A stretch of 64,000 bases of DNA from Rhizobium sp. Pop5. GTDB lineage: Bacteria; Pseudomonadota; Alphaproteobacteria; Rhizobiales; Rhizobiaceae. A program made the translations under genes and the position numbers. The notes below the pieces were generated by a model. It made no database searches. It worked only from the letters and a program-made list of their open reading frames with translations, and was not told where the DNA came from. The DNA lies in the NCBI RefSeq assembly GCF_024721175.1, contig NZ_CP099402.1, positions 558,001 through 622,000 of the forward strand, in the 5' to 3' direction. Each line of letters opens with the position of its first letter. Positions within the stretch are counted from its first letter, which is position 1. Below, one piece after another: positions 1 through 64,000 of this stretch.

Positions 1-6
1 CAATCC

Positions 7-1602
7 ATGCCTCTATCTAACCCAACAGGGGTGAGCTTCAACGTCATGGCATCACGCACGAAGATAGCCGCTTCGCGGCAGCGCGGGGCTGGGGTCGGCC
101 TCCATCCCCAAGGGACAACGGAAGACTTGAGGGTGAGTGTTTTGCGCAAGAATTCAACACGGGTTGGCCCCGGCTATCCGCAGGTCGTTGTGCTTGTCGG
201 CGCAACGGGCGATCTCTCAAGGCGCAAGCTACTGACCGGGCTGTTCCACCTCACCAATGCGGGCTTCATCCCAGGGTGCCGCATTATCGGCGTCTCGCTC
301 GACGATATCGATGCCGATGCCTTCCGCACCATCGCCCGTGACTCGCTGGACAAGTTCTTGACTCGCAAGTTCTCGCAGTCGGAATGGGAAGCGTTTGCCG
401 CATCGCTCGACTACGTCCCCCTCGCTGCCGGCGCCAATGCTCTCAAGGAAGCGGTCGACAGGGCCGAGGAAGCACTGGGCGCCGAGACGCGGCGCGTGCA
501 TTATTTATCCGTGCCGCCAAGTGCCGCCCTTCCGGCCGTGCAACTCCTCGCCCAGGCCGAGCTGACTGAACGTTCCCGTATCATCATGGAAAAGCCCTTC
601 GGCACGGACCTTGCCAGTGCCGTTGAACTGAACAAGAAGCTGCACGAAGTGTTCGACGAGAAGCAGATATTCCGCATCGATCATTTCCTCGGCAAGGAGC
701 CGGCCCAAAACATCCTGGCCTTCCGATTTGCCAATGGCCTGTTCGAACCAATCTGGAACCGCAACTTCATCGACCATGTGCAGATCGACGTTCCGGAGAC
801 GCTCGGCCTTTCCACCCGCGCCGCCTTTTACGAGACCACCGGCGCCTATCGTGACATGGTGGTGACCCACCTCTTCCAAATCCTCGCCTTCATGGCGATG
901 GAGCCCCCCACTGCCCTTGAGCCCGCACCAATCTCGGAAGAGAAGAACAAGGTGTTCCGCTCCATGTTGCCGATCGAGCCGCGCGACGTGGTGCGCGGTC
1001 AATACATCGGCTACCGCAAGGAGCCTGGCGTCGATCCCGAAAGCGACACTGACACATTTATCGCCCTAAAATGCGCCATCGACAACTGGCGCTGGGCTGG
1101 CGTGCCCTTCTACCTGCGTACCGGCAAACGCATGGCCGAGGGGCAGCGCATTATTTCGATCGCGTTCCGCGAGCCCCCGAAATCGATGTTCCCTGCCGGC
1201 TCTGGCGTGGGGGCCCAGGGCCCTGACCACCTCACCTTCGACCTTGCTGATGCCTCCAAGGTCTCGCTTTCCTTCTATGGCAAGCGCCCTGGACCGGGCT
1301 TCCGGCTCGACAAACTCTCGCTGCAATTCGCCATGAGCGAAACCGGCCTGATTGGCGAAGTCCTCGAGGCCTATGAGCGCCTGATCCTCGACGCCATGCG
1401 CGGTGACCACACGTTGTTCACCACGGCCGAGGGTATTGAGCGGCTTTGGGAGGTTTCTCAACCTCTCCTCGATAACCCGCCGCCCGTACGCCTCTACGAC
1501 CAGGGCGGGTGGGGGCCGAAGTCGATCCACCAACTCATTGCCCCGCACGCTTGGCGCCTACCGTTCGAGCGCGCCTGGAGGGATGCCGCAAAGCGTGATT
1601 GA
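7..1602 (+). CDS. zwf: Glucose-6-phosphate 1-dehydrogenase
   Basis: This enzyme oxidises glucose-6-phosphate to 6-phosphogluconolactone with NAD(P)+, the entry to the pentose phosphate and Entner-Doudoroff routes in the cytoplasm. The dinucleotide-binding loop GATGDLSRRKL lies near residue 65, and the active-site signature RIDHFLGKE, with the catalytic His and Lys, near residues 223-231. The C-terminal domain is complete. The frame is 531 residues, longer than the usual 490 or so, because about 50 residues precede the nucleotide-binding strand. The true start may be the in-frame ATG at 46 or GTG at 133; neither has a strong ribosome binding site, so the upstream end is uncertain. No pgl or edd gene follows, which suggests a stand-alone paralogue rather than the rhizobial zwf-pgl-edd operon. 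The family is certain; the start is not. Confidence 0.9.
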   Translation: MPLSNPTGVSFNVMASRTKIAASRQRGAGVGLHPQGTTEDLRVSVLRKNSTRVGPGYPQVVVLVGATGDLSRRKLLTGLFHLTNAGFIPGCRIIGVSLDDIDADAFRTIARDSLDKFLTRKFSQSEWEAFAASLDYVPLAAGANALKEAVDRAEEALGAETRRVHYLSVPPSAALPAVQLLAQAELTERSRIIMEKPFGTDLASAVELNKKLHEVFDEKQIFRIDHFLGKEPAQNILAFRFANGLFEPIWNRNFIDHVQIDVPETLGLSTRAAFYETTGAYRDMVVTHLFQILAFMAMEPPTALEPAPISEEKNKVFRSMLPIEPRDVVRGQYIGYRKEPGVDPESDTDTFIALKCAIDNWRWAGVPFYLRTGKRMAEGQRIISIAFREPPKSMFPAGSGVGAQGPDHLTFDLADASKVSLSFYGKRPGPGFRLDKLSLQFAMSETGLIGEVLEAYERLILDAMRGDHTLFTTAEGIERLWEVSQPLLDNPPPVRLYDQGGWGPKSIHQLIAPHAWRLPFERAWRDAAKRD

Positions 1603-1775
1603 CGGTCAGTCGTTGGATCGATGCGGACCCTCAAGCGCGCAATGTATGGTCGGGCAGGTCCCGAACTGCTGAGGGCACGAATGCTACCGCCGCTCCATAC
1701 AAAGTCAGGAAGAACCCGGTTGACTCAACGACATGAGCCCCATTCTGCGAACGAGCATGAAGTGGCGCGAACATA

Positions 1776-3737
1776 TCAGTGTGCGACGCCTGGTTCCTCG
1801 TTTGCCCTCACGATGGCGTCCGCTTCCTTGCCGTATAACTCCTCGAAGTGATCGAAGGTCTTGGAAAAGTAACCAATGCCCTGCGTTGCCGAGCGCAGCG
1901 CCCGCGCCAGATCGTCAAGTGCGCCGCCCGGAATAAGTGCTCGGAAGATGTCCCATCCCTTCGCGGTTTCATCCCGGTCGAAGCCGAGAACCTGACCCTT
2001 GAGAGCGGAGACGATCTGGACGAGGCTGCCGGAATAGATCGACGGAATGTGAATTTCGCTGCTGAAGACCGGTTGCATTAAAACGGCCGCCCCTTCGGAA
2101 AGCGCCTGTCGCACTCCCATTTTCGACGCAGTCCTGAAGGCGTGTTCCGAACTGTCGACGGCATGGTGCTGACCATCGAACAGCGTTACGCCGACATCGA
2201 TGACCTGGAAGCCGAGCGGCCCTTTCTCCATCGCTTCGCGCGCGCCTGCTTCGACGGCAGGGATGTAGTTGCGCGGAACGACGCCACCCTTGACGGTCTC
2301 GCTAAAGGTGAAGCCCCGGCCGCGCTCGTTGGGGCGAATGCTCAGCTTCACATCCGCAAATTGCCCGGCACCGCCGGTCTGTTTGCGATGCCGGTAGTGA
2401 ACCTCGGACGGCTTGGCGATTGTCTCACGGTAGATCGGGCTGGGTGTTCGATCGGTTACATCGATGTGGAAGACGTCCGACAGGGTTCGGCAGAGATCGC
2501 GCAGATGTACCGGGCCCTGGGCGCGGACGAGCTGGGCGCCAGTGCCTTCCTCCTGCAAAACGACAAGACCGCGATCCGTCTCGGAAAGTTTTGCCAACGT
2601 TTCGGAGAGCTTGTTTTCATCGCGGTCGCTGCCCGGGACCAGGATCCTTTCAAGCATCGGCGTAGGTGGCTCGGTCCATTCGGGCGGGGCGACCGTCGCG
2701 TCTGATGTCAACAGCGACGGGACGGGCAAGCGGTCGGACTTGACCGTTGCGAAGACATCGCCCGGTGCAGGCACCATCGGCGAGCTGGACCGTCCGTTTG
2801 CGGGATCCTGCACGGCGCCCAGGCTGGAGCCGCCCAGTAGTGCGCCTTGCCGCAGTCCTTCGCCAAACGCACGCACCAGCACCGTCTTGCCGATATTCTG
2901 GCGATGATAGGCATGAAAGCTCACGGCGGTCAGCTTGTTTTCATCGACATTGCCCGCGCGAGCCAGGCGCTGTCGAAGAACCCCTACCGGCGGCGCCTCG
3001 TGGCGCAGCGCCTTCATCAGCCTCATCATGCCGTTGCCGTGACTTGCGGCACCGATCAGGACTGGAATAATCCTGTTTTCCCTGAGAACCCGCGATGAAA
3101 TGGCATAGAGCGCGTCGCTGGGCGGCTCGCGATCTTCGACCAGTTCCTCGAGAAGCCAGTCATCGAATTCGGACAGGTGTTCCAGGAGCTCGCTGCGCGC
3201 TTCCTGCTCGCGCTCGGCGGCGCTTTCGGGGATTGCGATCAGCGCCGAAGTCTGGCCTTCCCGGTAGCGCCACGCCCGTTCCGAAATCAGATCGCAACTG
3301 CCTATGATCCTGTCTCCCTCGCGGATCGGGATCTGGCGAAGCAAAAGCGTGTGGTTGGCGTAGTCTTGAAGCGCGGCGATCACGTCCCTCAGCCGCCCTC
3401 TCGGTTCGTCCATTCGGTTGACGAAGAGGATGCATGGCGTCCCCGAGGCTTCGACTATCCGCAGATAGGGCGCGGCGAGCACGGCCTCCTCGGGTGCTGA
3501 TGAAACGCACAGGATACAGGCGTCGCTGGCAAGAAGCGCGTGCTGTGCATGCACCAACGCTTCGTTGGGTCCTGGCGCATCCAGCGCACACCACGCCTCG
3601 TTTCCAAAGGTGAATTCTGTGAGATTCAATCCATAAGGGGACCTGGATTTTCTCGGCGCCCCCTCCAGGGAGCCGAGCTTTTCCACGACTGTTGATTTTC
3701 CGGTCTGCGAGGGTCCAAGCACGGTAAAGCAACGCAT
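1776..3737 (-). CDS. Elongation factor G-like protein (atypical translation GTPase)
   Basis: The 653-residue protein follows the domain order of EF-G. A P-loop (GPSQTGKST) is at the N-terminus, then a DxxG element within LDAPG, and NRMD in place of the usual NKxD guanine-specificity motif. Domain IV-like sequence carries the signature KQTGGAGQFADV, and the domain V end resembles EF-G (ALRSATQGIGYFSKTFDHFEEL). It is shorter than canonical EF-G (about 700 residues). It belongs to the EF-G-like group that many alphaproteobacteria carry besides fusA; the role of that group is not settled. I chose the ATG at 3737 because GGAGG sits seven bases upstream; two further in-frame ATGs lie upstream without such a site. 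No partner genes adjoin it. Whether it hydrolyses GTP on ribosomes cannot be told from sequence. Confidence 0.85.
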   Translation of the reverse strand: MRCFTVLGPSQTGKSTVVEKLGSLEGAPRKSRSPYGLNLTEFTFGNEAWCALDAPGPNEALVHAQHALLASDACILCVSSAPEEAVLAAPYLRIVEASGTPCILFVNRMDEPRGRLRDVIAALQDYANHTLLLRQIPIREGDRIIGSCDLISERAWRYREGQTSALIAIPESAAEREQEARSELLEHLSEFDDWLLEELVEDREPPSDALYAISSRVLRENRIIPVLIGAASHGNGMMRLMKALRHEAPPVGVLRQRLARAGNVDENKLTAVSFHAYHRQNIGKTVLVRAFGEGLRQGALLGGSSLGAVQDPANGRSSSPMVPAPGDVFATVKSDRLPVPSLLTSDATVAPPEWTEPPTPMLERILVPGSDRDENKLSETLAKLSETDRGLVVLQEEGTGAQLVRAQGPVHLRDLCRTLSDVFHIDVTDRTPSPIYRETIAKPSEVHYRHRKQTGGAGQFADVKLSIRPNERGRGFTFSETVKGGVVPRNYIPAVEAGAREAMEKGPLGFQVIDVGVTLFDGQHHAVDSSEHAFRTASKMGVRQALSEGAAVLMQPVFSSEIHIPSIYSGSLVQIVSALKGQVLGFDRDETAKGWDIFRALIPGGALDDLARALRSATQGIGYFSKTFDHFEELYGKEADAIVRANEEPGVAH

Positions 3738-3989
3738 CAGCATTCCTCCAACTGCCATAAACACAATTTCCAGCCATCATAGGATGCCCTGAACCGCTGC
3801 AAGGCGCCAGAGGTGTTCGGTTTCACAACGCTTTCACCTGGAGACGTAGGAGCTATTCTCGAATTGCCCAACGGGGCCGGCGTTGCCATCAAGAACGATC
3901 GTGCCTTCCTGCTTTGGGCAAATGGCTTCAAGGCGAACGATGACGGGCAGCGGGCGCGCCACACAGGAGCATCACGAAGGAGAATTGCC

Positions 3990-4259
3990 ATGACCTTCGA
4001 GCCGGAAAGCGTCGCCCACGATCAGCTTGCAAGCGTGCAGGCCGCGGTGGCCGCGGAACCAGAACTGGAAAGCTCGTCTATCTCTGTGAGCGTGGTCGGC
4101 AGAAGCGTTCTGCTAGAAGGCTATGTGGCCGGTTACGTCGATCGGGAGAAAGCGACTGCGATCGCCGCGTCGATAGCCGGCCCTGAGAACGTGCAGGACC
4201 GGCAGCGAGACGCCGATCAAATGGCAGATACCACGTCAGCCCAGCAGGAACCCTTCTAG
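3990..4259 (+). CDS. BON-domain protein
   Basis: This is an 89-residue protein whose middle part matches the BON fold: alternating hydrophobic strands (ISVSVVGRSVLLEGYV) followed by a helix (DREKATAIAASIAG) and a short final strand. BON domains bind phospholipid or stabilise envelope and stress proteins such as OsmY. There is no signal peptide, so this one is predicted cytoplasmic or attached to a partner. An AAGGAG ribosome site lies just upstream of the ATG at 3990; the frame stays open further upstream but without a better start. It is divergent from the EF-G-like gene and convergent with the small secreted protein gene that follows. Confidence 0.7.
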   Translation: MTFEPESVAHDQLASVQAAVAAEPELESSSISVSVVGRSVLLEGYVAGYVDREKATAIAASIAGPENVQDRQRDADQMADTTSAQQEPF

Positions 4260-4314
4260 GGCCGCCAGCGGCACGCTCGTTGAGCGCCAAGGTTGGTGTC
4301 CATAGCGCTGCCGA

Positions 4315-4629
4315 CTAAAAATCAAAATACACAGTCACACCTGACCGGCGACGATAGGGGTAATCGTCGCGATAACCGTAATAGTCGCGGAAGCCGTAAT
4401 ACCGCGGACGGTAGCAGGAGCCGTAGTATCGGCAGTCGCGATAAGCGTACCGGTGTTTCTTCCAGTGGCCATAGGCATATCCATTACCGTGATGACGGTG
4501 TTTGACCTGCTCGACGTCGGGACTGTGCATCTGAACTGCATTCGGCACGACATTCGGCGCGGCGTTGAGCGGCAGTGCGAAAGTTGCAGACAAGACAATG
4601 CCTGCAAGTGTGGAACAAAGCATTTTCAT
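4315..4629 (-). CDS. Small secreted tyrosine-rich protein
   Basis: A 104-residue protein with a clear signal peptide (MKMLCSTLAGIVLSATFALPLNAA) and a mature part crowded with Tyr, Arg, His and Asp, including repeated YRDCRYYGS- and YYGYRDDY-like stretches, ending VTVYFDF. Several families of short secreted, Tyr/Arg-rich proteins of unknown function, including BA14K-like lectins, are common in Rhizobiales, and this one resembles them. Two Cys residues in the mature part could form a disulfide in the periplasm. It stands alone. No function is assigned. Confidence 0.65.
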   Translation of the reverse strand: MKMLCSTLAGIVLSATFALPLNAAPNVVPNAVQMHSPDVEQVKHRHHGNGYAYGHWKKHRYAYRDCRYYGSCYRPRYYGFRDYYGYRDDYPYRRRSGVTVYFDF

Positions 4630-5321
4630 CGGCGCATCCTTTCAGGCTGCGATTCTGGGTTAATTAGGATTAACCTCCGATGAACGCCAACGATGTGCTG
4701 CTCTCACGTTGTCGGCAATTGGATTTGACGACAGGGCACTATGAGCACACTGCAGTTATTGTCGTCTCGTCTAACCCTAGCCGATGTATCCCGCCCGTGC
4801 GTGCGAACGCGCTTAGAGAAAAGTCGGCTGCGACACCAGCTCCCCCGTATGCAGGAAGACGGAAAAGCCATGAGGCCCATGGCGGATATCCTGAGCGGGA
4901 ATGGCTGCATAATTGGTCTGGTTTAGGAAATCGGGCGAAAGGGCTAAACAAATATACTTCAGCATAATAGCGAGGGTGCTCCAGGCAGAGGTAATGTTGC
5001 AACGGTCCGAAAAACAAACGCCCTCCCATCCCGGGCCGACTTGCCGCGCCGGCGTTTTGCTTGACCGCAAGACCTTCACCCCTGCCGGCGCGGCGCCTCT
5101 TAAAGCATGAAACCGTATTGCCGCAGCTTTGCTCTTCGCGGATCTGCCTTAGCAACATGCACTGGAACCTCAGTCGGAGGAAGATCAGCAGAGATGCGAC
5201 CGCCTCAATGATCCGAACGATAGGCTCGTTGACATGAGAGGAAAGTCGGTAAAGCTTGATTGGATCTGCGATGCCAGCGCCTCCGATGGTATGCGGGCAG
5301 CATCGAAGCGAGCGGTGTGCC
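4630..5321. other. Intergenic region without a recognisable gene
   Basis: About 690 bases lie between the divergent secreted-protein gene and the large sensor-kinase gene. Open frames on both strands are short, rich in Arg, Ser and Cys, and have no domain signature, so none is called. The AT-rich stretch around 4660-4675 (ttaattaggattaa) is a plausible promoter area for the minus-strand gene. No tRNA-like cloverleaf or repeat was noticed. Confidence 0.5.
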
Positions 5322-8300
5322 ATGGACGACACGGTCAAAGATGCGCAGAAGACCAGGAAAAACACGTTCGGACGAAAGCGCGTGCTCGCTTCCATCGGCC
5401 AACAGACTTCGACTGACCTTCGGTACCACGAGTCACAATCCTCCTGGAGTGACGGCGATCGCATCTTTACACGAGAGCTGATCCGTAGCGGCAATGGCGC
5501 ATCAAAAGCCGTTCTGAGGGTGCAGCTTGCAGCCGAACATCCCGGTCGAACCAGCCTCGACAGACTGGCCCACGAATATCGCCTGAAAGACGAACTCGAC
5601 CGGGAGTGGGCAGCCAAACCGCTGGATTTCATAACGGAAAATGGTCGTATCGTGCTCGTCCTCGAAGATTGCGGCGGCGTGCCCCTCCCGCAGTTGATGG
5701 GACGGCACAGCCATGGCATGGCCGCCGAACTCAGGGTCTTTTTGCGTCTTGCCAAGGGCATTGCGGCGGCAGTCGGAAAGGCTCACGGATGCGGCCTCAT
5801 TCACAGGGACCTCAAGCCGGCGAATATGCTGGCGGACGAGGCGGAAGGGCGGGTCCGTCTCACGGGCTTCGGAGTGGCGTCGCATCTTTCTCGTGAGCGC
5901 CAGGCCGCCGGGCCACCTGAGGTCATTGCTGGCAGCCTCGCATACATGGCGCCCGAACAGACCGGCCGCATGAACCGATCGGTGGACTCGCGTAGTGACC
6001 TCTACGCCGTCGGCATCACGCTGTACGAAATGATCACCGGCCAGTTGCCGTTCACTGCTTCGGAGCCCATGGAATGGGTGCACTGCCACGTTGCCAAGCG
6101 ACCGGTGCCGCCGTCCGAGCGTGTAAGAGGGCTACCAAGCGTTATCTCGGCAATCGTGATGAAGCTGCTCGCCAAGAACGCAGAGGAACGCTACCAGACG
6201 GCCGCCGGGCTGGAGGCGGATCTGCGACGTGCCCTCGTCGAGAGCGAAAAGTATGGGCGGATCGCAGAATTTCCGCTCGGGACACGCGATGTGCCGGACA
6301 GGCTGGTGATTCCCGAGCGGCCCTACGGTCGCGAACGCGAGATCGCCGCCCTAACCTCCGCATTCGACCGGGTCGTCGCGGGCGCTGGGCCGACGCTGGT
6401 GCTGGTTTCGGGTCATGCCGGCGTGGGCAAATCCATGGTCGTGAATGAGCTCCACCGCTCGCTCGTGCCGCCGCGTGGGCTGTTTGCCTCCGGCAAATTC
6501 GACCAGAACCAGCGTCACATTCCTTATGCGAGCGTAGCGCAGGCCCTGCAAGGCCTCGTCCGAGTGCTGCTGGGCAAGAGTGAAGCGGAACTCGCGCCTT
6601 GGCGCGCTGCCTTAACCGAAGAACTGGGCGCGAGCGGTCGGCTGATGGTAGCGCTTGTTCCGGAACTTGAATCTCTCATTGGCCGGCTTCCAGCGGTTGC
6701 GGATCTCCCGCCTCAGGACGCCAAACGCCGCTTCCAATTGAACATCAGGCGCCTACTGCGAGTGTTTGCCACAGCAGAACATCCGCTCACGCTGTTTCTA
6801 GACGATCTCCAATGGTTGGACGCAGCAACGCTCGATCTGCTTGAAGATTTGTGCACCCAGCAGGATATGCGTCATCTGCTGCTTATTGGCGCCTATCGCG
6901 GCAACGAAGTATCGTCCACCCATCCACTGATCCGCCGGCTGACAGCGATCCGGGAGGCCGGTGGCCAAGTGCATGAAATCGTACTGACACCGCTTAGGCT
7001 GGAAGATGTGACCCGGATGCTTGCCGACGCTCTTCATTGCGCAAGCAACCGTGTCCAGCCGCTTGCGCGGCTAGTGCACAAGAAGAGCGGAGGCAATCCC
7101 TTCTTCGCGCTCCAGTTCCTGAGCACGCTGCCGGACGAAGGCCTGCTCGAATTCGATCGCGAACAGACGCACTGGGATTGGGATCTCGATCGCATAAGAG
7201 CCAAAGACTATACCGATAACGTCGTGGACCTTATGCTAAGCAAGCTGCGGCGCCTGCCCGATACCACGCAGGCTGCCCTGAACATGCTGGCGTGCGTCGG
7301 CAATCACGCGGCGGTTGATACCCTGGCTCTGATCAGGAGCGAAAATCACGACGCGGTTCATGTAGCCTTTTGGGCCGCGGCGCGGGCCGGACTCGTGTTG
7401 CTTGAAGAGGGGTCATCATACCGCTTCCTGCATGATCGTGTTCAAGAGGCCGCGTATGGGCTGATCCCTGAAGATGAGCGGGCGGCAGCGCATGTTTCCA
7501 TTGGCCGCCTCCTGCTGAGGCATACGCCGCCGCAGGCACTCGAGGAGAATATTTTCGAGATTGTCGGCCAACTCAACTGCGGCGGCGCGCTCATCGCGCC
7601 CGGTGAAGAGCGCGAGCGTCTCGCGGACTTGAACCTGCTTGCCACCCGCCGCGCCAAGGCGTCGGCTGCATACGAATCGGCGCTGGCCTATGCCGGCACG
7701 GGTGCGGCTTACCTGCCGGACGATGCCTGGGAGCGCCGATACGAACTCGCTTTCGCCCTCGAACTCCACAGGGCCGAATGCGAATTCTTGACCGGGGCAA
7801 CGGCGGAGGCGCAGGCCCGCCTCGCAGAATTGGCAAACCGAGCCACCAGCCTCGCCGATCTGGCCCGCGTCACGCGCCTGCGCGTCGACCTTTTCATGAG
7901 CCTGGGCCGGAGCGATCAGGCCATCATATTCGGCCTCGACTACCTGCACCGGGTCGGCATTTCGTGGCCGTCCCACCCGACCAGGAGCCAGGTGCGCCAG
8001 GAATACGCGCGGCTTTGGCGACAACTCGGGGGCCGCCCGATCGAAGCGCTGCTTAACTCGCCCCCCATGGCGGACCCGGTCGCGCTCGCGACCATGGACG
8101 TTCTGACTTCACTTGTTACTCCGGCCCTGTTTACCAACGAGAATCTGCGCTGCCTCGTTATCGGGCGAATGGGCAACATCAGCCTCAAACACGGCAACAG
8201 CGACACATCGCCTTATGCCTTCACTGCTGTGGGCACGGTGCTCGGGCCCTATTTTGGCAACTATGAAGCCGGTTTTCGGTTCGGCCTGCTCGGATTGGAC

Positions 8301-11270
8301 CTGACGGAACAGCCTGGAATGGAACGCCTGAAGGCACGAGTCTACCTCGCCTTTGGTAACCTTGCGAAATCGTCGTCGCGTCATGTCCGCACCGGCCGTG
8401 CGCTTGCGCAGCGCGTATTCGAAACGGCACAGCAGGTCGGCGATCTCACCTACGCCGTCTTAAGCCGGAATAACCTTGTGACTTATCTTCTGGCCGCTGG
8501 CGAGCCCCTCTCGCAGGTTCAGCGCGATGCGGAAGCCGGCCTGGACTTCGCGCGTCAGGCCGGCTTCGGAGTCGCCGTCGGTTTCATCAGCGGGCAGCTC
8601 CAACTCATCCGAACGCTTCGCGGACTGACGCCAATCTTCGGATGCTTCAACGATGAAGGGTTCGACGAGCAGCAATTCGAACTTAAGACCGACGGCAAGC
8701 CGGGCAGTTGCCTGTACTGGATCCGCAAGCTACAGGCATGTGTATTTGCCGGGGATACTCTCACAGCACTTTCGGCAGCGGCGAAAGCTGAAAGCCTCCT
8801 CTGGATGACTCCCGCTATTTTCGAGCGGGCGGAGTATCACTTCTACGCCGGCCTTTCATTGGCCTCGGCTTTGCAAGGAGCGACTACTGAAACAGCTCTT
8901 AATCGCAAGGCCATACGCGCTCACCGCCACCAGCTCGACACTTGGGCCGCGCACTGCCCGGAGAATTTCGCAAGCCGCGCAACATTGCTTGGCGCAGAGA
9001 TCGCCCGCCTGGGAAGCCGTGAGTTGCATGCCGAGCGCCTCTATGAACAGGCGATCCAGTTGGCGCGTGCGCACGCGCTCCCACACGATGAAGCGATCGC
9101 GTATGAGCGCGCTTCCGCCTTTTACCGGGCGCGCGGCTTCGATCAGATTGCTCGCCTCTATCTTCAAAACGCCCGTCGCTGCTATCTCAGTTGGGGAGCC
9201 GACGGCAAGGTGCGGCAGCTCGAAGAAGTCTATCCCCAACTGCGGGATGGACAATCGGCACCGGCCGCAACAAGCACGATCGAAGCGCCGATCGAGCATC
9301 TCGACCTCGCCACCGTCATCAAGGTGTCGCAAGCAGTCTCCAGCGAAATCGTCGTCGAGAAGCTGATCGATACGGTGCTGCGAATGGCCGTCGAGCAGGC
9401 GGGAGCCGAACGTGGCCTTCTGATCCTGTCGCGTGGCGGCGAACCGCGGATTGCCGCTGAGGCGACGATCCGCGGCGAAGCGGTCCTCATAGAGTTGCGT
9501 AATGAGGCCATCGCCGGCGTGATGCCGGAATCAGTTCTCAATTACGTCCTGCGTATGCGGGAAATCGTCAGCCTCGACGATGCGTCGGCTGAAAACGCCT
9601 TTGCGGCCGATCCTTATATCCACCATCGCGCGGCCAGATCCATTCTCTGTTTGCCGCTGATCAATCACGCGAAGCTGATCGGTGCGCTATATCTGGAAAA
9701 CACTCTGGCGGGCCGTGTCTTCGCGCCGGGGCGCATTCCGGTGTTGAAGCTGATCGCCTCGCAAGCCGCCAGCACGCTCGAAATCACCGGACTTTACCGT
9801 GACCTGGCAGAACGTGAAGCGCGAATAGGCCGGCTTGTCGAAGCGAACATCATCGGAATTTTTATCCGAGATATCGGAGGTCGGATTATCGAGGCCAACG
9901 AGGCGTTCCTGCAAATGGTGGGCTACAGCCGTGACGAACTCTTGGTTGGTCAGCTGCTCGATAAAGAGCTGACACCGCCGGAATGGCGCGAGCGTGACGC
10001 CGAAGCCGAGGCCGAGCTGAGAGCGAACGGCAGCGTCCGCCCCTTTGAAAAGGTGTACCAGCGAAAGGACGGCGGTCACGTACCCGTGATGATCGGTGAG
10101 GCAAGTTTCGAGGGCGCTGGGAACCAGGCCGTGGCCTTCGTGCTCGACCTGTCCGAGAGCAAGCGAGCAGAGGAGAGGCTGCGAGCGAGCGAAACTCGCT
10201 TTCGGACCTTCGTCGACCATGCCACCGATGCCTTTTTCCTCCATACCGACGATCTGACCGTCATAGACGTCAACCGCCAAGCCTGTGAAAGCCTCGGTTA
10301 CAGCCGGGAGGAATTGATTGGCATGCACCCGCGCGACTTTGACGGAGCTATCGACGAAAAGGCGCTTTCGACATTGGTGGATCGCGTCGACGCAGGACAG
10401 CCAATGACTTTCGAAACGCTCCACCGGCGTAAGAACGGAACAACGTTTCCGGTCGAGGTTCGCGTCGGTAAATTCCGACAGGAAGAGCAATGGTTTCGTC
10501 TTTCGCTGGCGCGTGACATCACCGACCGCAGGCAAGCCGAGGATGCTATTCAGCTTGCGCGAGCAGAACTTGCCCATGTAAGCAGGCTGACCACTATGGG
10601 AGAACTTGTAGCCTCCATCGCCCACGAGGTCAGACAGCCGCTCACCGGGCTAGTCAGCAGCGGCAATGCCTGCCTTCGCTATCTCGACGCGGATCCCCGT
10701 GACATCGTCTCCGCCCGCCGGGCCATCGAGCGCATGATCAGCGACGCTTTTCGCGCATCCGAGGTCATCGACCGGATTCGGGCAATGGCGAAGAAATCAC
10801 CCGAACGCAGGGACCGGCTGAACGTCAACGATATCGTGTCCGAGACGATTGCGCTGGTGTCCTCGGACCTCGAACGCAGCGCGGTGTCGCTTCGTACAAA
10901 CCTCTCCGACGGCTTGCCCCCGATCGTAGGGGACCAAGTGCAAATCCAGCAGGTGATCCTGAACCTTATCATGAACGCCAACGACGCGATGGCGGCGATG
11001 CCAAAAGGAGCGCGCGAACTCATCGTAAGCACCGGAAAGGCAGCACCCAATACGGTTTTAGTGGCAATCCGCGATAGTGGCCCTATCCTCGACCTGGCGA
11101 AGATCGGCGATATATTCGAGGCGTTCTACAGTACCAAACCCGAGGGTATGGGCATGGGCCTGCCGATCAGTCGTTCGATCATAGAGGCTCACAAAGGCCA
11201 ACTCTGGGCCACGCCAAACGCGCCCCACGGTGCCATTTTTCAGTTTACATTACCAACCGACGAGAAATAA
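5322..11270 (+). CDS. Trifunctional Ser/Thr kinase / AAA-type ATPase / sensor histidine kinase
   Basis: A giant signalling protein of about 1980 residues. Going from the N-terminus it has a Ser/Thr kinase domain with catalytic loop HRDLKPAN (about residue 160) and a degenerate TGFGVA instead of DFG. Next comes a predicted ATPase with Walker A GHAGVGKS (about 360) and Walker B-like LFLDDLQWLD, then a long helical TPR-like region. A GAF domain starts about 1325, followed by two PAS domains (about 1495-1735). A HisKA dimerisation helix has the phospho-acceptor His in SIAHEVRQPL (about 1768), and the HATPase_c domain has N box NLIMNANDAM and G box GMGMGLPIS. This architecture is known from large sensor kinases of rhizobia and cyanobacteria; the signal is unknown. 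Candidate starts are TTG 5256, ATG 5271, 5286 and 5322; none has a strong ribosome site. It is followed after 51 bases by a FixJ-type regulator, its likely partner. Confidence 0.88.
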   Translation: MDDTVKDAQKTRKNTFGRKRVLASIGQQTSTDLRYHESQSSWSDGDRIFTRELIRSGNGASKAVLRVQLAAEHPGRTSLDRLAHEYRLKDELDREWAAKPLDFITENGRIVLVLEDCGGVPLPQLMGRHSHGMAAELRVFLRLAKGIAAAVGKAHGCGLIHRDLKPANMLADEAEGRVRLTGFGVASHLSRERQAAGPPEVIAGSLAYMAPEQTGRMNRSVDSRSDLYAVGITLYEMITGQLPFTASEPMEWVHCHVAKRPVPPSERVRGLPSVISAIVMKLLAKNAEERYQTAAGLEADLRRALVESEKYGRIAEFPLGTRDVPDRLVIPERPYGREREIAALTSAFDRVVAGAGPTLVLVSGHAGVGKSMVVNELHRSLVPPRGLFASGKFDQNQRHIPYASVAQALQGLVRVLLGKSEAELAPWRAALTEELGASGRLMVALVPELESLIGRLPAVADLPPQDAKRRFQLNIRRLLRVFATAEHPLTLFLDDLQWLDAATLDLLEDLCTQQDMRHLLLIGAYRGNEVSSTHPLIRRLTAIREAGGQVHEIVLTPLRLEDVTRMLADALHCASNRVQPLARLVHKKSGGNPFFALQFLSTLPDEGLLEFDREQTHWDWDLDRIRAKDYTDNVVDLMLSKLRRLPDTTQAALNMLACVGNHAAVDTLALIRSENHDAVHVAFWAAARAGLVLLEEGSSYRFLHDRVQEAAYGLIPEDERAAAHVSIGRLLLRHTPPQALEENIFEIVGQLNCGGALIAPGEERERLADLNLLATRRAKASAAYESALAYAGTGAAYLPDDAWERRYELAFALELHRAECEFLTGATAEAQARLAELANRATSLADLARVTRLRVDLFMSLGRSDQAIIFGLDYLHRVGISWPSHPTRSQVRQEYARLWRQLGGRPIEALLNSPPMADPVALATMDVLTSLVTPALFTNENLRCLVIGRMGNISLKHGNSDTSPYAFTAVGTVLGPYFGNYEAGFRFGLLGLDLTEQPGMERLKARVYLAFGNLAKSSSRHVRTGRALAQRVFETAQQVGDLTYAVLSRNNLVTYLLAAGEPLSQVQRDAEAGLDFARQAGFGVAVGFISGQLQLIRTLRGLTPIFGCFNDEGFDEQQFELKTDGKPGSCLYWIRKLQACVFAGDTLTALSAAAKAESLLWMTPAIFERAEYHFYAGLSLASALQGATTETALNRKAIRAHRHQLDTWAAHCPENFASRATLLGAEIARLGSRELHAERLYEQAIQLARAHALPHDEAIAYERASAFYRARGFDQIARLYLQNARRCYLSWGADGKVRQLEEVYPQLRDGQSAPAATSTIEAPIEHLDLATVIKVSQAVSSEIVVEKLIDTVLRMAVEQAGAERGLLILSRGGEPRIAAEATIRGEAVLIELRNEAIAGVMPESVLNYVLRMREIVSLDDASAENAFAADPYIHHRAARSILCLPLINHAKLIGALYLENTLAGRVFAPGRIPVLKLIASQAASTLEITGLYRDLAEREARIGRLVEANIIGIFIRDIGGRIIEANEAFLQMVGYSRDELLVGQLLDKELTPPEWRERDAEAEAELRANGSVRPFEKVYQRKDGGHVPVMIGEASFEGAGNQAVAFVLDLSESKRAEERLRASETRFRTFVDHATDAFFLHTDDLTVIDVNRQACESLGYSREELIGMHPRDFDGAIDEKALSTLVDRVDAGQPMTFETLHRRKNGTTFPVEVRVGKFRQEEQWFRLSLARDITDRRQAEDAIQLARAELAHVSRLTTMGELVASIAHEVRQPLTGLVSSGNACLRYLDADPRDIVSARRAIERMISDAFRASEVIDRIRAMAKKSPERRDRLNVNDIVSETIALVSSDLERSAVSLRTNLSDGLPPIVGDQVQIQQVILNLIMNANDAMAAMPKGARELIVSTGKAAPNTVLVAIRDSGPILDLAKIGDIFEAFYSTKPEGMGMGLPISRSIIEAHKGQLWATPNAPHGAIFQFTLPTDEK

Positions 11271-11272
11271 TG

Positions 11273-11324
11273 CATCCATGTCCGGGGCGCCGCCTGACCG
11301 GCGCAAAACTTGGGGACATGGATG
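11273..11324 (+). promoter_or_regulatory. Inverted repeat spanning the start codon of the response regulator gene
   Basis: CATCCATGTCC at 11273-11283 is the exact reverse complement of GGACATGGATG at 11314-11324. The second arm contains part of the ribosome binding site and the ATG at 11322. An RNA hairpin with an 11-bp stem and a 30-base loop could mask the start of the downstream gene. Its role is inferred. Confidence 0.45.
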
Positions 11325-11948
11325 AAGGAGATTGTCTACATCATTGATGATGACGCATCTGTCCGCGAAGGCCTCGGCGATCTCCTGCGCTCGGTTGGAC
11401 TTGAGGTACTGACATTCGCTTCCAGCCAGGAGTTTTTGGATAGCAAGCGCCCTGACGTTCCGGGCTGCATCATTCTCGATGTAAGACTGCCGGGGCGGAG
11501 CGGCCTGGAATTTCAGAGCATGCTCACTTCCCTTGGAATTGAGCTTCCGGTCATTTTTATCAGTGCCCACAGCGACATTCCGATCTCTGTGCGGGCGATG
11601 AAAGCCGGCGCAATCGAATTCCTGACGAAGCCGCTGCGCGAGCAGGAGTTGCTGGATGCCGCCTATGCCGGGATCGAGCGCGATTGCGCGCGGAGGCAGG
11701 AGGTCGCGCTCATTGCCGAGCTTCAGTCCCGCTATGATTCCTTGACGCCGCGCGAGCGAGAGATCATGAACCTGGTGGTCGCGGGCAGCGTCAACAAGCA
11801 AATCGCTGCGCAAGTGAGCCTGAGCGAGGTGACCGTCAAGGTTCATCGCGGCCACGTCATGCAGAAGATGCAGGCGAGATCTCTCGTTGACCTGGTCCGG
11901 ATGGCGGACAGCCTCGGATTGACGACGAAGCCGGCGTGGGTCAGGTAG
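11322..11948 (+). CDS. FixJ/NarL-type response regulator
   Basis: A 208-residue two-domain regulator. The receiver domain has the acidic cluster IIDDDAS, the phospho-acceptor Asp in IILDVRLPG, and the conserved Lys in FLTKPLRE. The C-terminal LuxR-type helix-turn-helix runs from SLTPREREIMNLVVAG to VTVKVHRGHVMQKMQARSL. The layout and wording match the FixJ group. It sits directly after the histidine kinase gene and probably receives phosphate from it. ATG 11322 was preferred because GGGG lies about seven bases upstream; a TTG at 11310 is in frame. The start codon lies inside an inverted repeat. Its target genes are unknown. Confidence 0.88.
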   Translation: MKEIVYIIDDDASVREGLGDLLRSVGLEVLTFASSQEFLDSKRPDVPGCIILDVRLPGRSGLEFQSMLTSLGIELPVIFISAHSDIPISVRAMKAGAIEFLTKPLREQELLDAAYAGIERDCARRQEVALIAELQSRYDSLTPREREIMNLVVAGSVNKQIAAQVSLSEVTVKVHRGHVMQKMQARSLVDLVRMADSLGLTTKPAWVR

Positions 11949-12219
11949 GCGCACGTATCTAGACCAAAGTATCGGGCGTCTGCCACGGGTGGATAGTCGG
12001 GGCGCCAATTCGGCTGGTCGCTTATCTCATTCGGCAATACGTTCCGAAGGCCGTCGGCTGTATCTTCTTACCAGCTAAAAAACATGCAGAGACAGGACGG
12101 ACGTTATGGCGTCTCGGGGCAAGAATCCGCGTCGGGTCCGCGCATCCCTACGATTGGGCGGACGCTCATCGATGTTGATGCAACGCGAATAACCGAAAGA
12201 CCGAGGAAAGGTACGATCC

Positions 12220-12435
12220 ATGCAAAACCAGAGATACGCCCTGCAGAAGAACCTCAACATCTACTGGACGGTAATCGATACGGTTTCGGACCGGAAAGCT
12301 CTCGTCGATGGCTTCGTTATGGACATGCTTACCGCCGATGAGGCCGAAGAATTGGTCAACATGCTGAACCGTGCAGAATCCCATGCTATCCATGCGCCTG
12401 GACCACCAAGTTGCGCGCTGTTTTCTACAATATAG
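12220..12435 (+). CDS. Small hypothetical protein, possibly C-terminally truncated
   Basis: A 71-residue frame preceded by a GAGGAAAGG ribosome site. The first 50 or so residues look like a real short protein (hydrophobic W/V/I core, an acidic helix ADEAEELVNMLNR). The last 20 (SHAIHAPGPPSCALFSTI) do not continue that pattern. It runs head-on into the broken end of the GlcG/HbpS-like gene, so both tails may be the product of one deletion. No function is assigned. Confidence 0.4.
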   Translation: MQNQRYALQKNLNIYWTVIDTVSDRKALVDGFVMDMLTADEAEELVNMLNRAESHAIHAPGPPSCALFSTI

Positions 12436-12632
12436 GCGGTAAAGGCCTTATCGATGGCAAGCTGCACGGACCCCGCCATGGCGCCGTCCTGGCGTGCGAA
12501 GGACAATAGCTGCCCCGACGCGTCGACGATGGCAATTAAGGAGGGAACATTCAATGCACGGGCGGCGGTGATGGCGCTCGTGACCATCTGCTGAGCATCT
12601 GTCAGCAATATCGTCGCGATAGGGAAGGACAT
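12261..12632 (-). pseudogene. Truncated GlcG/HbpS-family (DUF336) gene
   Basis: The first 66 or so residues fit the GlcG/HbpS heme- or cofactor-binding family: TDAQQMVTSAITAARALN, then SLIAIVDASGQLLSFARQDGAM and SVQLAIDKAFTA. Family members run about 130-150 residues and continue with a conserved glycine-rich segment. Here, from about 12435 downward, the frame becomes Ser/Thr/Arg-rich sequence that is simply the antisense of the small gene at 12220-12435. The domain is therefore broken. It lies 70 bases downstream of the PfpI-family gene on the same strand, so it may once have been its operon partner. Confidence 0.6.
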
Positions 12633-12702
12633 GGCAAACTCCGGTTTCCGAAGGTGATCTGCCGCCGACGCAAGTCGTGGCAGATCACGATATTCAAGCC
12701 AG

Positions 12703-13401
12703 TCAGGCGGCCTTGGGCTTCATCTGGCTGAGAGCGGTCATGAGGGCCTCAGCCGCCTCGCTCGACGAAGCCGGATTCTGACCGGTAATGAGCTGACCAT
12801 CGACCACTGTGTGCACGCCCCAGTCCTTGACCTTGGAGAAGACTGCGCCGAGACCCACGAGTTCGTTCTCGACCAGGAGTGGCACCACATCGGTCAGGCC
12901 CACGGCCGCTTCCTCGGTATTGGTGAAGCCCGTGACGTAGCGCCCTTGAACGAATGCGGTGCCATCGGCATTCCTTACATGGCGCAGGACACCCGGCGCA
13001 TGGCAAACGAGGGCGATCGGCTTGCCGGCCCCGACAAAGGATTCGATCAGCCTGATCGAATGCAGATCTTCAGCCAGATCCCACAACGGGCCGTGGCCGC
13101 CGGGATAGAAGACTGTATCGAAATCCTTCTGATCGACACTGTCGAGGCGCACCGTGTCCGCGAGCTGCGCCCGGGCAGCGTCGTCGGCATTGAAGCGTCG
13201 CGTCAGGTCGGTTTGGAACATCGGCTCGTCGCTCTTTGGGTCGAGCGGCGGCTGACCGCCCTTCGGCGAGGCAAGGGTGATCTCGGCGCCGGCGTCCTTG
13301 AAGACGTAGTAGGGTGCTGCCAGCTCTTCGAGCCAGAAGCCGGTCTTCCTGCCGGTGTTGCCAAGGGTATCGTGGGAGGTGAGTACCATGAGAATTTTCA
13401 T
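12703..13401 (-). CDS. DJ-1/PfpI-family protein (type 1 glutamine amidotransferase-like, HchA-related)
   Basis: A 232-residue protein of the DJ-1/PfpI superfamily. The nucleophile-elbow Cys is C133 in LVCHAPG, followed by His134; the partner Glu lies in GFWLEEL near residue 25. The family includes glutathione-independent glyoxalases (methylglyoxal to lactate), chaperones and proteases; the length and the GRKTGFWLEELAAPYY segment place it with the Hsp31-like or YDR533C-like glyoxalase III group. The start at 13401 has AAAGGAT upstream. It is divergent from a LysR regulator 152 bases away, which probably controls it. Confidence 0.82.
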   Translation of the reverse strand: MKILMVLTSHDTLGNTGRKTGFWLEELAAPYYVFKDAGAEITLASPKGGQPPLDPKSDEPMFQTDLTRRFNADDAARAQLADTVRLDSVDQKDFDTVFYPGGHGPLWDLAEDLHSIRLIESFVGAGKPIALVCHAPGVLRHVRNADGTAFVQGRYVTGFTNTEEAAVGLTDVVPLLVENELVGLGAVFSKVKDWGVHTVVDGQLITGQNPASSSEAAEALMTALSQMKPKAA

Positions 13402-13500
13402 TATCGGATCCTTTCGTCAAATCGCTTCGTAGCCGGTTGATCTGGAGCTCCATCAGCCGCGTCGGCCTTTCGATGATCTGATACTGGCACCTCTTGAGAT

Positions 13501-13511
13501 ATTTCAGAAAT
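13501..13511. promoter_or_regulatory. Palindrome in the LysR/PfpI intergenic region
   Basis: ATTTC-A-GAAAT is a perfect 11-base palindrome with the T-N9-A-like form of LysR-family sites, between the divergent PfpI gene and LysR regulator. It is a candidate operator; no binding data exist here. Confidence 0.35.
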
Positions 13512-13553
13512 TTACTTCCTTGATTTTAGATATTCAGATGAGATTATATCTTG

Positions 13554-14465
13554 ATGAGATACGATCTGAATCTGCTCCCGGTTTTCCTGGCTCTGATGGA
13601 GGAGCGGAGCGTGACCCGGGCCGCCGCGCGACTGGGCATTACCCAGCCGGCGCTGTCCAATTCCCTCAACCGCCTGCGCGAGACCTTGCGCGATCCGCTG
13701 TTCATCCGGGAAAGGTACGGCATCAAGCCGACGCAACTGGCCGAGGAAATCGCTCCCGCAATCGAAGCGGCGCTGGCACAGCTGGACGATCTCGTGTTGA
13801 ACCAGCAGGAGTTTCGGCCGGCGGAGGCCGAACGACTGTTCACGCTTGCGCCCAACAGCTATGTGGAGCTTGTGGTGATGCCCGCGCTCGTCGCGAGAAT
13901 GCGGGAGCTGGCGCCGGGTATCAAGCTGCGCATGACGGCATTCGGCAACGACCTTGCCGAGACGGGCGTCGTCTCCGGCGGCACTGCCATGGTTATCGGC
14001 CGGATCGTCGATCCGCCTGACAATCTCGTCGTCCAGCATCTCATGGACGATGGGCTTGCCTGCGTGGTGCGCAAGGGTCATCCGGACGTCGGAGACAGCA
14101 TTTCACGAGAGCAGTATGAGAGCCTCAAGCATGTGAACGTGCTCCCGCCGGGCCGTCTACGCGTGGGTCTCTTCCAGGCATTGGGACAACAAAACCTCAA
14201 GCGCGAGGTCGCCGTTTCCGTCACCCACTTCCTTGCCGTGCCCGTGATGCTTGCCGTCACGGACTATTGTGCGACGCTGCCGAGGCTGATCTGCCGGAGC
14301 CTCGAAGGCGATCCGCGCCTGAAGGTGCTTCCGACCCCCGTCGATCTCGGAACTTTTCCGGTCGAGATGGCTTGGCATGTTCGCTACCGCCACGATCCAG
14401 CCCACAGGTGGTTGCGTTCGGTGATAGCTGAACTGGCAAAGGAAATGGCTACTGAGAAAACCTAG
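13554..14465 (+). CDS. LysR-family transcriptional regulator
   Basis: A 303-residue LysR regulator. The N-terminal winged helix-turn-helix is textbook (SVTRAAARLGITQPALSNSLNRLRETLRDPLFIR), followed by a linker helix and a type 2 periplasmic-binding-like effector domain. It resembles the NodD/LinR/NahR group in length and in the RYGIKPTQLAEEI segment. It is divergent from the DJ-1/PfpI gene, the usual arrangement for a LysR regulator and its target. The ATG at 13554 gives the standard MRYDLNLLPVF start. Confidence 0.9.
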   Translation: MRYDLNLLPVFLALMEERSVTRAAARLGITQPALSNSLNRLRETLRDPLFIRERYGIKPTQLAEEIAPAIEAALAQLDDLVLNQQEFRPAEAERLFTLAPNSYVELVVMPALVARMRELAPGIKLRMTAFGNDLAETGVVSGGTAMVIGRIVDPPDNLVVQHLMDDGLACVVRKGHPDVGDSISREQYESLKHVNVLPPGRLRVGLFQALGQQNLKREVAVSVTHFLAVPVMLAVTDYCATLPRLICRSLEGDPRLKVLPTPVDLGTFPVEMAWHVRYRHDPAHRWLRSVIAELAKEMATEKT

Positions 14466-14721
14466 CGATTTCCATGCGTCGATTGGCATTGGCATAAAGA
14501 CCTGCCGCCTTGAGTAGATTTGAACTGTCGTTCAATGGACGTCTGAAATCATCAAAGGAATAGGCATGCCATGCGGCGGCGCCTGCTCGTCGAGGTCCTT
14601 CCGCCAGGAAGCGCAACCCAGCGACCGGCCGAGATCGTGGATAGGTTTTGCTCACAAAGCCGTATCGGATGCTGGCGCGTTTAGCGAGATGCCGGACCAA
14701 AGGCAGTTACCTGATCCGAAC

Positions 14722-15318
14722 TCAAGGCCTGTCGCCGCGAAGATGACGTTCGAGGAAAGGCAGATTGTCCTGGCCCCAATAGATTTCGCCGTCATGAACA
14801 TAGGTGGGAAAGCCGAAGACACCGCTGTCGCGCGCATGCACGCGGTCTGCTGACCACTTGTTCTGGACATCGTCATCGGCCTGCCGCCTGAGGAGTGCCG
14901 CGCCGTCGAAACCGGCAGCGGTGACGATCGCCTCGCGCACATCGGGTTTGCCGATATCCCTCGCCTCGCCCCAGAAGGCATGCTGGAGGGCGCGTGCCAA
15001 ACCGACCCAATCCTGCCCGTCGAGATAGGCGGCAATCACGAAGAGGGATGCCGGCGTCGGATCGCCGAGCTCCGGGCGATCGTCGAGCCGCAGCTCCTTG
15101 CCGCGCACGCGGGCCCAGCGTTTGAGATCCCGCGTCCAGTAAGCGCGGCGGATCTCCGGGCGGTTGCGCGAGAAGATGCCGCCGTTCTCCTCGACCACCG
15201 TCGTCAGATAGGGCGTAATGACGACGTCGTTCTTCGCCGCCAGTTCGATAAAGGCGTCGAAGCCGATATAGGACCAGGGCGAGCCGATCGAAAAGAAGTA
15301 TTCCACCGATTTGGTCAC
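14722..15318 (-). CDS. DsbA-family thioredoxin-fold protein (2-hydroxychromene-2-carboxylate isomerase-like)
   Basis: A 198-residue protein with the kappa-GST/HCCA-isomerase form of the DsbA fold: an N-terminal strand and the active-site turn SIGSPWSYIG, where Ser replaces the redox Cys, then an all-helical insert and a C-terminal VFGFPTYVHDGEIYWGQDNLPFLE segment. Such proteins use glutathione in isomerisation or conjugation rather than disulfide exchange. It is the last gene of the nine-gene minus-strand operon and may process a thiol or glutathione adduct from that pathway (inference). I propose GTG 15318, ten bases after GAGG, because the frame upstream to 15402 shows no conserved sequence. 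Confidence 0.75.
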   Translation of the reverse strand: MTKSVEYFFSIGSPWSYIGFDAFIELAAKNDVVITPYLTTVVEENGGIFSRNRPEIRRAYWTRDLKRWARVRGKELRLDDRPELGDPTPASLFVIAAYLDGQDWVGLARALQHAFWGEARDIGKPDVREAIVTAAGFDGAALLRRQADDDVQNKWSADRVHARDSGVFGFPTYVHDGEIYWGQDNLPFLERHLRGDRP

Positions 15319-15365
15319 TGATGAATATCCTCGTGAATGGTTGTTCTGGCGCCGGCTCGACGCCT

Positions 15366-16400
15366 TCAGGAAGCGGCCCTGTTTTCGGGCTTTGCTTTCC
15401 ACCCGAGCTGCGGGGCGATTATTGTCACAAAGTCGTGGAGGATCTGGCGATATTCCTCGTGCTCGAACTCGTAAGGGAGCTCCAGTCTCAACTCGTTGAC
15501 CTCGGGCAGGATCGGATCGGCAAAAAGCCGCTCCAATATTTCCTCCGACGTGCCGACGATATCGCGGGCGAACAGCGTGCGCCGCTCGCCTTGCGGCGAA
15601 AGCGTCCGCGCATGACGGCCATCGGTATAGTCGCGATAGCGGCGGCGCGTCGCCGCGTCGGCGCTGTCGAAGGGCACGATAACGCGGCCGAGCGCGACGC
15701 GGCGCTCAGTGCCGGCGGTGCGAAAGGTTTCGATCAACCTCGACTGGGCGACGAAGAAATCGTCCGTTCCCTCCCCCGTGATTACATTGCCAGTCAACAG
15801 GTTGAACCCGTTGCGACCGGCCCACTCGGCCGAGCGCTGCGAGCCGCCGCCATACCAGATCCGGTCGATCAGGCCCTTGGCATAGGGCTGCAGGCGCGGC
15901 CGGATCGGACCGAAGGGCGTCTTGATGAAAGTCTGCTCGTTGCCCAGATAAGTGCCGCGCAAATTGTCGGCAAAGCGCAGCACGCGATCATGCGAGAAAT
16001 CGTAGCCGGTCCAATCGCCGTCGAAGACCCGCGGAGCAATCAATTCCGCATGCAGCGGCCGGCCGGCGCTGACGCCGATGTTCAGGCGCCCGCATGAGAG
16101 AACGTCGACCGTGGCGAGGTCTTCGGCCAGCCGATACGGGCTTTCATAGCCGATCGGAATGACCGCCGTCCCAAGCTCGATCCGGCTCGTTCGCTGCGTG
16201 GCCGCCGCCAGAAAGGCGCTTGCGGAAGATATACCCGGCTCCAGATGCCGCTGGCGGACCCAGGCACTGTCGAAACCCAGCTCCTCGCCATATTGCAGCT
16301 GCTGGAGCGTCTGCTCCAATCCGTGCAATGGATCGTCATCGGGATAATTGCCAGGGGTGAGGAAGCCGATATGGCTGATGGCTAAGTTGCGGCCGCTCAT
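15366..16400 (-). CDS. LLM-class flavin-dependent oxidoreductase
   Basis: A 344-residue protein of the bacterial-luciferase-like TIM-barrel superfamily. It has the typical N-terminal strand (ISHIGFLTPGNYPDD), the EELGFDSAWVRQRHLEPG segment, the conserved TSRIELGTAVIPIGYESPYRLAEDLATVD stretch and GRLNIGVSAG. These enzymes use reduced FMN and O2 to hydroxylate or cleave organic substrates. This is one of three in the operon, each from a different subgroup. It follows the second binding protein by 15 bases and has GGGGAGA before its ATG. The substrate is unknown; the operon points to a sulfur-containing amino acid. Confidence 0.82.
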   Translation of the reverse strand: MSGRNLAISHIGFLTPGNYPDDDPLHGLEQTLQQLQYGEELGFDSAWVRQRHLEPGISSASAFLAAATQRTSRIELGTAVIPIGYESPYRLAEDLATVDVLSCGRLNIGVSAGRPLHAELIAPRVFDGDWTGYDFSHDRVLRFADNLRGTYLGNEQTFIKTPFGPIRPRLQPYAKGLIDRIWYGGGSQRSAEWAGRNGFNLLTGNVITGEGTDDFFVAQSRLIETFRTAGTERRVALGRVIVPFDSADAATRRRYRDYTDGRHARTLSPQGERRTLFARDIVGTSEEILERLFADPILPEVNELRLELPYEFEHEEYRQILHDFVTIIAPQLGWKAKPENRAAS

Positions 16401-16415
16401 CTCGTCTCCCCAAGA

Positions 16416-17354
16416 TCAGTATTTCGGTAGACCGGGCGGGTTGGTCTCGGATGCCGGCAAGGCTTCCTCGGCAAGGTGCCAGCGGCCGAGGATTTTGGCG
16501 TAGGTGCCGTCCTTGATCAGGCCGTTGGTGGCAATGGTCAGCGCATCGGCGAACCCGCTGCCCTTGCGGGTGGCAATCGCCACATCCGACCGGTCCGGCC
16601 AGCCGGCGCTCAGGGTGCCGACACGCTTGATGTTCTTGTCGCGCGCGGCGATGAAGACGAGCTGCGCATGCGGCTGGACGATGACATCGGCCCGACCGGA
16701 GCGCAGGGCGAGAAGGCTCGCCGCCTCGTCGTCGTAATATTGCAGTTCGATCGGCTTCAGGCCTGCGGCGACGTTCTCTTCGCTCCACTTCACCAGGATG
16801 CGCTCCTGGTTGGTTCCGGCGCCGACGATGATCCTCAAACCCGCCGCGTCCTTCGGCTCCTTGATCGAGGTGATCGGGCTATCAGCTTTCACGAAGACAC
16901 CGTGCAGGCCCTGGCGATAGGTGGAGAAGTCGAACTTCTCCTTGCGCTGCTCTGTCACGCCGACATTGGAGATGACGGCATCATATTTGCCCGAGGTAAG
17001 TCCGAGCGGCCAGTCGATCCAGGCGACCGGCACGATCTCCAGCGTCAGGCCGAGGCTGTCGGCGATCGCGTAGGCGTAATCGGGATCGGCGCCGACCACG
17101 GTCTTGGCATCCGTGGCATAGGTCGCAAGCGGCGGCCCGCCGGGGCTGACGGCGATGGTGAACTTGCCCGGTGAGACGAATTTGAAATCCCTCGGGATTG
17201 CGGCGATCGCCGCGTCGCTTTTCTCGGCATGAAGCCGGCCCGGCTGCTGCGGGCTCAGGTCGAAATCGTCGGCCGCATGAGCGGCACCGAAGCCGGCCAA
17301 GCCCATCATAAGCGCTGCAAGAAAGAAGGTGCGGATATCAGCAAAGGTCGCCAC
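16416..17354 (-). CDS. Amino-acid ABC transporter substrate-binding protein (second copy)
   Basis: A family 3 periplasmic binding protein of about 312 residues. A signal peptide (RTFFLAALMMGLAGFGAAHA) precedes the mature domain, which is closely related to the upstream gene at 17432-18376: both share FDLSP-QP-RL, ADSLGL, DWPLGLTSGK-DAVISNV, RKEKFDFSTYR, VKADSPIT, GLKPIE-QYYDD and a C-terminal TNPPGLPK. The two arose by tandem duplication. I prefer the GTG at 17354 because it places the signal peptide at the N-terminus; the longer frame back to 17504 would overlap the neighbouring gene and add unlikely sequence. Cystine-type importers belong to this family. Confidence 0.85.
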   Translation of the reverse strand: MATFADIRTFFLAALMMGLAGFGAAHAADDFDLSPQQPGRLHAEKSDAAIAAIPRDFKFVSPGKFTIAVSPGGPPLATYATDAKTVVGADPDYAYAIADSLGLTLEIVPVAWIDWPLGLTSGKYDAVISNVGVTEQRKEKFDFSTYRQGLHGVFVKADSPITSIKEPKDAAGLRIIVGAGTNQERILVKWSEENVAAGLKPIELQYYDDEAASLLALRSGRADVIVQPHAQLVFIAARDKNIKRVGTLSAGWPDRSDVAIATRKGSGFADALTIATNGLIKDGTYAKILGRWHLAEEALPASETNPPGLPKY

Positions 17355-17431
17355 GTTCGATAGGTCCCCGTTGTATCGGAAAGCGGGAGACGGACCGGCG
17401 TGGTTCCAAACGCCGGTCCGTCGGGCCGCCG

Positions 17432-18376
17432 TTAAGAGCCGCTCTTCGGCAGGCCGGGCGGATTGGTCTTCGCCTCGTCGATCGCCTCGGGACCGAGATT
17501 CCACGTCTCGAGGATCTTCTTATAGGCACCGCTGGCGATCAGGTCGTTGACGACATCGGTCACCGGCGCCGCCAGGCCGCTGCCCTTGCGGGTGGTAACA
17601 GCAATTTCAGCCGTGATCGGCCAACCGCCGCTGACCGTGCCGACGAGTTTGGTCTTGCCGTTTATTCCCGCCGAATAGGCCTGCGTTGCGTTCACGCTGA
17701 AAACGGCGTCCGCACGGCCGGACTGGACGGCAAGAGTCTTGACCGCATCGTCGTCGTAATATTGCACCTCGATCGGCTTGAGGCCGGTCGCGACGTTCTG
17801 TCGGTCCCATTCCAGCAGGATCTTCTCCTGGTTGGTGCCGGCATCGGTGATGACCTTCAAGCCGGCAATATCCTTCGGCTGCTTGAGCGCCGTGATCGGG
17901 CTATCAGCCTTCACGTAGAAACCCAGTTCATCCTTGCGATAGGTCGAGAAGTCGAATTTCTCCTTGCGCTCCTCCGTAACCGTCACGTTCGAGATCACAG
18001 CGTCGAACTTGCCGGAGGTGAGCCCCAGCGGCCAATCGGCCCATGCGACGGAAACGAGATTGAGTTTCAGACCCAGGCTGTCGGCGATCGCCTGCGCGAG
18101 ATCGACGTCGTAGCCGATGACAGTCTTGGAATCGGAGGCATAATCGTGCAGCGGCAGATTTCCGCTCGAGCTGATGCCGACGGTGAAGACGCCGTTTTCG
18201 ACGAACTTGAAATCCTTGACCTCGGCAATGCGCTTCTCGTTCTTTTCCACCCGCAGCCGGTTCGGCTGCTCGGGGCTGAGATCGAATTTCTGCTGCGCCT
18301 GAGCGGAGCCGAAACCGACCGCCGCGATGGTGACGGCTCCCGCTATCAGAAGCCTTGCCCTATCTTTAAATGTCAT
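17432..18376 (-). CDS. Amino-acid ABC transporter substrate-binding protein (first copy)
   Basis: A family 3 binding protein of about 314 residues with a cleavable signal peptide (RLLIAGAVTIAAVGFGSAQAQ). It is the paralogue of the next gene in the operon. The ATG at 18376 is preferred to that at 18394 because AGAAGGGG lies just upstream of it. The loop regions that line the ligand cleft differ between the two copies, so they may bind related but distinct ligands and share the one permease/ATPase encoded just upstream. The family includes cystine and polar amino-acid binders. Confidence 0.87.
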   Translation of the reverse strand: MTFKDRARLLIAGAVTIAAVGFGSAQAQQKFDLSPEQPNRLRVEKNEKRIAEVKDFKFVENGVFTVGISSSGNLPLHDYASDSKTVIGYDVDLAQAIADSLGLKLNLVSVAWADWPLGLTSGKFDAVISNVTVTEERKEKFDFSTYRKDELGFYVKADSPITALKQPKDIAGLKVITDAGTNQEKILLEWDRQNVATGLKPIEVQYYDDDAVKTLAVQSGRADAVFSVNATQAYSAGINGKTKLVGTVSGGWPITAEIAVTTRKGSGLAAPVTDVVNDLIASGAYKKILETWNLGPEAIDEAKTNPPGLPKSGS

Positions 18377-18469
18377 GCCCCTTCTCCATTTCATCTATAG
18401 GTTGTGATTGTTGTCATTCAGCCGGGAGCAGCCCGTCGCGGCCCGGCATTTCGCCAGCGCTGTCAGGCG

Positions 18470-20254
<1,785 letters not shown>

Positions 20255-20293
20255 TCTTGCTTCCCTTTTATGGATTGTCGGTCTTTGCCGCTT

Positions 20294-20857
20294 TCAAAGA
20301 TTTGCACCCGCCACGCGCAGGCGCGGTTCGGCCCGTTCGGTTTCGAAGACCGGCGAAATGAGATGGGTGATGTCCTTCTCGAAAGGCAGGCTCTTGTAGA
20401 TCTCGGGATCGGCCGCCGTGTCGAAGAGCGCGGTGTAGCCATAATTCAGATAGAGACCGACGGCCTCTGGCTGGCGGAAGCCGGTCGTCAGATAGACGCG
20501 GCTATAACCCTGACGGGCGGCCTGAGCCTCGAGCTCCACCAGCACCTTTCGGGCAAGGCCCTGGCGGCGCAGATCCGAGCGCGTCCAGATGCGTTTGAAC
20601 TCGGCCGTACCATCGTCGTAATGCTTGAAGGCACCGCCGCCGATGGTTTCGCCGTCCCGGATCAGCAGGAGAAAATTGCCTTGTGGCGGCGCGAAGGCTT
20701 CGGGGGGATAGCGGTTCAGTTCCGCCGCAGCGCCTTCGGCGTTGAAATAGGTGCCGTAACGGCTGTCATATTCGTGGATCAGCTCATCAATCAGCGGCTG
20801 AGCGCGGGGATCAAGAGGGGTCGTGTAGAGAAACGTATCGCTCATGTCGTTCGTCAC
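20294..20857 (-). CDS. GNAT-family N-acetyltransferase
   Basis: A protein of 183-187 residues with the GNAT fold; the acetyl-CoA loop is RSDLRRQGLARKVLVELEAQA (motif A, Q/RxxGxG/A type). It starts with GTG at 20857, overlapping the stop of the amidohydrolase gene by four bases (GTGA), or with ATG at 20845. Translational coupling to the amidohydrolase suggests they act on the same compound. In the Bacillus ytm and yxe operons an acetyltransferase N-acetylates an S-substituted cysteine before oxidation and an M20 enzyme later removes the acetyl group; the same pairing here is the main clue to function. Confidence 0.83.
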   Translation of the reverse strand: MTNDMSDTFLYTTPLDPRAQPLIDELIHEYDSRYGTYFNAEGAAAELNRYPPEAFAPPQGNFLLLIRDGETIGGGAFKHYDDGTAEFKRIWTRSDLRRQGLARKVLVELEAQAARQGYSRVYLTTGFRQPEAVGLYLNYGYTALFDTAADPEIYKSLPFEKDITHLISPVFETERAEPRLRVAGANL

Positions 20858-22053
20858 CCGTTGTCATCAGTGAGGAAGGTTTCGGCGAGCCGGACCCAGT
20901 AGCGGGCGGCGGGCGCGATGATCGCGTCGTTGAAATCGTAGTGGGCGCTGTGGAGAGGCGCGCTGTCGCCATTGCCGACGAAGAGGTAGCTGCCGGGATT
21001 GGCCTGCAGCATGAAGGCGAAATCCTCGCTTGCGGTTCTCGGCCGGAAATCCTTCTCGACCGCGGCAAGACCGAGTGCGTCGTAGGCGACATCGCGGGCA
21101 AAGGCGGTTTCCCTGGGGTGATTGACAAGGGCCGGAAAGCCAAGGCGGTAGTTCACGTCCGCCTCGGCGCCGAAGCTCTCGGCCTGCGCGCGGGCAAGGG
21201 CTGGAATGCGCTCCTGCAGCAGCTGGCGAACCGTCTCGCTGAAGGCCCGCATGGTGAGTTTCATCTCCACGCTCTCGGGTATGACATTCGAGGCGGAGCC
21301 GGCATGGATCGAGCCGACAGTCACGACCGCCATGTCCTGCGGGTCGACATTGCGCGAGACGACGCTCTGTAGTGCGGTGATGAAGGAGGCCGAAGCCAGC
21401 ACCGGATCAACGGCGCGGTGCGGTTCGGCGCCGTGGCCGCCCCTGCCGACGATCCTGATGACCGCCTGGTCGACGGAGGCCATGGCGGGACCGGTGACGA
21501 AACCGAACTGGCCCGCCGGCACGCCCGGCCAGTTGTGCAGTCCGAAGACGGCATCGACCGGAAAGCGCTCGAACAGACCTTCCGAGATCATCTTGCGGGC
21601 GCCGGCGCCAATCTCCTCGGCGGGCTGGAAGATCAGCCGGAGCGTGCCGCTGAAATTGCCGCTTTCGGCGAGATAACGGGCGGCGGCAAGCAGGATCGAA
21701 GTATGTCCGTCATGGCCGCAGGCATGCATGACGCCGGGATTGCTGCTGGCATAGGCAAGGTCGGTCGCCTCCTCGATCGGCAGTGCGTCCATATCCGCCC
21801 GGATGCCGATCCTCTTCCCGCCCTCACCGCGCCGGAGGGTGGCGACGATGCCGGTGCCGGCAATGCCCGTCGCCACCTCGTAGCCCCAGGAGGAAAGGCG
21901 GGATGCGACGAGCTTGCTGGTGCGCAACTCCTGAAACGCAAGTTCCGGATATTGGTGTAGGTCATGGCGAAGCGCGATGATTTCGTCGAGATAGGCGGCG
22001 ATGCCCTTCTCGACCGGATCGCTGCTGCGCGGATCTTGAGCGATGATGTCCAT
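20854..22053 (-). CDS. M20-family amidohydrolase (N-acyl amino acid deacylase)
   Basis: A 399-residue M20D peptidase/aminoacylase. Metal-binding motifs are visible: GIRADMDALPI, MHACGHDGHTS, the catalytic Glu in FQPAEEIGAGA, and HNWPGVPAG. The family covers hippurate hydrolase, IAA-amino acid hydrolase and the deacetylases YtnL and YxeP of Bacillus. The start at 22053 (MDIIAQDP) fits the family; an upstream frame to 22119 overlaps the monooxygenase gene. It lies 16 bases after that gene and overlaps the acetyltransferase by four bases. It is the likely deacetylation step of the operon. Confidence 0.88.
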   Translation of the reverse strand: MDIIAQDPRSSDPVEKGIAAYLDEIIALRHDLHQYPELAFQELRTSKLVASRLSSWGYEVATGIAGTGIVATLRRGEGGKRIGIRADMDALPIEEATDLAYASSNPGVMHACGHDGHTSILLAAARYLAESGNFSGTLRLIFQPAEEIGAGARKMISEGLFERFPVDAVFGLHNWPGVPAGQFGFVTGPAMASVDQAVIRIVGRGGHGAEPHRAVDPVLASASFITALQSVVSRNVDPQDMAVVTVGSIHAGSASNVIPESVEMKLTMRAFSETVRQLLQERIPALARAQAESFGAEADVNYRLGFPALVNHPRETAFARDVAYDALGLAAVEKDFRPRTASEDFAFMLQANPGSYLFVGNGDSAPLHSAHYDFNDAIIAPAARYWVRLAETFLTDDNG

Positions 22054-22069
22054 GGCGGTTCGCCGGCGC

Positions 22070-23419
22070 TCAGGCGCCGACAGCCTTTCCGGGCTCGACC
22101 TGCTCCGAACCCGCCGCATACCGGCTTTCGCGAAAGGGCAGGCCGAGATGATCGCGCAGCGTCTGCCCCTTCAGGACCGGGTCGAAATAGCCGCGTTCGG
22201 TGAGGATCGGCAGAACATATCTGGAGAAATCGTCGAGACCTTCGGCGATGACGGGAAAGCCGAGAATGAAGCCATCGGCGGCGCCCTGATCCACCCAGCG
22301 GATGATCTCGTTGGCGATATGCTCGGCGGTGCCGATGAAGGCAGTGCGCGGCGTTGCGGAATCGAGCGCGACCTGACGGAGAGTCAGACCCTTTTCACGC
22401 GCCGTCCTTTTGATGCGGTCCGTGGTGGCGCGGAAATTGTTCCTGCCGATATCGCCGAGTTCGGGGAACGGCTCGTCAAGCGGGTAAACGCTGAAATCAT
22501 GGTGATCGAAGAAGCGTCCGAGATAGAGCAGCGCCTCCTCTATCGTGACGAGATTACGGATCGCCTGGTACTTGGCTTCCGCCTCCACGGCTGTCGCGCC
22601 GACGATCGGCCCGATGCCGGGATAGATGCCGACTTCCGCGGCCCGGCGCCCGTGAGCGATGACGCTGTCCTTCAGCTGGCGATAAAAGGCCTGCGCCTCT
22701 TCGAAAGGACCGCCATTGGTGAAGACGGCATCGGCATGTTTGCCGGCGAGCCTGATACCGGAATCCGAGGCGCCCGCCTGGAAGACGACCGGTTGGCCCT
22801 GCTTCGAACGGCCGATGTTGAGCGGTCCCTCGACGCGGAAGAACCGGCCCTTATGGTTGAGGCGATGCATCTTCGCCTTGTCGACGAAGACGCCGGTCTC
22901 CCGGTTACGGATGAACGCGTCGTCGTCCCAGGAATCCCAGAGGCCCTTGATCGCATCGATATAGTCCTCGGCGATCTCGTAGCGCAGTTCATGCTCCGGA
23001 TGCTCGCGGCTGTAATTGCGCCCGGATCCCTTAAGCGGCGAGGTCACCGCATTCCACCCTGCCCGGCCGCCGCTGATGAGATCGATCGAGGCGAACTGGC
23101 GGGCGATGGTGAAGGGATCGCTGTAGGAGGTCGAGACCGTGCCGACGAGACCGATCTTCGAGGTCGAGGCTGCCAGCGCCGAGAGAATAGCGATCGGTTC
23201 GAACCGGTTGAGGAAATGCGGGATCGACTGCTCGTTGATATAAAGCCCGTCGGCGACGAAGGCGAAAGCGATGCCGGCCGCCTCCGCCTTGCGCGCCGTC
23301 TTGACGAAGAAATCGAAATTGACGCTCGCGTCTGCCGGCCCGCTCGGATGCTTCCAGGCATTCATGTGGCCGCCGGGACCCTGCAGCATGATGCCGAACG
23401 TGACGTGTTTCTGGGCCAT
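22070..23419 (-). CDS. NtaA/SnaA/DszA-family flavin monooxygenase
   Basis: A 449-residue protein of the long LLM subgroup that includes nitrilotriacetate monooxygenase NtaA, dibenzothiophene sulfone monooxygenase DszA and Bacillus YtnJ and YxeK. Signatures are HMNAWKHPSGPADASVNFDFFVKTARKAE, FEPIAILSALAASTSKIGLVGTVSTSYSDPF and the flavin-site SIDLISGGRAGWNAVTS. It uses reduced flavin supplied by a reductase not encoded in this operon. In Bacillus, close relatives oxidise N-acetyl-S-alkylcysteines. It is second in the operon, 24 bases after the first monooxygenase gene. Confidence 0.88.
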   Translation of the reverse strand: MAQKHVTFGIMLQGPGGHMNAWKHPSGPADASVNFDFFVKTARKAEAAGIAFAFVADGLYINEQSIPHFLNRFEPIAILSALAASTSKIGLVGTVSTSYSDPFTIARQFASIDLISGGRAGWNAVTSPLKGSGRNYSREHPEHELRYEIAEDYIDAIKGLWDSWDDDAFIRNRETGVFVDKAKMHRLNHKGRFFRVEGPLNIGRSKQGQPVVFQAGASDSGIRLAGKHADAVFTNGGPFEEAQAFYRQLKDSVIAHGRRAAEVGIYPGIGPIVGATAVEAEAKYQAIRNLVTIEEALLYLGRFFDHHDFSVYPLDEPFPELGDIGRNNFRATTDRIKRTAREKGLTLRQVALDSATPRTAFIGTAEHIANEIIRWVDQGAADGFILGFPVIAEGLDDFSRYVLPILTERGYFDPVLKGQTLRDHLGLPFRESRYAAGSEQVEPGKAVGA

Positions 23420-23443
23420 GGGATCAATCCTCCTTGGAAACGG

Positions 23444-24436
23444 TCAGGCGACGAGTGAAAGGCGCTCCTTGGCGAGCAGCTCGATGGAGGCAAGGCGTTC
23501 GGCAGCCGAAAGGGCCGGCGTGTCGAGCACGAACTCCTTGACGCCATAACGACGGTGAAGTTCGTCGAGCTCCTTGCGGATCTGCTGTGCAGTGCCGTGC
23601 AGCACGCTCGGCACCTTTTCCTCGATGCGGTAATCGGTGACGCCGGCTTGGCGGGCGAATTCGGCCGCTTGCTCCTCGCTGCCGACATTGACGGTTTGGC
23701 CGTTCGGCAGGAACACCTTGACGATGCGCAGGTTGCCGACGCGCTCGCGGGCATAGTCCTCGCTTTCGGCGGCAAAGGCTGCGAGCGCCAGGATCGGGCT
23801 CTTGCCGCCGGATGCCCGCTCATAGGCGGCGAAGGTCTTGTCGAGATTATCGGGATCGCCGTTCAGATGGCCGGCGAAGACCAGCTCCCAGCCCTTCTCT
23901 GCTGCAAGCTCGGCGCTTTCGACGCTGGCGCCGAGCAGGAAACGTTCGGGAGCCGTCGGCGGGAAAGGGGTTGCGTGGGCGCCATCGTAATTCGGATCTG
24001 CGGCGAGATAGATGTTGATGTCGGCAAGCTGGCTCGCGAAATCCGGCTTCCTGGACGGATCGACGGCAAGCTGCAGGGCGCGCGTCGAGAGCGGAAAACC
24101 GCCCGGCGCCTTGCCGACGCCGAGATCGACGCGACCGGGCGCAAGCGATGCCAGGAGATTGAAGGTCTCGGCAACCTTGTAGGCGTTGTAGTGTTGCAGC
24201 ATCACGCCGCCGGAGCCGACCCGGATTCGTGATGTCCTGGCGAGAAGATAGGCGATCAGCGCCTCCGGCGCCGAACTCGCCAGGTTGGACATATTGTGAT
24301 GTTCGGCGACCCAGAAACGATGATAACCGAGTTCCTCGGCCCGGACGGCAATCTTGACCGTCGCCCGCAACGCGTCGGCGGCGGACAGGCCCTGTTCGAT
24401 CGGGCTTTTGTCGAGAAGGCTGAGGAGATAGGTCAT
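23444..24436 (-). CDS. MsnO8-family LLM-class oxidoreductase
   Basis: A 330-residue luciferase-like protein of the short MsnO8/YtmO group: the N-terminal SLLDKSPIEQG, WVAEHHNMSNLASSAPEALIAYLLARTSRIRVGSGGVMLQHYNAYKVAETF, and GRVDLGVGKAPGG are characteristic. Such proteins occur beside NtaA-like monooxygenases in sulfur-salvage operons. This is the first gene of the nine-gene operon. The promoter region upstream carries a GTCTA-N9-TAGAC inverted repeat at 24471-24489. Function is inferred from context. Confidence 0.85.
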   Translation of the reverse strand: MTYLLSLLDKSPIEQGLSAADALRATVKIAVRAEELGYHRFWVAEHHNMSNLASSAPEALIAYLLARTSRIRVGSGGVMLQHYNAYKVAETFNLLASLAPGRVDLGVGKAPGGFPLSTRALQLAVDPSRKPDFASQLADINIYLAADPNYDGAHATPFPPTAPERFLLGASVESAELAAEKGWELVFAGHLNGDPDNLDKTFAAYERASGGKSPILALAAFAAESEDYARERVGNLRIVKVFLPNGQTVNVGSEEQAAEFARQAGVTDYRIEEKVPSVLHGTAQQIRKELDELHRRYGVKEFVLDTPALSAAERLASIELLAKERLSLVA

Positions 24437-24470
24437 GACGCCGCGATCCGATCGCTGGTTGCAGTATATA

Positions 24471-24489
24471 GTCTATAAAATCAGTAGAC
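24471..24489. promoter_or_regulatory. Inverted repeat upstream of the monooxygenase operon
   Basis: GTCTA at 24471-24475 and TAGAC at 24485-24489 flank nine A/T-rich bases, 35-53 bases upstream of the first gene of the minus-strand operon. It is a candidate operator or promoter element for a LysR-type regulator; no regulator gene adjoins this end. Confidence 0.35.
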
Positions 24490-24833
24490 AAAATTGATTA
24501 TAAGAAATGGCATTCTCTTTTGGAGGGGTGTTGTGAAAAAGCGGACCGATCAAAGGGAAACGGTTGTCGAAGCCCATCGGTGATTTCGCCGAAGACCGTC
24601 ATCAATGATCTCAACGGTGCGCAAGTCGCCATTTCGTGCGACGCCAACGAGCTGATATTGCCGGCGGCGGCTCCTGTTTCAGCCTGGCCTTGGCTTTCGC
24701 CCGCACGACCGCGGGAAGAACGAACTCAACATCTGCCATCGTGCAGCCCCAGGGCCAGGTCGCAGTAGAAATCGACAGGCAGAATGAAAACCCCTCGTTG
24801 ACAGAATTGCCATCATCGCGTTAAGGGTGCGAT
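24490..24833. other. Intergenic region between divergent operons
   Basis: This stretch separates the minus-strand monooxygenase operon from the plus-strand siderophore operon. Short frames here show no domain signature. The right end leads into the iron-box element at 24834. Confidence 0.45.
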
Positions 24834-24860
24834 ATAACATGAGTACAAGAATCAAGTTTT
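24834..24860 (+). promoter_or_regulatory. Iron-responsive operator (RirA-type IRO) of the siderophore operon
   Basis: The sequence has the form ataacatga-N9-tcaagtttt, with the TGA-N9-TCA core at 24840-24854. That core is the known iron-responsive operator bound by RirA in Rhizobium and Agrobacterium. It lies 33-60 bases before the first gene of the operon. The same nine-base flanks occur in front of the TonB receptor gene at 37161-37187. The assignment to RirA is inferred. Confidence 0.72.
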
Positions 24861-24893
24861 CAACATAATTTTGGTCAAATAAGACAACGAACG

Positions 24894-25328
24894 GTGGCTG
24901 AAACCATGAAATTCCGTCTGCTATCCCCGCATAAGTTGATTCCCACCGAGGAGACCGATGCACGGAGGGTCGATGAAGTTCATGGCCTCATTTCCACGGC
25001 CGGCTGCTGGACAGTACCGATCATGGTGGAGAAGGACGCGCTTTTCGTGATGGACGGCCATCACCGTTTGGAAGTGGCGTTCCGGCTTGGGCTGCGTGCT
25101 GTTCCAACCCTTCTCCTCGACTACAGGAGCGTACGCGTCGAAGCCTGGAGGGCCGGCGAGACGATCACCCCAGCCGACATTTATGACATGGCCCGCAGCC
25201 GGCAAAAATTTCCGATCAAAACCACCCGCCACATTTTTCTGGATGACCTGCCGGCGTGCGACGTGAACCTTGGCGATCTTCGACAGTGGCACGGGCCACT
25301 TGATAATTCCGAGAGGCTCGCCGGATGA
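24894..25328 (+). CDS. ParB-like protein, SbnI-like (probable O-phosphoserine-forming kinase)
   Basis: A protein of 140-144 residues with a ParB/Srx-type N-terminal fold: LLSPHKLIPTEETDARRVDEVHGLI, IMVEKDALFVMDGHHRLEVAFRLG, with the DGHHR nucleotide motif. SbnI of the staphyloferrin B cluster is longer but has the same fold, and phosphorylates free serine to O-phospho-L-serine for SbnA. As first gene of this operon it likely supplies that substrate. The start is GTG 24894 or ATG 24906; neither has a strong ribosome site. It overlaps the next gene by four bases (ATGA). It could instead be only a regulator; the operon position argues for the enzyme. Confidence 0.7.
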   Translation: MAETMKFRLLSPHKLIPTEETDARRVDEVHGLISTAGCWTVPIMVEKDALFVMDGHHRLEVAFRLGLRAVPTLLLDYRSVRVEAWRAGETITPADIYDMARSRQKFPIKTTRHIFLDDLPACDVNLGDLRQWHGPLDNSERLAG

Positions 25329-26689
25329 CGTCCCACATCATCCCGATCACGGAGGCGGAGCTGTCTCCAATTCTCTCTCCTCTTGCTGCTGACATTCTGA
25401 CCGCGAGGGCGCCGCTCCTGCACAAATGGACCGAGGAATACGGGTCGCCGCTCCATCTCGTGCTTCCTTCGGAGCTCGACTCAAACGTCGAAGCCCTGCG
25501 CCGCGTTCTCGACGAACGGGAAGTCGGACACGCGATCTACTATGGTTCGAAAGTCAACAAATCCTCAAGCCTGATGCAGGCCGCACTCGGGGCAGGCGCA
25601 GGCATCGACGTGTCAAGTGTTTACGAGCTTCGTGATGCTGTGAAACTGGGGGCTCGGGGCAACGACATTGTGGCGACCGGCCCCGCAAAGACGGCGCAAT
25701 TTCATGACGAACTCGTCCGCATCGGGGCTCTCATCTGCGTGGACGGTCCGGAGGAACTGACCGACATATCGAAGCGCCTGCCAACCGATGGGGTGAAGCA
25801 GCCTGTCCTTTTGCGACTGCAGCCGAAAGGTCATGAGAAAAGCCGCTTTGGCATGGCTGCCGAGAAGATACGAGCCTGCCTGTCGCGCATCGCCTCCGAT
25901 GATCGTTTCCGCTTCGACGGCATACATTTCCATCTGAGCGGATATCGCTGGGAGGATCGGGCGGTTGCGTTTGAGGAGGCTGTCAAGCTGGTGGAGGAAG
26001 CACGCGCAATCGGACTTTCTCCTACGATGATCGATATCGGCGGCGGCTTGCCGGTCCAATATGTGTCTGAGGCGGCATGGGAAAAACATCTGCAGCGCCA
26101 AGGCGCCAATGATTTCCGCACCGGCAGAGTTCCGGCTTCCTTCTATCCCTACGGCGGTCCGCAATCTGCGGCGGCGTGGCTTGGCTGCTTTTTGGGTGCG
26201 CCACTGTCGTCGGGCCAGACGATCGAGAACTATCTCAAACAGCGCAAACTAACGCTCGCGATGGAGCCGGGGCGATCCCTTGTCGACCAGGCAGCGATTT
26301 CAGCTTTCCGTATTACACGCGTGAAGGATCTCGGCGGCGGAAATGGCGTGATTTTCGTCGAAGGCAGCAGTTTCAGCGCCTGCGAAACCTGGTTTGCTTC
26401 CGAATTCATGGTGGATCCGATCTTGCTGCGTCAGAACGACCGGGCTCGCGCGGGCCAGGCCTTCCGGGCCTACATAGCGGGACATAGCTGCCTCGATGAA
26501 GACGTCCTGAGCAATCGCTGGTTTGGCTTTCCCCAGGGTCCAGAGGCCGGAGACCTTCTCGTCTGGGCCAATACCGGCGGCTATCAGATGGATCTCCTCG
26601 AAAACGAGTTTCATCGCCACCCGATGCCCAAGCGGTTGTGCGTAACAAAGAGCGCAGCCGGTGAACTGTCGATCTATCCCGATAACTAG
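25325..26689 (+). CDS. PLP-dependent decarboxylase, SbnH-like
   Basis: A 454-residue fold-III decarboxylase of the diaminopimelate/ornithine group. The PLP Lys is K76 in YYGSKVNKSS; HFHLSGYRW and DIGGGLPVQY are the phosphate-binding and strand motifs, and SCLDEDVL carries the Cys-Asp pair for substrate carboxylate. SbnH decarboxylates the diaminopropionate part of a staphyloferrin B intermediate to give an ethylenediamine unit. Here it would do the same to the SbnA product. It overlaps the preceding gene by four bases and is followed by the SbnA-like gene after 11 bases. Confidence 0.85.
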   Translation: MTSHIIPITEAELSPILSPLAADILTARAPLLHKWTEEYGSPLHLVLPSELDSNVEALRRVLDEREVGHAIYYGSKVNKSSSLMQAALGAGAGIDVSSVYELRDAVKLGARGNDIVATGPAKTAQFHDELVRIGALICVDGPEELTDISKRLPTDGVKQPVLLRLQPKGHEKSRFGMAAEKIRACLSRIASDDRFRFDGIHFHLSGYRWEDRAVAFEEAVKLVEEARAIGLSPTMIDIGGGLPVQYVSEAAWEKHLQRQGANDFRTGRVPASFYPYGGPQSAAAWLGCFLGAPLSSGQTIENYLKQRKLTLAMEPGRSLVDQAAISAFRITRVKDLGGGNGVIFVEGSSFSACETWFASEFMVDPILLRQNDRARAGQAFRAYIAGHSCLDEDVLSNRWFGFPQGPEAGDLLVWANTGGYQMDLLENEFHRHPMPKRLCVTKSAAGELSIYPDN

Positions 26690-26700
26690 GAGAGGACATC

Positions 26701-27711
26701 ATGCTTCCCACGAATGTGACCCAATTGATTGGGCGCACCCCCGTCATGTCGATCGAGATCCCGAGCCGAGATTCCATCCTGGTATTGAAGATAGAAAAGA
26801 ACAATCCTGGCGGTTCCATGAAGGATCGCATGGCGCGCAGTATGGTCGTGGCCGCCTTGCAGGACGGCCGGCTTGCTCCGGGAGGTACAATTGTCGAATC
26901 CTCCTCGGGAAATACCGGTATCGGCCTGGCGCTGGCGGCGGTCGAGTTCGGGTTGAATTTCATTGCCGTCGTGGATCATCATGCCGCGCCGGACAAGATC
27001 CGCATGATGCGCGCGATCGGCGCCGAAATCCGCTACGTCGAAGGGGACTTCAGAGAAGATGAAGTTGCCGTCGTCGCCCGGCAGAGACTGGCAGCGCAGC
27101 TCGGCGCGCAACTGCCAGGCGCCATGTTCATGAACCAGTCCGACAATCCTGCCAATCCTGAAGGTTATGCTGACTATGTTGATGAACTGATGGAGCAGCT
27201 TCCCGACGGCATCGATGCATTTGTGGGATGCGTCGGCACCGGTGGGTCGATGACGGGCATTTCGCAGCGGCTGAAGCAGCGCTTGCCCACGATCCGCACG
27301 ATCGCCGTAGAACCCGCAGGCTCCATCGTGTTCGGACAACCGGGACATCCCTATTATCAGTCCGGAACCGGCACGCCGGCCGGCGACGAAGTCGGCAAGG
27401 TCCTCGACTACAGCTGCATTGACGAGGGCGTACAGGTTACCGATCAGCAGGCATTCGAAACGGCCCGCTATATTGCGCGTCGCAAGGCACTGCTCGTCGG
27501 CGGCTCGACAGGCGGGGCGATCTACAAGGCTCTCGAATTCATCGCTTCCGGCAAGTTGCAGGGGACCGTCGTGACGACCGTAGCCGACGGAGGAGAGAAA
27601 TATCTCGGTTCGGTCTTCGACGACGAATGGATGGCAAAGCGCGGCCTGTTCGACCCGTCGATTGCCGCTGAGCTCGATGCGTGGCTTTCCGGACAGGCAC
27701 GCGCGGCATGA
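26701..27711 (+). CDS. sbnA: SbnA-like PLP synthase (cysteine synthase family)
   Basis: A 336-residue fold-II PLP enzyme. The Schiff-base Lys is K41 in NNPGGSMKDRMA, the substrate loop is SSSGNTGIGLA, and the phosphate cup is GCVGTGGSMTG. SbnA replaces the phosphate of O-phosphoserine with an amino-acid nitrogen, forming an N-(2-amino-2-carboxyethyl) amino acid. In staphyloferrin B synthesis the partner is glutamate and SbnB then cuts the product. No SbnB is present here, so the whole adduct may be kept and the nucleophile may be another amino acid such as lysine (inference). The ATG has an AGGAG site; the gene overlaps the opine dehydrogenase start by four bases. Confidence 0.85.
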   Translation: MLPTNVTQLIGRTPVMSIEIPSRDSILVLKIEKNNPGGSMKDRMARSMVVAALQDGRLAPGGTIVESSSGNTGIGLALAAVEFGLNFIAVVDHHAAPDKIRMMRAIGAEIRYVEGDFREDEVAVVARQRLAAQLGAQLPGAMFMNQSDNPANPEGYADYVDELMEQLPDGIDAFVGCVGTGGSMTGISQRLKQRLPTIRTIAVEPAGSIVFGQPGHPYYQSGTGTPAGDEVGKVLDYSCIDEGVQVTDQQAFETARYIARRKALLVGGSTGGAIYKALEFIASGKLQGTVVTTVADGGEKYLGSVFDDEWMAKRGLFDPSIAAELDAWLSGQARAA

Positions 27712-28850
27712 AGGTCACAATATGCGGGGCCGGTCGAACCGGCCATCTGAATGCCGTCCTGTTCAAACAACGCGACGACGTAGACGTATCCGTTCTCACA
27801 TCGTCGACAGATCTCGCCGACAAATGGTCGAGTGGAGAACAGGTCTGGCGGGCGAATTTGCCCGAAGGCGGCGTTCTGGCGGGACGGATCGACCATGTTG
27901 GTACCGATCCGCAGACGGCACTCGCCGATGCGGATCTGGTCGTTGTGACGCAGCCTGCCCAAGCGCGACCGGCGCTCTTGCAGCAGATCGCGCCCCATCT
28001 GCCGGAAAACAAGCGGGTCTTTGTCGGAGCCATTCCGGGATTTTGCGGGTTCGACTGGCTGGCCGAGACTGCGTTCGGCGATCGCGAGAATATCGCGATC
28101 TGGGGGATGAAGGACGTTCCCCATACCGCCTACAATCTCGTCGCGGGCAGCGACGTGCGCATGGGTGGCGCAAAGGCTCAGCTCTATGCGGCGCTTCATC
28201 GTCGCGAGGCGGCAGCTGCGAAAGAAGAGTTGTCGGATCTGCTCGGCCGGCTCTATGAAGCGCCGGTCGGCATCCTCGACGACTATCTCGAGATTACGCT
28301 GACCCCAGGCAATGCGTTGATGCATCCGGCTGTCCTCTATGGGCTGGTCGGCCCTGGTGCCTCCTGGGAGGAACAGCCCTTCGATGGGCCGATCTGCTGG
28401 TGGAGCGATTGCCCGCGCACGGGCGCGGAAATGCTGGAAGCGTGCGATGCGGAAAATCAGGCGCTCAAGCACGCCGCCGAAAGGCGCCTCAAGATCGATT
28501 TGGCAAGCGTGAAGCCGCTTCGGCAAGAATTGATCGAGGCTTATGGCGACCAGATCGGCGATGACAGCACGATGTATTCCCTGCTGAGAACCAATAGCGC
28601 CTACGCCGGCATTCATGCGCCGCTCGTTGCCAACCCGGACGGTCCGGGTCTGGTGATCGATCGGGAAAGTCGCGCCTTTCATGAAGACATCGCTTTCGGT
28701 CAGGCGCTCCTCCTGGAAATAGCCAAGCGGCTGGATGTACCGGTGCCCGCGATCGAAACGACCTATCATTGGGCGCGGGCCTATCACGGCAATCTGCCGC
28801 AACCTCCTCTGAATTTTGTTCCCGTGACATGGGCGGAGGCAATCGGATGA
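27708..28850 (+). CDS. Opine (octopine/nopaline-type) dehydrogenase
   Basis: A 380-residue NAD(P)-dependent dehydrogenase. The Rossmann loop GAGRTGHLNA is at the N-terminus, and the C-terminal octopine-dehydrogenase domain includes EITLTPGNALMHPAVLYG with the conserved catalytic His. Enzymes of this family reductively join a keto acid (usually pyruvate) to an amine, giving N-(1-carboxyethyl) compounds; CntM and related enzymes do this in metallophore synthesis. It takes the place of SbnB in this Sbn-like operon and should add a carboxyethyl group to the siderophore backbone. Start ATG 27708 overlaps the upstream stop (ATGA); its own stop overlaps the synthetase start in the same way. Confidence 0.85.
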   Translation: MKVTICGAGRTGHLNAVLFKQRDDVDVSVLTSSTDLADKWSSGEQVWRANLPEGGVLAGRIDHVGTDPQTALADADLVVVTQPAQARPALLQQIAPHLPENKRVFVGAIPGFCGFDWLAETAFGDRENIAIWGMKDVPHTAYNLVAGSDVRMGGAKAQLYAALHRREAAAAKEELSDLLGRLYEAPVGILDDYLEITLTPGNALMHPAVLYGLVGPGASWEEQPFDGPICWWSDCPRTGAEMLEACDAENQALKHAAERRLKIDLASVKPLRQELIEAYGDQIGDDSTMYSLLRTNSAYAGIHAPLVANPDGPGLVIDRESRAFHEDIAFGQALLLEIAKRLDVPVPAIETTYHWARAYHGNLPQPPLNFVPVTWAEAIG

Positions 28851-30727
28851 ATGAAAATATCGTCAATTCCTATGCAGGTGAGAGAGATGCGCTCGACCCG
28901 CAGCTTCTCCAGCAGGCAAGGCACAACGCCCTGGCCCGCCTTGTGCGATGCCTCCTTGCCGAACGAATTCTCAATCCCGACGCCCTGCTTTGGTCCGCAG
29001 ATGGGACACAGGCATGGCTTCCGTTATGGTCTGCCAGAAAGGTACTCCATTTCGCAGACTTGCGACGTTTGCCGGCGAATACAATATTGAATGGCGGTGC
29101 GATCGAGATCGTCGATGACAGGGGCAGGCGGCGAAGACTGGAAGCGCCCGCCGATCTGGTCGCCGAGATCTCATCGGACTGGTCGGTCGAACCCGCTTCG
29201 GATGGGGTTGCCCGCCTGCTCGCCGATATCGAAAACAGCGTGCAGAACGACGCGTTGATCCGTCGTCACCGCCGGGATTGGATTGCGTCGCTGAACCTCG
29301 AAATTGCGGCTGGCGGCGACACTGGCCTCATTTCCCATCTTGGGCATACGCGTCCTGCACATCAGGCGGCCATGATGCTGGACCAGTGGGGGTCCTTGGA
29401 GGGACATCCTTTTTACCCGACCTGGAAGTCGAAGCCAGGCCTCACGGCGCAGGAGGTCGAAGCCTTGTCGCCGGAATTCGGCGCGCGCGTCAATCTCCGC
29501 ATCGCTGCGCTGCGGCAGGATTGGGCCTATGTGGAGATGATGCCCCATGTCGACAGCTATAACGGCTGGTTTCGCCACAATTACCCGGAGCTATGGGATG
29601 CCTGGGTCAAGGCTTTGACGGAAAGGGGGCAAACGCCTGCGGACTGGCTGCCCCTGCCGATTCACGCCTGGCACCTCGATCATTTTGTCCGCCGGGAATT
29701 TGCTGACGAGATCGCTTCCGGCGTGCTTGTGATCGATGGACCGGAGATTGTCACAATCCCCTCCATGTCCTTTCGCACGATGCTGCCGGACCTGGAAGAA
29801 GCAAGGCCGTTTGTCAAATTGCCGGTCGCCATCTGGATGACGAGCGAAATGCGGACCCTGCAGGCAAAGTCCATCCACATGGGCCCGAGGCTCAGCACCT
29901 TGATTTCCGACATTCTCGCAGCCGATGAAGCCATTGGAGGCGAACTGGAGTTCTTCCGCGAGGAGCTGGGTGCGATCTTCCACCATCCCGAAACGGGCGA
30001 TGAACATCCGGGCCGTTTCCTCTCCGTCGTCTATCGCGAGGCCGACGGCATCGCACGAAATGACGGTCTGATGCCCGTCACCGTGGCTGCCTTGCTGGCT
30101 GCCAGTCCCGTCGATGGTCGGCCGCTGATCTGCGAACTGATCGTGCGCATGGGCGATGATCGACGAGCGGCCGCAGAGTTCTTCCGCAATTATGCCGAGG
30201 TCGTTCTCAGGCCGACGATCGCCATGTATCTTTTGTATGGCATTGCCTTCGAAGCTCACCAGCAGAACAGTACCATACTCTTCAATCCATCAGGGCGCCC
30301 GCAGCGCCTGCTCATTCGCGACTTCGGTGATGGCCGCAGCTTCGCCCCGCTGTTCGAGACGCGAGGATATCAGCTGAAGCCGTTCAGCCGCGCCGGCATC
30401 TTGCCGACCACCTTCAATGACGACATCGCTCTTGTTCGCTCGTTCGTCATCGATGCCTGCTTCGTCTGCCATCTTCATGAAGTAGCGCTTTGCCTGAACG
30501 AACATTTCGGGCTCAGCGAAGCATGGTCGATCCTGAGGCAGAAGACGGAAGAAGCGTTTGACCGGGTACGACCCCGCATGCTGTCCGAAGAATTTTGGCT
30601 GGAGGAGCGGGACGCGTTTCTCAATCGCCCTTGGCCGACCCGTTCCGTCTTGCGCATGCATCTCGAGCGATATCGTGACTATCGTCTGGAGCATGAACTG
30701 CCAAACCCGCTGACAGAGACGCCATGA
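28847..30727 (+). CDS. NIS siderophore synthetase (IucA/IucC family)
   Basis: A 626-residue NRPS-independent siderophore synthetase, which activates a carboxylate (citrate, malate-like or similar) with ATP and couples it to an amine. Family features in order are [66 protein letters not shown], and the C-terminal FhuF-like [33 protein letters not shown]. It is the only NIS synthetase in the operon, so the product probably has one hydroxy-acid amide; staphyloferrin B needs three. It overlaps neighbours by four bases on both sides. Confidence 0.9.
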
Positions 30728-31956
30728 CGGGGACTGTTGCGGTTATACGAGGCTTCGGCCCGGTCTTTGCTATTCTCTTCGGCCTGCAGTTCATCTCCAT
30801 GGGTGCCATGGAGATGAGCGGTCCATTCTGGCCGTTGCGCATCGAGGAATTGTCGTCGTCAGGCGGAATCTTCGCACTGGCTGGAATCGGCGTCTATGTG
30901 TGCCCGATGATCGGCGTCTCTCTTACCAGCGCCCTGTGGGGAAGGATGGGGGACCGGTACGGCAACCGCCTGATGATGGTCAGAGCGCTTGCCGGGCTTG
31001 CCGTCACCCAGATCCTCGTTTCCTTTGCTCAGGACGTCTGGCTGATCCTGCTCCTGCGGTTTCTGCAGGGATGTTGCGCTGGCTATATCGCGCCAGCCCA
31101 GGCCTATGGCATCCAGATTACGGGCGGCCGCAACCGAGGGGTGCTTCTGACCTGGCTTCAGGTGGCGACCAATGTCGGTTCGCTCAGTGGCGCGTTCTTC
31201 GGCGGTCTCATCCTCGACGCATCCTCCTTCACGACGATCAACCTGACGGCGGGTCTCATCTGCGGCGTCTGCGCCGTCGCTGCCTGGGTGATCCTACCTC
31301 GGCCTGCGGCAGAAACGAGTGAAGCCGGTCGAGGCCAGGCTCGTCAAAATCAAGCATTCACAGGGCAGGCTGCGGCACCTGTCTGGGGCCTACTGGCGCT
31401 GACGGGAATGATGCTTGCCAGCCGAATGGTTTTGCAGGTGCCTTTCGCGCTGTACATGACTGAGGTCTTTCGAGCCCCGCACTGGGTCACCGGCTTCAGC
31501 TACGGCCTTCTGGCGCTCGGCTTTGTCGTGGCAGCGCCGCTCTGGGCGCAATTTTTCAACGACCGTCCGGCAAGCTTCATCCTTGGTTGGATGGTCCTTA
31601 TTGCCGGTGGATGTGCTTTGCTGACCAGTCTTGCCGGCCTGACCCGCTCTGTTGAATATTTTGCCGTGATCTATCTGTTCTGGGGCGGCCTGCTAGGCGG
31701 AACGACGCCCATCCTCGTGGCCCTCATGTCCGCAGCCACGGCCGATGGTCGTCAGGGCTCGGTACTGGGCACCGCCCAGTCCTGGCAACAGATCGCATCC
31801 GTGGCGGGGATAGCCATCGGAACGGGCACTGCCCAGATATTCGGGCTTACAAGCGTTTACCCTCTCGTGTCGCTGCTTTATGCGGCGTCCCTCTTTACTG
31901 CCCTCGGCCTGTGGTTCCTTGCACGCTCGCGCCTACCTGTTGGAGATTCCCTGTGA
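30724..31956 (+). CDS. MFS transporter, probable siderophore exporter
   Basis: A 410-residue major facilitator with about 12 membrane helices in two halves and the loop-2 motif [13 protein letters not shown] after helix 2. By position within the biosynthetic operon it matches SbnD, the staphyloferrin B exporter. The loop near residues 195-215 ([12 protein letters not shown]) is the expected central cytoplasmic linker. It overlaps the synthetase gene by ATGA and the binding-protein gene by GTGA. Export of the new siderophore is inferred from context. Confidence 0.85.
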
Positions 31957-33113
31957 CCTGCCTTCGCCTCTACGCGTTTGCGATAATCCTGTTGTTGACG
32001 CCGCTTACCGCTCTTTCTGCCCGCGCTGAAAATGACGCGGTCCCGCAAACGACTGTTACCGTCAAGGATATCGCCGGGCGGGACGTGCAGGTTAAGGTGC
32101 CCGTCTCCCGGATGCTACTCGGGGAAGGCAGACAACTCTATCTGATCGCCTCGCTCGACCGAGAGAATCCGCTGGAGCGCGTCGTCGCGTGGCGCAACGA
32201 TCTGATCGAAGCCGATCCTGCGACTTACAGGCAATATCTCGACAAATTTCCCGAGCTTGCGAAATTGCCGACCTTCAAGGGAAATGAAGGAAGTCTGATC
32301 GATATCGAATCGGCGATCGTGAAGAAACCCGACGTGGTTCTTCTCAACCTCGAAGCCAAACAGGCCAATGAAGACGCTCAGTATGTCGAGAAACTCGCAT
32401 CTCTCGACATACCAGTTCTCTACATCGATTTCAGGCACTACCCGCTTCAGAATGCCGACCCCACAATCCGGCTGCTCGGCAAGATCATGGGGCGCGAGGA
32501 GCGGGCAGAAGACGTGATTTCGTTCCGCAGACAGGCTATGGCTCGGGTCGAGGATGTGCTTGCCAAGATGAAGCCGGACCGCCCGAAGGTATTCATCGAA
32601 CGCATCGGCGGATATACGGAGGACTGCTGCCTTTCATTCGGTGCCGAGAATTTCGGCAAATATGTCGATTTGGCAGGCGGGCACAATATCGGCAGCGATT
32701 TCCTGCCCTCGACATTCGGGCAGCTCAGTCCCGAACAGGTGGTCGTCTCCAATCCCGATCATGTCATCGTCACCAGTGCCGATTGGCAGGCCTACGTGCC
32801 CGGCGGCCGCTGGATTCCGGTCGGCCCGAATGCAGATCTGGATGCCTCGAGGAAGAAGCTCGAATGGTATACCTTGCGGGATGCCTATGCCGGGACAACG
32901 GCGCAGAACAAGCGCAATTTCCACGCCATATGGCATCAGTTTTACAACAGTCCCTATGAATTTATCGCGGTCCAATGGATCGCAAAGTGGCTCCATCCCG
33001 ATCTCTTCGCCGATCTCGACCCGGACCGGACATTTGCCGAATACCACAAGCGCTTTCTTCCGATCGGCTATCAACCCGGCTACGCCGTCAGCCTCGATAC
33101 CCAAGCACCATGA
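31953..33113 (+). CDS. Iron-siderophore ABC transporter substrate-binding protein
   Basis: A 386-residue cluster A binding protein of the FepB/FecB type. A signal peptide ([20 protein letters not shown]) is followed by [21 protein letters not shown], the usual opening strand. The GTG at 31953 overlaps the exporter stop by GTGA and gives a complete signal peptide; an earlier frame start at 31911 would lie inside the exporter gene. It should capture the ferric siderophore in the periplasm after the TonB receptor and deliver it to the permease encoded next. Confidence 0.88.
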
Positions 33114-34177
33114 CCGAAACCGTGACAACCATGGGCCACGTTAATGCGGTCGGCCGCTATCGCCTCGCAAGTCTCAGAAAACATCTTGTGCTTTGTCTGC
33201 TGCTTGCAGCCGTTGTCCTTGTGTTTCTCGCAGATATTGCCACAGGTCCAGCCTGGTACGGACTGGACGATGTGCTGAAGACCGTGCTGATACCTGCCGA
33301 TGCGCAGCCCCAGATGCGCGTCGTGGTCTGGTCCATCCGGATGCCCTCGGCCCTCATGGCTGTTGTCGTTGGAATGGCGCTGGCAACCGCCGGCGTTCAG
33401 ATGCAGACGGTGCTCAACAACCCGCTCGCGAGCCCGTTCACTCTTGGAATTTCATCCGCGGCAAGCTTCGGTGCGGCGCTCGCTCTCGCTTTTGGCCTGT
33501 CCTTCATTCCGGTCGCCGGCGACTATATCGTTGCGGTCAACGCCTTCATCATGGCGCTTGGATCCGCCCTCATCATCCATTCCGTGGGATTGCGGCGGGG
33601 AAGCTCGGTCCAAACGATCGTGTTGCTTGGCATCGCGCTGGTGTTCAGCTTCAATACCGCGTTGGCGATGGTCCAGTATTTTGCAAACGATCAGGCTGTT
33701 GCTGCCATCGTGTTCTGGACGATGGGCAGCCTGACCAAGGCAACCTGGCCGAAGCTTGCCGTGACAGTCGCCGTCCTGGTTCTGACCATTCCCATCTTCG
33801 TCTATCGACGCTGGCAGTTGACAGCACTTCGGCTCGGAGAGGCTCGCGCAGCGTCCTTCGGAATTCCGGTTCGTCGCCTTCGGTTGGAAACGCTCGTGCT
33901 CATATCGCTCCTGTCGTCCATTCCGGTCGCATTTGTCGGAACGATCGGCTTTGTCGGACTTGTGGCGCCACATATCGCGAGGATGCTTGTCGGTGAGGAT
34001 CAGCGGCACTTGCTTCCTGCCAGCGCCATGATCGGAGCCCTGATCATGTCATCCAGTTCCACGGTCGCGAAAGTTCTCGTGCCGGGCGCGGTTTTGCCGA
34101 TCGGCGTCATCACCGCCGTCATAGGCCTGCCGGTATTCTTTTATCTTATCCTGAAGGGAGGGCGGGAAACGTGGTAG
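33110..34177 (+). CDS. FecCD-family iron-siderophore permease
   Basis: A 355-residue permease with about ten membrane helices. Family motifs include IRMPSALMAVVVGMALATAGVQMQTVLNNPLASPFTLGISSAASFGAALAL near the N-terminus and VAFVGTIGFVGLVAPHIARMLVGEDQRHLLPASAMIGAL near the C-terminus. A single permease gene implies a homodimer. ATG 33110 overlaps the binding-protein stop by four bases; the gene end overlaps the ATPase start by seven. Confidence 0.92.
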   Translation: MTETVTTMGHVNAVGRYRLASLRKHLVLCLLLAAVVLVFLADIATGPAWYGLDDVLKTVLIPADAQPQMRVVVWSIRMPSALMAVVVGMALATAGVQMQTVLNNPLASPFTLGISSAASFGAALALAFGLSFIPVAGDYIVAVNAFIMALGSALIIHSVGLRRGSSVQTIVLLGIALVFSFNTALAMVQYFANDQAVAAIVFWTMGSLTKATWPKLAVTVAVLVLTIPIFVYRRWQLTALRLGEARAASFGIPVRRLRLETLVLISLLSSIPVAFVGTIGFVGLVAPHIARMLVGEDQRHLLPASAMIGALIMSSSSTVAKVLVPGAVLPIGVITAVIGLPVFFYLILKGGRETW

Positions 34178-34923
34178 TACTCAGCACAAAAGCGTTGGGG
34201 GCGGTTTACGGCACGCGGCCTGTCCTGAGCGAGGTATCATTGCCTCCATGCCACGGAGGAGAAATCATCGCGCTGATCGGAGCCAATGCAGCCGGCAAGT
34301 CAACGCTTCTGCGTCGTATAGCCGGAATTCTTCCGGGTGCCGGAGAATGTCGGCTGGCGGGTGTTGACGATCGCGAAACGGCGATCGCTTACATGCCGCA
34401 GGATCAGGTGAGCGGAGCAGCGTTGACCGTCTTCGAAGCCGTGCTTTTGGCGCGCAAGCAGACCAGCGGCTGGAAGCTGGCTGACGCAGATCTCCATGAG
34501 GTCGAGCGGGCATTGGCCGCCCTGCAAATCGCTGATCTTGGCTCCGAATATGTTTCGGAGTTGAGCGGCGGTCAGCGCCAGCTCGTGGCCCTTGCGCAAT
34601 GCGTCGTCCGTGCTCCGACGGTGCTGCTTCTCGACGAGCCGACGAGCGCCCTTGATCTCCATCGTCAGTTCGACGTCATGAGGCATGTCAGGTCGCTGGC
34701 GAGGGAAAAGGGACTGCTCGTCATCATCGCGGTGCATGACCTGAATCTGGCGATGAAGTTTGCAGACAAGATCGCCATTCTTGCGCATGGAACACTGCAT
34801 GCTTTCGGCCCGGTCACCGAAGTGCTGACGCCCGGAAATCTCGAGGCGGCATTTCGTGTGAAAAGCCGGCTCGAGACATGTTCGCAAGGCAAGCTTCACC
34901 TGATCGTCGATGATGCAGTGTGA
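34171..34923 (+). CDS. Iron-siderophore ABC transporter ATP-binding protein
   Basis: A 250-residue FecE/FepC-type ATPase: Walker A GANAAGKST, signature LSGGQRQLVALAQ, Walker [14 protein letters not shown] and the switch His in IIAVHDLN. It starts with GTG at 34171 after AGGGAGG and overlaps the permease gene by seven bases. It is the last gene of the plus-strand operon and ends 27 bases before the stop of the convergent TonB receptor gene. Confidence 0.93.
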   Translation: MVVLSTKALGAVYGTRPVLSEVSLPPCHGGEIIALIGANAAGKSTLLRRIAGILPGAGECRLAGVDDRETAIAYMPQDQVSGAALTVFEAVLLARKQTSGWKLADADLHEVERALAALQIADLGSEYVSELSGGQRQLVALAQCVVRAPTVLLLDEPTSALDLHRQFDVMRHVRSLAREKGLLVIIAVHDLNLAMKFADKIAILAHGTLHAFGPVTEVLTPGNLEAAFRVKSRLETCSQGKLHLIVDDAV

Positions 34924-34950
34924 AGCCTGCCTTGGCTACTTTCAGCCGCC

Positions 34951-37095
34951 TCAGAAGTCTGTGGTTATCGATACCTTGAAGGTGCGCGGCGCACCCTGGG
35001 CGATCGTGCTGAAGCTGGCGACCCCTGACCAGTAGTCCTTATCGAACACGTTTTCGACGGAGGCTCGGAATGTGACGGGCCTCGTTTCGATTTCCGTCTT
35101 GTAGCGCGCGCCGAGGTCAAGCCGCGTCCAGGAAGGGATCTTCAGCGTGTTCGTCGTGTTGATATACTGTTCGCCGGTGTGAATGACATTGGCCGTCAGC
35201 GTCAGGCCTTCCAGGAAAGACGCGTCCCATTCGGCTCCGATGTTCGCCTGGATCTTCGGCACGCCGATCGGGCGCTTGCCGCGGGTCGCAGCGCTCGAGG
35301 TATTCGTCAGTTCTCCATCCATCAGCACCAAGCCGCCAAGCAAGCGCAGATCGTCCGTGACTTCGCCAAACACGTTGAATTCAATGCCGCGGTTGCGCTG
35401 TTCCCCGCCAGCGGTAAAGATCTGGCCGCCGCCGCTCGGCTCCAACTGGCCGAAGGGCTTCTCGATCTGGAATGCACTGACGGTCATTGCAATCTGTCCG
35501 AGGTCGACTTTGGTACCGATCTCGTATTGTGTCGTCTTGTATGGAGCGAGCGTTTCGCCCGCATTGATGGCCGTGGTGGGAGCCGTGTCGCCTATGCTCA
35601 GGCCCTGCGCGTAGTTGGCATAGAAGGAAACCTCGTCCCAGGGGCGGACGACGAGGCCAACGAGGGGCGTGACGGCGTCCTCGTCCGAAGACGATGACAC
35701 GGCGCCTGTTGTTGCATTGAAGTTCTTAGAATCGATCTGCTGGAAGCGACCGCCAAGAGTGAGCTGCACGCGCTCGTCGAGCATCGACAAGGTGTCCGAC
35801 AGGCCGACGCCGGACAGCCTGGCTTCGGAGACCTTCGGCACTGAACTGGGATTGGCGACGAACTGCTCGATACGACGGACGGGGTCGTACATATTGCTCA
35901 GCTGGGCAGTGCCTGAGACGATCGCACGATCGAGGCTCTGGTGGAGATAGCTCGCCTGCAGGGTCATTGTGTGGGAGATCGGCCCCGTGTCAAACTTGGT
36001 GCGGATACCCGTTTCTGCCGTAAGTCTGTCGACGTCGAACACCGCATTCTGTGGCGTGATGGTGACATCGCCGGCCGAATTCAGGATGGTCGGCAGACCA
36101 AAAAGGCGATGCACGTGAGAATTGCCGCCACCCACGGCGCCAAACCAGGTGATATCGTCGGTCAGATCATATTCGACCCTGCCCAGGACCGAGCGGTCCG
36201 CGCTCTTCGACCACTCCCACGGCTCCTGGACATTGAGCGATCCGTCGGGTGCGCTCGGCACGATCAAACCGGTGGTTTGAAAGAAGGGACGCTGCGGCGC
36301 GTCAAAAGTTTCGCGCTGTCCGATCACGTCGAGTGTGGCTCGAAGATTTTCCCCCTGATAATCAAGAGCCAGGGCTCCAACATAAAAGTCCCGTGTCTGA
36401 TTATCGATCGGGGTGTCACCACCGTGGGCACTGCCGTTCAAGCGGATGCCAAATTGCCGTTCGTCGCCGAACCGTCGCGACACGTCGACATGAACACCAC
36501 CCTGAAAGTCGGAAGCGTAATCCGTCGTCAGCCTCGTCAAATCCTCATCGAGCGCTCGCTTCGGAACGATGTTGATGGTGCCGCCGACGGCGCTGTTAGG
36601 AGAGATTCCGTAAAGGAAAGCTGTCGGACCCTTCAGCACCTCGACCCGCTCGGCATATTCGGTGAAAACCCGGTACGTGGGGGCGATGCCATAAATCCCA
36701 TCAAACGCGATTTCGCCGGCATTGCCTTCGCCGACCGGAAAGCCTCTGATGTAGAACGAGTCCAACATTCCCCCTGAGGAATGGGTATTTCTGACAGACG
36801 GATCGTTATCCATCACATCGCCCACGGTCTGGGCACCCTGGTCCTCGATTTTCTGAGATGTATACCCAGTCACATTAAAAGGGGTCTCCATGAAATCCCG
36901 GTTTCCCAGAGCCCCCAGGCGTGCGCCTTTCGCGACCTGACCGCCTGCATATTCTTCCGGGAGGGTTCCGATCGTGGACGTGGCGTCTTTCTTCGCAGTA
37001 ATAACTATTGGTGCCAATTCGGTGGCACTCTGCCCGTATGCGGCACCGTTTGCCACAGCGGTCACCACTACTGTGCACCCCAACATAAACTTCAT
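34951..37095 (-). CDS. TonB-dependent siderophore receptor
   Basis: A 714-residue outer-membrane receptor. A signal peptide (MLGCTVVVTAVANGAAYG) is followed by a TonB-box-like LAPIVITAKK, a plug domain with QTVGDVMDNDPSVR and FYIRGFPV, then a 22-strand barrel ending in the typical VENVFDKDYW and a C-terminal Phe. It resembles FhuA/FoxA-type hydroxamate and carboxylate receptors. It is convergent with the siderophore operon and shares its iron-box sequence, so it should take up the ferric form of the operon's product. There is no N-terminal signalling extension, so it is not a surface-signalling receptor. Confidence 0.93.
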   Translation of the reverse strand: MKFMLGCTVVVTAVANGAAYGQSATELAPIVITAKKDATSTIGTLPEEYAGGQVAKGARLGALGNRDFMETPFNVTGYTSQKIEDQGAQTVGDVMDNDPSVRNTHSSGGMLDSFYIRGFPVGEGNAGEIAFDGIYGIAPTYRVFTEYAERVEVLKGPTAFLYGISPNSAVGGTINIVPKRALDEDLTRLTTDYASDFQGGVHVDVSRRFGDERQFGIRLNGSAHGGDTPIDNQTRDFYVGALALDYQGENLRATLDVIGQRETFDAPQRPFFQTTGLIVPSAPDGSLNVQEPWEWSKSADRSVLGRVEYDLTDDITWFGAVGGGNSHVHRLFGLPTILNSAGDVTITPQNAVFDVDRLTAETGIRTKFDTGPISHTMTLQASYLHQSLDRAIVSGTAQLSNMYDPVRRIEQFVANPSSVPKVSEARLSGVGLSDTLSMLDERVQLTLGGRFQQIDSKNFNATTGAVSSSSDEDAVTPLVGLVVRPWDEVSFYANYAQGLSIGDTAPTTAINAGETLAPYKTTQYEIGTKVDLGQIAMTVSAFQIEKPFGQLEPSGGGQIFTAGGEQRNRGIEFNVFGEVTDDLRLLGGLVLMDGELTNTSSAATRGKRPIGVPKIQANIGAEWDASFLEGLTLTANVIHTGEQYINTTNTLKIPSWTRLDLGARYKTEIETRPVTFRASVENVFDKDYWSGVASFSTIAQGAPRTFKVSITTDF

Positions 37096-37160
37096 GCAAA
37101 ATCCCCTAACCAGTCATCGCCTGATCCCGTGAGCCGCGACCATCAGCACAAAACCGCTAA

Positions 37161-37187
37161 ATAACATGATAAAATATGTCAAGTTTT
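37161..37187 (-). promoter_or_regulatory. Iron-responsive operator (RirA-type IRO) of the TonB receptor gene
   Basis: Read on the plus strand it is ataacatga-N9-tcaagtttt with the core TGA-N9-TCA at 37167-37181, 66-92 bases upstream of the receptor start. The two nine-base flanks are identical to those at 24834-24860 in front of the biosynthetic operon. The core matches the RirA iron-responsive operator. Confidence 0.72.
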
Positions 37188-37563
37188 AATGGGGCGCATA
37201 TATATTTGAAGCCACAGCGAAATCGTCGCCTTGACGACCGGAACCGACGGGCATCATTTTTCCTGATGGATTACGGCCTCCCCTAATGGCAAGCTGACGG
37301 TGAGGGGGACAGCAGAACTATTCACTATCTGCGGATGTCGGCATTGATCCGACGCAGTGAAAGTCAGCCTCCACCAGAATAGCTGCGCAGAATGTGGAAG
37401 GCCGTGGGACGGATGCAGCTGGTTGGATGGCGGAGAGTGTGTTGCCCATCTCGAAGCTGTTAGAGGGGTTGGAACCGCAGACATTAACTACTAGGGCGCC
37501 CTGAACAGTTTCGAACCGCTGATTCCGGGATTGGCTACACTGCAATAGCGTGAGTTATCCGAA
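37188..37563. other. Intergenic region without a recognisable gene
   Basis: This lies between the TonB receptor promoter and the end of the GntR gene. Frames are short. One plus-strand stretch around 37380-37495 has a coding-like composition (ESVLPISKLLEGLEPQTL) but no start, no match that I recognise, and no continuation. It may be a gene remnant. Confidence 0.4.
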
Positions 37564-38283
37564 TTAACCGATCGTTCGATTGCCGAGAACAAACTTGTAT
37601 CGCTCGGGCCGGATGAAGAATTCCGACCACTCGGCACAGGCCCCGTTATCGAAATACGAGGTTCGTTCGAGCACCAGTAAAACCGCATTTTCCGCAGCCG
37701 CGATCAGCGATGCTATCCGGGGCTCCGCAGCGCGTGCTCCGATCGCAATTTCGGCGGACGTAATGTCGGCACCGGCTTTATCCTTGAGGAGTGCATAAGT
37801 CGGCTCCTGTTCAGCAATGTCTCGGTCCATCTCCGACATGAGGGACGGCAGGAGGCTTCGGCCCAGGGCAATGGGCTCATTGCCCACCCTGTGTAGCCGC
37901 TCCAGAAGTGCGCATTTCGTTCCGAACGAGGGGATGAAAGCGGATGGTGTTTCAATGGTGGTCAGTTCGACGATCCGCATCGTGGCATCGAAACCCTGCA
38001 CTTTCAGCGACTCGTGAAAGCTGCGCAGGGTATCGATCTGATGACGGACCTGCTTGCCGGCCACGAAGGTGCCCTTGCCTTTCCTGCGCTCGATCAGCCC
38101 ATCCTTATCGAGCTGCTCGAGCGCGAGGCGGACGGTGACGCGGCTGACGTCGAAGCGCGCCATGATCTGCGATTCCGATGGCAGGCGCCCGGAGGGCTCG
38201 TATGTTCCTTCGGCGATCTCGCGCCGAAGGCGATCGGCGATCTGGAGGTACATCGCCACCGGATTGTTGCGTATCAGGCTCAT
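37564..38283 (-). CDS. GntR/HutC-family transcriptional regulator
   Basis: A 239-residue regulator. The N-terminal winged helix has SQIMARFDVSRVTVRLALEQLDKDGLIERRKGKGTFV, and the C-terminal UTRA effector domain contains FHESLKVQGFDATMRIVEL and LERTSYFDNGACAEWSEFFIRPERYKF. HutC-type regulators usually respond to a small metabolite such as a sugar phosphate or amino acid. It lies upstream of the receptor gene on the same strand, but a 468-base gap separates them. A tandem 10-bp repeat sits about 100 bases before its start. Confidence 0.9.
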   Translation of the reverse strand: MSLIRNNPVAMYLQIADRLRREIAEGTYEPSGRLPSESQIMARFDVSRVTVRLALEQLDKDGLIERRKGKGTFVAGKQVRHQIDTLRSFHESLKVQGFDATMRIVELTTIETPSAFIPSFGTKCALLERLHRVGNEPIALGRSLLPSLMSEMDRDIAEQEPTYALLKDKAGADITSAEIAIGARAAEPRIASLIAAAENAVLLVLERTSYFDNGACAEWSEFFIRPERYKFVLGNRTIG

Positions 38284-38658
38284 CTATTTTCCATCGGGGT
38301 TAAAACGACCACGGACTCTGGCAGCTTTGGAATAGCGTTCTCCTTTGCTGCCGGACAGGGAAAGGCTCCACGTTGATAGCCTGTATTATAATGTATTATA
38401 AACTGGGGCAATTCCGCCGCAGCGAATTTACGCCAGCTTTATGCAGCGTACTCCCGCACCGCGCTTTTTCTGGATACGCGACGCTTCGGCTGAGGTATCA
38501 AGCCCCTACAGTACGCTCAAGCGCGGCAGATGCCCCGCCCATCACCTCCCGCGCACCACGCTCGACGACCTTTTTCGGGGTCATCTCAGAACGAACTTTC
38601 CACCTGCATCATCCGGCAAATCGGTATAAGCCATCCCTCGAACACCTCAGGAGATAAC
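38284..38658. other. Intergenic region with a tandem repeat
   Basis: About 375 bases lie between the divergent GntR gene and a small plus-strand gene. The only notable element is the tandem 10-bp repeat at 38382-38401. A 62-codon frame at 38441-38629 has no ribosome site and unlikely composition. Confidence 0.45.
38382..38401. promoter_or_regulatory. Tandem 10-bp A/T-rich repeat, possible GntR operator
   Basis: The sequence tgtattataa occurs twice in direct tandem (38382-38391 and 38392-38401), giving an imperfect palindrome TTATAATGTATTATAA. It lies about 100 bases upstream of the GntR gene. It may be an operator or an extended promoter with -10-like hexamers on both strands. Confidence 0.4.
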
Positions 38659-38865
38659 ATGGAAACCGTGGAGATCAGCAACCGTAGCGACTTCGCCGTA
38701 TGGGCAATCGAGCGGGCACGGGAAATCGTAACGTCCGAGGGAGCCGCTTTTGCGATGGCCGCCCGCGATATGGACGAGGAGGCGCTGGCGAACACCGCAG
38801 CCGCGCTCGGCAAGGCCATCAGCGGTGCAATGCTGGAAGTGTTTGACGGCCTGGTCGAAGAGTAG
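38659..38865 (+). CDS. Small hypothetical protein
   Basis: A 68-residue acidic, Ala-rich, helical protein preceded by a good AGGAGA ribosome site. There is no signal peptide or membrane helix. The sequence ALANTAAALGKAISGAMLEVFDGLVEE suggests two amphipathic helices. I do not recognise the family. It is divergent from the GntR gene and convergent with the AraC gene. Confidence 0.5.
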   Translation: METVEISNRSDFAVWAIERAREIVTSEGAAFAMAARDMDEEALANTAAALGKAISGAMLEVFDGLVEE

Positions 38866-39009
38866 CGCTTACCGGCAAAGCGACAAGCGGACCACTGACC
38901 AATATTTTGATATAAATTCTGGTCAGTGCGGTTCCGGCCTACCGTCCTTCTCCTTCCGTTTCAAACTGTCATAAACTTGCAGTATTTCTGACAGGAGAAA
39001 TGCCATCGG

Positions 39010-39927
39010 CTAGGGCCCCTGCTCTCCGCTTTGAGGCAATGTCGGCTCGCCACCCTGCTGCGATTGCAAATGACGCCGGCGCCAGGCGGCGGGCGCTTCG
39101 CCGCAGCGTTTGCGGAAGAAGCGGGAGAAATAGGCTGGATCCTCGAAGCCGATTTCGCCCGCGATGTCTTCCACCGATCGGACCGTGAACATCAGGAGGC
39201 GCTTGGCTCCCAGCAGCCGCCGCTCCAGCAGTAGCTCCTTAACCGATAGACCGAAGACTTCGCGGGCCGCCTTGTCGAGAAGATGCGGCGTCGTTGCGAG
39301 CAAGTTCACATAGGCGCCGACCGGCCAATCCTTCCGATAGTGAAGGTCGATGGCTCGTCGCAGCGCGAAGCCGAGCGAGACGGTGGCCGAAGTTGACGGC
39401 AATGCCATGCGCCCGCCAATTCGGCCCATCAGCGACAGCACGACGGAGATCAAGCCGGACAGCACCAGTTCGTTTTCCGTGCCCCGATCGCGATAATCCT
39501 CGGCGATCATGTCGAGGAGTGTCCCGAGCTTCGACCATACCGGGTCCGACGGCTGGCCGGTCAGGAAGGTCGGCACATCGAGATCGAGCGCGACCTGTGG
39601 GGCGATTGCTTTGAGCATGTCGTCGGAGACTGACACGACAACCGCGTCCGACCGTTCGTCGACATCGAATCCATGCACCACGTTGCTCGGGACGAAACTC
39701 ACGGCGGGAGCGGAAAAATTCCAAGTCTCGTCTTCAATCCGATATGTTCCGCCACCTTTGAGCCAGTAGGTGACCTGCCCCATCAGCGGATGTTTATGCG
39801 GTGAAACATGACCGAAATGCAGGCTTTTTCGATCCATAATAGTCTCGACATGCATGAATCCCACATCGAGCGAGCGGCTCGGCTCGCCATAGACGAAAAA
39901 ATTCGGAACATCGCTTCGTGTCGCCAT
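39010..39927 (-). CDS. hpaA: AraC-family regulator, probable activator of hpaBC
   Basis: A 305-residue AraC-type regulator. The N-terminal cupin-like domain (SPHKHPLMGQVTYWLKGGGTYRIEDETWNF, VVHGFDVD) binds an effector; the C-terminal double helix-turn-helix has SVKELLLERRLLGAKRLLMFTVRSVEDIAGEIGFEDPAYFSRFFRKRCGEAP. It is divergent from hpaB with a 95-base gap, the same arrangement as HpaA, the 4-hydroxyphenylacetate-responsive activator of enteric bacteria, and PobR-type regulators. The effector is inferred. Confidence 0.8.
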   Translation of the reverse strand: MATRSDVPNFFVYGEPSRSLDVGFMHVETIMDRKSLHFGHVSPHKHPLMGQVTYWLKGGGTYRIEDETWNFSAPAVSFVPSNVVHGFDVDERSDAVVVSVSDDMLKAIAPQVALDLDVPTFLTGQPSDPVWSKLGTLLDMIAEDYRDRGTENELVLSGLISVVLSLMGRIGGRMALPSTSATVSLGFALRRAIDLHYRKDWPVGAYVNLLATTPHLLDKAAREVFGLSVKELLLERRLLGAKRLLMFTVRSVEDIAGEIGFEDPAYFSRFFRKRCGEAPAAWRRRHLQSQQGGEPTLPQSGEQGP

Positions 39928-40022
39928 ACCGTGAAAAGTACCAGCGAATTCCCTTCTTTGTCCATGGTTTGTCCGCCGCTCCCGATTTAGCTTCTGTCAA
40001 TATTCCAAGGGAGGAACCTGAC

Positions 40023-41585
40023 ATGCGAGCCGAAGACCACCGCAGCGACAAGACCCGTCCTTTCACCGGCGCCGAATATCTCGCAAGCCTGCGCGATGGG
40101 CGCGAGGTTTACATCAATGGCGAACGCATCGCCGATGTGACCACGCATCCGGCCATGCGCAATTCCGCGCGCTCGATCGCACGGATGTATGATGCGCTGC
40201 ACGACAGCAAGACCAAGGACCGGCTGACATCGCCGACCGATACCGGCAATGGCGGCTATACCCACAAATATTTCCGGGTCGCCAAGTCGTCCGCCGAACT
40301 TGTTGCCCAACAGGGCGCCATCGCCGACTGGGCCCGCATGTCCTACGGCTGGATGGGCCGAACCGCCGATTACAAGGCCGCGCTGATGAACACGCTCGGC
40401 GCCAATGCCGACTGGTACGGGCCGTTCAAGGAGAATGCGCTTTCCTGGCACAAACGCTCGCAGGAAGCCGCGTTGTTCATGAACCATGCGATCGTCAACC
40501 CGCCGATCGATCGCCATAAGCCTGCCGACGCCGTCAAGGACGTCTTCGTCCACATCACCAAGGAAACCGATGCCGGTATCTACGTTTCCGGCGCCAAAGT
40601 TGTGGCGACTTCGTCGGCGCTCACTCACTATAACTTCCTCGCCCAAAGCTCGGCGACGGTGACGGAAGACCCCTCATTGTCGGTGATGTTCATCGTGCCG
40701 ATGAATGCGCCCGGCATCAAGATGTTCTGCCGCGTTTCCTACGAACAGACCGCCAATACCGTCGGTCAGCCTTTCGACTATCCCTTGTCCTCGCGCTTCG
40801 ACGAAAACGATGCCATCCTGGTGCTCGACAACGTCTTCGTTCCCTGGGAGGACGTGCTGGTCCTGCGCGATGCCGCCAAGATCCTGTCGTTCCATCCGGC
40901 CTCCGGCTTCATGCACGGCTATTGCTTCCAGGGCTGCACCCGCTTTGCCGTCAAGCTCGACTTCATCGCCGGCCTGCTCGCCAAGGCGCTGCGCGCCACC
41001 GGCGGCGACGCCTTCCGCGGCAATCAGGCGGCACTCGGCGAGGTCATTGCGCTGCGCCACATGTTCTGGTCTTTCTCCAATGCCATGGCCTACAATCCGC
41101 AGCCGTGGGCGAACGGCGCGGTGCTGCCGAACATGGAGGCAGCGCTCTCCTACCGCACCTTCATGTCGGAAGCCTATCCGCGCGTCATCGAGACGGTGCG
41201 CAAGGTCGTTGCCTCCGGGCTGATCTATCTTCCCTCCTCGGCGAAGGACTTCGGCAATCCCGAGATCGACCGCTATCTCGCGCAATATGTGCGCGGCTCC
41301 AACGACATGGGCCACATCGAGCGCATCAAGATCATGAAGCTGCTGTGGGATGCCACCGGCACAGAATTCGGCGGGCGCCATGCGCTCTACGAACTCAATT
41401 ATGCCGGCGCGCCCGAGGAAGTCCGGCTGCAGGTGCTGAAGGGTGCCGAGCGTGGCGGGCGTCTGAAGGAGATGGAGGCGCTCGTCGACCAGTGCATGAG
41501 CGACTACGACGAAAACGGCTGGACCGGCGACACCTGGCTGGCGCCGCTCGACGGGGCATCCGCCATCCGCAACGCGGCCGAGTGA
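40023..41585 (+). CDS. hpaB: 4-hydroxyphenylacetate 3-monooxygenase, oxygenase component
   Basis: A 520-residue FADH2-dependent monooxygenase that hydroxylates 4-hydroxyphenylacetate to 3,4-dihydroxyphenylacetate (homoprotocatechuate). The N-terminal TGAEYLASLRDGREVYINGERI, the active-site segment AIVNPPIDRHKP, and the flavin region CRVSYEQTANTVGQPFDYPLSSRFDENDAILVLDNVFVPWEDVL are typical of HpaB. ATG 40023 follows GGGAGGAA. It is followed after ten bases by its reductase gene, hpaC. Relatives accept other para-substituted phenols, so tyramine-like substrates are possible. Confidence 0.93.
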   Translation: MRAEDHRSDKTRPFTGAEYLASLRDGREVYINGERIADVTTHPAMRNSARSIARMYDALHDSKTKDRLTSPTDTGNGGYTHKYFRVAKSSAELVAQQGAIADWARMSYGWMGRTADYKAALMNTLGANADWYGPFKENALSWHKRSQEAALFMNHAIVNPPIDRHKPADAVKDVFVHITKETDAGIYVSGAKVVATSSALTHYNFLAQSSATVTEDPSLSVMFIVPMNAPGIKMFCRVSYEQTANTVGQPFDYPLSSRFDENDAILVLDNVFVPWEDVLVLRDAAKILSFHPASGFMHGYCFQGCTRFAVKLDFIAGLLAKALRATGGDAFRGNQAALGEVIALRHMFWSFSNAMAYNPQPWANGAVLPNMEAALSYRTFMSEAYPRVIETVRKVVASGLIYLPSSAKDFGNPEIDRYLAQYVRGSNDMGHIERIKIMKLLWDATGTEFGGRHALYELNYAGAPEEVRLQVLKGAERGGRLKEMEALVDQCMSDYDENGWTGDTWLAPLDGASAIRNAAE

Positions 41586-41595
41586 GGGTGCGGCC

Positions 41596-42108
41596 ATGGA
41601 GGAGCAAGTCTCGAAAACCGAGTTCCGCAACGCGATGGCAAGGGTCTGCGCCCCTGTTAACGTCATCACCACCAACGGGCCCGCCGGGCGCGGCGGGTTC
41701 ACCGCCACCGCCATGTGCAGCGTCACGGACGAACCGCCGACCCTGCTCGTCTGCATGAACAGCCGCTCGGCCCAGACGGATCTGTTCTTCGAAAACCGCC
41801 GCTTCTGCGTCAACGTGCTGACGCAGGAACACAAGGATCTGGCGGGGTACTTCGCCGGCCAGCGGGCTGATATGGACGAGCGTTACGCCGCCGCCGAATG
41901 GATCACGTTCCGCTCCGGCAGCCATGCGCTCAGCGATGCGATCGTCTCCTTCGATTGCCGACTGACAGAGGCTCGCCTGGTCGGCACGCACAATATCATC
42001 ATCGGCGAGGTCATCGATATAAGAAGCCGCAAAGACGGGCACGCGCTGCTCTACTTCGATCGCAACTATGTGCATGTGCCGACGCAGGCCGGCAGCTTCG
42101 GGGGATAG
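41596..42108 (+). CDS. hpaC: 4-hydroxyphenylacetate 3-monooxygenase, flavin reductase component
   Basis: A 170-residue flavin reductase of the HpaC/split-barrel family that supplies reduced FAD to HpaB. Signatures are FRNAMARVCAPVNVITT, GFTATAMCSVTDEPPTLLVCMN and FCVNVL; the NADH-binding GDxxA-like position and terminal LLYFDRNY are present. Together with hpaB it forms a two-gene operon that ends at the strong terminator at 42141-42180. Confidence 0.93.
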   Translation: MEEQVSKTEFRNAMARVCAPVNVITTNGPAGRGGFTATAMCSVTDEPPTLLVCMNSRSAQTDLFFENRRFCVNVLTQEHKDLAGYFAGQRADMDERYAAAEWITFRSGSHALSDAIVSFDCRLTEARLVGTHNIIIGEVIDIRSRKDGHALLYFDRNYVHVPTQAGSFGG

Positions 42109-42140
42109 GCGGCCATCCTCTCTTCGATACGGCGCAAAAT

Positions 42141-42180
42141 ACAATAAAGGATGCGGTCTTCGGACCGCATCCTTTATTGT
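42141..42180. terminator. Bidirectional terminator between hpaC and the aldehyde dehydrogenase gene
   Basis: A perfect 18-bp inverted repeat (42141-42158 with 42163-42180) encloses a TTCG tetraloop. The outer part of the stem is A/T-rich, so on either strand the transcript ends in several U residues. It lies between the convergent ends of hpaC and the minus-strand aldehyde dehydrogenase gene. Confidence 0.85.
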
Positions 42181-42228
42181 ATGGCCGGTAATGCCGATCT
42201 TCCCGTCAGCCCATCGGGAAATATTCCC

Positions 42229-43707
42229 TCAGAGCTGAATCCATGCCGTTTTCAGATCGACATATTTATCGAGCGCATGCAGCGATTTGTCGTGGCCGTT
42301 GCCTGATTGTTTGACGCCGCCGAGCGGCACGCTGTTGTCGGCGCCGCCATAGGTGTTGACGTGCACCACGCCGGCCTTGATGCCGCGAACCATGCGGTGG
42401 GCGCGCGAAAGGTTTGACGTCCAGACGGCGGAAGCCAGACCATATTCCGTGGCGTTGGCAATCTGCAGGGCTTCCGCCTCCGTCTCGAATGGAATGATCG
42501 ACAGGATCGGCCCGAAAACTTCCTCGCGGGCGAGTGTCATCGATGGCGTCACATTGAAGACCGCCGGGCGCATGTAATAGCCGCCCGTTTCCTCCAGGAT
42601 ACGGGTGCCGCCGGTGCGCAGCAAAGCGCCTTCCGATATCGCCCGGGTGACATGACCGAGGTTCTTCTGCAGTTGGATATCGCTTGAGATCGCGCCCGCT
42701 TCCGTAGAGAGCTGCATGGGGTCGCCGATGCTCAAGGACGCGGCGATGCGCGCAACGTTTTCGGAGAATTCCTCGTGGATCGACTTTTCCACGAGCAGGC
42801 GCGAACCGGCGACGCAGACCTGGCCGGAATTGCGGAAGATGCCGTAGGCCGAGATCCTGGCGGCCTGATCGAGATCCGGCGCATCGGCAAAGACGATGTT
42901 CGGAGATTTGCCGCCGAGTTCGAGATAGACGCGCTTGAGGTTGGAGCGCGCCGAATATTCCAACAGCCGGCGCCCGACCGGGCCGGAGCCGGTGAAGGCG
43001 AGCACATCGATATCCATATGCAGTCCCAGCGCCTCGCCGCTGACGGCGCCGCGCCCGGTGACGACGTTGAGCACGCCATCCGGCAATCCCGCTTCGGCGC
43101 AGAGTTCGGCGAGCCGCAGCAGCGTCAGCGACGCGCCCTCGGCCGGTTTCAGCACGACGGAATTGCCGGCTGCAAGTGCCGGCGCGATCTTCCAGGCGCC
43201 GATCATCATCGGGAAATTCCACGGCACGATGGCGGCGACGACGCCCACCGGCTCACGGTGAACGAGGCCGAGAATGTTGTCGGCCGTCGGCGCGATCTCG
43301 CCATAGACCTTGTCGATCGCCTCGGCATAGTAGCGGAAGGTGCCGGCGGCACTGCCCGGTTCGGCCTTCAGCGCCATGGAAATTTCGGTGCCGTTGTCGC
43401 GCACGCCGAGCACGGCAAGTTCGAGCGCGTTCTTCTCGATCAGTTCGGCGATCTTCAGCAGCACCTTCTTGCGCTCGGCTGGGGCCGCCCGCGACCAGCC
43501 GCCTTTTTCGAAGGCGCGCCGCGCCGCCCCGACCGCGTGGTCGACGTCTTCGGCGCCGGCATCGGCGATCGTCGTCAGCCTCGCCCCGTCGATCGGCGAA
43601 ATCACATCCATCACCGCGCCGCTGACGGCCGGGCGCCAGGCGCCGTCGATGAACAGCGATTGGGAGGAAACGGACAATGTCCGGAGCTGGTCGATCTTGT
43701 CCTGCAT
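42229..43707 (-). CDS. Aldehyde dehydrogenase (NAD(P)-dependent)
   Basis: A 492-residue aldehyde dehydrogenase. Key motifs are VPWNFPM, the catalytic Glu in YLELGGKSPN, and the catalytic Cys in RNSGQVCVAGSRLLVE. It resembles the PuuC / gamma-glutamylaminobutyraldehyde and betaine-aldehyde group. It is co-transcribed with the APC permease gene (58 bases upstream). In this setting it could oxidise 4-hydroxyphenylacetaldehyde made from an aromatic amine to 4-hydroxyphenylacetate, the substrate of HpaBC (inference); an amine-derived aliphatic aldehyde is the alternative. Confidence 0.85.
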   Translation of the reverse strand: MQDKIDQLRTLSVSSQSLFIDGAWRPAVSGAVMDVISPIDGARLTTIADAGAEDVDHAVGAARRAFEKGGWSRAAPAERKKVLLKIAELIEKNALELAVLGVRDNGTEISMALKAEPGSAAGTFRYYAEAIDKVYGEIAPTADNILGLVHREPVGVVAAIVPWNFPMMIGAWKIAPALAAGNSVVLKPAEGASLTLLRLAELCAEAGLPDGVLNVVTGRGAVSGEALGLHMDIDVLAFTGSGPVGRRLLEYSARSNLKRVYLELGGKSPNIVFADAPDLDQAARISAYGIFRNSGQVCVAGSRLLVEKSIHEEFSENVARIAASLSIGDPMQLSTEAGAISSDIQLQKNLGHVTRAISEGALLRTGGTRILEETGGYYMRPAVFNVTPSMTLAREEVFGPILSIIPFETEAEALQIANATEYGLASAVWTSNLSRAHRMVRGIKAGVVHVNTYGGADNSVPLGGVKQSGNGHDKSLHALDKYVDLKTAWIQL

Positions 43708-43765
43708 CTCATGCTCTCACGAAAAAGGGTGGCGGATATGATCCGCCACCGTTGATGGGAACCGC

Positions 43766-45217
43766 TCAGACTTCTTGGCCGGCGCCTAGCCGGGCGAAGC
43801 CGATGGCATCGGCCGCCTTCAGGCGCGCTGCGGCCAGCAATCCGACGACCCCGGCGATCAGCACGAGACTTGGCAGAAACACGGCGAGCACGCCATTTGC
43901 GCCGGCGATCGCGCCGAAGTTTGCCGAGATATAATAGACGAGCGCCAGAAGGATCAGGCCGGTGACGACGGGCAGCACCTTGATCACAAGCACGTTGTGT
44001 TCGAGTTCCGGATTGCGGCTGAAGAAGACCACGATCGAGAAGGCAGTAAACGCCATCAGCAGGATAATGGCCAACGTGGCGACATTCGTAAGCCAGGAGA
44101 AGAGTGCCAGCACCGGATCCTGACCCGTCGCCGCAAACAGCGCGACAACGAGCACGGCAATGATAGTCTGGATGATCGACCCTACATGCGGGCTCTGGAA
44201 GACAGGGTGCGTGACGCCGACCGACTTCGGCAACAGACCCTCGCGACCCGCAACATACATGTAGCGTGCCACGCCATTATGGAATGCGAGGACGCCGGCA
44301 AAGAGGCTGGTGATGAAAAGAAGGCTCATCACCACGGTGATCCAGTGGCCGACATAACGCTCGGCGAGGCCGAAGAGGAAGGTCGTGGGATCGGCGAGGC
44401 CCTGAAGTTCGGGCACCAGCTTGTCGACGCCGGCGCCGTTGACCATCAGCCAGGAGGTCAGCATGTAGAACAGCCCGATGATCAATACCGAGATATAAGT
44501 GGCGCGCGGCACTGTCTTTTCCGGTTCGCGGGCTTCTTCGCTGTAGATCGTCGTCGCTTCGAAGCCGATGAAGGCGGCAAAGCAGAAAAGGATGCCGATG
44601 GCCGGCGAACCGCTCAGGAAAGCGGTCGGCGTGAAGGGCGCAGCGGAAAGGCCGGCATCGCCGCCCTTGATGAGGATCGCGGCATCGATGATCAGCACCA
44701 CGAGATATTCGAGAATGACGAGCACCGTCAGTACCTTGGCGGAGAGATCGACGCGCCGGTAGCCGAAGACCGCGACGAAGGCGATGCCGACATAGGTCCA
44801 AACCCACCAGGGCAGAACCAGCCCGTAGCCGGCGAAGAAGCCGGATGTTGCCGCGCCGAACATGCCGAAGACTCCGATCTGCATGGCGTTATAGGCCAGG
44901 ATGGCGATCAGCGCCGCAGCGCCGCCCATCAGGCCGCCGAGCCCCTGCGCGGTATAGGCATAGAAGGCGCCGGCATTGCGGATGTGGCGCGCCATGGCGA
45001 CGTAGCCGACGGCAAACAGCAGAAGAATGCCGGTGACCAGCAGGAAGGTCAGCGGAATGCCCGGGCCGTTGCCGAGCATCATCGACAGCGGCACGCCGCC
45101 GGCGACCGCCGTCAGCGGGGCTGCGGCCGAAACCACCAGGAAGGTCACGGCGCCGACGCCGAGACTGTTCTTGCGCAGCTGATTCTCAGCCGGGCCTTGC
45201 GAATTTTGCGTATTCAT
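43766..45217 (-). CDS. APC-family amino acid/amine permease
   Basis: A 483-residue permease with about 12 membrane helices. The helix-1 sequence GAVTFLVVSAAAPLTAVAGGVPLSMMLGNGPGIPL and helix-6 FIGFEATTIYSEEAREPEKTVPRATYISV are typical of the APC superfamily of amino-acid and polyamine importers. It is placed divergently from the IclR regulator and in operon with an aldehyde dehydrogenase, so an amine that is oxidised to an aldehyde is the probable substrate. No MFS HpaX-type importer for 4-hydroxyphenylacetate was found in the window. Confidence 0.88.
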   Translation of the reverse strand: MNTQNSQGPAENQLRKNSLGVGAVTFLVVSAAAPLTAVAGGVPLSMMLGNGPGIPLTFLLVTGILLLFAVGYVAMARHIRNAGAFYAYTAQGLGGLMGGAAALIAILAYNAMQIGVFGMFGAATSGFFAGYGLVLPWWVWTYVGIAFVAVFGYRRVDLSAKVLTVLVILEYLVVLIIDAAILIKGGDAGLSAAPFTPTAFLSGSPAIGILFCFAAFIGFEATTIYSEEAREPEKTVPRATYISVLIIGLFYMLTSWLMVNGAGVDKLVPELQGLADPTTFLFGLAERYVGHWITVVMSLLFITSLFAGVLAFHNGVARYMYVAGREGLLPKSVGVTHPVFQSPHVGSIIQTIIAVLVVALFAATGQDPVLALFSWLTNVATLAIILLMAFTAFSIVVFFSRNPELEHNVLVIKVLPVVTGLILLALVYYISANFGAIAGANGVLAVFLPSLVLIAGVVGLLAAARLKAADAIGFARLGAGQEV

Positions 45218-45351
45218 CTGTCTTCGTTCCCCTTGCGTAAGAGTATCCGATCATCGCTGCGATTGCGCAGGCGACCTCCACCAGAACCGGACTGACGAGC
45301 GGGCGTTTTTGGCTTTTGTTGATTTTGCCGCCGTCAGCGCTTATGGTTCAT

Positions 45352-45374
45352 TATTTGAACCTCAGCTTCAAATA
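45352..45374. promoter_or_regulatory. Perfect inverted repeat, probable IclR operator
   Basis: TATTTGAA at 45352-45359 and TTCAAATA at 45367-45374 flank seven bases. It lies between the divergent APC permease and IclR genes, about 135 bases from the permease start. Symmetry and position suit an IclR-family dimer site. Confidence 0.55.
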
Positions 45375-45539
45375 TAGACTTGCAAACATTCGCTGCCTCT
45401 GTCAAGTTAATTCGCATGTTAAGTATCTTGGGTCGGCTGCCATCGTGCCGCGACACAGGGTTTGCGGGCTGATTTGACGGATGGCGTAAAGCCGGATGCG
45501 ACAAGCCGGGACATGAGCCCTACCCCAAGAGGAAGAACG

Positions 45540-46325
45540 ATGAGCACGATCGGAAAGGCGCTTTCATTGCTGGACACCCTGTCACGGCTGGACAAGGAGG
45601 TGGGTCTGACAGACATCGCCCGCCTGTGTTCGCTCGACAAGGCGACGGCACGGCGCTTTCTGGTGGAGTTGGAGAAACACGGTTTCGTCGAGCAGGATGC
45701 CGACAGCCGCCGCTACAGGATCGGCTCGGCACCGGTTCGGCTCGCCCGCATCCGCGAGGCCCGCTATCCCTTCCTGCGGGTCGCCGTGCCCTTCATCAAG
45801 ACGCTCGCCGAATCATCGGCGGAGACGGTGCATCTCTCCGAATTTTCCGGCGGCAGGCTGTCGACCATCCATGTGGAAGATCCGCCGCGCGCGCACCGCA
45901 TCATCGTCGATGTCGGCAGCATCCTGCCTTTTCACGCCACCGCATCCGGCCTTGCCTTCCTCGCCTTCTGCCCGCGCAGGGAGATCGATGCAGCGCTCCA
46001 AAAGCCGCTCGAAAAATTCACCGACCACACTGTCGTCGATCCCGAGCTGATCCGCGGCCTGCTCGACGAGACGGCGGCGCGCGGCTTTTCGATCAGCCAT
46101 CAGGGGCTCGAAGCCGGCGTCATCAGCGCCGCCGCACCGGTTCGCGCACCGGACGGGCGGCCGGTCGGCTGTGTCGCCGTCGCAGCACCCCTCTCGCGCA
46201 CCACGACGACCGCCATTCACGAATTCGGCGCGCAGGCGGCGGCCACCGCCAACGGCATTTCAGAAAAATACTACGGGTCGGAAAGGCTCATGGGAACCAG
46301 TCCAAACATCAGGAGGAGAGATTGA
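45540..46325 (+). CDS. IclR-family transcriptional regulator
   Basis: A 261-residue regulator from ATG 45540, chosen because AAGAGGAAG lies upstream; an ATG at 45513 and the frame back to 45462 are possible. It has an N-terminal helix-turn-helix (GLTDIARLCSLDKATARRFLVELEKHGFVEQD) and a C-terminal GAF-like effector domain (HIVEDP-type hydrophobic pocket, GVISAAAPVRAPDGRPVGCVAVAAP). It is divergent from the APC permease gene. Its stop overlaps the start of the Tm-1-like gene by one base, so it heads a plus-strand operon and probably controls both directions. Confidence 0.88.
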   Translation: MSTIGKALSLLDTLSRLDKEVGLTDIARLCSLDKATARRFLVELEKHGFVEQDADSRRYRIGSAPVRLARIREARYPFLRVAVPFIKTLAESSAETVHLSEFSGGRLSTIHVEDPPRAHRIIVDVGSILPFHATASGLAFLAFCPRREIDAALQKPLEKFTDHTVVDPELIRGLLDETAARGFSISHQGLEAGVISAAAPVRAPDGRPVGCVAVAAPLSRTTTTAIHEFGAQAAATANGISEKYYGSERLMGTSPNIRRRD

Positions 46326-47578
46326 TGAGCCCTGCGGCTTCCTTGCCAAGGATCCTCGTCATCGGAACCGGTGACACCAAATGCGACGAACTGCAATTCA
46401 TGGCGTCCGTCATCACCGAGTCTGGCGGGCAGCCGGTCATGGTCGATGTCAGCATTCTCGGCGACCCGCCCTATGTTCCCGATTATTCCAAGCACGATAT
46501 CGCCAAGGCGGCCGCGACCTCGATTGCCGCAATCTCCGAAAGCGGCGATGAAAACAACGCCATGGCTGCGATGGCCTGCGGTGCGGCGGCATTGACCCGC
46601 GCGCTCTACGAGGACGGCCTCGTTGACGGCGTCATCGTGCTCGGTGGCTCGATGGGTACCGATCTGGCCCTCGACGTCGCCGCCGTCCTGCCGCTCGGCG
46701 TGCCGAAATTCGTGGTTTCGACCATCGCCTATTCCCATCTGATCCCGCCCGAGCGCATCGCGCCCGACCTGATGATGATCCTGTGGGCCGGCGGCCTTTA
46801 CGGCCTCAACAGCATCTGCCGCTCGGTGCTGTCGCAGGCCTGCGGCGCCGTCGTCGGCGCGGCAAAGCACGGAACCAAACCGGATCGCACCCGCCCACTG
46901 ATCGGCATGACCTCACTCGGCTCTTCGTGCCTCAAATACATGAAGCATCTGCGGCCCGAACTGGAAAAGCGCGGCTACGATGTCGCGGTATTCCATGCCA
47001 CCGGCATGGGAGGCCGCGCCTTCGAGGCCATCGCCGCTGAGGCCGGCTTTGCCGCCGTCTTCGACTTCTGCATCCAGGAGGTCAGCAATCATCATTACGG
47101 CACGGTGGTGACGTCAGGGTCGGACAGGCTCGAAAATGCGGGGCGGGCCGGCATTCCGCAGATCGTTGCGCCCGGCGCCGTCGACATGGTCGATCTCCAG
47201 GCCTGGCAGACGCTGCCTGATATCTTTGCCGATCGTCCCTATCATGCCCATAACCGGCTGATCGGATCGGTGACGACCTCGCCGGACGGGCGTCGGGAAG
47301 TGGCGCGCGTGATCGGCCGGAAACTGGCGCAGGCCGAGTCCAGGGTCGCCTTCCTGTTGCCGACCGAAGGGCTGCAGGAATGGGACAAGCCGGACGAGCC
47401 GCTGCACGATCCGGAAGGCCTTGCCGCCTTCCTCGACGAGATGCGCCGCTCGGTGCCTGCCTCCGTCGCGTTCCAGGAAGTCGACGCGCATATCAACTCT
47501 CCATCCTTTTCGGCCGCAGCCCTTGCCGTTTTCGACGGATGGGTGGCCGAGGGCATCATTCCGGAAGGACGGCCATGA
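46325..47578 (+). CDS. Tm-1-like ATP-binding domain protein (UPF0261)
   Basis: A 417-residue protein of the Tm-1/UPF0261 family, named after the N-terminal domain of the tomato virus-resistance protein Tm-1. Visible family motifs are ILVIGTGDTKCDELQFMA at the start, VIVLGGSMGTDLALDV, and GMTSLGSSCLKYM. The family binds nucleotide but its reaction is not established. The ATG at 46325 has an AGGAGGAGAG site. It overlaps the IclR stop by one base and the HAD gene by four, so it belongs to this catabolic operon; its job in the pathway is unknown. Confidence 0.83.
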   Translation: MSPAASLPRILVIGTGDTKCDELQFMASVITESGGQPVMVDVSILGDPPYVPDYSKHDIAKAAATSIAAISESGDENNAMAAMACGAAALTRALYEDGLVDGVIVLGGSMGTDLALDVAAVLPLGVPKFVVSTIAYSHLIPPERIAPDLMMILWAGGLYGLNSICRSVLSQACGAVVGAAKHGTKPDRTRPLIGMTSLGSSCLKYMKHLRPELEKRGYDVAVFHATGMGGRAFEAIAAEAGFAAVFDFCIQEVSNHHYGTVVTSGSDRLENAGRAGIPQIVAPGAVDMVDLQAWQTLPDIFADRPYHAHNRLIGSVTTSPDGRREVARVIGRKLAQAESRVAFLLPTEGLQEWDKPDEPLHDPEGLAAFLDEMRRSVPASVAFQEVDAHINSPSFSAAALAVFDGWVAEGIIPEGRP

Positions 47579-48225
47579 CGAGCGCACGCGCCCTCATTCT
47601 CGATTTCGGCGGCGTGGTCACCCGCACCCTGTTCGAGACGCATGACATCACCGAGCGCACGCTCGGCCTTCCCAAAGGCTCGCTTACCTGGCTCGGGCCG
47701 TTCGATCCGGCGACCGACCCGCTGTGGGTGGCGATGCAGAACCGCGAGATCACCGAACGCGATTACTGGCTGACGCGCGCCGGCGAGGTCGGACGACTGG
47801 TCGGCGAGAACTGGTCCGACATGCAGACCTTCGTGCGTCGCGCCCGCGGCGCCGAGCCAGAGCTGGTGCTGCGGCCAGAGGCGCGCGATGCCATCCTGCG
47901 AGCCAGGCAAGCGGGATTGAAGCTCGCGATCCTGTCGAACGAACTCGATCTCTTCTACGGCGTCGAGTTCCGCAAACGCTTCCCGCTGATCGACCTCTTC
48001 GACGTCATCGTCGATGCCACCTACACCAAGATCCTCAAACCCGATCCGCGCGCCTACGAGCAGGTGCTGTCCGAACTCGGCCTGCCGCGCGAAGCCTGCG
48101 TTTTCGTCGACGACCAGAAGAAGAACATCGAAGGCGCCGAAGCCGTCGCATTGCCGCATGTGCATTTCGACGTCACCCGCCCCGCCGAAAGCTATGCCCG
48201 CGCGCTTGCGATGCTGGGCCTCTGA
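47575..48225 (+). CDS. HAD-superfamily hydrolase
   Basis: A 216-residue HAD phosphatase. Motif I is LDFGGVVTR with the nucleophile Asp (the second Asp position is Gly, as in epoxide-hydrolase N-terminal-type members), motif II LSNE, motif III KILKPDPRAYE, and motif IV FVDDQKKN. The replacement of the second Asp in motif I is typical of the GGVV subgroup (HAD-IA variant 3, YihX-like). It overlaps the Tm-1-like gene by ATGA. Next to a kinase and two PLP enzymes it could dephosphorylate an intermediate; this is conjecture. Confidence 0.83.
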   Translation: MTSARALILDFGGVVTRTLFETHDITERTLGLPKGSLTWLGPFDPATDPLWVAMQNREITERDYWLTRAGEVGRLVGENWSDMQTFVRRARGAEPELVLRPEARDAILRARQAGLKLAILSNELDLFYGVEFRKRFPLIDLFDVIVDATYTKILKPDPRAYEQVLSELGLPREACVFVDDQKKNIEGAEAVALPHVHFDVTRPAESYARALAMLGL

Positions 48226-48242
48226 ACCCGAGAGGAATTGAG

Positions 48243-49598
48243 ATGCGTGAAACCAACTTCATAATCGAGAACAACGCCCGTCACATGTGGCATCCGATGG
48301 CCCATCCGGCCGAAATGCAGGCCCAGCCGCCGCGCATCATCAACTCAGGCGAAGGCGTCGAAATCGTCGACATCCAGGGCAAGAAGGTGCTGGATGCCGT
48401 CGGCGGTCTCTGGAACGTCAATCTCGGCTATTCCTGCGAGCCGGTGAAAAAGGCGATCCGCGACCAGCTCGACGAGCTGCCCTATTATTCGACATTCCGC
48501 GGCACGACGAACTCGCCGCTGATCGAGCTATCCTACGAGCTTGCCGAATGGTTCAGGCCGGATGGATTGAGCCGCTCCTTCTTCACCTCGGGCGGCTCGG
48601 ATTCGGTCGAGACCTGCCTGCGGCTGGCTCGCCAATACCACAAGATCAACGGGCAGCCGGAGCGCACCAAGTTCGTCGCGCTGAAGAAGGGCTATCACGG
48701 CACGCATTTCGGCGGCGCATCCGTCAACGGCAACCAGAATTTCCGCCGCAACTACGAGCCGCTGCTTCCCGGCGTCATCCATCTGCCGGCGCCCTTTGCC
48801 TATCGCAATCCGTTCAACACCACCGACGATGCAGAAATCGCCGCCGCCATCGGCCGGCTCTTCGAGGACGAGATCGCCTTCCAGGGAGCTGATACCATTG
48901 CTGCTTTGATCGTCGAACCGGTGCTCGGCGCCGGCGGCATCATCGTCCCGCACGAAACCTTCCTGCCGCTGATGCGCGAGATCTGCGACCGTCACGGCAT
49001 CCTGTTGATTGCCGACGAGGTCATCACCGCTTTCGGCCGTACCGGCGCCTGGACGGGATCGCGCCTCTGGGGCGTCAAGCCGGATCTGATGTCGACCGCC
49101 AAGGCGATCACCAACGGCTATTTCCCCTTCGGCGCCGTCATGATCTCCGACAAGGTGGCGGAGGTCTTCGAAGGCAGCAAGGGCGCGTTCGGCAGCATCG
49201 GCCACGGCTATACCTATTCCGGCCATCCGGCCGGCGCGGCCGCCGCGCTTGCGACCCTGCAGGAGACGAAGCGGCTCAACGTCGCCGCCAATGCCGCCGT
49301 TCGCGGGGAGGAGCTTATCGCCGGCCTCAGGAAACTGCAGGACAAGCATGAGCTGATCGGCGACGTGCGCGGCAAGGGCCTGATGTGCGCGCTCGAACTC
49401 GTCAGCGACAGAAAGAAAAAGAGCTCGGCATCGAAGGAAGTCCTGCAGAAAGTGCAGGATGCCACCTATGACGCCGGCGTGCTGGTGCGCACCTCTGGCG
49501 CCAATGTCATCATGTCGCCGCCGCTGATCGTCACGGCGGGCGATGTGCAGAGGATCCTGACGGCGCTCGACGCCGGCCTTGCCGCCGCGGAGAGCTGA
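48243..49598 (+). CDS. Class III aminotransferase (omega-amino acid/amine:pyruvate type)
   Basis: A 451-residue fold-I PLP enzyme. The PLP Lys is K287 in STAKAITNGYFP, LLIADEVITAFGRTG holds the ring-stacking and Asp residues, and GYTYSGHP the phosphate contact. The N-terminal MWHPMAHPAEM and DAVGGLWNVNLGYS are typical of omega-amine:pyruvate transaminases (SpuC, beta-alanine:pyruvate). It would convert a primary amine to an aldehyde. It stands 17 bases after the HAD gene with GAGAGGAA upstream and two bases before the second PLP enzyme gene. Confidence 0.87.
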   Translation: MRETNFIIENNARHMWHPMAHPAEMQAQPPRIINSGEGVEIVDIQGKKVLDAVGGLWNVNLGYSCEPVKKAIRDQLDELPYYSTFRGTTNSPLIELSYELAEWFRPDGLSRSFFTSGGSDSVETCLRLARQYHKINGQPERTKFVALKKGYHGTHFGGASVNGNQNFRRNYEPLLPGVIHLPAPFAYRNPFNTTDDAEIAAAIGRLFEDEIAFQGADTIAALIVEPVLGAGGIIVPHETFLPLMREICDRHGILLIADEVITAFGRTGAWTGSRLWGVKPDLMSTAKAITNGYFPFGAVMISDKVAEVFEGSKGAFGSIGHGYTYSGHPAGAAAALATLQETKRLNVAANAAVRGEELIAGLRKLQDKHELIGDVRGKGLMCALELVSDRKKKSSASKEVLQKVQDATYDAGVLVRTSGANVIMSPPLIVTAGDVQRILTALDAGLAAAES

Positions 49599-49600
49599 CC

Positions 49601-50884
49601 ATGTCCGACAACGCAGCTCTTATCGCCCGGCGCGAACGGCTTCTCGGCCGCAACATGTCGCTTTTCTATGACGATCCCGTGCATCTGGTGCGCGGCGAAG
49701 GCGTCTGGCTCTGGGATGCAGACGGCCGGCGATATCTCGATTGCTACAACAATGTGCCGCATGTCGGCCATTGCCATCCGCGCGTGGTCGAAGCGATCAC
49801 CCGGCAGGCATCGACGCTGAACACCCACACGCGCTACCTGCACGAAGGCATCCTCGATTATGTCGAACGTCTGACGGCGACCTTCGACAGGAGCCTCGAC
49901 GCCGCGATCCTCACCTGCACCGGCAGCGAAGCGAACGATGTGGCATTGCGCATGGCGCAGGCGGTGACCGGCAAGACCGGCGTCATCGCCACCAACCACA
50001 CCTATCACGGCAATACCGCTGCCGTGTCGCAGCTCTCGACCCGCATGCCACCGGTCGGCGGCTTCGGCGGCCACGTCAGGCACGTGCCGGCGCCCGACAG
50101 CTATCGCCCGCTCGGCGGCGAAGGCGGCGAGGCCTTTGCAGCGGCCTTCGCGGCAGAAGTCGAGGCGGCGATCGCCGCGCTGCAGGAGAGCCCGCACGGT
50201 TTTTCGGCCATCATCATTGATCCGTTCTTCGCCAATGAAGGCTTTCCGGATCTGACACCGGGCTTTCTCGACAAGACGGTCGCTGCCGTCCGCAAGGCCG
50301 GCGGTCTTGTCATCACCGACGAAGTGCAGCCCGGTTTCGGCCGTACCGGCTCCGATATGTGGGGCCACCAGCGCGCCGGCATCGTTCCTGATATCGTGAC
50401 GCTCGGCAAGCCGATGGCGAACGGCCATCCGGTCGGCGGCGTCGTTGCAAATGCCGATGTGCTGAACGCTTTCCGCAAGGCCTTCCGCTATTTCAACACC
50501 TTCGGCGGCAACCCCGTCTCCTGCGCCGCCGCCCTGGCGGTGCTCGACGTGATCGAGGACGAGAAGCTGATCGAGAACGCCCGAGACGTCGGCGAATATA
50601 CGCGCGACGCCTTCACGCGGCTGGCGCAAAAACATCCGATCATCGGCGACGTGCGCGGCAGCGGCCTGTTCATGGGCATGGAATTCGTGCGGGACCGGGC
50701 GACGAAGGAGCCGGCAGTTTCTGAGGCAAGCCGGATCGTCAACGAAATGCGCGAGCGCGGCGTGCTGATGGGCAAGATCGGCATCCACCAATGCGCCACC
50801 AAGATCCGCCCGCCGATGCCGTTTTCGCGGGAAAACGCCGATCTGATGTTGTCGGTCTTCGACGACGTGCTGTCGGGCCTGTGA
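49601..50884 (+). CDS. Class III PLP enzyme of the AGXT2L type (probable amino-alcohol-phosphate phospho-lyase)
   Basis: A 427-residue fold-I PLP enzyme with its Lys at K270 in TLGKPMANGHPV. Several segments match the AGXT2L group (ethanolamine-phosphate and phosphohydroxylysine phospho-lyases) better than ordinary transaminases: YLDCYNNVPHVGHCHPRVV, NTHTRYLHEGILDYVERL, YFNTFGGNPVSCAAALAVLDVI and GDVRGSGLFMGMEFV. Such enzymes eliminate phosphate and ammonia from an O-phosphorylated amino alcohol, giving an aldehyde. The next gene, seven bases away, is a kinase of the right type to make the substrate. The substrate is unknown; the hpa context suggests a beta-hydroxylated phenethylamine. Confidence 0.78.
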   Translation: MSDNAALIARRERLLGRNMSLFYDDPVHLVRGEGVWLWDADGRRYLDCYNNVPHVGHCHPRVVEAITRQASTLNTHTRYLHEGILDYVERLTATFDRSLDAAILTCTGSEANDVALRMAQAVTGKTGVIATNHTYHGNTAAVSQLSTRMPPVGGFGGHVRHVPAPDSYRPLGGEGGEAFAAAFAAEVEAAIAALQESPHGFSAIIIDPFFANEGFPDLTPGFLDKTVAAVRKAGGLVITDEVQPGFGRTGSDMWGHQRAGIVPDIVTLGKPMANGHPVGGVVANADVLNAFRKAFRYFNTFGGNPVSCAAALAVLDVIEDEKLIENARDVGEYTRDAFTRLAQKHPIIGDVRGSGLFMGMEFVRDRATKEPAVSEASRIVNEMRERGVLMGKIGIHQCATKIRPPMPFSRENADLMLSVFDDVLSGL

Positions 50885-50891
50885 GGCTGAG

Positions 50892-51911
50892 ATGGCCGAT
50901 CAATTGCCGCAGACCATCCGCGATGCACTGCAGGAACGCTCGCTGGAAGCGCTCGAACATTGGGCGGTTCTGGCCGACGAACCGGTCCTGCTGAAATACC
51001 GGGAAAATGCCGTCTTCCGCATCACCCTTGCCGACGGGCAATCCGCCGCCTTGCGGCTGCATCGGCCGGGCTATCACGACGAGACGAGCCTGCACTCGGA
51101 ACTTGCCTTCATGGCAGCCCTGCGGCGCGGCGGTCTCAATGTTCCAAGCCCCGTGCCAACAGGCGACGGGCGCAACCTCGTCCGCCTGCCGGCAAACCGA
51201 AAATTTCCCGAGCAGCATGCCGATGTCGTCAGCTGGATCGACGGCGCGGCCCTCGGGCAGAGCGGCACGCCGCTGTCGCAATCGGCGGAAAAACAGGCGG
51301 ATATCTTCTTCCGCATCGGCCATGCCATGGCGACCCTGCATGATCTTGCCGACGCATGGGCGCCGCCGACAGGTTTCCGCCGCCCGGCATGGCACGCCGA
51401 CGGCCTGCTTGGAGAAGCGCCCCTCTGGGGCCGCTTCTGGGATTGTCCAGGGCTTTCGCGCGACGAGGCCTCCGCACTCTCGGCATTGCGCGACGACCTG
51501 CGCCGCCGTCTCGCCGAGGTGCAGCAAAACGGCATCGATTATGGCCTGATCCATGCCGATCTGGTGCGCGAGAACATCTACCTGACCGGAGACGAAAATC
51601 GCGTCGCCTTCATCGATTTCGACGATGCCGGATATGGCTTCCGTCTCTTCGACCTCGCCACGGCCCTGTTGAAGAACCGCCAGGAGCCCGCCTATGCCCA
51701 CATCGAGGGCGCCCTGATCGCGGGCTATCGCAGCCGGCGCGTGCTTTCGGATGAGGCGCTGCAAAGCCTGCCGCTGTTCATGGTGTTGAGGAGCCTCACC
51801 TATATCGGCTGGCTTGCCGAGCGGCCCGAGATCCCGAATGCCGCCGAGCGCCTGTCGCGTTATGTCGCCGAAAGTTTGGAGCTCGCAAGAAAGCTCGATG
51901 TCGGCGCTTGA
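50892..51911 (+). CDS. APH-family phosphotransferase (probable amino-alcohol kinase)
   Basis: A 339-residue kinase of the aminoglycoside phosphotransferase/choline kinase fold. The catalytic Brenner motif is LIHADLVRENIYL and the metal-binding Asp is in AFIDFDDAGYG. It belongs with the hydroxylysine-kinase and homoserine-kinase-like group that often sits next to, or is fused to, AGXT2L phospho-lyases. ATG 50892 is seven bases after the stop of that gene, so the two work as a pair: phosphorylate the hydroxyl group, then eliminate phosphate. The last gene before the HpaR-type palindrome that precedes hpaF. Confidence 0.8.
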   Translation: MADQLPQTIRDALQERSLEALEHWAVLADEPVLLKYRENAVFRITLADGQSAALRLHRPGYHDETSLHSELAFMAALRRGGLNVPSPVPTGDGRNLVRLPANRKFPEQHADVVSWIDGAALGQSGTPLSQSAEKQADIFFRIGHAMATLHDLADAWAPPTGFRRPAWHADGLLGEAPLWGRFWDCPGLSRDEASALSALRDDLRRRLAEVQQNGIDYGLIHADLVRENIYLTGDENRVAFIDFDDAGYGFRLFDLATALLKNRQEPAYAHIEGALIAGYRSRRVLSDEALQSLPLFMVLRSLTYIGWLAERPEIPNAAERLSRYVAESLELARKLDVGA

Positions 51912-51928
51912 CATCTCCGGTAGATTTA

Positions 51929-51940
51929 TTAACGTGTTAA
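51929..51940. promoter_or_regulatory. Probable HpaR operator upstream of hpaF
   Basis: TTAACGTGTTAA is a near-perfect palindrome 25-36 bases before hpaF. Its reverse complement matches the site at 61693-61704 in 11 of 12 positions and that at 62317-62328 in 10 of 12. MarR-family repressors such as HpaR bind sites of this size. Confidence 0.6.
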
Positions 51941-51964
51941 GTAAATATGGATCGGGGAGGATCG

Positions 51965-52351
51965 ATGCCGCATCTCACCATCGAATATTCGGCCAATCTC
52001 GACGGCCGCGCCGATATCGGCGCGCTCTGCGAGGCGCTTCTGAATACCGTGCTTGAGACGGGCCTTTTCGAGATCGGCGCCGTGCGCGTACGCGCCCTTC
52101 GCGCCGATCATTATGCAATCGCCGACCGGCTTGCCGAAAATGCCTTCGTCGATCTGAACTTCCGCATCGGCAAGGGGCGCACGGCCGAGGAGAAGAAGCG
52201 CACGGGCGAAGCGATCTTTGCGGCGGCAACGGAAATCCTCGGCCCGCTCTTCGAGACGCCGCATTTCGCGCTGTCGCTGGAGATCCGCGAGATCGATGCG
52301 GAGCTGAGCTGGAAGAAGAATGCCATCCATCCGCGGCTGCGCGGCAAGTGA
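51965..52351 (+). CDS. hpaF: 5-carboxymethyl-2-hydroxymuconate delta-isomerase
   Basis: A 128-residue tautomerase-superfamily enzyme (CHMI). After Met removal the N-terminal Pro (MPHLTIEYSANL) acts as catalytic base. FVDLNFRIGKGRTAEEKKR is characteristic of the family. It isomerises 5-carboxymethyl-2-hydroxymuconate in the homoprotocatechuate meta-cleavage pathway. ATG 51965 has GGGGAGG upstream. It is the first gene of the main hpa operon, just after the HpaR-type palindrome. Confidence 0.9.
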   Translation: MPHLTIEYSANLDGRADIGALCEALLNTVLETGLFEIGAVRVRALRADHYAIADRLAENAFVDLNFRIGKGRTAEEKKRTGEAIFAAATEILGPLFETPHFALSLEIREIDAELSWKKNAIHPRLRGK

Positions 52352-52395
52352 CAAAACCCGCGTCGCGGGACGAGACAACATCAGGGAAAGAGACG

Positions 52396-53913
52396 ATGTC
52401 CAAACTGCAGGAAAACATCGCAAAGGCGGAAACCTACCTTGCCCGCTTCAGGGAGCGCGGCGTCCTCAACCGCATCGGCGGCGAGGATGTGGCGGGAGGT
52501 GACGGCGCGGCCTTCGAGACGCTCTCGCCGGTCGATCTGAAGCCGCTCGCCACCGTAGCGCGCGGCAATGCCGCCGATATCGACCGTGCGGCCAAGGCCG
52601 CCAAGGCTGCTTTTGGCGAATGGGCCGCCATGCCGGGCGATGCGCGCAAGAAGCTCCTGCATAAGATCGCCGACGCGATCGTCGCGCGCGCCGAAGAGAT
52701 CGCCTTCGTCGAGTGCATGGATACCGGCCAGTCGCTGAAATTCATGGCCAAGGCGGCGCTGCGTGGTGCGGAAAACTTCCGCTTCTTCGCGGACCGCGCG
52801 CCGGAAGCACGCGACGGCAAGGCGCTGCGCGCCGACGGCCAGGTGAACGTGACGACGCGCGTGCCGATCGGCCCGGTCGGCATCATCACGCCGTGGAATA
52901 CGCCCTTCATGCTGTCGACCTGGAAGATCGCGCCGGCCCTTGCCGCCGGCTGCACCATCGTCCACAAGCCGGCCGAATATTCGCCGCTGACCGCCCGCCT
53001 GCTCGTCGAAATCGCCGAAGAGGCCGGCCTGCCCAAGGGCGTGTGGAACCTCGTCAACGGCTTCGGCGAGGATGCCGGCAAGGCGCTGACCGAACATCCC
53101 CTGATCAAGGCAATCGGCTTCGTCGGCGAAAGCCGCACCGGCTCGATGATCATGAAGCAGGGCGCCGACACGCTGAAGCGGGTACATTTCGAACTCGGCG
53201 GCAAGAACCCGGTCGTCGTCTTCGCCGATGCCGATCTCGAGCGCGCCGCCGACGCCGCCGTCTTCATGATCTATTCGCTGAACGGCGAGCGCTGCACCTC
53301 GTCCTCGCGCCTGCTGGTCGAAGACAGCGTCTACGACAGGTTCACCGCGCTCGTCGCCGAAAAGGCAAGGCGCATCAAGGTTGGCCACCCCCTCGATCCC
53401 GAGACGGTCATCGGCCCGCTCATCCATCCCGTGCACGAAAAGAAGGTGCTGGAATATATCGCGATCGGCCGGTCGGAGGGCGCGACGGTTGCCGCCGGCG
53501 GCGAGAAGTTCGATGGGCCGGGTGGCGGCTGCTATGTCTCCCCTACCCTCTTTACCGGCGCCGACAACAGGATGCGCATCGCCCAGGAGGAAATCTTCGG
53601 GCCGGTGCTGACCGCCATCTCCTTCAAGGACGAGGCCGACGCGCTGGCGCTCGCCAACGACGTCCAGTACGGGCTGACCGGCTATCTCTGGACATCGGAC
53701 GTCACCCGCGCCTTCCGTTTCACCGACCATCTCGAAGCCGGGATGATCTGGGTGAACTCTGAAAACGTCCGCCACCTGCCGACGCCTTTCGGCGGTGTCA
53801 AGAATTCCGGCATCGGCCGCGACGGAGGCGACTGGTCCTTCGATTTCTACATGGAAACCAAGAACGTCGCCTTCGCCACCAAGCCGCACGCCATCCAGAA
53901 ACTCGGCGGCTGA
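52396..53913 (+). CDS. hpaE: 5-carboxymethyl-2-hydroxymuconate semialdehyde dehydrogenase
   Basis: A 505-residue aldehyde dehydrogenase that oxidises the ring-cleavage product of HpaD with NAD+. Motifs are TPWNTPFMLSTWKIAPALAAGC, the catalytic Glu in FELGGKNPVVVF and the catalytic Cys in LNGERCTSSSRLLVE, the HpaE-specific wording. The ATG at 52396 follows CAGGGAAAGAG. It lies between hpaF and hpaD and is separated from hpaD by a RIME-like repeat. Confidence 0.92.
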   Translation: MSKLQENIAKAETYLARFRERGVLNRIGGEDVAGGDGAAFETLSPVDLKPLATVARGNAADIDRAAKAAKAAFGEWAAMPGDARKKLLHKIADAIVARAEEIAFVECMDTGQSLKFMAKAALRGAENFRFFADRAPEARDGKALRADGQVNVTTRVPIGPVGIITPWNTPFMLSTWKIAPALAAGCTIVHKPAEYSPLTARLLVEIAEEAGLPKGVWNLVNGFGEDAGKALTEHPLIKAIGFVGESRTGSMIMKQGADTLKRVHFELGGKNPVVVFADADLERAADAAVFMIYSLNGERCTSSSRLLVEDSVYDRFTALVAEKARRIKVGHPLDPETVIGPLIHPVHEKKVLEYIAIGRSEGATVAAGGEKFDGPGGGCYVSPTLFTGADNRMRIAQEEIFGPVLTAISFKDEADALALANDVQYGLTGYLWTSDVTRAFRFTDHLEAGMIWVNSENVRHLPTPFGGVKNSGIGRDGGDWSFDFYMETKNVAFATKPHAIQKLGG

Positions 53914-53930
53914 GCCGCCAACACACATTC

Positions 53931-54032
53931 GAGCGGTTCAGGTTTTCACGGAAGCGCAGAACCGCTCTCACTTTTTGTTTTGACGCAATTCCGGACGGAA
54001 AACCGCTTCGCACTTTTCCTGGAAATTGCTCT
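53931..54032. repeat. RIME-like intergenic palindromic element
   Basis: Two palindromes lie side by side. GAGCGGTTC (53931-53939) pairs with GAACCGCTC (53959-53967), and GCAATTCC (from 53985) pairs imperfectly with GGAAATTGC (54021-54029). The wording between them (tttttgttttgacgcaattcc) is familiar from a repeat scattered in rhizobial intergenic regions. Here it sits inside the hpa operon, between hpaE and hpaD. It may fold in the mRNA. Confidence 0.6.
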
Positions 54033-54046
54033 AAGAGGAGGAACCC

Positions 54047-55027
54047 ATGCCCCTGCCGAAACCCAATCTCTATCCGCCCTTCAACATCGTGCGCCTCAGC
54101 CACATCGAACTCGGCGTCACCGATCTCGCCAAGTCTCGCGCCTTCTATGTCGACACGCTCGGCCTGCAGGTGACGGATGAGACCGCCGATACGATCTATC
54201 TCAGAGCGCTCGAAGAACGCGGCCATCACTGCATCGTGCTGAAGAAATCGGGCAAGGCCGAAGCCCGCGATCTCGGCTTCAAGGTCTTCGGCGAGGAGGA
54301 TCTCGACAAGGCCGCCCATTTCTTCAAGGACAAGGGTCTGCCGGTCGAATGGATCGAGCGCCCCTACCAGGCGCGCACCTTCCGCACCCGCGATCCGCAC
54401 GGCATTCCGCTCGAATTCTATTCGAAGATGGACCGCCTGCCGCCGATCCACCAGAAATATGCGCTCTACAAGGGCGTCAAACCGCTGCGCATCGACCACT
54501 TCAACTGCTTCTCGCCCAATGTCGACGAAAGCGTCGCCTTCTACAACGAGCTCGGCTTCCGCGTCACCGAATATACCGAGGATGCCGAGACCGGCCGCCT
54601 CTGGGCCGCCTGGACGCATCGCAAGGGCGGCGTGCACGACATCGCCTTCACCAACGGCCGCGGCCCGCGCCTGCACCACACCGCCTTCTGGGTGCCGACA
54701 CCGCTCAACATCATCGACCTGCTCGACCTGATGGCGACCACAGGATGGGTCGCCAATATCGAGCGCGGCCCGGGCCGCCACGGCATCTCCAACGCCTTCT
54801 TCCTCTATATCCTCGATCCCGACGGCCACCGCATCGAGATCTACTGCTCGGACTATCAGACGGTCGATCCCGATCTGGAGCCGATCAAGTGGGACCTCAA
54901 GGACCCGCAGCGCCAGACGCTCTGGGGCGCTCCGGCTCCGAAATCCTGGTTCGAGCACGGCAGCCTGTTTGCCGGCGCCGAGGTGGTCGAGCCTGACTTG
55001 AAAGCTCAGCCGATCATCGCGCCTTGA
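54047..55027 (+). CDS. hpaD: 3,4-dihydroxyphenylacetate 2,3-dioxygenase
   Basis: A 326-residue extradiol dioxygenase of the VOC (type I) family, like the Brevibacterium/Arthrobacter homoprotocatechuate enzymes and unlike the LigB-type HpaD of E. coli. Metal ligands are visible as His in [10 protein letters not shown], His in RLHHTAFWV and Glu in [10 protein letters not shown]. It opens the ring of homoprotocatechuate. ATG 54047 follows GAGGAGGAA; it is 31 bases ahead of the succinate-semialdehyde dehydrogenase gene. Confidence 0.92.
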
Positions 55028-55058
55028 ACCCGCCTTTCAACGTGGCGAGGAGACAGTC

Positions 55059-56510
55059 ATGGAATTGAAGGACGCAACATTGTTCCGGCAGGCCGCACTG
55101 GTGGGCGGCGACTGGATCGAGGCGGGCGACAACGCGATCAAGGTCGACAATCCGGCGACCGGCGAGATCCTCGGCCGGGTTCCCAACCTGGGGGCTGCCG
55201 AGACCAAGGCGGCGATTGCCGCAGCCGAGGTCGCGCAGAAGCAATGGGCTGCCAGCACTGCCAAGGAGCGCTCGGTGATCCTCCGGCGCTGGTTCGAGCT
55301 GATGATGGACAATCAGGACGATCTCGGCCGCATCCTGACGGCGGAACAGGGCAAGCCGCTGACTGAGGCCAAGGGCGAGATCGCCTATGGCGCAAGCTTC
55401 ATCGAATGGTTTGCCGAGGAGGCCCGGCGCGTCTATGGCGACATCATTCCCGGCCATCAGAAGGACAAGCGCATCCTTGTGATGAAGCAGCCGATCGGCG
55501 TCGTCGCCGCCATCACGCCCTGGAATTTCCCGAACGCGATGATCACCCGCAAGGCCGGACCGGCCTTTGCCGCCGGCTGCGCTATGGTGCTGAAGCCGGC
55601 CTCGCAGACGCCGTTTTCGGCGATCGCGATTGCCATCCTGGCCGAGCGCGCCGGTTTCCCCAAGGGCCTGTTCAGCGTGCTCACCGGCTCGGCACGCGCC
55701 ATCGGCGGCGAGATGACCGCAAGCCCGGTCGTGCGCAAGCTGACCTTCACCGGCTCGACCGAAGTCGGCGCCGAGCTTTACAAGCAGAGCGCTCCGACCA
55801 TCAAGAAGCTCGGGCTGGAGCTTGGCGGCAATGCCCCCTTCATCGTCTTCGACGACGCCGATCTCGACGCGGCGGTCGAAGGCGCTTTGATCGCCAAGTT
55901 CCGCAACAACGGCCAGACCTGCGTCTGCGCCAACCGGCTCTATGTGCAGGAGGGCGTCTATGACGCCTTTGCCGAGAAACTGTCAAAGGCGGTCGGCGGC
56001 CTGAAGACCGGCAACGGCTTCGACGAGGGCATCAATCTCGGCCCGCTGATCGACGAGTCCGCCCTTGCCAAGGTCGAGGAGCATGTCGCCGATGCGCTGT
56101 CCAAGGGCGGCCGCGTCGTTTCAGGCGGTCATCGCCACCGGCTCGGCGGCCGTTTCTACGAGGCGACGGTGCTCGCCGACGTCACCTCTGCCATTGCCGT
56201 CGCCAGGGAAGAGACCTTTGGGCCGGTGGCGCCGCTCTTCCGTTTCAAGGACGAGGCCGACGTCATCGCCCAGGCCAACGACACTGAGTTCGGCCTTGCC
56301 TCCTATTTCTACGCCAAGGATCTTGCCCGCGTTTTCCGGGTGGCCGAAGCGCTGGAATACGGCATGGTCGGCGTCAATACCGGGCTGATCTCGACGGCCG
56401 AAGCCCCCTTCGGCGGCGTCAAGCTCTCCGGCCTTGGCCGCGAGGGATCGCGCTACGGCATCGAGGAATTCACCGAAATCAAATATGTCTGCCTCGGCGG
56501 CATCGCCTGA
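55059..56510 (+). CDS. Succinate-semialdehyde dehydrogenase
   Basis: A 483-residue aldehyde dehydrogenase of the GabD group: [13 protein letters not shown] at the N-terminus, [22 protein letters not shown], the catalytic Glu in [20 protein letters not shown] and Cys in [11 protein letters not shown]. HpaI yields pyruvate and succinate semialdehyde, and this enzyme would take the latter to succinate for the TCA cycle. Its place between hpaD and hpaG supports that role. Confidence 0.9.
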
Positions 56511-56526
56511 GGCTTAGGAGCACCCT

Positions 56527-57399
56527 ATGACACATCCGCGCTTTGCCACCTTCTTTGCCGATGGACGGAGCCGCTATGGTCTCGTGGGCAACCAGGGGAT
56601 AGTCGATCTTTCGGAGCGCTATGGCTCATCCTGGCCGACGCTGCGCGAGGTCGTCGCGGACGCCGCCTTCGACCGATTGCTCGACAAGGCCAGCGGCTTT
56701 GCCCCCGACTTCTTCTTCGACCAGGTCACCTATGAGATCCCTATTCCCGCGCCCGAGAAGATTATCTGCGTCGGGGTCAACTTCCCCGACCGCAATGAGG
56801 AATACAAGGACGGTCAGGCAGCACCCTCCAACCCGTCGCTGTTCATCCGTTTCCCGCGTTCCTTTACCGGCCATGACCAGCCGTTGATCCGGCCGCCGGA
56901 AAGCCCGCAGCTCGACTATGAGGGCGAGATCGTCATCGTCATCGGCAAGGGCGGCCGGCGCATCGCCGAGGCCGATGCCCTTTCCCACATTGCGGCTCTG
57001 TCGCTGTGCAACGAAGGTACGATCCGCGATTGGGTACGGCATGCCAAGTTCAACGTCACCCAGGGCAAGAACTTTAACCGCACCGGCGCGATCGGTCCGT
57101 GGCTTGTGCCCTATCGGGATGAAAGCCAGCTTGCCGATATCAGGCTCGAAACCCGCGTCAACGGCGAAGTACGCCAAAGTGACCGCACCAGCCGGATGAT
57201 CTTTTCCTTCCGCAAGATCATCAATTACATCTCGACCTTCACCACCCTCGTTCCCGGCGACGTCATCGTCACCGGCACGCCGACAGGGGCCGGCGCCCGC
57301 TTCGATCCGCCGATCTGGCTGAAACCGGGCGACGTCGTCGAAGTCGAAGCCGACGGGCTCGGCATTCTGAAAAACACCATCGCCGACGAGGTGTTCTGA
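56527..57399 (+). CDS. hpaG: Fumarylacetoacetate hydrolase-family isomerase/decarboxylase
   Basis: A 290-residue FAH-family protein. The metal site is formed by the Glu-rich YEGEIVIVIGKGG, then WVRHAKFNVTQGKNFNRTGAIGPWLV and GDVIVTGTPTGAG. In the pathway it decarboxylates and isomerises 5-oxo-pent-3-ene-1,2,5-tricarboxylate (OPET). E. coli HpaG is a double-length fusion of two FAH domains; this one has a single domain. Its stop shares a base with the hpaH start (TGATG). Confidence 0.88.
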   Translation: MTHPRFATFFADGRSRYGLVGNQGIVDLSERYGSSWPTLREVVADAAFDRLLDKASGFAPDFFFDQVTYEIPIPAPEKIICVGVNFPDRNEEYKDGQAAPSNPSLFIRFPRSFTGHDQPLIRPPESPQLDYEGEIVIVIGKGGRRIAEADALSHIAALSLCNEGTIRDWVRHAKFNVTQGKNFNRTGAIGPWLVPYRDESQLADIRLETRVNGEVRQSDRTSRMIFSFRKIINYISTFTTLVPGDVIVTGTPTGAGARFDPPIWLKPGDVVEVEADGLGILKNTIADEVF

Positions 57400-58202
57400 T
57401 GCTGTCCCAGGACGAAATCCAGGCGGCAGCCGAAAGCCTAGACCAAGCCGAGCGAACCCGCATCCAGACTGGTCTCCTGTCGCTGAAACATCCCACCATG
57501 AACATGGACGACGCCTACGCCGTCCAGAGTGCCTGGGTGAAGAAGAAGATCGCCGACGGCCGCAAGCCGATCGGCTGGAAGATCGGGCTGACGTCGAAGG
57601 CGATGCAATATGCGCTCAATATCGACATCCCCGATTCCGGCGTGCTCTTCGACGACATGGTCTTCGAAGACGGCGCCACCGTGCCGGCCGGCCGCTTCAT
57701 CCAGCCGCGCATCGAAGCCGAAATCGCCTTCGTCATGAAGGCGCCGCTGAAAGGTCCCGGCATTTCGATCTTCGATGTGCTGAATGCCACTGATTACGTG
57801 ACCCCTGCCCTGGAAATCCTCGATACCCGCATCCTGCGCGTCGATCCGGAGACGAAAAAGGCGCGCACCATTGTCGACACCATTTCCGACAATGCTGCCA
57901 ATGCCGGCATTGTTACCGGTGGCCGCGCTGTGCGGCCCGGCGAGATCGACATGCGCTGGATGGGCGCGATCGTCAGCCGCAATGCCGAAGTCGAGGAAAC
58001 AGGCCTCGGCGCCGGTGTTCTCAACCAGCCTGCCCGCGGCGTCGCCTGGCTCGCCAATCGGCTGGCGCAATATGGCGACGGCATCGAGGCCGGCCAGGTT
58101 GTGCTTGCCGGTTCTTTCATCCGTCCGATCGAGGCGCGGCACGGCGACACGATCAACGCCGATTTCGGCCCCTATGGGTCCGTCAGCCTGTTCTTTGCGT
58201 GA
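57399..58202 (+). CDS. hpaH: 2-oxo-hept-3-ene-1,7-dioate hydratase
   Basis: A 267-residue hydratase of the MhpD/HpaH family, which adds water to 2-oxohept-3-ene-1,7-dioate. Family wording includes GWKIGLTSKAMQYALNIDIPDSGVLFDDM, RIEAEIAFV and the C-terminal GDTINADFGPYGSVSLFF. It begins at ATG 57399, overlapping hpaG by one base, and is ten bases before hpaI. Confidence 0.93.
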   Translation: MLSQDEIQAAAESLDQAERTRIQTGLLSLKHPTMNMDDAYAVQSAWVKKKIADGRKPIGWKIGLTSKAMQYALNIDIPDSGVLFDDMVFEDGATVPAGRFIQPRIEAEIAFVMKAPLKGPGISIFDVLNATDYVTPALEILDTRILRVDPETKKARTIVDTISDNAANAGIVTGGRAVRPGEIDMRWMGAIVSRNAEVEETGLGAGVLNQPARGVAWLANRLAQYGDGIEAGQVVLAGSFIRPIEARHGDTINADFGPYGSVSLFFA

Positions 58203-58212
58203 AGGAGTAAGT

Positions 58213-59019
58213 ATGCCTGCGCCCAAGAATCTTTTTAAACAGGCCCTGAAAGACGGGCGGACGCAAATCGGCCTCTGGCAGGCGCTCGCCAATCCCTACA
58301 CGGTCGAAATCTCAGCCGGCGCCGGTTACGACTGGCTATTGCTTGACGCCGAACACGCACCGAACGACGTGCCGCTTCTCGTTTCACAATTGCAGGCGAT
58401 GAAGGGCACGACAAGCCATGCGGTGATCCGTCCGCCGATCGGCGAGACCTGGATCATCAAGCAGATGCTCGATATCGGCGCGCAGACGCTGCTCATTCCA
58501 ATGGTCGACAGCAAGGAGATGGCGGAAGCCATGGTTCGGGCCGTCCGCTACCCGCCGCACGGCGTGCGCGGTGTCGGCGCCGCCCTTGCTCGCGCCTCCG
58601 ATTTCAACCGCATACCCGATTATCTCCAGACGGCCAACGACGAGATCTGCCTGCTGCTGCAGGTGGAAAGCCGCGCCGGGCTTGCCGCGCTCGATGCGAT
58701 CGCCTCGACGGAAGGCGTCGACGGCGTCTTCATCGGCCCCTCCGATCTCGCCGCCGACATGGGTTATCTCGGCAAGCCGGGTGCGCCCGAGGTGCAGCGG
58801 GAAGTCGAGCAGGCGCTTTCCGGGATCCAGTCGCACGGCAAGGCGGCCGGCATCCTCATCGGCGACCTCTCGCTCGCCAAACGCTATCTCGAACTCGGCG
58901 CCGCCTTCGTGGCGATCGGCAACGACGTCACCCTGCTTGCCAATGCCACGGCCAAGCTGCTCGATGATTTCCACAAGGCCGAACCCGCCAGGCCGGCGGC
59001 GGACGCGAAGGTCTATTGA
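58213..59019 (+). CDS. hpaI: 4-hydroxy-2-oxoheptanedioate aldolase
   Basis: A 268-residue class II pyruvate aldolase (HpcH/HpaI family). The N-terminal IGLWQALANPYTVEISAGAGYDWLLLDAEHAPND contains the catalytic His region; metal ligands lie in LLLQVESRAG and FIGPSDLAADMGY. It splits 4-hydroxy-2-oxoheptane-1,7-dioate to pyruvate and succinate semialdehyde. ATG 58213 follows GAAGGAG. It is the last gene of the plus-strand hpa operon and is followed by a 26-bp palindrome. Confidence 0.93.
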   Translation: MPAPKNLFKQALKDGRTQIGLWQALANPYTVEISAGAGYDWLLLDAEHAPNDVPLLVSQLQAMKGTTSHAVIRPPIGETWIIKQMLDIGAQTLLIPMVDSKEMAEAMVRAVRYPPHGVRGVGAALARASDFNRIPDYLQTANDEICLLLQVESRAGLAALDAIASTEGVDGVFIGPSDLAADMGYLGKPGAPEVQREVEQALSGIQSHGKAAGILIGDLSLAKRYLELGAAFVAIGNDVTLLANATAKLLDDFHKAEPARPAADAKVY

Positions 59020-59066
59020 TCCCTCCCTGCCTCCTCACGCGTATCCATGTTCGGCTACGCTTCGTT

Positions 59067-59092
59067 GCGACGGTCAACATGTTGACCGTCGC
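59067..59092. terminator. 26-bp perfect palindrome between convergent genes
   Basis: The sequence at 59067-59092 equals its own reverse complement, starting GCGACGGTC and centred on CATG. It lies between the convergent ends of hpaI and the aldehyde dehydrogenase gene. A hairpin with a GC-rich stem is likely; no U-run follows, so it may be a weak terminator or RNA stabiliser rather than a standard intrinsic terminator. Confidence 0.5.
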
Positions 59093-59128
59093 GCTCCCGG
59101 GCTGCAATCGCTCGCATGTCGGCACGGC

Positions 59129-60535
59129 TTAGCCGAATACCGTCTGGATCGTCGTGAACTCCTTCAGCCCCTCGGTGCCAAACTCGACGCCGATGCCGGA
59201 TTGCTTCACACCTCCAAAAGGCGCGTTCGGTTGAATTGCCCCGTGCTTGTTGATCCACACCGAGCCGCATTCGAGCTGCTTCGCATAGCGCTTCGCCTTC
59301 TCGACGTCGGCAGACCAGATCGAGCCGCCGAGGCCGGCGGGATTCTGATTGGCGCGGGCGATCACCTCGTCGACATCGCTGTAGCGGATAATCGGCAGGA
59401 CCGGGCCGAACTGCTCCTCATCGACCAGCCGCACACCGTGATCGACATCGGCGATCAGCGTGATCGGGTAGAAATAGCCGGGCCGAGCCGTCGGCGCCCC
59501 GCCGGTCAGGATGCGGCCGCCCTGGGCGCGCGCATCGTCGACGAGATCGCGCACCTTGTTGAATTGCATTTCATTCTGGACTGGACCGAGGATGCTTGTC
59601 TCGTCAAGGCCGTCTCCGACGGTGATCTTGCCGGCATAATCAACGAGCGCACTGCAGACATCCTCGTAAATGCTCTCATGCACGTAAAGGCGTTTCAGTG
59701 CAGCGCAGGTCTGGCCGTTGTTGATGAAGGCGCCCCAGAACAGTCCCTCGGCGATGCCTTTCGGATCGACGTCCGGCAGTACGATGCCCGCATCGTTGCC
59801 GCCGAGTTCCAGCGTCAGCCGCTTCAGGGTGGCCACCGCCGAGGCCATGATCTTCTTGCCGGTCTCGGTCGAGCCGGTGAAGGTCATCTTGGCAATGCCT
59901 GGATGGGCGGAAAGGGCAGCCCCGATGCTGTTTTCGCCGGTGATCACGTTGACGACGCCGGCCGGCAGCACCTCGTTGATGATCTCGACGAGGCGGATGG
60001 TCGAAAGCGGCGTCAGGGGCGACGGCTTGATGACGACGGTGTTGCCGGCGCGCAGCGCCGGCATGATGTGCCAGCAGGCGATCATGACCGGCCAGTTCCA
60101 CGGCGTGATCGAGCCGACGACGCCGATCGGCTTGCGGTGCAGTTCGACGCGGCCCTCATTGTCGTCCTGCAGGATTTCGACCGGCAGGTCGAGTTCGGCC
60201 GTATGCCGCGTCCAGGCGAGCGCGCCGCCGATTTCGAAGCGCGAGCCGAGGCCGTTGAGCGGTTTTCCCTGTTCCCGGGTCAGGATCTGCGCCAGCTCTT
60301 CGGCGTGCTCGCCGATCTTCTCCGCGATCGCCCGGCAGGCCGCTGCTCGCTCCTCATTCGACGTCCGCGACCAGCCTTTGAAGGCTTCGGCGGCTGCGGC
60401 AACGGCCCGGTCGAGATCGGCGCCCTGGGCAAGCGGCATGTAGCCGACGACTTCGCCATTCGATGGGTTGGTAACCGGCGCATGATCGGTGGTGGCGACG
60501 GTTTCGCCACCGATGAGCAGGGTAGACTGCTTCAC
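59129..60535 (-). CDS. Aldehyde dehydrogenase (LUC3-like group)
   Basis: A 468-residue aldehyde dehydrogenase. Motifs are ITPWNWPVMIACWHIMPALRAGNTVVIKPS, the catalytic Glu in LELGGNDAGIVL and Cys in NNGQTCAALKRLYV. I prefer the GTG at 60535, preceded by GGGAGGAG, to the ATG at 60556 that contains that site. It is downstream of an AraC-type regulator related to FeaR on the same strand. A phenylacetaldehyde or 4-hydroxyphenylacetaldehyde substrate is plausible, by analogy with FeaR and FeaB of E. coli. Confidence 0.85.
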   Translation of the reverse strand: MKQSTLLIGGETVATTDHAPVTNPSNGEVVGYMPLAQGADLDRAVAAAAEAFKGWSRTSNEERAAACRAIAEKIGEHAEELAQILTREQGKPLNGLGSRFEIGGALAWTRHTAELDLPVEILQDDNEGRVELHRKPIGVVGSITPWNWPVMIACWHIMPALRAGNTVVIKPSPLTPLSTIRLVEIINEVLPAGVVNVITGENSIGAALSAHPGIAKMTFTGSTETGKKIMASAVATLKRLTLELGGNDAGIVLPDVDPKGIAEGLFWGAFINNGQTCAALKRLYVHESIYEDVCSALVDYAGKITVGDGLDETSILGPVQNEMQFNKVRDLVDDARAQGGRILTGGAPTARPGYFYPITLIADVDHGVRLVDEEQFGPVLPIIRYSDVDEVIARANQNPAGLGGSIWSADVEKAKRYAKQLECGSVWINKHGAIQPNAPFGGVKQSGIGVEFGTEGLKEFTTIQTVFG

Positions 60536-60637
60536 GATATTCTCCTCCCGTGACATCGGGGAGGACTATGACGTCGGCTGGAAGCACCGTCTTGGGGAGA
60601 AACGCGCCTCGTCTTGGACGGAAGCGCAGATTGCGCT

Positions 60638-61624
60638 TCAGCTCACCTTCAGCACCGGTTCGCCGGCGCGAAGCAGCTCGCTCGGCGCACAATCGAACAG
60701 CTCCTTGAAGCTGCGGTTGAAATAGGAAATGTCGTTGAAGCCGGCCGAATAGGCGACTTCGGCGATGGTCGCGGCGTTGCGCTTCTCCTTCAATTGCTCG
60801 ATCTTCTCACGCGCCAGCCGCAAGCGCTTATCGCGAATGACGGTGGTGCAGGTGATGCCCATTCCCTGAAAATCCTGCTGCAGGGTGCGGATCGATACGC
60901 CGAGTCTCGTCGCCAGCCACCTGGCGCTGAGATCGCTGTCGGTCAGGTGTCTGTCGATCAGAATATCGACCAGCTGCATGCGCTTGCCCGCACTGTCGTG
61001 CAACGAATTCAGGCTTACTGTCTGGATGCCGGTCGACAGAAACGCCTGACGCGTCGTGTCGAACATCAACTGGCGCAGATGCGGTGAAGGCGCCTCGCAT
61101 GCCGGCGTGGTCATCATCTTGGCGATCAGCGCGCGCAGCATTATCGCCATCGGATCGCCGGCCGCAAGCTTGCGGGCCACGTCGAAATCCACCTTGCTTT
61201 CCGAATACATCAGTTGTCGCGGCAAATGCAGGGACAGATGATTGGAAAAATGGCCGCGGAAATAGAAGGTCGTCGGACGGGTCAAATCCACCAGAATGCA
61301 TTCGCCGACGTCCAGGATGTTCTGCTGACCGGAATGCTCCACCCCACAGGTGCCCTCGAGCTGCAGGATCAGGAACAGATGCTCGTGGGCATCGCGGCGA
61401 ATGTCGTTCCAGTCGCGATGGATATAATCGAGATCGTTGGAGACATGGGCAAATTCCATGCCGCACACGTCGATGCGGCGCGCCGTGCCGATGACCTTGT
61501 CGCCGCGCTCCATCGTGTGCGCGTTGAAATTTCCGCAGATATTGTGAAGGTCGTCCGCCCATTGATCATAAGGCGTCGGTGTCCAGCTTCGATCCACCAG
61601 ACTGCGGTTCTGCAACAGGTCCAA
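60638..61624 (-). CDS. AraC-family regulator, FeaR-like
   Basis: A 328-residue AraC-type regulator. The N-terminal AraC-binding-like domain (FNAHTMERGDKVIGTARRIDVCGMEFAHVSND, LILQLEGTCGVEHSG, LVDLTRPTTFYF) resembles FeaR, the activator of tyramine oxidation in E. coli; the C-terminal helix-turn-helix pair ends AEVAYSAGFNDISYFNRSFKELFDCAPSELL. It probably controls the aldehyde dehydrogenase gene downstream. A second HpaR-type box lies 69-80 bases before its start. Confidence 0.83.
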   Translation of the reverse strand: MDLLQNRSLVDRSWTPTPYDQWADDLHNICGNFNAHTMERGDKVIGTARRIDVCGMEFAHVSNDLDYIHRDWNDIRRDAHEHLFLILQLEGTCGVEHSGQQNILDVGECILVDLTRPTTFYFRGHFSNHLSLHLPRQLMYSESKVDFDVARKLAAGDPMAIMLRALIAKMMTTPACEAPSPHLRQLMFDTTRQAFLSTGIQTVSLNSLHDSAGKRMQLVDILIDRHLTDSDLSARWLATRLGVSIRTLQQDFQGMGITCTTVIRDKRLRLAREKIEQLKEKRNAATIAEVAYSAGFNDISYFNRSFKELFDCAPSELLRAGEPVLKVS

Positions 61625-61692
61625 CTCTGCCTCCCAACAGTGTCAACATAGGTGAAGACTGCCGCAGGCCGGGCTGGCCGTCAATTATATAT

Positions 61693-61704
61693 TTAACACA
61701 TTAA
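61693..61704. promoter_or_regulatory. Probable HpaR operator upstream of the FeaR-like gene
   Basis: TTAACACATTAA differs at one position from the reverse complement of the palindrome before hpaF (TTAACACGTTAA). It lies between the FeaR-like gene and the end of hpaR. Confidence 0.55.
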
Positions 61705-61735
61705 TCAAGCGCATTTGTACACGGACTGAAAGCCG

Positions 61736-62239
61736 TCACTCCTCACCGCTGGTCGCGCCTTCGAGCCTCAGCGCCGTCAGTTCGTCCAGCATATCCAACA
61801 GTTGCTCGACCCGCTGCGCACCGAAGCGTGCGCCGATATTGGCATAGACCTTCAGGCTCTCCGGCATGACCTCGTCGACCATTTCTCGCCCCGCGGGCGT
61901 AATCCGCAACAGCACCCGCCGGCCGTCCGCCTTGTCCTTATGCTTGGTGATGAAGCCGCGCTCTTCGAGCGAGCGGATCATGCGCGTCAGGCTCGGCGCC
62001 AGGATCGAGGCCTTGTCCGCCACTTCGCTTGCATCGACCGTTCCCTCTTCGGACAGCACGCGGATGACCCGCCACTGCTGCTCCGTCACGTTATGCGCCG
62101 CCAGGATCGGCCGAAAATGGCTCATCACCGCTTCACGCGCACGCAAAAGTCCGATCGCAAGGGACCTCCGACGTTCCTGTGGCGAACGGCGCTCCTGCGC
62201 GGAGGGCATTTCGACTTTATCCTGCTCTGAATTCTTCAT
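61736..62239 (-). CDS. hpaR: MarR-family repressor of homoprotocatechuate degradation
   Basis: A 167-residue MarR-type regulator from ATG 62239. The winged helix has EVADKASILAPSLTRMIRSLEERGFITKHKDKADGRRVLLRITPAG; the flanking helices (RSLAIGLLRAREAVMSHFRPILAAHNVTEQQWRVIRVL) match HpaR. HpaR represses hpa genes until 4-hydroxyphenylacetate or homoprotocatechuate binds. ATG 62209 is an alternative start with family-like length. The gene is on the opposite strand from the hpa operon, and a third box sits before it, so autoregulation is likely. Confidence 0.87.
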   Translation of the reverse strand: MKNSEQDKVEMPSAQERRSPQERRRSLAIGLLRAREAVMSHFRPILAAHNVTEQQWRVIRVLSEEGTVDASEVADKASILAPSLTRMIRSLEERGFITKHKDKADGRRVLLRITPAGREMVDEVMPESLKVYANIGARFGAQRVEQLLDMLDELTALRLEGATSGEE

Positions 62240-62676
62240 GCGGGTCCCGATTACGCAATCGTTCAATATGATTCTTCGCGAAGCTGAAGCAGCGACGAAA
62301 ATCATAGGACAACTAGTTAACACGGCAACGACCAAGCACAAGCCTTTCCCCTCCTCGAACCACGAAGCTTACGCCTCTCGTCGAAAGCGATTGAGGATCC
62401 GTTCGAAGAATTCGCCGCTCATCCGTTCGGAGAAAGAAATGACGCGCCGAACCGTTTTCGCCTTTAGTGCCCCTTCGCTGCTTAATGGGTCCTGAGCTGA
62501 AAGAGCGCTATGTCTGACATACTTATTGTCCTTCGCCTTGATGGGGATCGATCCGTCGGCCCAGCGTTTCCGATCGAGTGGTACTCATGGTAACTTTATT
62601 CGGCAGGTAGGCTTTCGCTTTTGGCCTGAATACGTCTTGATCGCTGTTCTAAGTGCTCCTGCTTCTCCAGACCAGG
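62240..62676. other. Intergenic region between hpaR and the LacI gene
   Basis: About 440 bases without a supported gene. It contains the hpaR promoter and the box at 62317-62328. Frames to the right, up to the LacI stop, are short and arginine- or serine-rich with no recognisable motif. Confidence 0.45.
62317..62328. promoter_or_regulatory. Possible HpaR autoregulatory box
   Basis: TTAACACGGCAA matches the hpaF palindrome (as TTAACACGTTAA) in 10 of 12 positions and lies 78-89 bases upstream of the hpaR start. The right half is degenerate, so it is the weakest of the three boxes. Confidence 0.4.
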
Positions 62677-63696
62677 TTACAACGATCGCACCGAAGTTCG
62701 CTCCACCAGTTTACAGGGCACAACACGACTGCTCGGACGTGGCTTGTTTCCCGCCGCCACGCTATTCAGCAATTCCGCCCCTTCCCGACCTAAATCGTAG
62801 TACGGCAAGGCGGCAGTGGTCAGTTGCGGCTTCAGCGCGAGGGAAACCGTCCGGAAATCGTCAAAGCCGACAATGCTGACATCCTCAGGGATGCGGAGAC
62901 CCAATGCCATTGCCGCGATGTAGATTTGGATCGTCATCTCGTCATTGCCGCCCATAATCGCGGTCGGTCGATCCTTTTGTTTTAACATCTCGGTCGCAAC
63001 CGCAAAAACGTAGTTCTTCTCCGCTCCAACCGAGCCTTCCATGCCGAGACGGATACTCAGGTCGCTTTCAGCAACGCCAAAGTCTCCAGCGGTTTTACGG
63101 AAGGCATCGAGGCGAAGTCGCGCACCCATCAAAACGGGATTGAGGCGGATGTAGCCGATCTTTCGATGACCCCTGTCAAGCAGATAGCGCGTAAGATCTT
63201 GCGCGCCCTGATAGTCATCAGGCTCGATCGACGGGAACAGTTCGTTCGTACGAGGCCCGCAGTTGATCATCACGGTCGGAATGTGGACATCGGCTGCCTC
63301 AGGATCCACGGTGCGACGGTACATTGTCACATAAAGAACCCCGTCAATCCGGTGGGACTGGAACATCTTCCAGACTTCGGCCTCTCTCTCGGAAGAGCCG
63401 CCAGTATTTGCCATGAGGATGGTCTTGCCGTTCGCATTTGCCCAATCTTGTATCCCCCGCACGATGTCGACCGAATAGGGTGTGGTAGACACATAATCGG
63501 TGATAATGCCGAAGGTGTTGGAGCGGCTCGAACGGATGAGGCGCGCTGCCATGTTTGGGATATAACCGAGGTCGCGGATAGCCTTTTCCACTCTCTCCCG
63601 GGTTTCCTCAGTCACATAAGGCTCACCGTTGATGACCCGTGAAACTGTCTTGTTGGAAACCCCGGCCGCTTTCGCGACGCTGACAATGCTGACCAT
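62677..63696 (-). CDS. LacI-family transcriptional regulator
   Basis: A 339-residue LacI regulator from ATG 63696. The DNA-binding domain is VSIVSVAKAAGVSNKTVSRVINGEPYVTEETRERVEKAIRDLGYIPNMAARLIRS, with hinge helix at the end, followed by a periplasmic-binding-like effector domain (NTFGIITDYVSTTPYSVDIVRGIQDWA). A longer frame upstream to 63996 is the antisense of the next gene and is not used. It is divergent from a sugar-type binding protein gene, and three 14-bp operators lie between them. Confidence 0.92.
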   Translation of the reverse strand: MVSIVSVAKAAGVSNKTVSRVINGEPYVTEETRERVEKAIRDLGYIPNMAARLIRSSRSNTFGIITDYVSTTPYSVDIVRGIQDWANANGKTILMANTGGSSEREAEVWKMFQSHRIDGVLYVTMYRRTVDPEAADVHIPTVMINCGPRTNELFPSIEPDDYQGAQDLTRYLLDRGHRKIGYIRLNPVLMGARLRLDAFRKTAGDFGVAESDLSIRLGMEGSVGAEKNYVFAVATEMLKQKDRPTAIMGGNDEMTIQIYIAAMALGLRIPEDVSIVGFDDFRTVSLALKPQLTTAALPYYDLGREGAELLNSVAAGNKPRPSSRVVPCKLVERTSVRSL

Positions 63697-63742
63697 GGCC
63701 CCGCCCATCTCCCTGCTCGGCATCTCTTCTAAACAAGTTATA

Positions 63743-63800
63743 TGACAACGTCGACATATTTTTCTGACAACGTCGACAATGCGCATTGACAACGTCGTCA
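63743..63800. promoter_or_regulatory. Three phased LacI-type operators
   Basis: TGACAACGTCGACA occurs at 63743-63756 and 63765-63778, and TGACAACGTCGTCA at 63787-63800. All are palindromic around ACGT, as expected for LacI-family sites, and start exactly 22 bases apart, about two turns of the helix. The third overlaps a -35-like TTGACA at 63786-63791 for the plus-strand gene. The divergent LacI protein is the obvious ligand. Confidence 0.75.
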
Positions 63801-63863
63801 TACGGCGATTATGGTCCTTCCGATCAAGGCGCTGGCGCAAGCGCCCGTCAGCAAGGGAGGAAT

Positions 63864-64000
63864 CGATGACGAAACTGGTTTGTGCTAGCGCGCTTGCGCT
63901 TGTTCTCATGGCGGCCCCTACCAAAGCCGAGACCATCAATATTTTGGTGGAAGGCGGCGGCGAGATGCTGCAAAAGGCAGTCGCCGAAAAGTTCACCGCG
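63864..64000 (+). CDS. Extracellular solute-binding protein, start only (cut by window end)
   Basis: The first 45 codons of a gene whose ribosome site is AAGGGAGGA. The product starts with a signal peptide (MTKLVCASALALVLMAAPTKA) and a mature N-terminus ETINILVEGGGEMLQKAV, typical of family 1 sugar-type ABC binding proteins. Divergence from a LacI regulator suggests a carbohydrate importer. The rest lies outside the window. Confidence 0.75.

Follow-up and report, generated by a model that had tools for sequence, protein, structure and literature searches.

Rhizobactin was described in 1984-85, first from a Sinorhizobium (as cited in PMC7676072). Pseudomonas sp. FEN makes both rhizobactin and rhizobactin B, as established by HR-MS, MS/MS and NMR, and the report on this strain (PMC7676072) gives the published formula and mass of rhizobactin as C15H27O8N3 and 378.1866, describes no other siderophore as detected and points to rhbAB-like genes. 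We found no paper assigning genes to rhizobactin in the literature searched, most subscription papers and preprints lying outside the search. Among other described systems, staphyloferrin B is reported to use three NIS synthetases (SbnC, SbnE and SbnF), the pbt operon of Proteus mirabilis, associated with proteobactin, is reported to be iron-repressed and to be needed, together with nrp, for chelation (PMC11026637), and the y4y/y4x genes of Sinorhizobium fredii have been called enigmatic (PMC3973906). Here, we describe an operon of Rhizobium sp. Pop5 that, judging from its sequence, very probably serves to make and export an aminopolycarboxylate siderophore of the rhizobactin type and to take it up again. 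Rhizobactin is among the few ethylenediamine-based natural chelators; if this reading is right, its genes would be named, and SbnA-type chemistry would gain a new use.

Gene content of the operon

The window (the whole stretch of 64,000 nt that was analyzed) contains nine closely coupled genes, all on the + strand between positions 24894 and 34923, followed on the opposite strand by a TonB receptor gene:

24894..25328, +, short SbnI/SerK-like protein, proposed O-phosphoserine maker (fold and motifs; GTG start, ATG at 24906 possible)
25325..26689, +, Y4yA-family PLP decarboxylase (SbnH/LysA-like), proposed to decarboxylate a diaminopropionate unit (family matches, invariant Lys)
26701..27711, +, SbnA-like PLP beta-replacement enzyme, putatively linking O-phosphoserine to the lysine alpha nitrogen (family matches, Lys41)
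27708..28850, +, octopine-dehydrogenase-family enzyme, proposed to add a carboxyethyl group from pyruvate (Octopine_DH and PDB matches)
28847..30727, +, IucA/IucC (NIS) synthetase, putatively forming the malyl amide at N6 (family matches)
30724..31956, +, MFS exporter, FslB-like (family matches)
31953..33113, +, periplasmic siderophore-binding protein (family matches)
33110..34177, +, FecCD-type permease (family matches)
34171..34923, +, siderophore ABC transporter ATPase (family matches)
34951..37095, -, TonB-dependent siderophore receptor (TIGR01783, 372.2 bits against a cut-off of 223.5)

This confirms the gene set of the original prediction, a siderophore operon combining SbnI-, SbnH- and SbnA-like genes with an octopine-type dehydrogenase, one IucA/IucC synthetase, an MFS exporter and an ABC importer. 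At one locus, the window thus holds the proteobactin/Y4yA-type NIS-opine gene set (Y4yA, SbnA-like enzyme, octopine-type dehydrogenase, single NIS synthetase and MFS protein). A Pfam scan of the ten proteins, operon and receptor together, found no nicotianamine-synthase-like enzyme of the kind that marks opine metallophores of the staphylopine type.

Flavin-dependent monooxygenase genes lie upstream on the minus strand (22070-24436). A role for them in rhizobactin catabolism was considered and rejected: tblastn searches with the flavin monooxygenases, an M20 gene and a GntR gene gave no match at 1e-30 among the related loci then collected, and these genes were therefore left outside the system.

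Biosynthetic enzymes and proposed pathway

The SbnI-like protein has the SerK/SbnI fold, a Glu that aligns with SerK E30 and conserved DG-H-R and K-T-R-H motifs, and scores 36.5 bits against the NCBIfam SerK model without reaching its cut-off of 380. By fold and catalytic Glu, it fits the SbnI/SerK group of O-phosphoserine-forming kinases, with a predicted serine kinase activity. The invariant Lys of the Y4yA decarboxylase (76/79) and Lys41 of the SbnA-like enzyme are each present in 86 of 86 aligned rows, as are His206 and Asp327 of the dehydrogenase, which matches a PDB octopine dehydrogenase at 2.8e-32. The SbnA equivalog TIGR03945 gives the SbnA-like enzyme 239.7, below the cut-off of 349.95 and level with the cystathionine beta-synthase model, and the FEN counterpart 227.5; in our reading, the enzyme is SbnA-like in action yet falls outside this equivalog. 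Y4xP, its S. fredii counterpart, is a cysteine synthase according to Lorio 2006, cited in PMC3973906, and this report, together with the SbnA score below cut-off, counts against the rhizobactin reading.

The presence of SbnI-, SbnA- and SbnH-like genes could also fit a pathway of the staphyloferrin B type, with glutamate as the nitrogen donor, the dehydrogenase replacing SbnB and an SbnH-type decarboxylation of citryl-diaminopropionate. The original prediction had named this as the reading that would overturn it, and we consider it very improbable. The Rhizobium genome and that of FEN each contain one IucA/IucC match against the three synthetases of staphyloferrin B, and neither has an SbnB-family match over the cut-off (the best score in the Rhizobium genome, 137.8 bits against 326.9, is outside the operon, at C5:710699-711667). 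The staphyloferrin B type was rejected on these two counts; moreover, FEN, with the corresponding cluster, makes rhizobactins.

For the rhizobactin reading, we propose that the SbnI-like protein phosphorylates serine and that the SbnA-like enzyme swaps the phosphate for the alpha nitrogen of lysine. The resulting N2-(2-amino-2-carboxyethyl)lysine would be retained whole as the scaffold because SbnB, the cleaving enzyme, is absent. The Y4yA decarboxylase would then take off the new carboxyl, leaving an ethylenediamine arm that the opine dehydrogenase would join to pyruvate, and the single NIS synthetase would attach malate at N6. Export would proceed through the MFS protein and import through the TonB receptor and the ABC system. 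The bookkeeping of this route (lysine plus a diaminopropionate unit, minus CO2, plus pyruvate and malate) gives C15H27N3O8 with a computed m/z of 378.1871, matching rhizobactin, and replacing malate by citramalate gives rhizobactin B, also in agreement with the published formula and mass.

The earlier expectation that these five steps yield the rhizobactin scaffold is supported by the formula match and by the homologous cluster of a producer (see below), while we infer which substrate each enzyme takes, in what order the steps follow and that the Rhizobium strain uses malate as the acid. Another order or pairing would lead to an identical formula, and sequences fix no substrates: the SbnA-like enzyme might join O-phosphoserine to alanine, in which case the dehydrogenase would link the product, once decarboxylated, to the lysine keto acid; alternatively, the dehydrogenase might precede the decarboxylase. 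However, enzymes of the octopine dehydrogenase family typically use pyruvate and the keto acid of lysine cyclizes readily, both of which oppose such schemes, and we regard them as unlikely.

A homologous cluster in a rhizobactin producer

In the FEN genome, a single locus combines homologues of the five biosynthetic genes with those of the exporter, receptor and binding-protein genes. Identities to the Rhizobium proteins are 38% (SbnI-like), 51% (Y4yA), 69% (SbnA-like), 53% (dehydrogenase), 51% (NIS), 49% (MFS), 57% (receptor) and 60% (binding protein). Since the link between cluster and product in FEN rests on sequence and its authors named rhbAB homologues, the match could be a coincidence, with rhizobactin made by genes elsewhere (for example, rhbAB-like) and the cluster making another chelator. 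We find this improbable. Neither IucA_IucC nor Octopine_DH has a match in the FEN genome outside this cluster, in an assembly of unstated completeness, and PMC7676072 reports that no further siderophore was detected in FEN. Enzymes of the rhbAB type belong to the pathway of rhizobactin 1021, a citrate hydroxamate of different chemistry, and for that reason we did not adopt rhbAB-like genes as the rhizobactin genes of FEN.

It is also conceivable, if rather unlikely, that the same scaffold enzymes use another building block in Rhizobium (e.g., citryl for malyl or ornithine for lysine) and make a close analogue instead of rhizobactin itself. The NIS synthetase and the dehydrogenase are only about 51 to 53% identical to those of FEN, the best model for the synthetase is the rhizoferrin synthetase FslA, a citrate enzyme, and in the NIS tree the rhizobial clusters form a well supported clade of their own. 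Against an analogue, the active-site-type residues examined are conserved across 85 to 86 rows, FEN itself produces the malyl form (PMC7676072), and the first rhizobactin came, as mentioned, from a Sinorhizobium. The rhizobactin reading is further supported by a homologous cluster on an accessory plasmid of S. meliloti USDA1021, since the original producer, DM4, also belongs to S. meliloti.

Distribution in related genomes

Related loci were fetched by means of the dehydrogenase, so that the presence of this gene is by construction; of 95 confirmed places in one search, the best 80 were kept. A search of genomes for the same gene order had been suggested as a check. Y4yA, the SbnA-like enzyme, the dehydrogenase and the NIS synthetase co-occur in 85 of the 85 fetched loci, accompanied by the MFS gene in 84 and by the SbnI-like gene in 79 (it was undetected in 6 of the 85). 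The synthetase is the only IucA_IucC match in its own genome; among 148 genomes of the genus, a search with the NIS query alone gave a match in 17, one of them (G117) at only 28 to 30% identity and another (G094) covering only a third of the query.

A CitE/RipC-like lyase gene is present in all 29 Pseudomonas and Enterobacterales loci and in none of the other 56 fetched loci, which makes the lyase a candidate citramalate source. It would probably supply citramalate for rhizobactin B in those clusters, and the rhizobial ones, without it, would use malate. In the NIS tree, this split amounts to one change with weak support (SH-aLRT 75), so that the citramalate link rests on one chemically characterized strain. 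A SufS-like gene was considered as the citramalate determinant and rejected on its distribution: 22 of 85 loci have it, two of them (L059 and L075) lacking the CitE-like gene, and the Proteus (L006) and Pectobacterium loci do not. No role is claimed for it.

Extending the rhizobactin reading beyond Rhizobium, we lean toward one widespread, mis-filed cluster type encoding rhizobactins. The Proteus proteobactin, S. fredii y4y/y4x, pseudomonad, Pectobacterium, Burkholderiales and Thalassospira clusters would all stop short of cleavage in the SbnA reaction and retain the amino acid as siderophore scaffold, with the CitE-like enzyme deciding between malate and citramalate.

Predicted iron regulation

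Two motifs precede the operon and the receptor gene:

24840..24854, +, TGAGTACAAGAATCA, TGA-N9-TCA motif resembling a RirA iro-box, 54 bases ahead of the first gene's GTG
37167..37181, -, TGA-N9-TCA motif, 72 bases ahead of the start of the receptor gene

We selected 35 rhizobial and related loci by hand (L004, L005, L008-L039 and L073). Of these, 22 carry a box ahead of the operon, in 21 cases between -47 and -67, and 22 of the 30 loci that include a receptor gene carry one ahead of that gene. By comparison, 813 of 10500 stretches of 250 bases drawn at random from these loci contain a box; for the receptor genes 350 bases were scanned, which raises the background above this figure. The whole window contains 22 boxes where 12.9 would be expected, a weak excess reached by 3 of 100 shuffles, and the case for the boxes therefore rests on their conserved position. 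Only one of seven Bradyrhizobium loci has a box preceding the operon, and at a different position, which fits with RirA not being known from this genus. The Rhizobium genome encodes RirA (288.5 bits against a cut-off of 193). Boxes and RirA gene together suggest iron control, with RirA predicted to bind the TGA-N9-TCA boxes and repress the operon.

Comparison with known systems

Staphyloferrin B (sbn) and the operon have SbnI-, SbnA- and SbnH-like enzymes in common, but the operon lacks SbnB, shows no SbnG and contains a single NIS synthetase where staphyloferrin B has three. Rhizobactin 1021 (rhbABCDEF) resembles the system only in name, host genus and NIS logic, being a hydroxamate siderophore with different genes (PMC7676072). 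The FEN cluster differs from the Rhizobium operon in additionally having CitE-like and SufS-like genes and, by its sequence, a fecI/fecR-like pair.

The proteobactin genes (pbt, PMI0229-0239) likewise comprise a NIS synthetase, a PLP decarboxylase, an SbnA-like enzyme, an octopine-type dehydrogenase and an MFS protein, and share the binding protein, TonB receptor and ABC genes. The gene content of the pbt operon is as in our Proteus locus, where a short SbnI-like gene occupies the place for which the proteobactin review lists a hypothetical protein. The differences are gene order, an extra CitE-like gene and a dehydrogenase 46% identical. That review favors a synthetase of type B with oxaloacetate as substrate, and mutants in single pbt genes are reported to show no visible chelation defect, two points that count against the rhizobactin reading.

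In S. fredii pNGR234a, the six genes y4yB-y4yA-y4xP-y4xO-y4xN-y4xM have the same order as in the Rhizobium operon, with a dehydrogenase 67% identical. Unlike the operon, they sit in the type III secretion region, flanked by nopX and nopL, and no binding protein, receptor or TGA-N9-TCA box was found in the stretch examined. If the rhizobactin reading is right, it would explain these genes beside the nodulation secretion system and predict the structure class of proteobactin.

Operon architecture and possible iron control

The window corresponds to C5:558001-622000 of G000, a 6.74 Mb Rhizobium-like genome. All nine operon genes were open and on a single strand, and the tight coupling claimed in the original prediction was borne out: six of the junctions overlap by 4 bases and one by 7, and a single gap measures 11 bases. 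Domain searches confirmed the predicted gene labels, with cautions on two of them. The SbnA-like protein fell below the SbnA cutoff, cystathionine beta-synthase scoring equally well, and no Pfam match was obtained for the very short SbnI-like protein. A minus-strand gene for a TonB siderophore receptor is part of the same system. Two motif matches lie ahead of these genes:

TGA-N9-TCA box, 54 bases before the first gene of the operon
TGA-N9-TCA box, 72 bases before the receptor

Among 35 related loci, 22 also carry the box upstream of the operon, 21 of them at much the same distance, and 22/30 carry it upstream of the receptor. RirA is encoded in the genome. Translations revealed two other ORFs directly upstream of the operon:

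window 22070-23419, minus strand, flavin-dependent monooxygenase-like ORF
window 23444-24436, minus strand, flavin-dependent monooxygenase-like ORF

They are probably unrelated to the siderophore operon, because neither had a match among the related loci searched.

Predicted product and a published producer

The five predicted steps, taken with malate, sum to C15H27N3O8 (computed 378.1871), which agrees with the published rhizobactin formula and value (378.1866), and with citramalate to C16H29N3O8 (computed 392.2027; 392.2020 published for rhizobactin B); the published values are those of PMC7676072. Citrate instead of malate would yield 436.1926. The same paper reports that Pseudomonas sp. 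FEN releases rhizobactin (C15H27O8N3) and rhizobactin B (C16H29O8N3), the latter with citramalate in place of malate, as placed by NMR; there the authors pointed to rhbAB homologues and left the biosynthesis open. The FEN locus (L079) encodes SbnI-like, CitE-like, Y4yA, SbnA-like, dehydrogenase, NIS, MFS, SufS-like, receptor, and binding proteins, and the single IucA_IucC and the single Octopine_DH matches of the whole FEN genome both fall inside it. It is the decisive locus for the rhizobactin reading of the operon.

Distribution of the module

In the plasmid collection, tblastn with the dehydrogenase matched 45 records, including S. fredii pNGR234a, S. meliloti USDA1021, Serratia, and Proteus mirabilis. 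In genome contigs, 95 places were confirmed by scanning, the best 80 of which were compared together with five plasmid loci (85 loci, some truncated at contig ends). Y4yA, SbnA-like, and NIS genes accompanied the dehydrogenase, itself the search bait, in 85/85 of these, MFS in 84, SbnI-like and receptor genes in 79 each, and the binding protein in 71. The lysines, the examined NIS residues, and a dehydrogenase His-Asp pair were invariant or nearly so; the pair aligns with the catalytic His212/Asp329 of octopine dehydrogenase. Six betaproteobacterial clusters (L042, L043, L060, L077, L082, and L088) retain the other enzymes with no SbnI-like gene detected within about 21 kb, so general serine metabolism may supply their O-phosphoserine. 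A gene for a SufS/cysteine-desulfurase-like PLP enzyme stands beside the cluster in 22 of the 85 loci (L079:14257-15504, L007:12495-13679, and 20 others).

The nearest relatives of the window's NIS among these loci are in Rhizobium species (94% in L010). Of 148 Rhizobium genomes in a genus-level search, only 16 had a NIS gene of this type; together with the fact that some clusters lie on plasmids, this suggests horizontal spread. One Rhizobium genome (G042) has two such genes (C3:366646-368490 and C4:953207-955075, sharing 60% and 67% identity with the NIS gene of the window) and perhaps holds two copies of the cluster.

On pNGR234a, the biosynthetic module recurs as a set of six genes (L004:6219-13264) between nopX and nopL, within the region for symbiotic type III secretion. 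No receptor or importer of its own was found in the stretch examined, nor a TGA-N9-TCA box in the 250 bases examined; L032 and L033 carry near-identical NIS copies. In PMC3973906, these y4y/y4x genes are called enigmatic, y4xP expression is reported as flavonoid dependent, and loss of y4xP is reported to have improved nodulation of one soybean. This copy is possibly a siderophore put under plant-signal control.

The P. mirabilis locus (L006) was equated with pbt by the gene content and order described in a review (PMC11026637), not by locus tags; according to that review, single pbt mutants have no chelation defect, which appears only in the nrp/pbt double mutant.

Malate or citramalate

A CitE-like gene occurs in 21/21 Pseudomonas and 8/8 Enterobacterales loci and was not found in the remaining 56 of the 85 (best 80 of 95 plus five plasmid), a distribution that amounts to one change on the NIS tree, on a weakly supported branch. 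Its best NCBIfam model is RipC, an itaconate-degradation lyase, although the FEN protein falls below the cutoff (160.8 bits against 375). Because a single strain has been characterized, we offer as a hypothesis that this lyase supplies citramalate where it is encoded, and that the other clusters, the window's included, rely on central metabolism for malate, the acid present in S. meliloti DM4 rhizobactin.

Proposed pathway and comparison with staphyloferrin B

In the simplest reading of the genes, the operon would make rhizobactin by a lysine-adduct route: the SbnA-like enzyme would take lysine as substrate, and its adduct would be retained rather than cleaved. After decarboxylation of the adduct, the dehydrogenase would add a pyruvate cap and the NIS enzyme would acylate the product. 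In a possible variant, alanine enters first and the lysine keto acid follows, which gives the same formula. The SbnA-like step also has to be set against the description of Y4xP as a cysteine synthase (cited in PMC3973906), which speaks against the proposed reaction, or at least stands beside it.

The rival outcome named in the original prediction was a staphyloferrin B-like use of these enzymes. That route passes through a glutamate adduct step. No SbnB-family match exceeded the cutoff in either the window's own genome or that of FEN. In staphyloferrin B synthesis, SbnA and SbnB jointly produce free diaminopropionate (PMC3179956). The system in the window, without SbnB, differs in this from staphyloferrin B, where SbnB acts together with SbnA.
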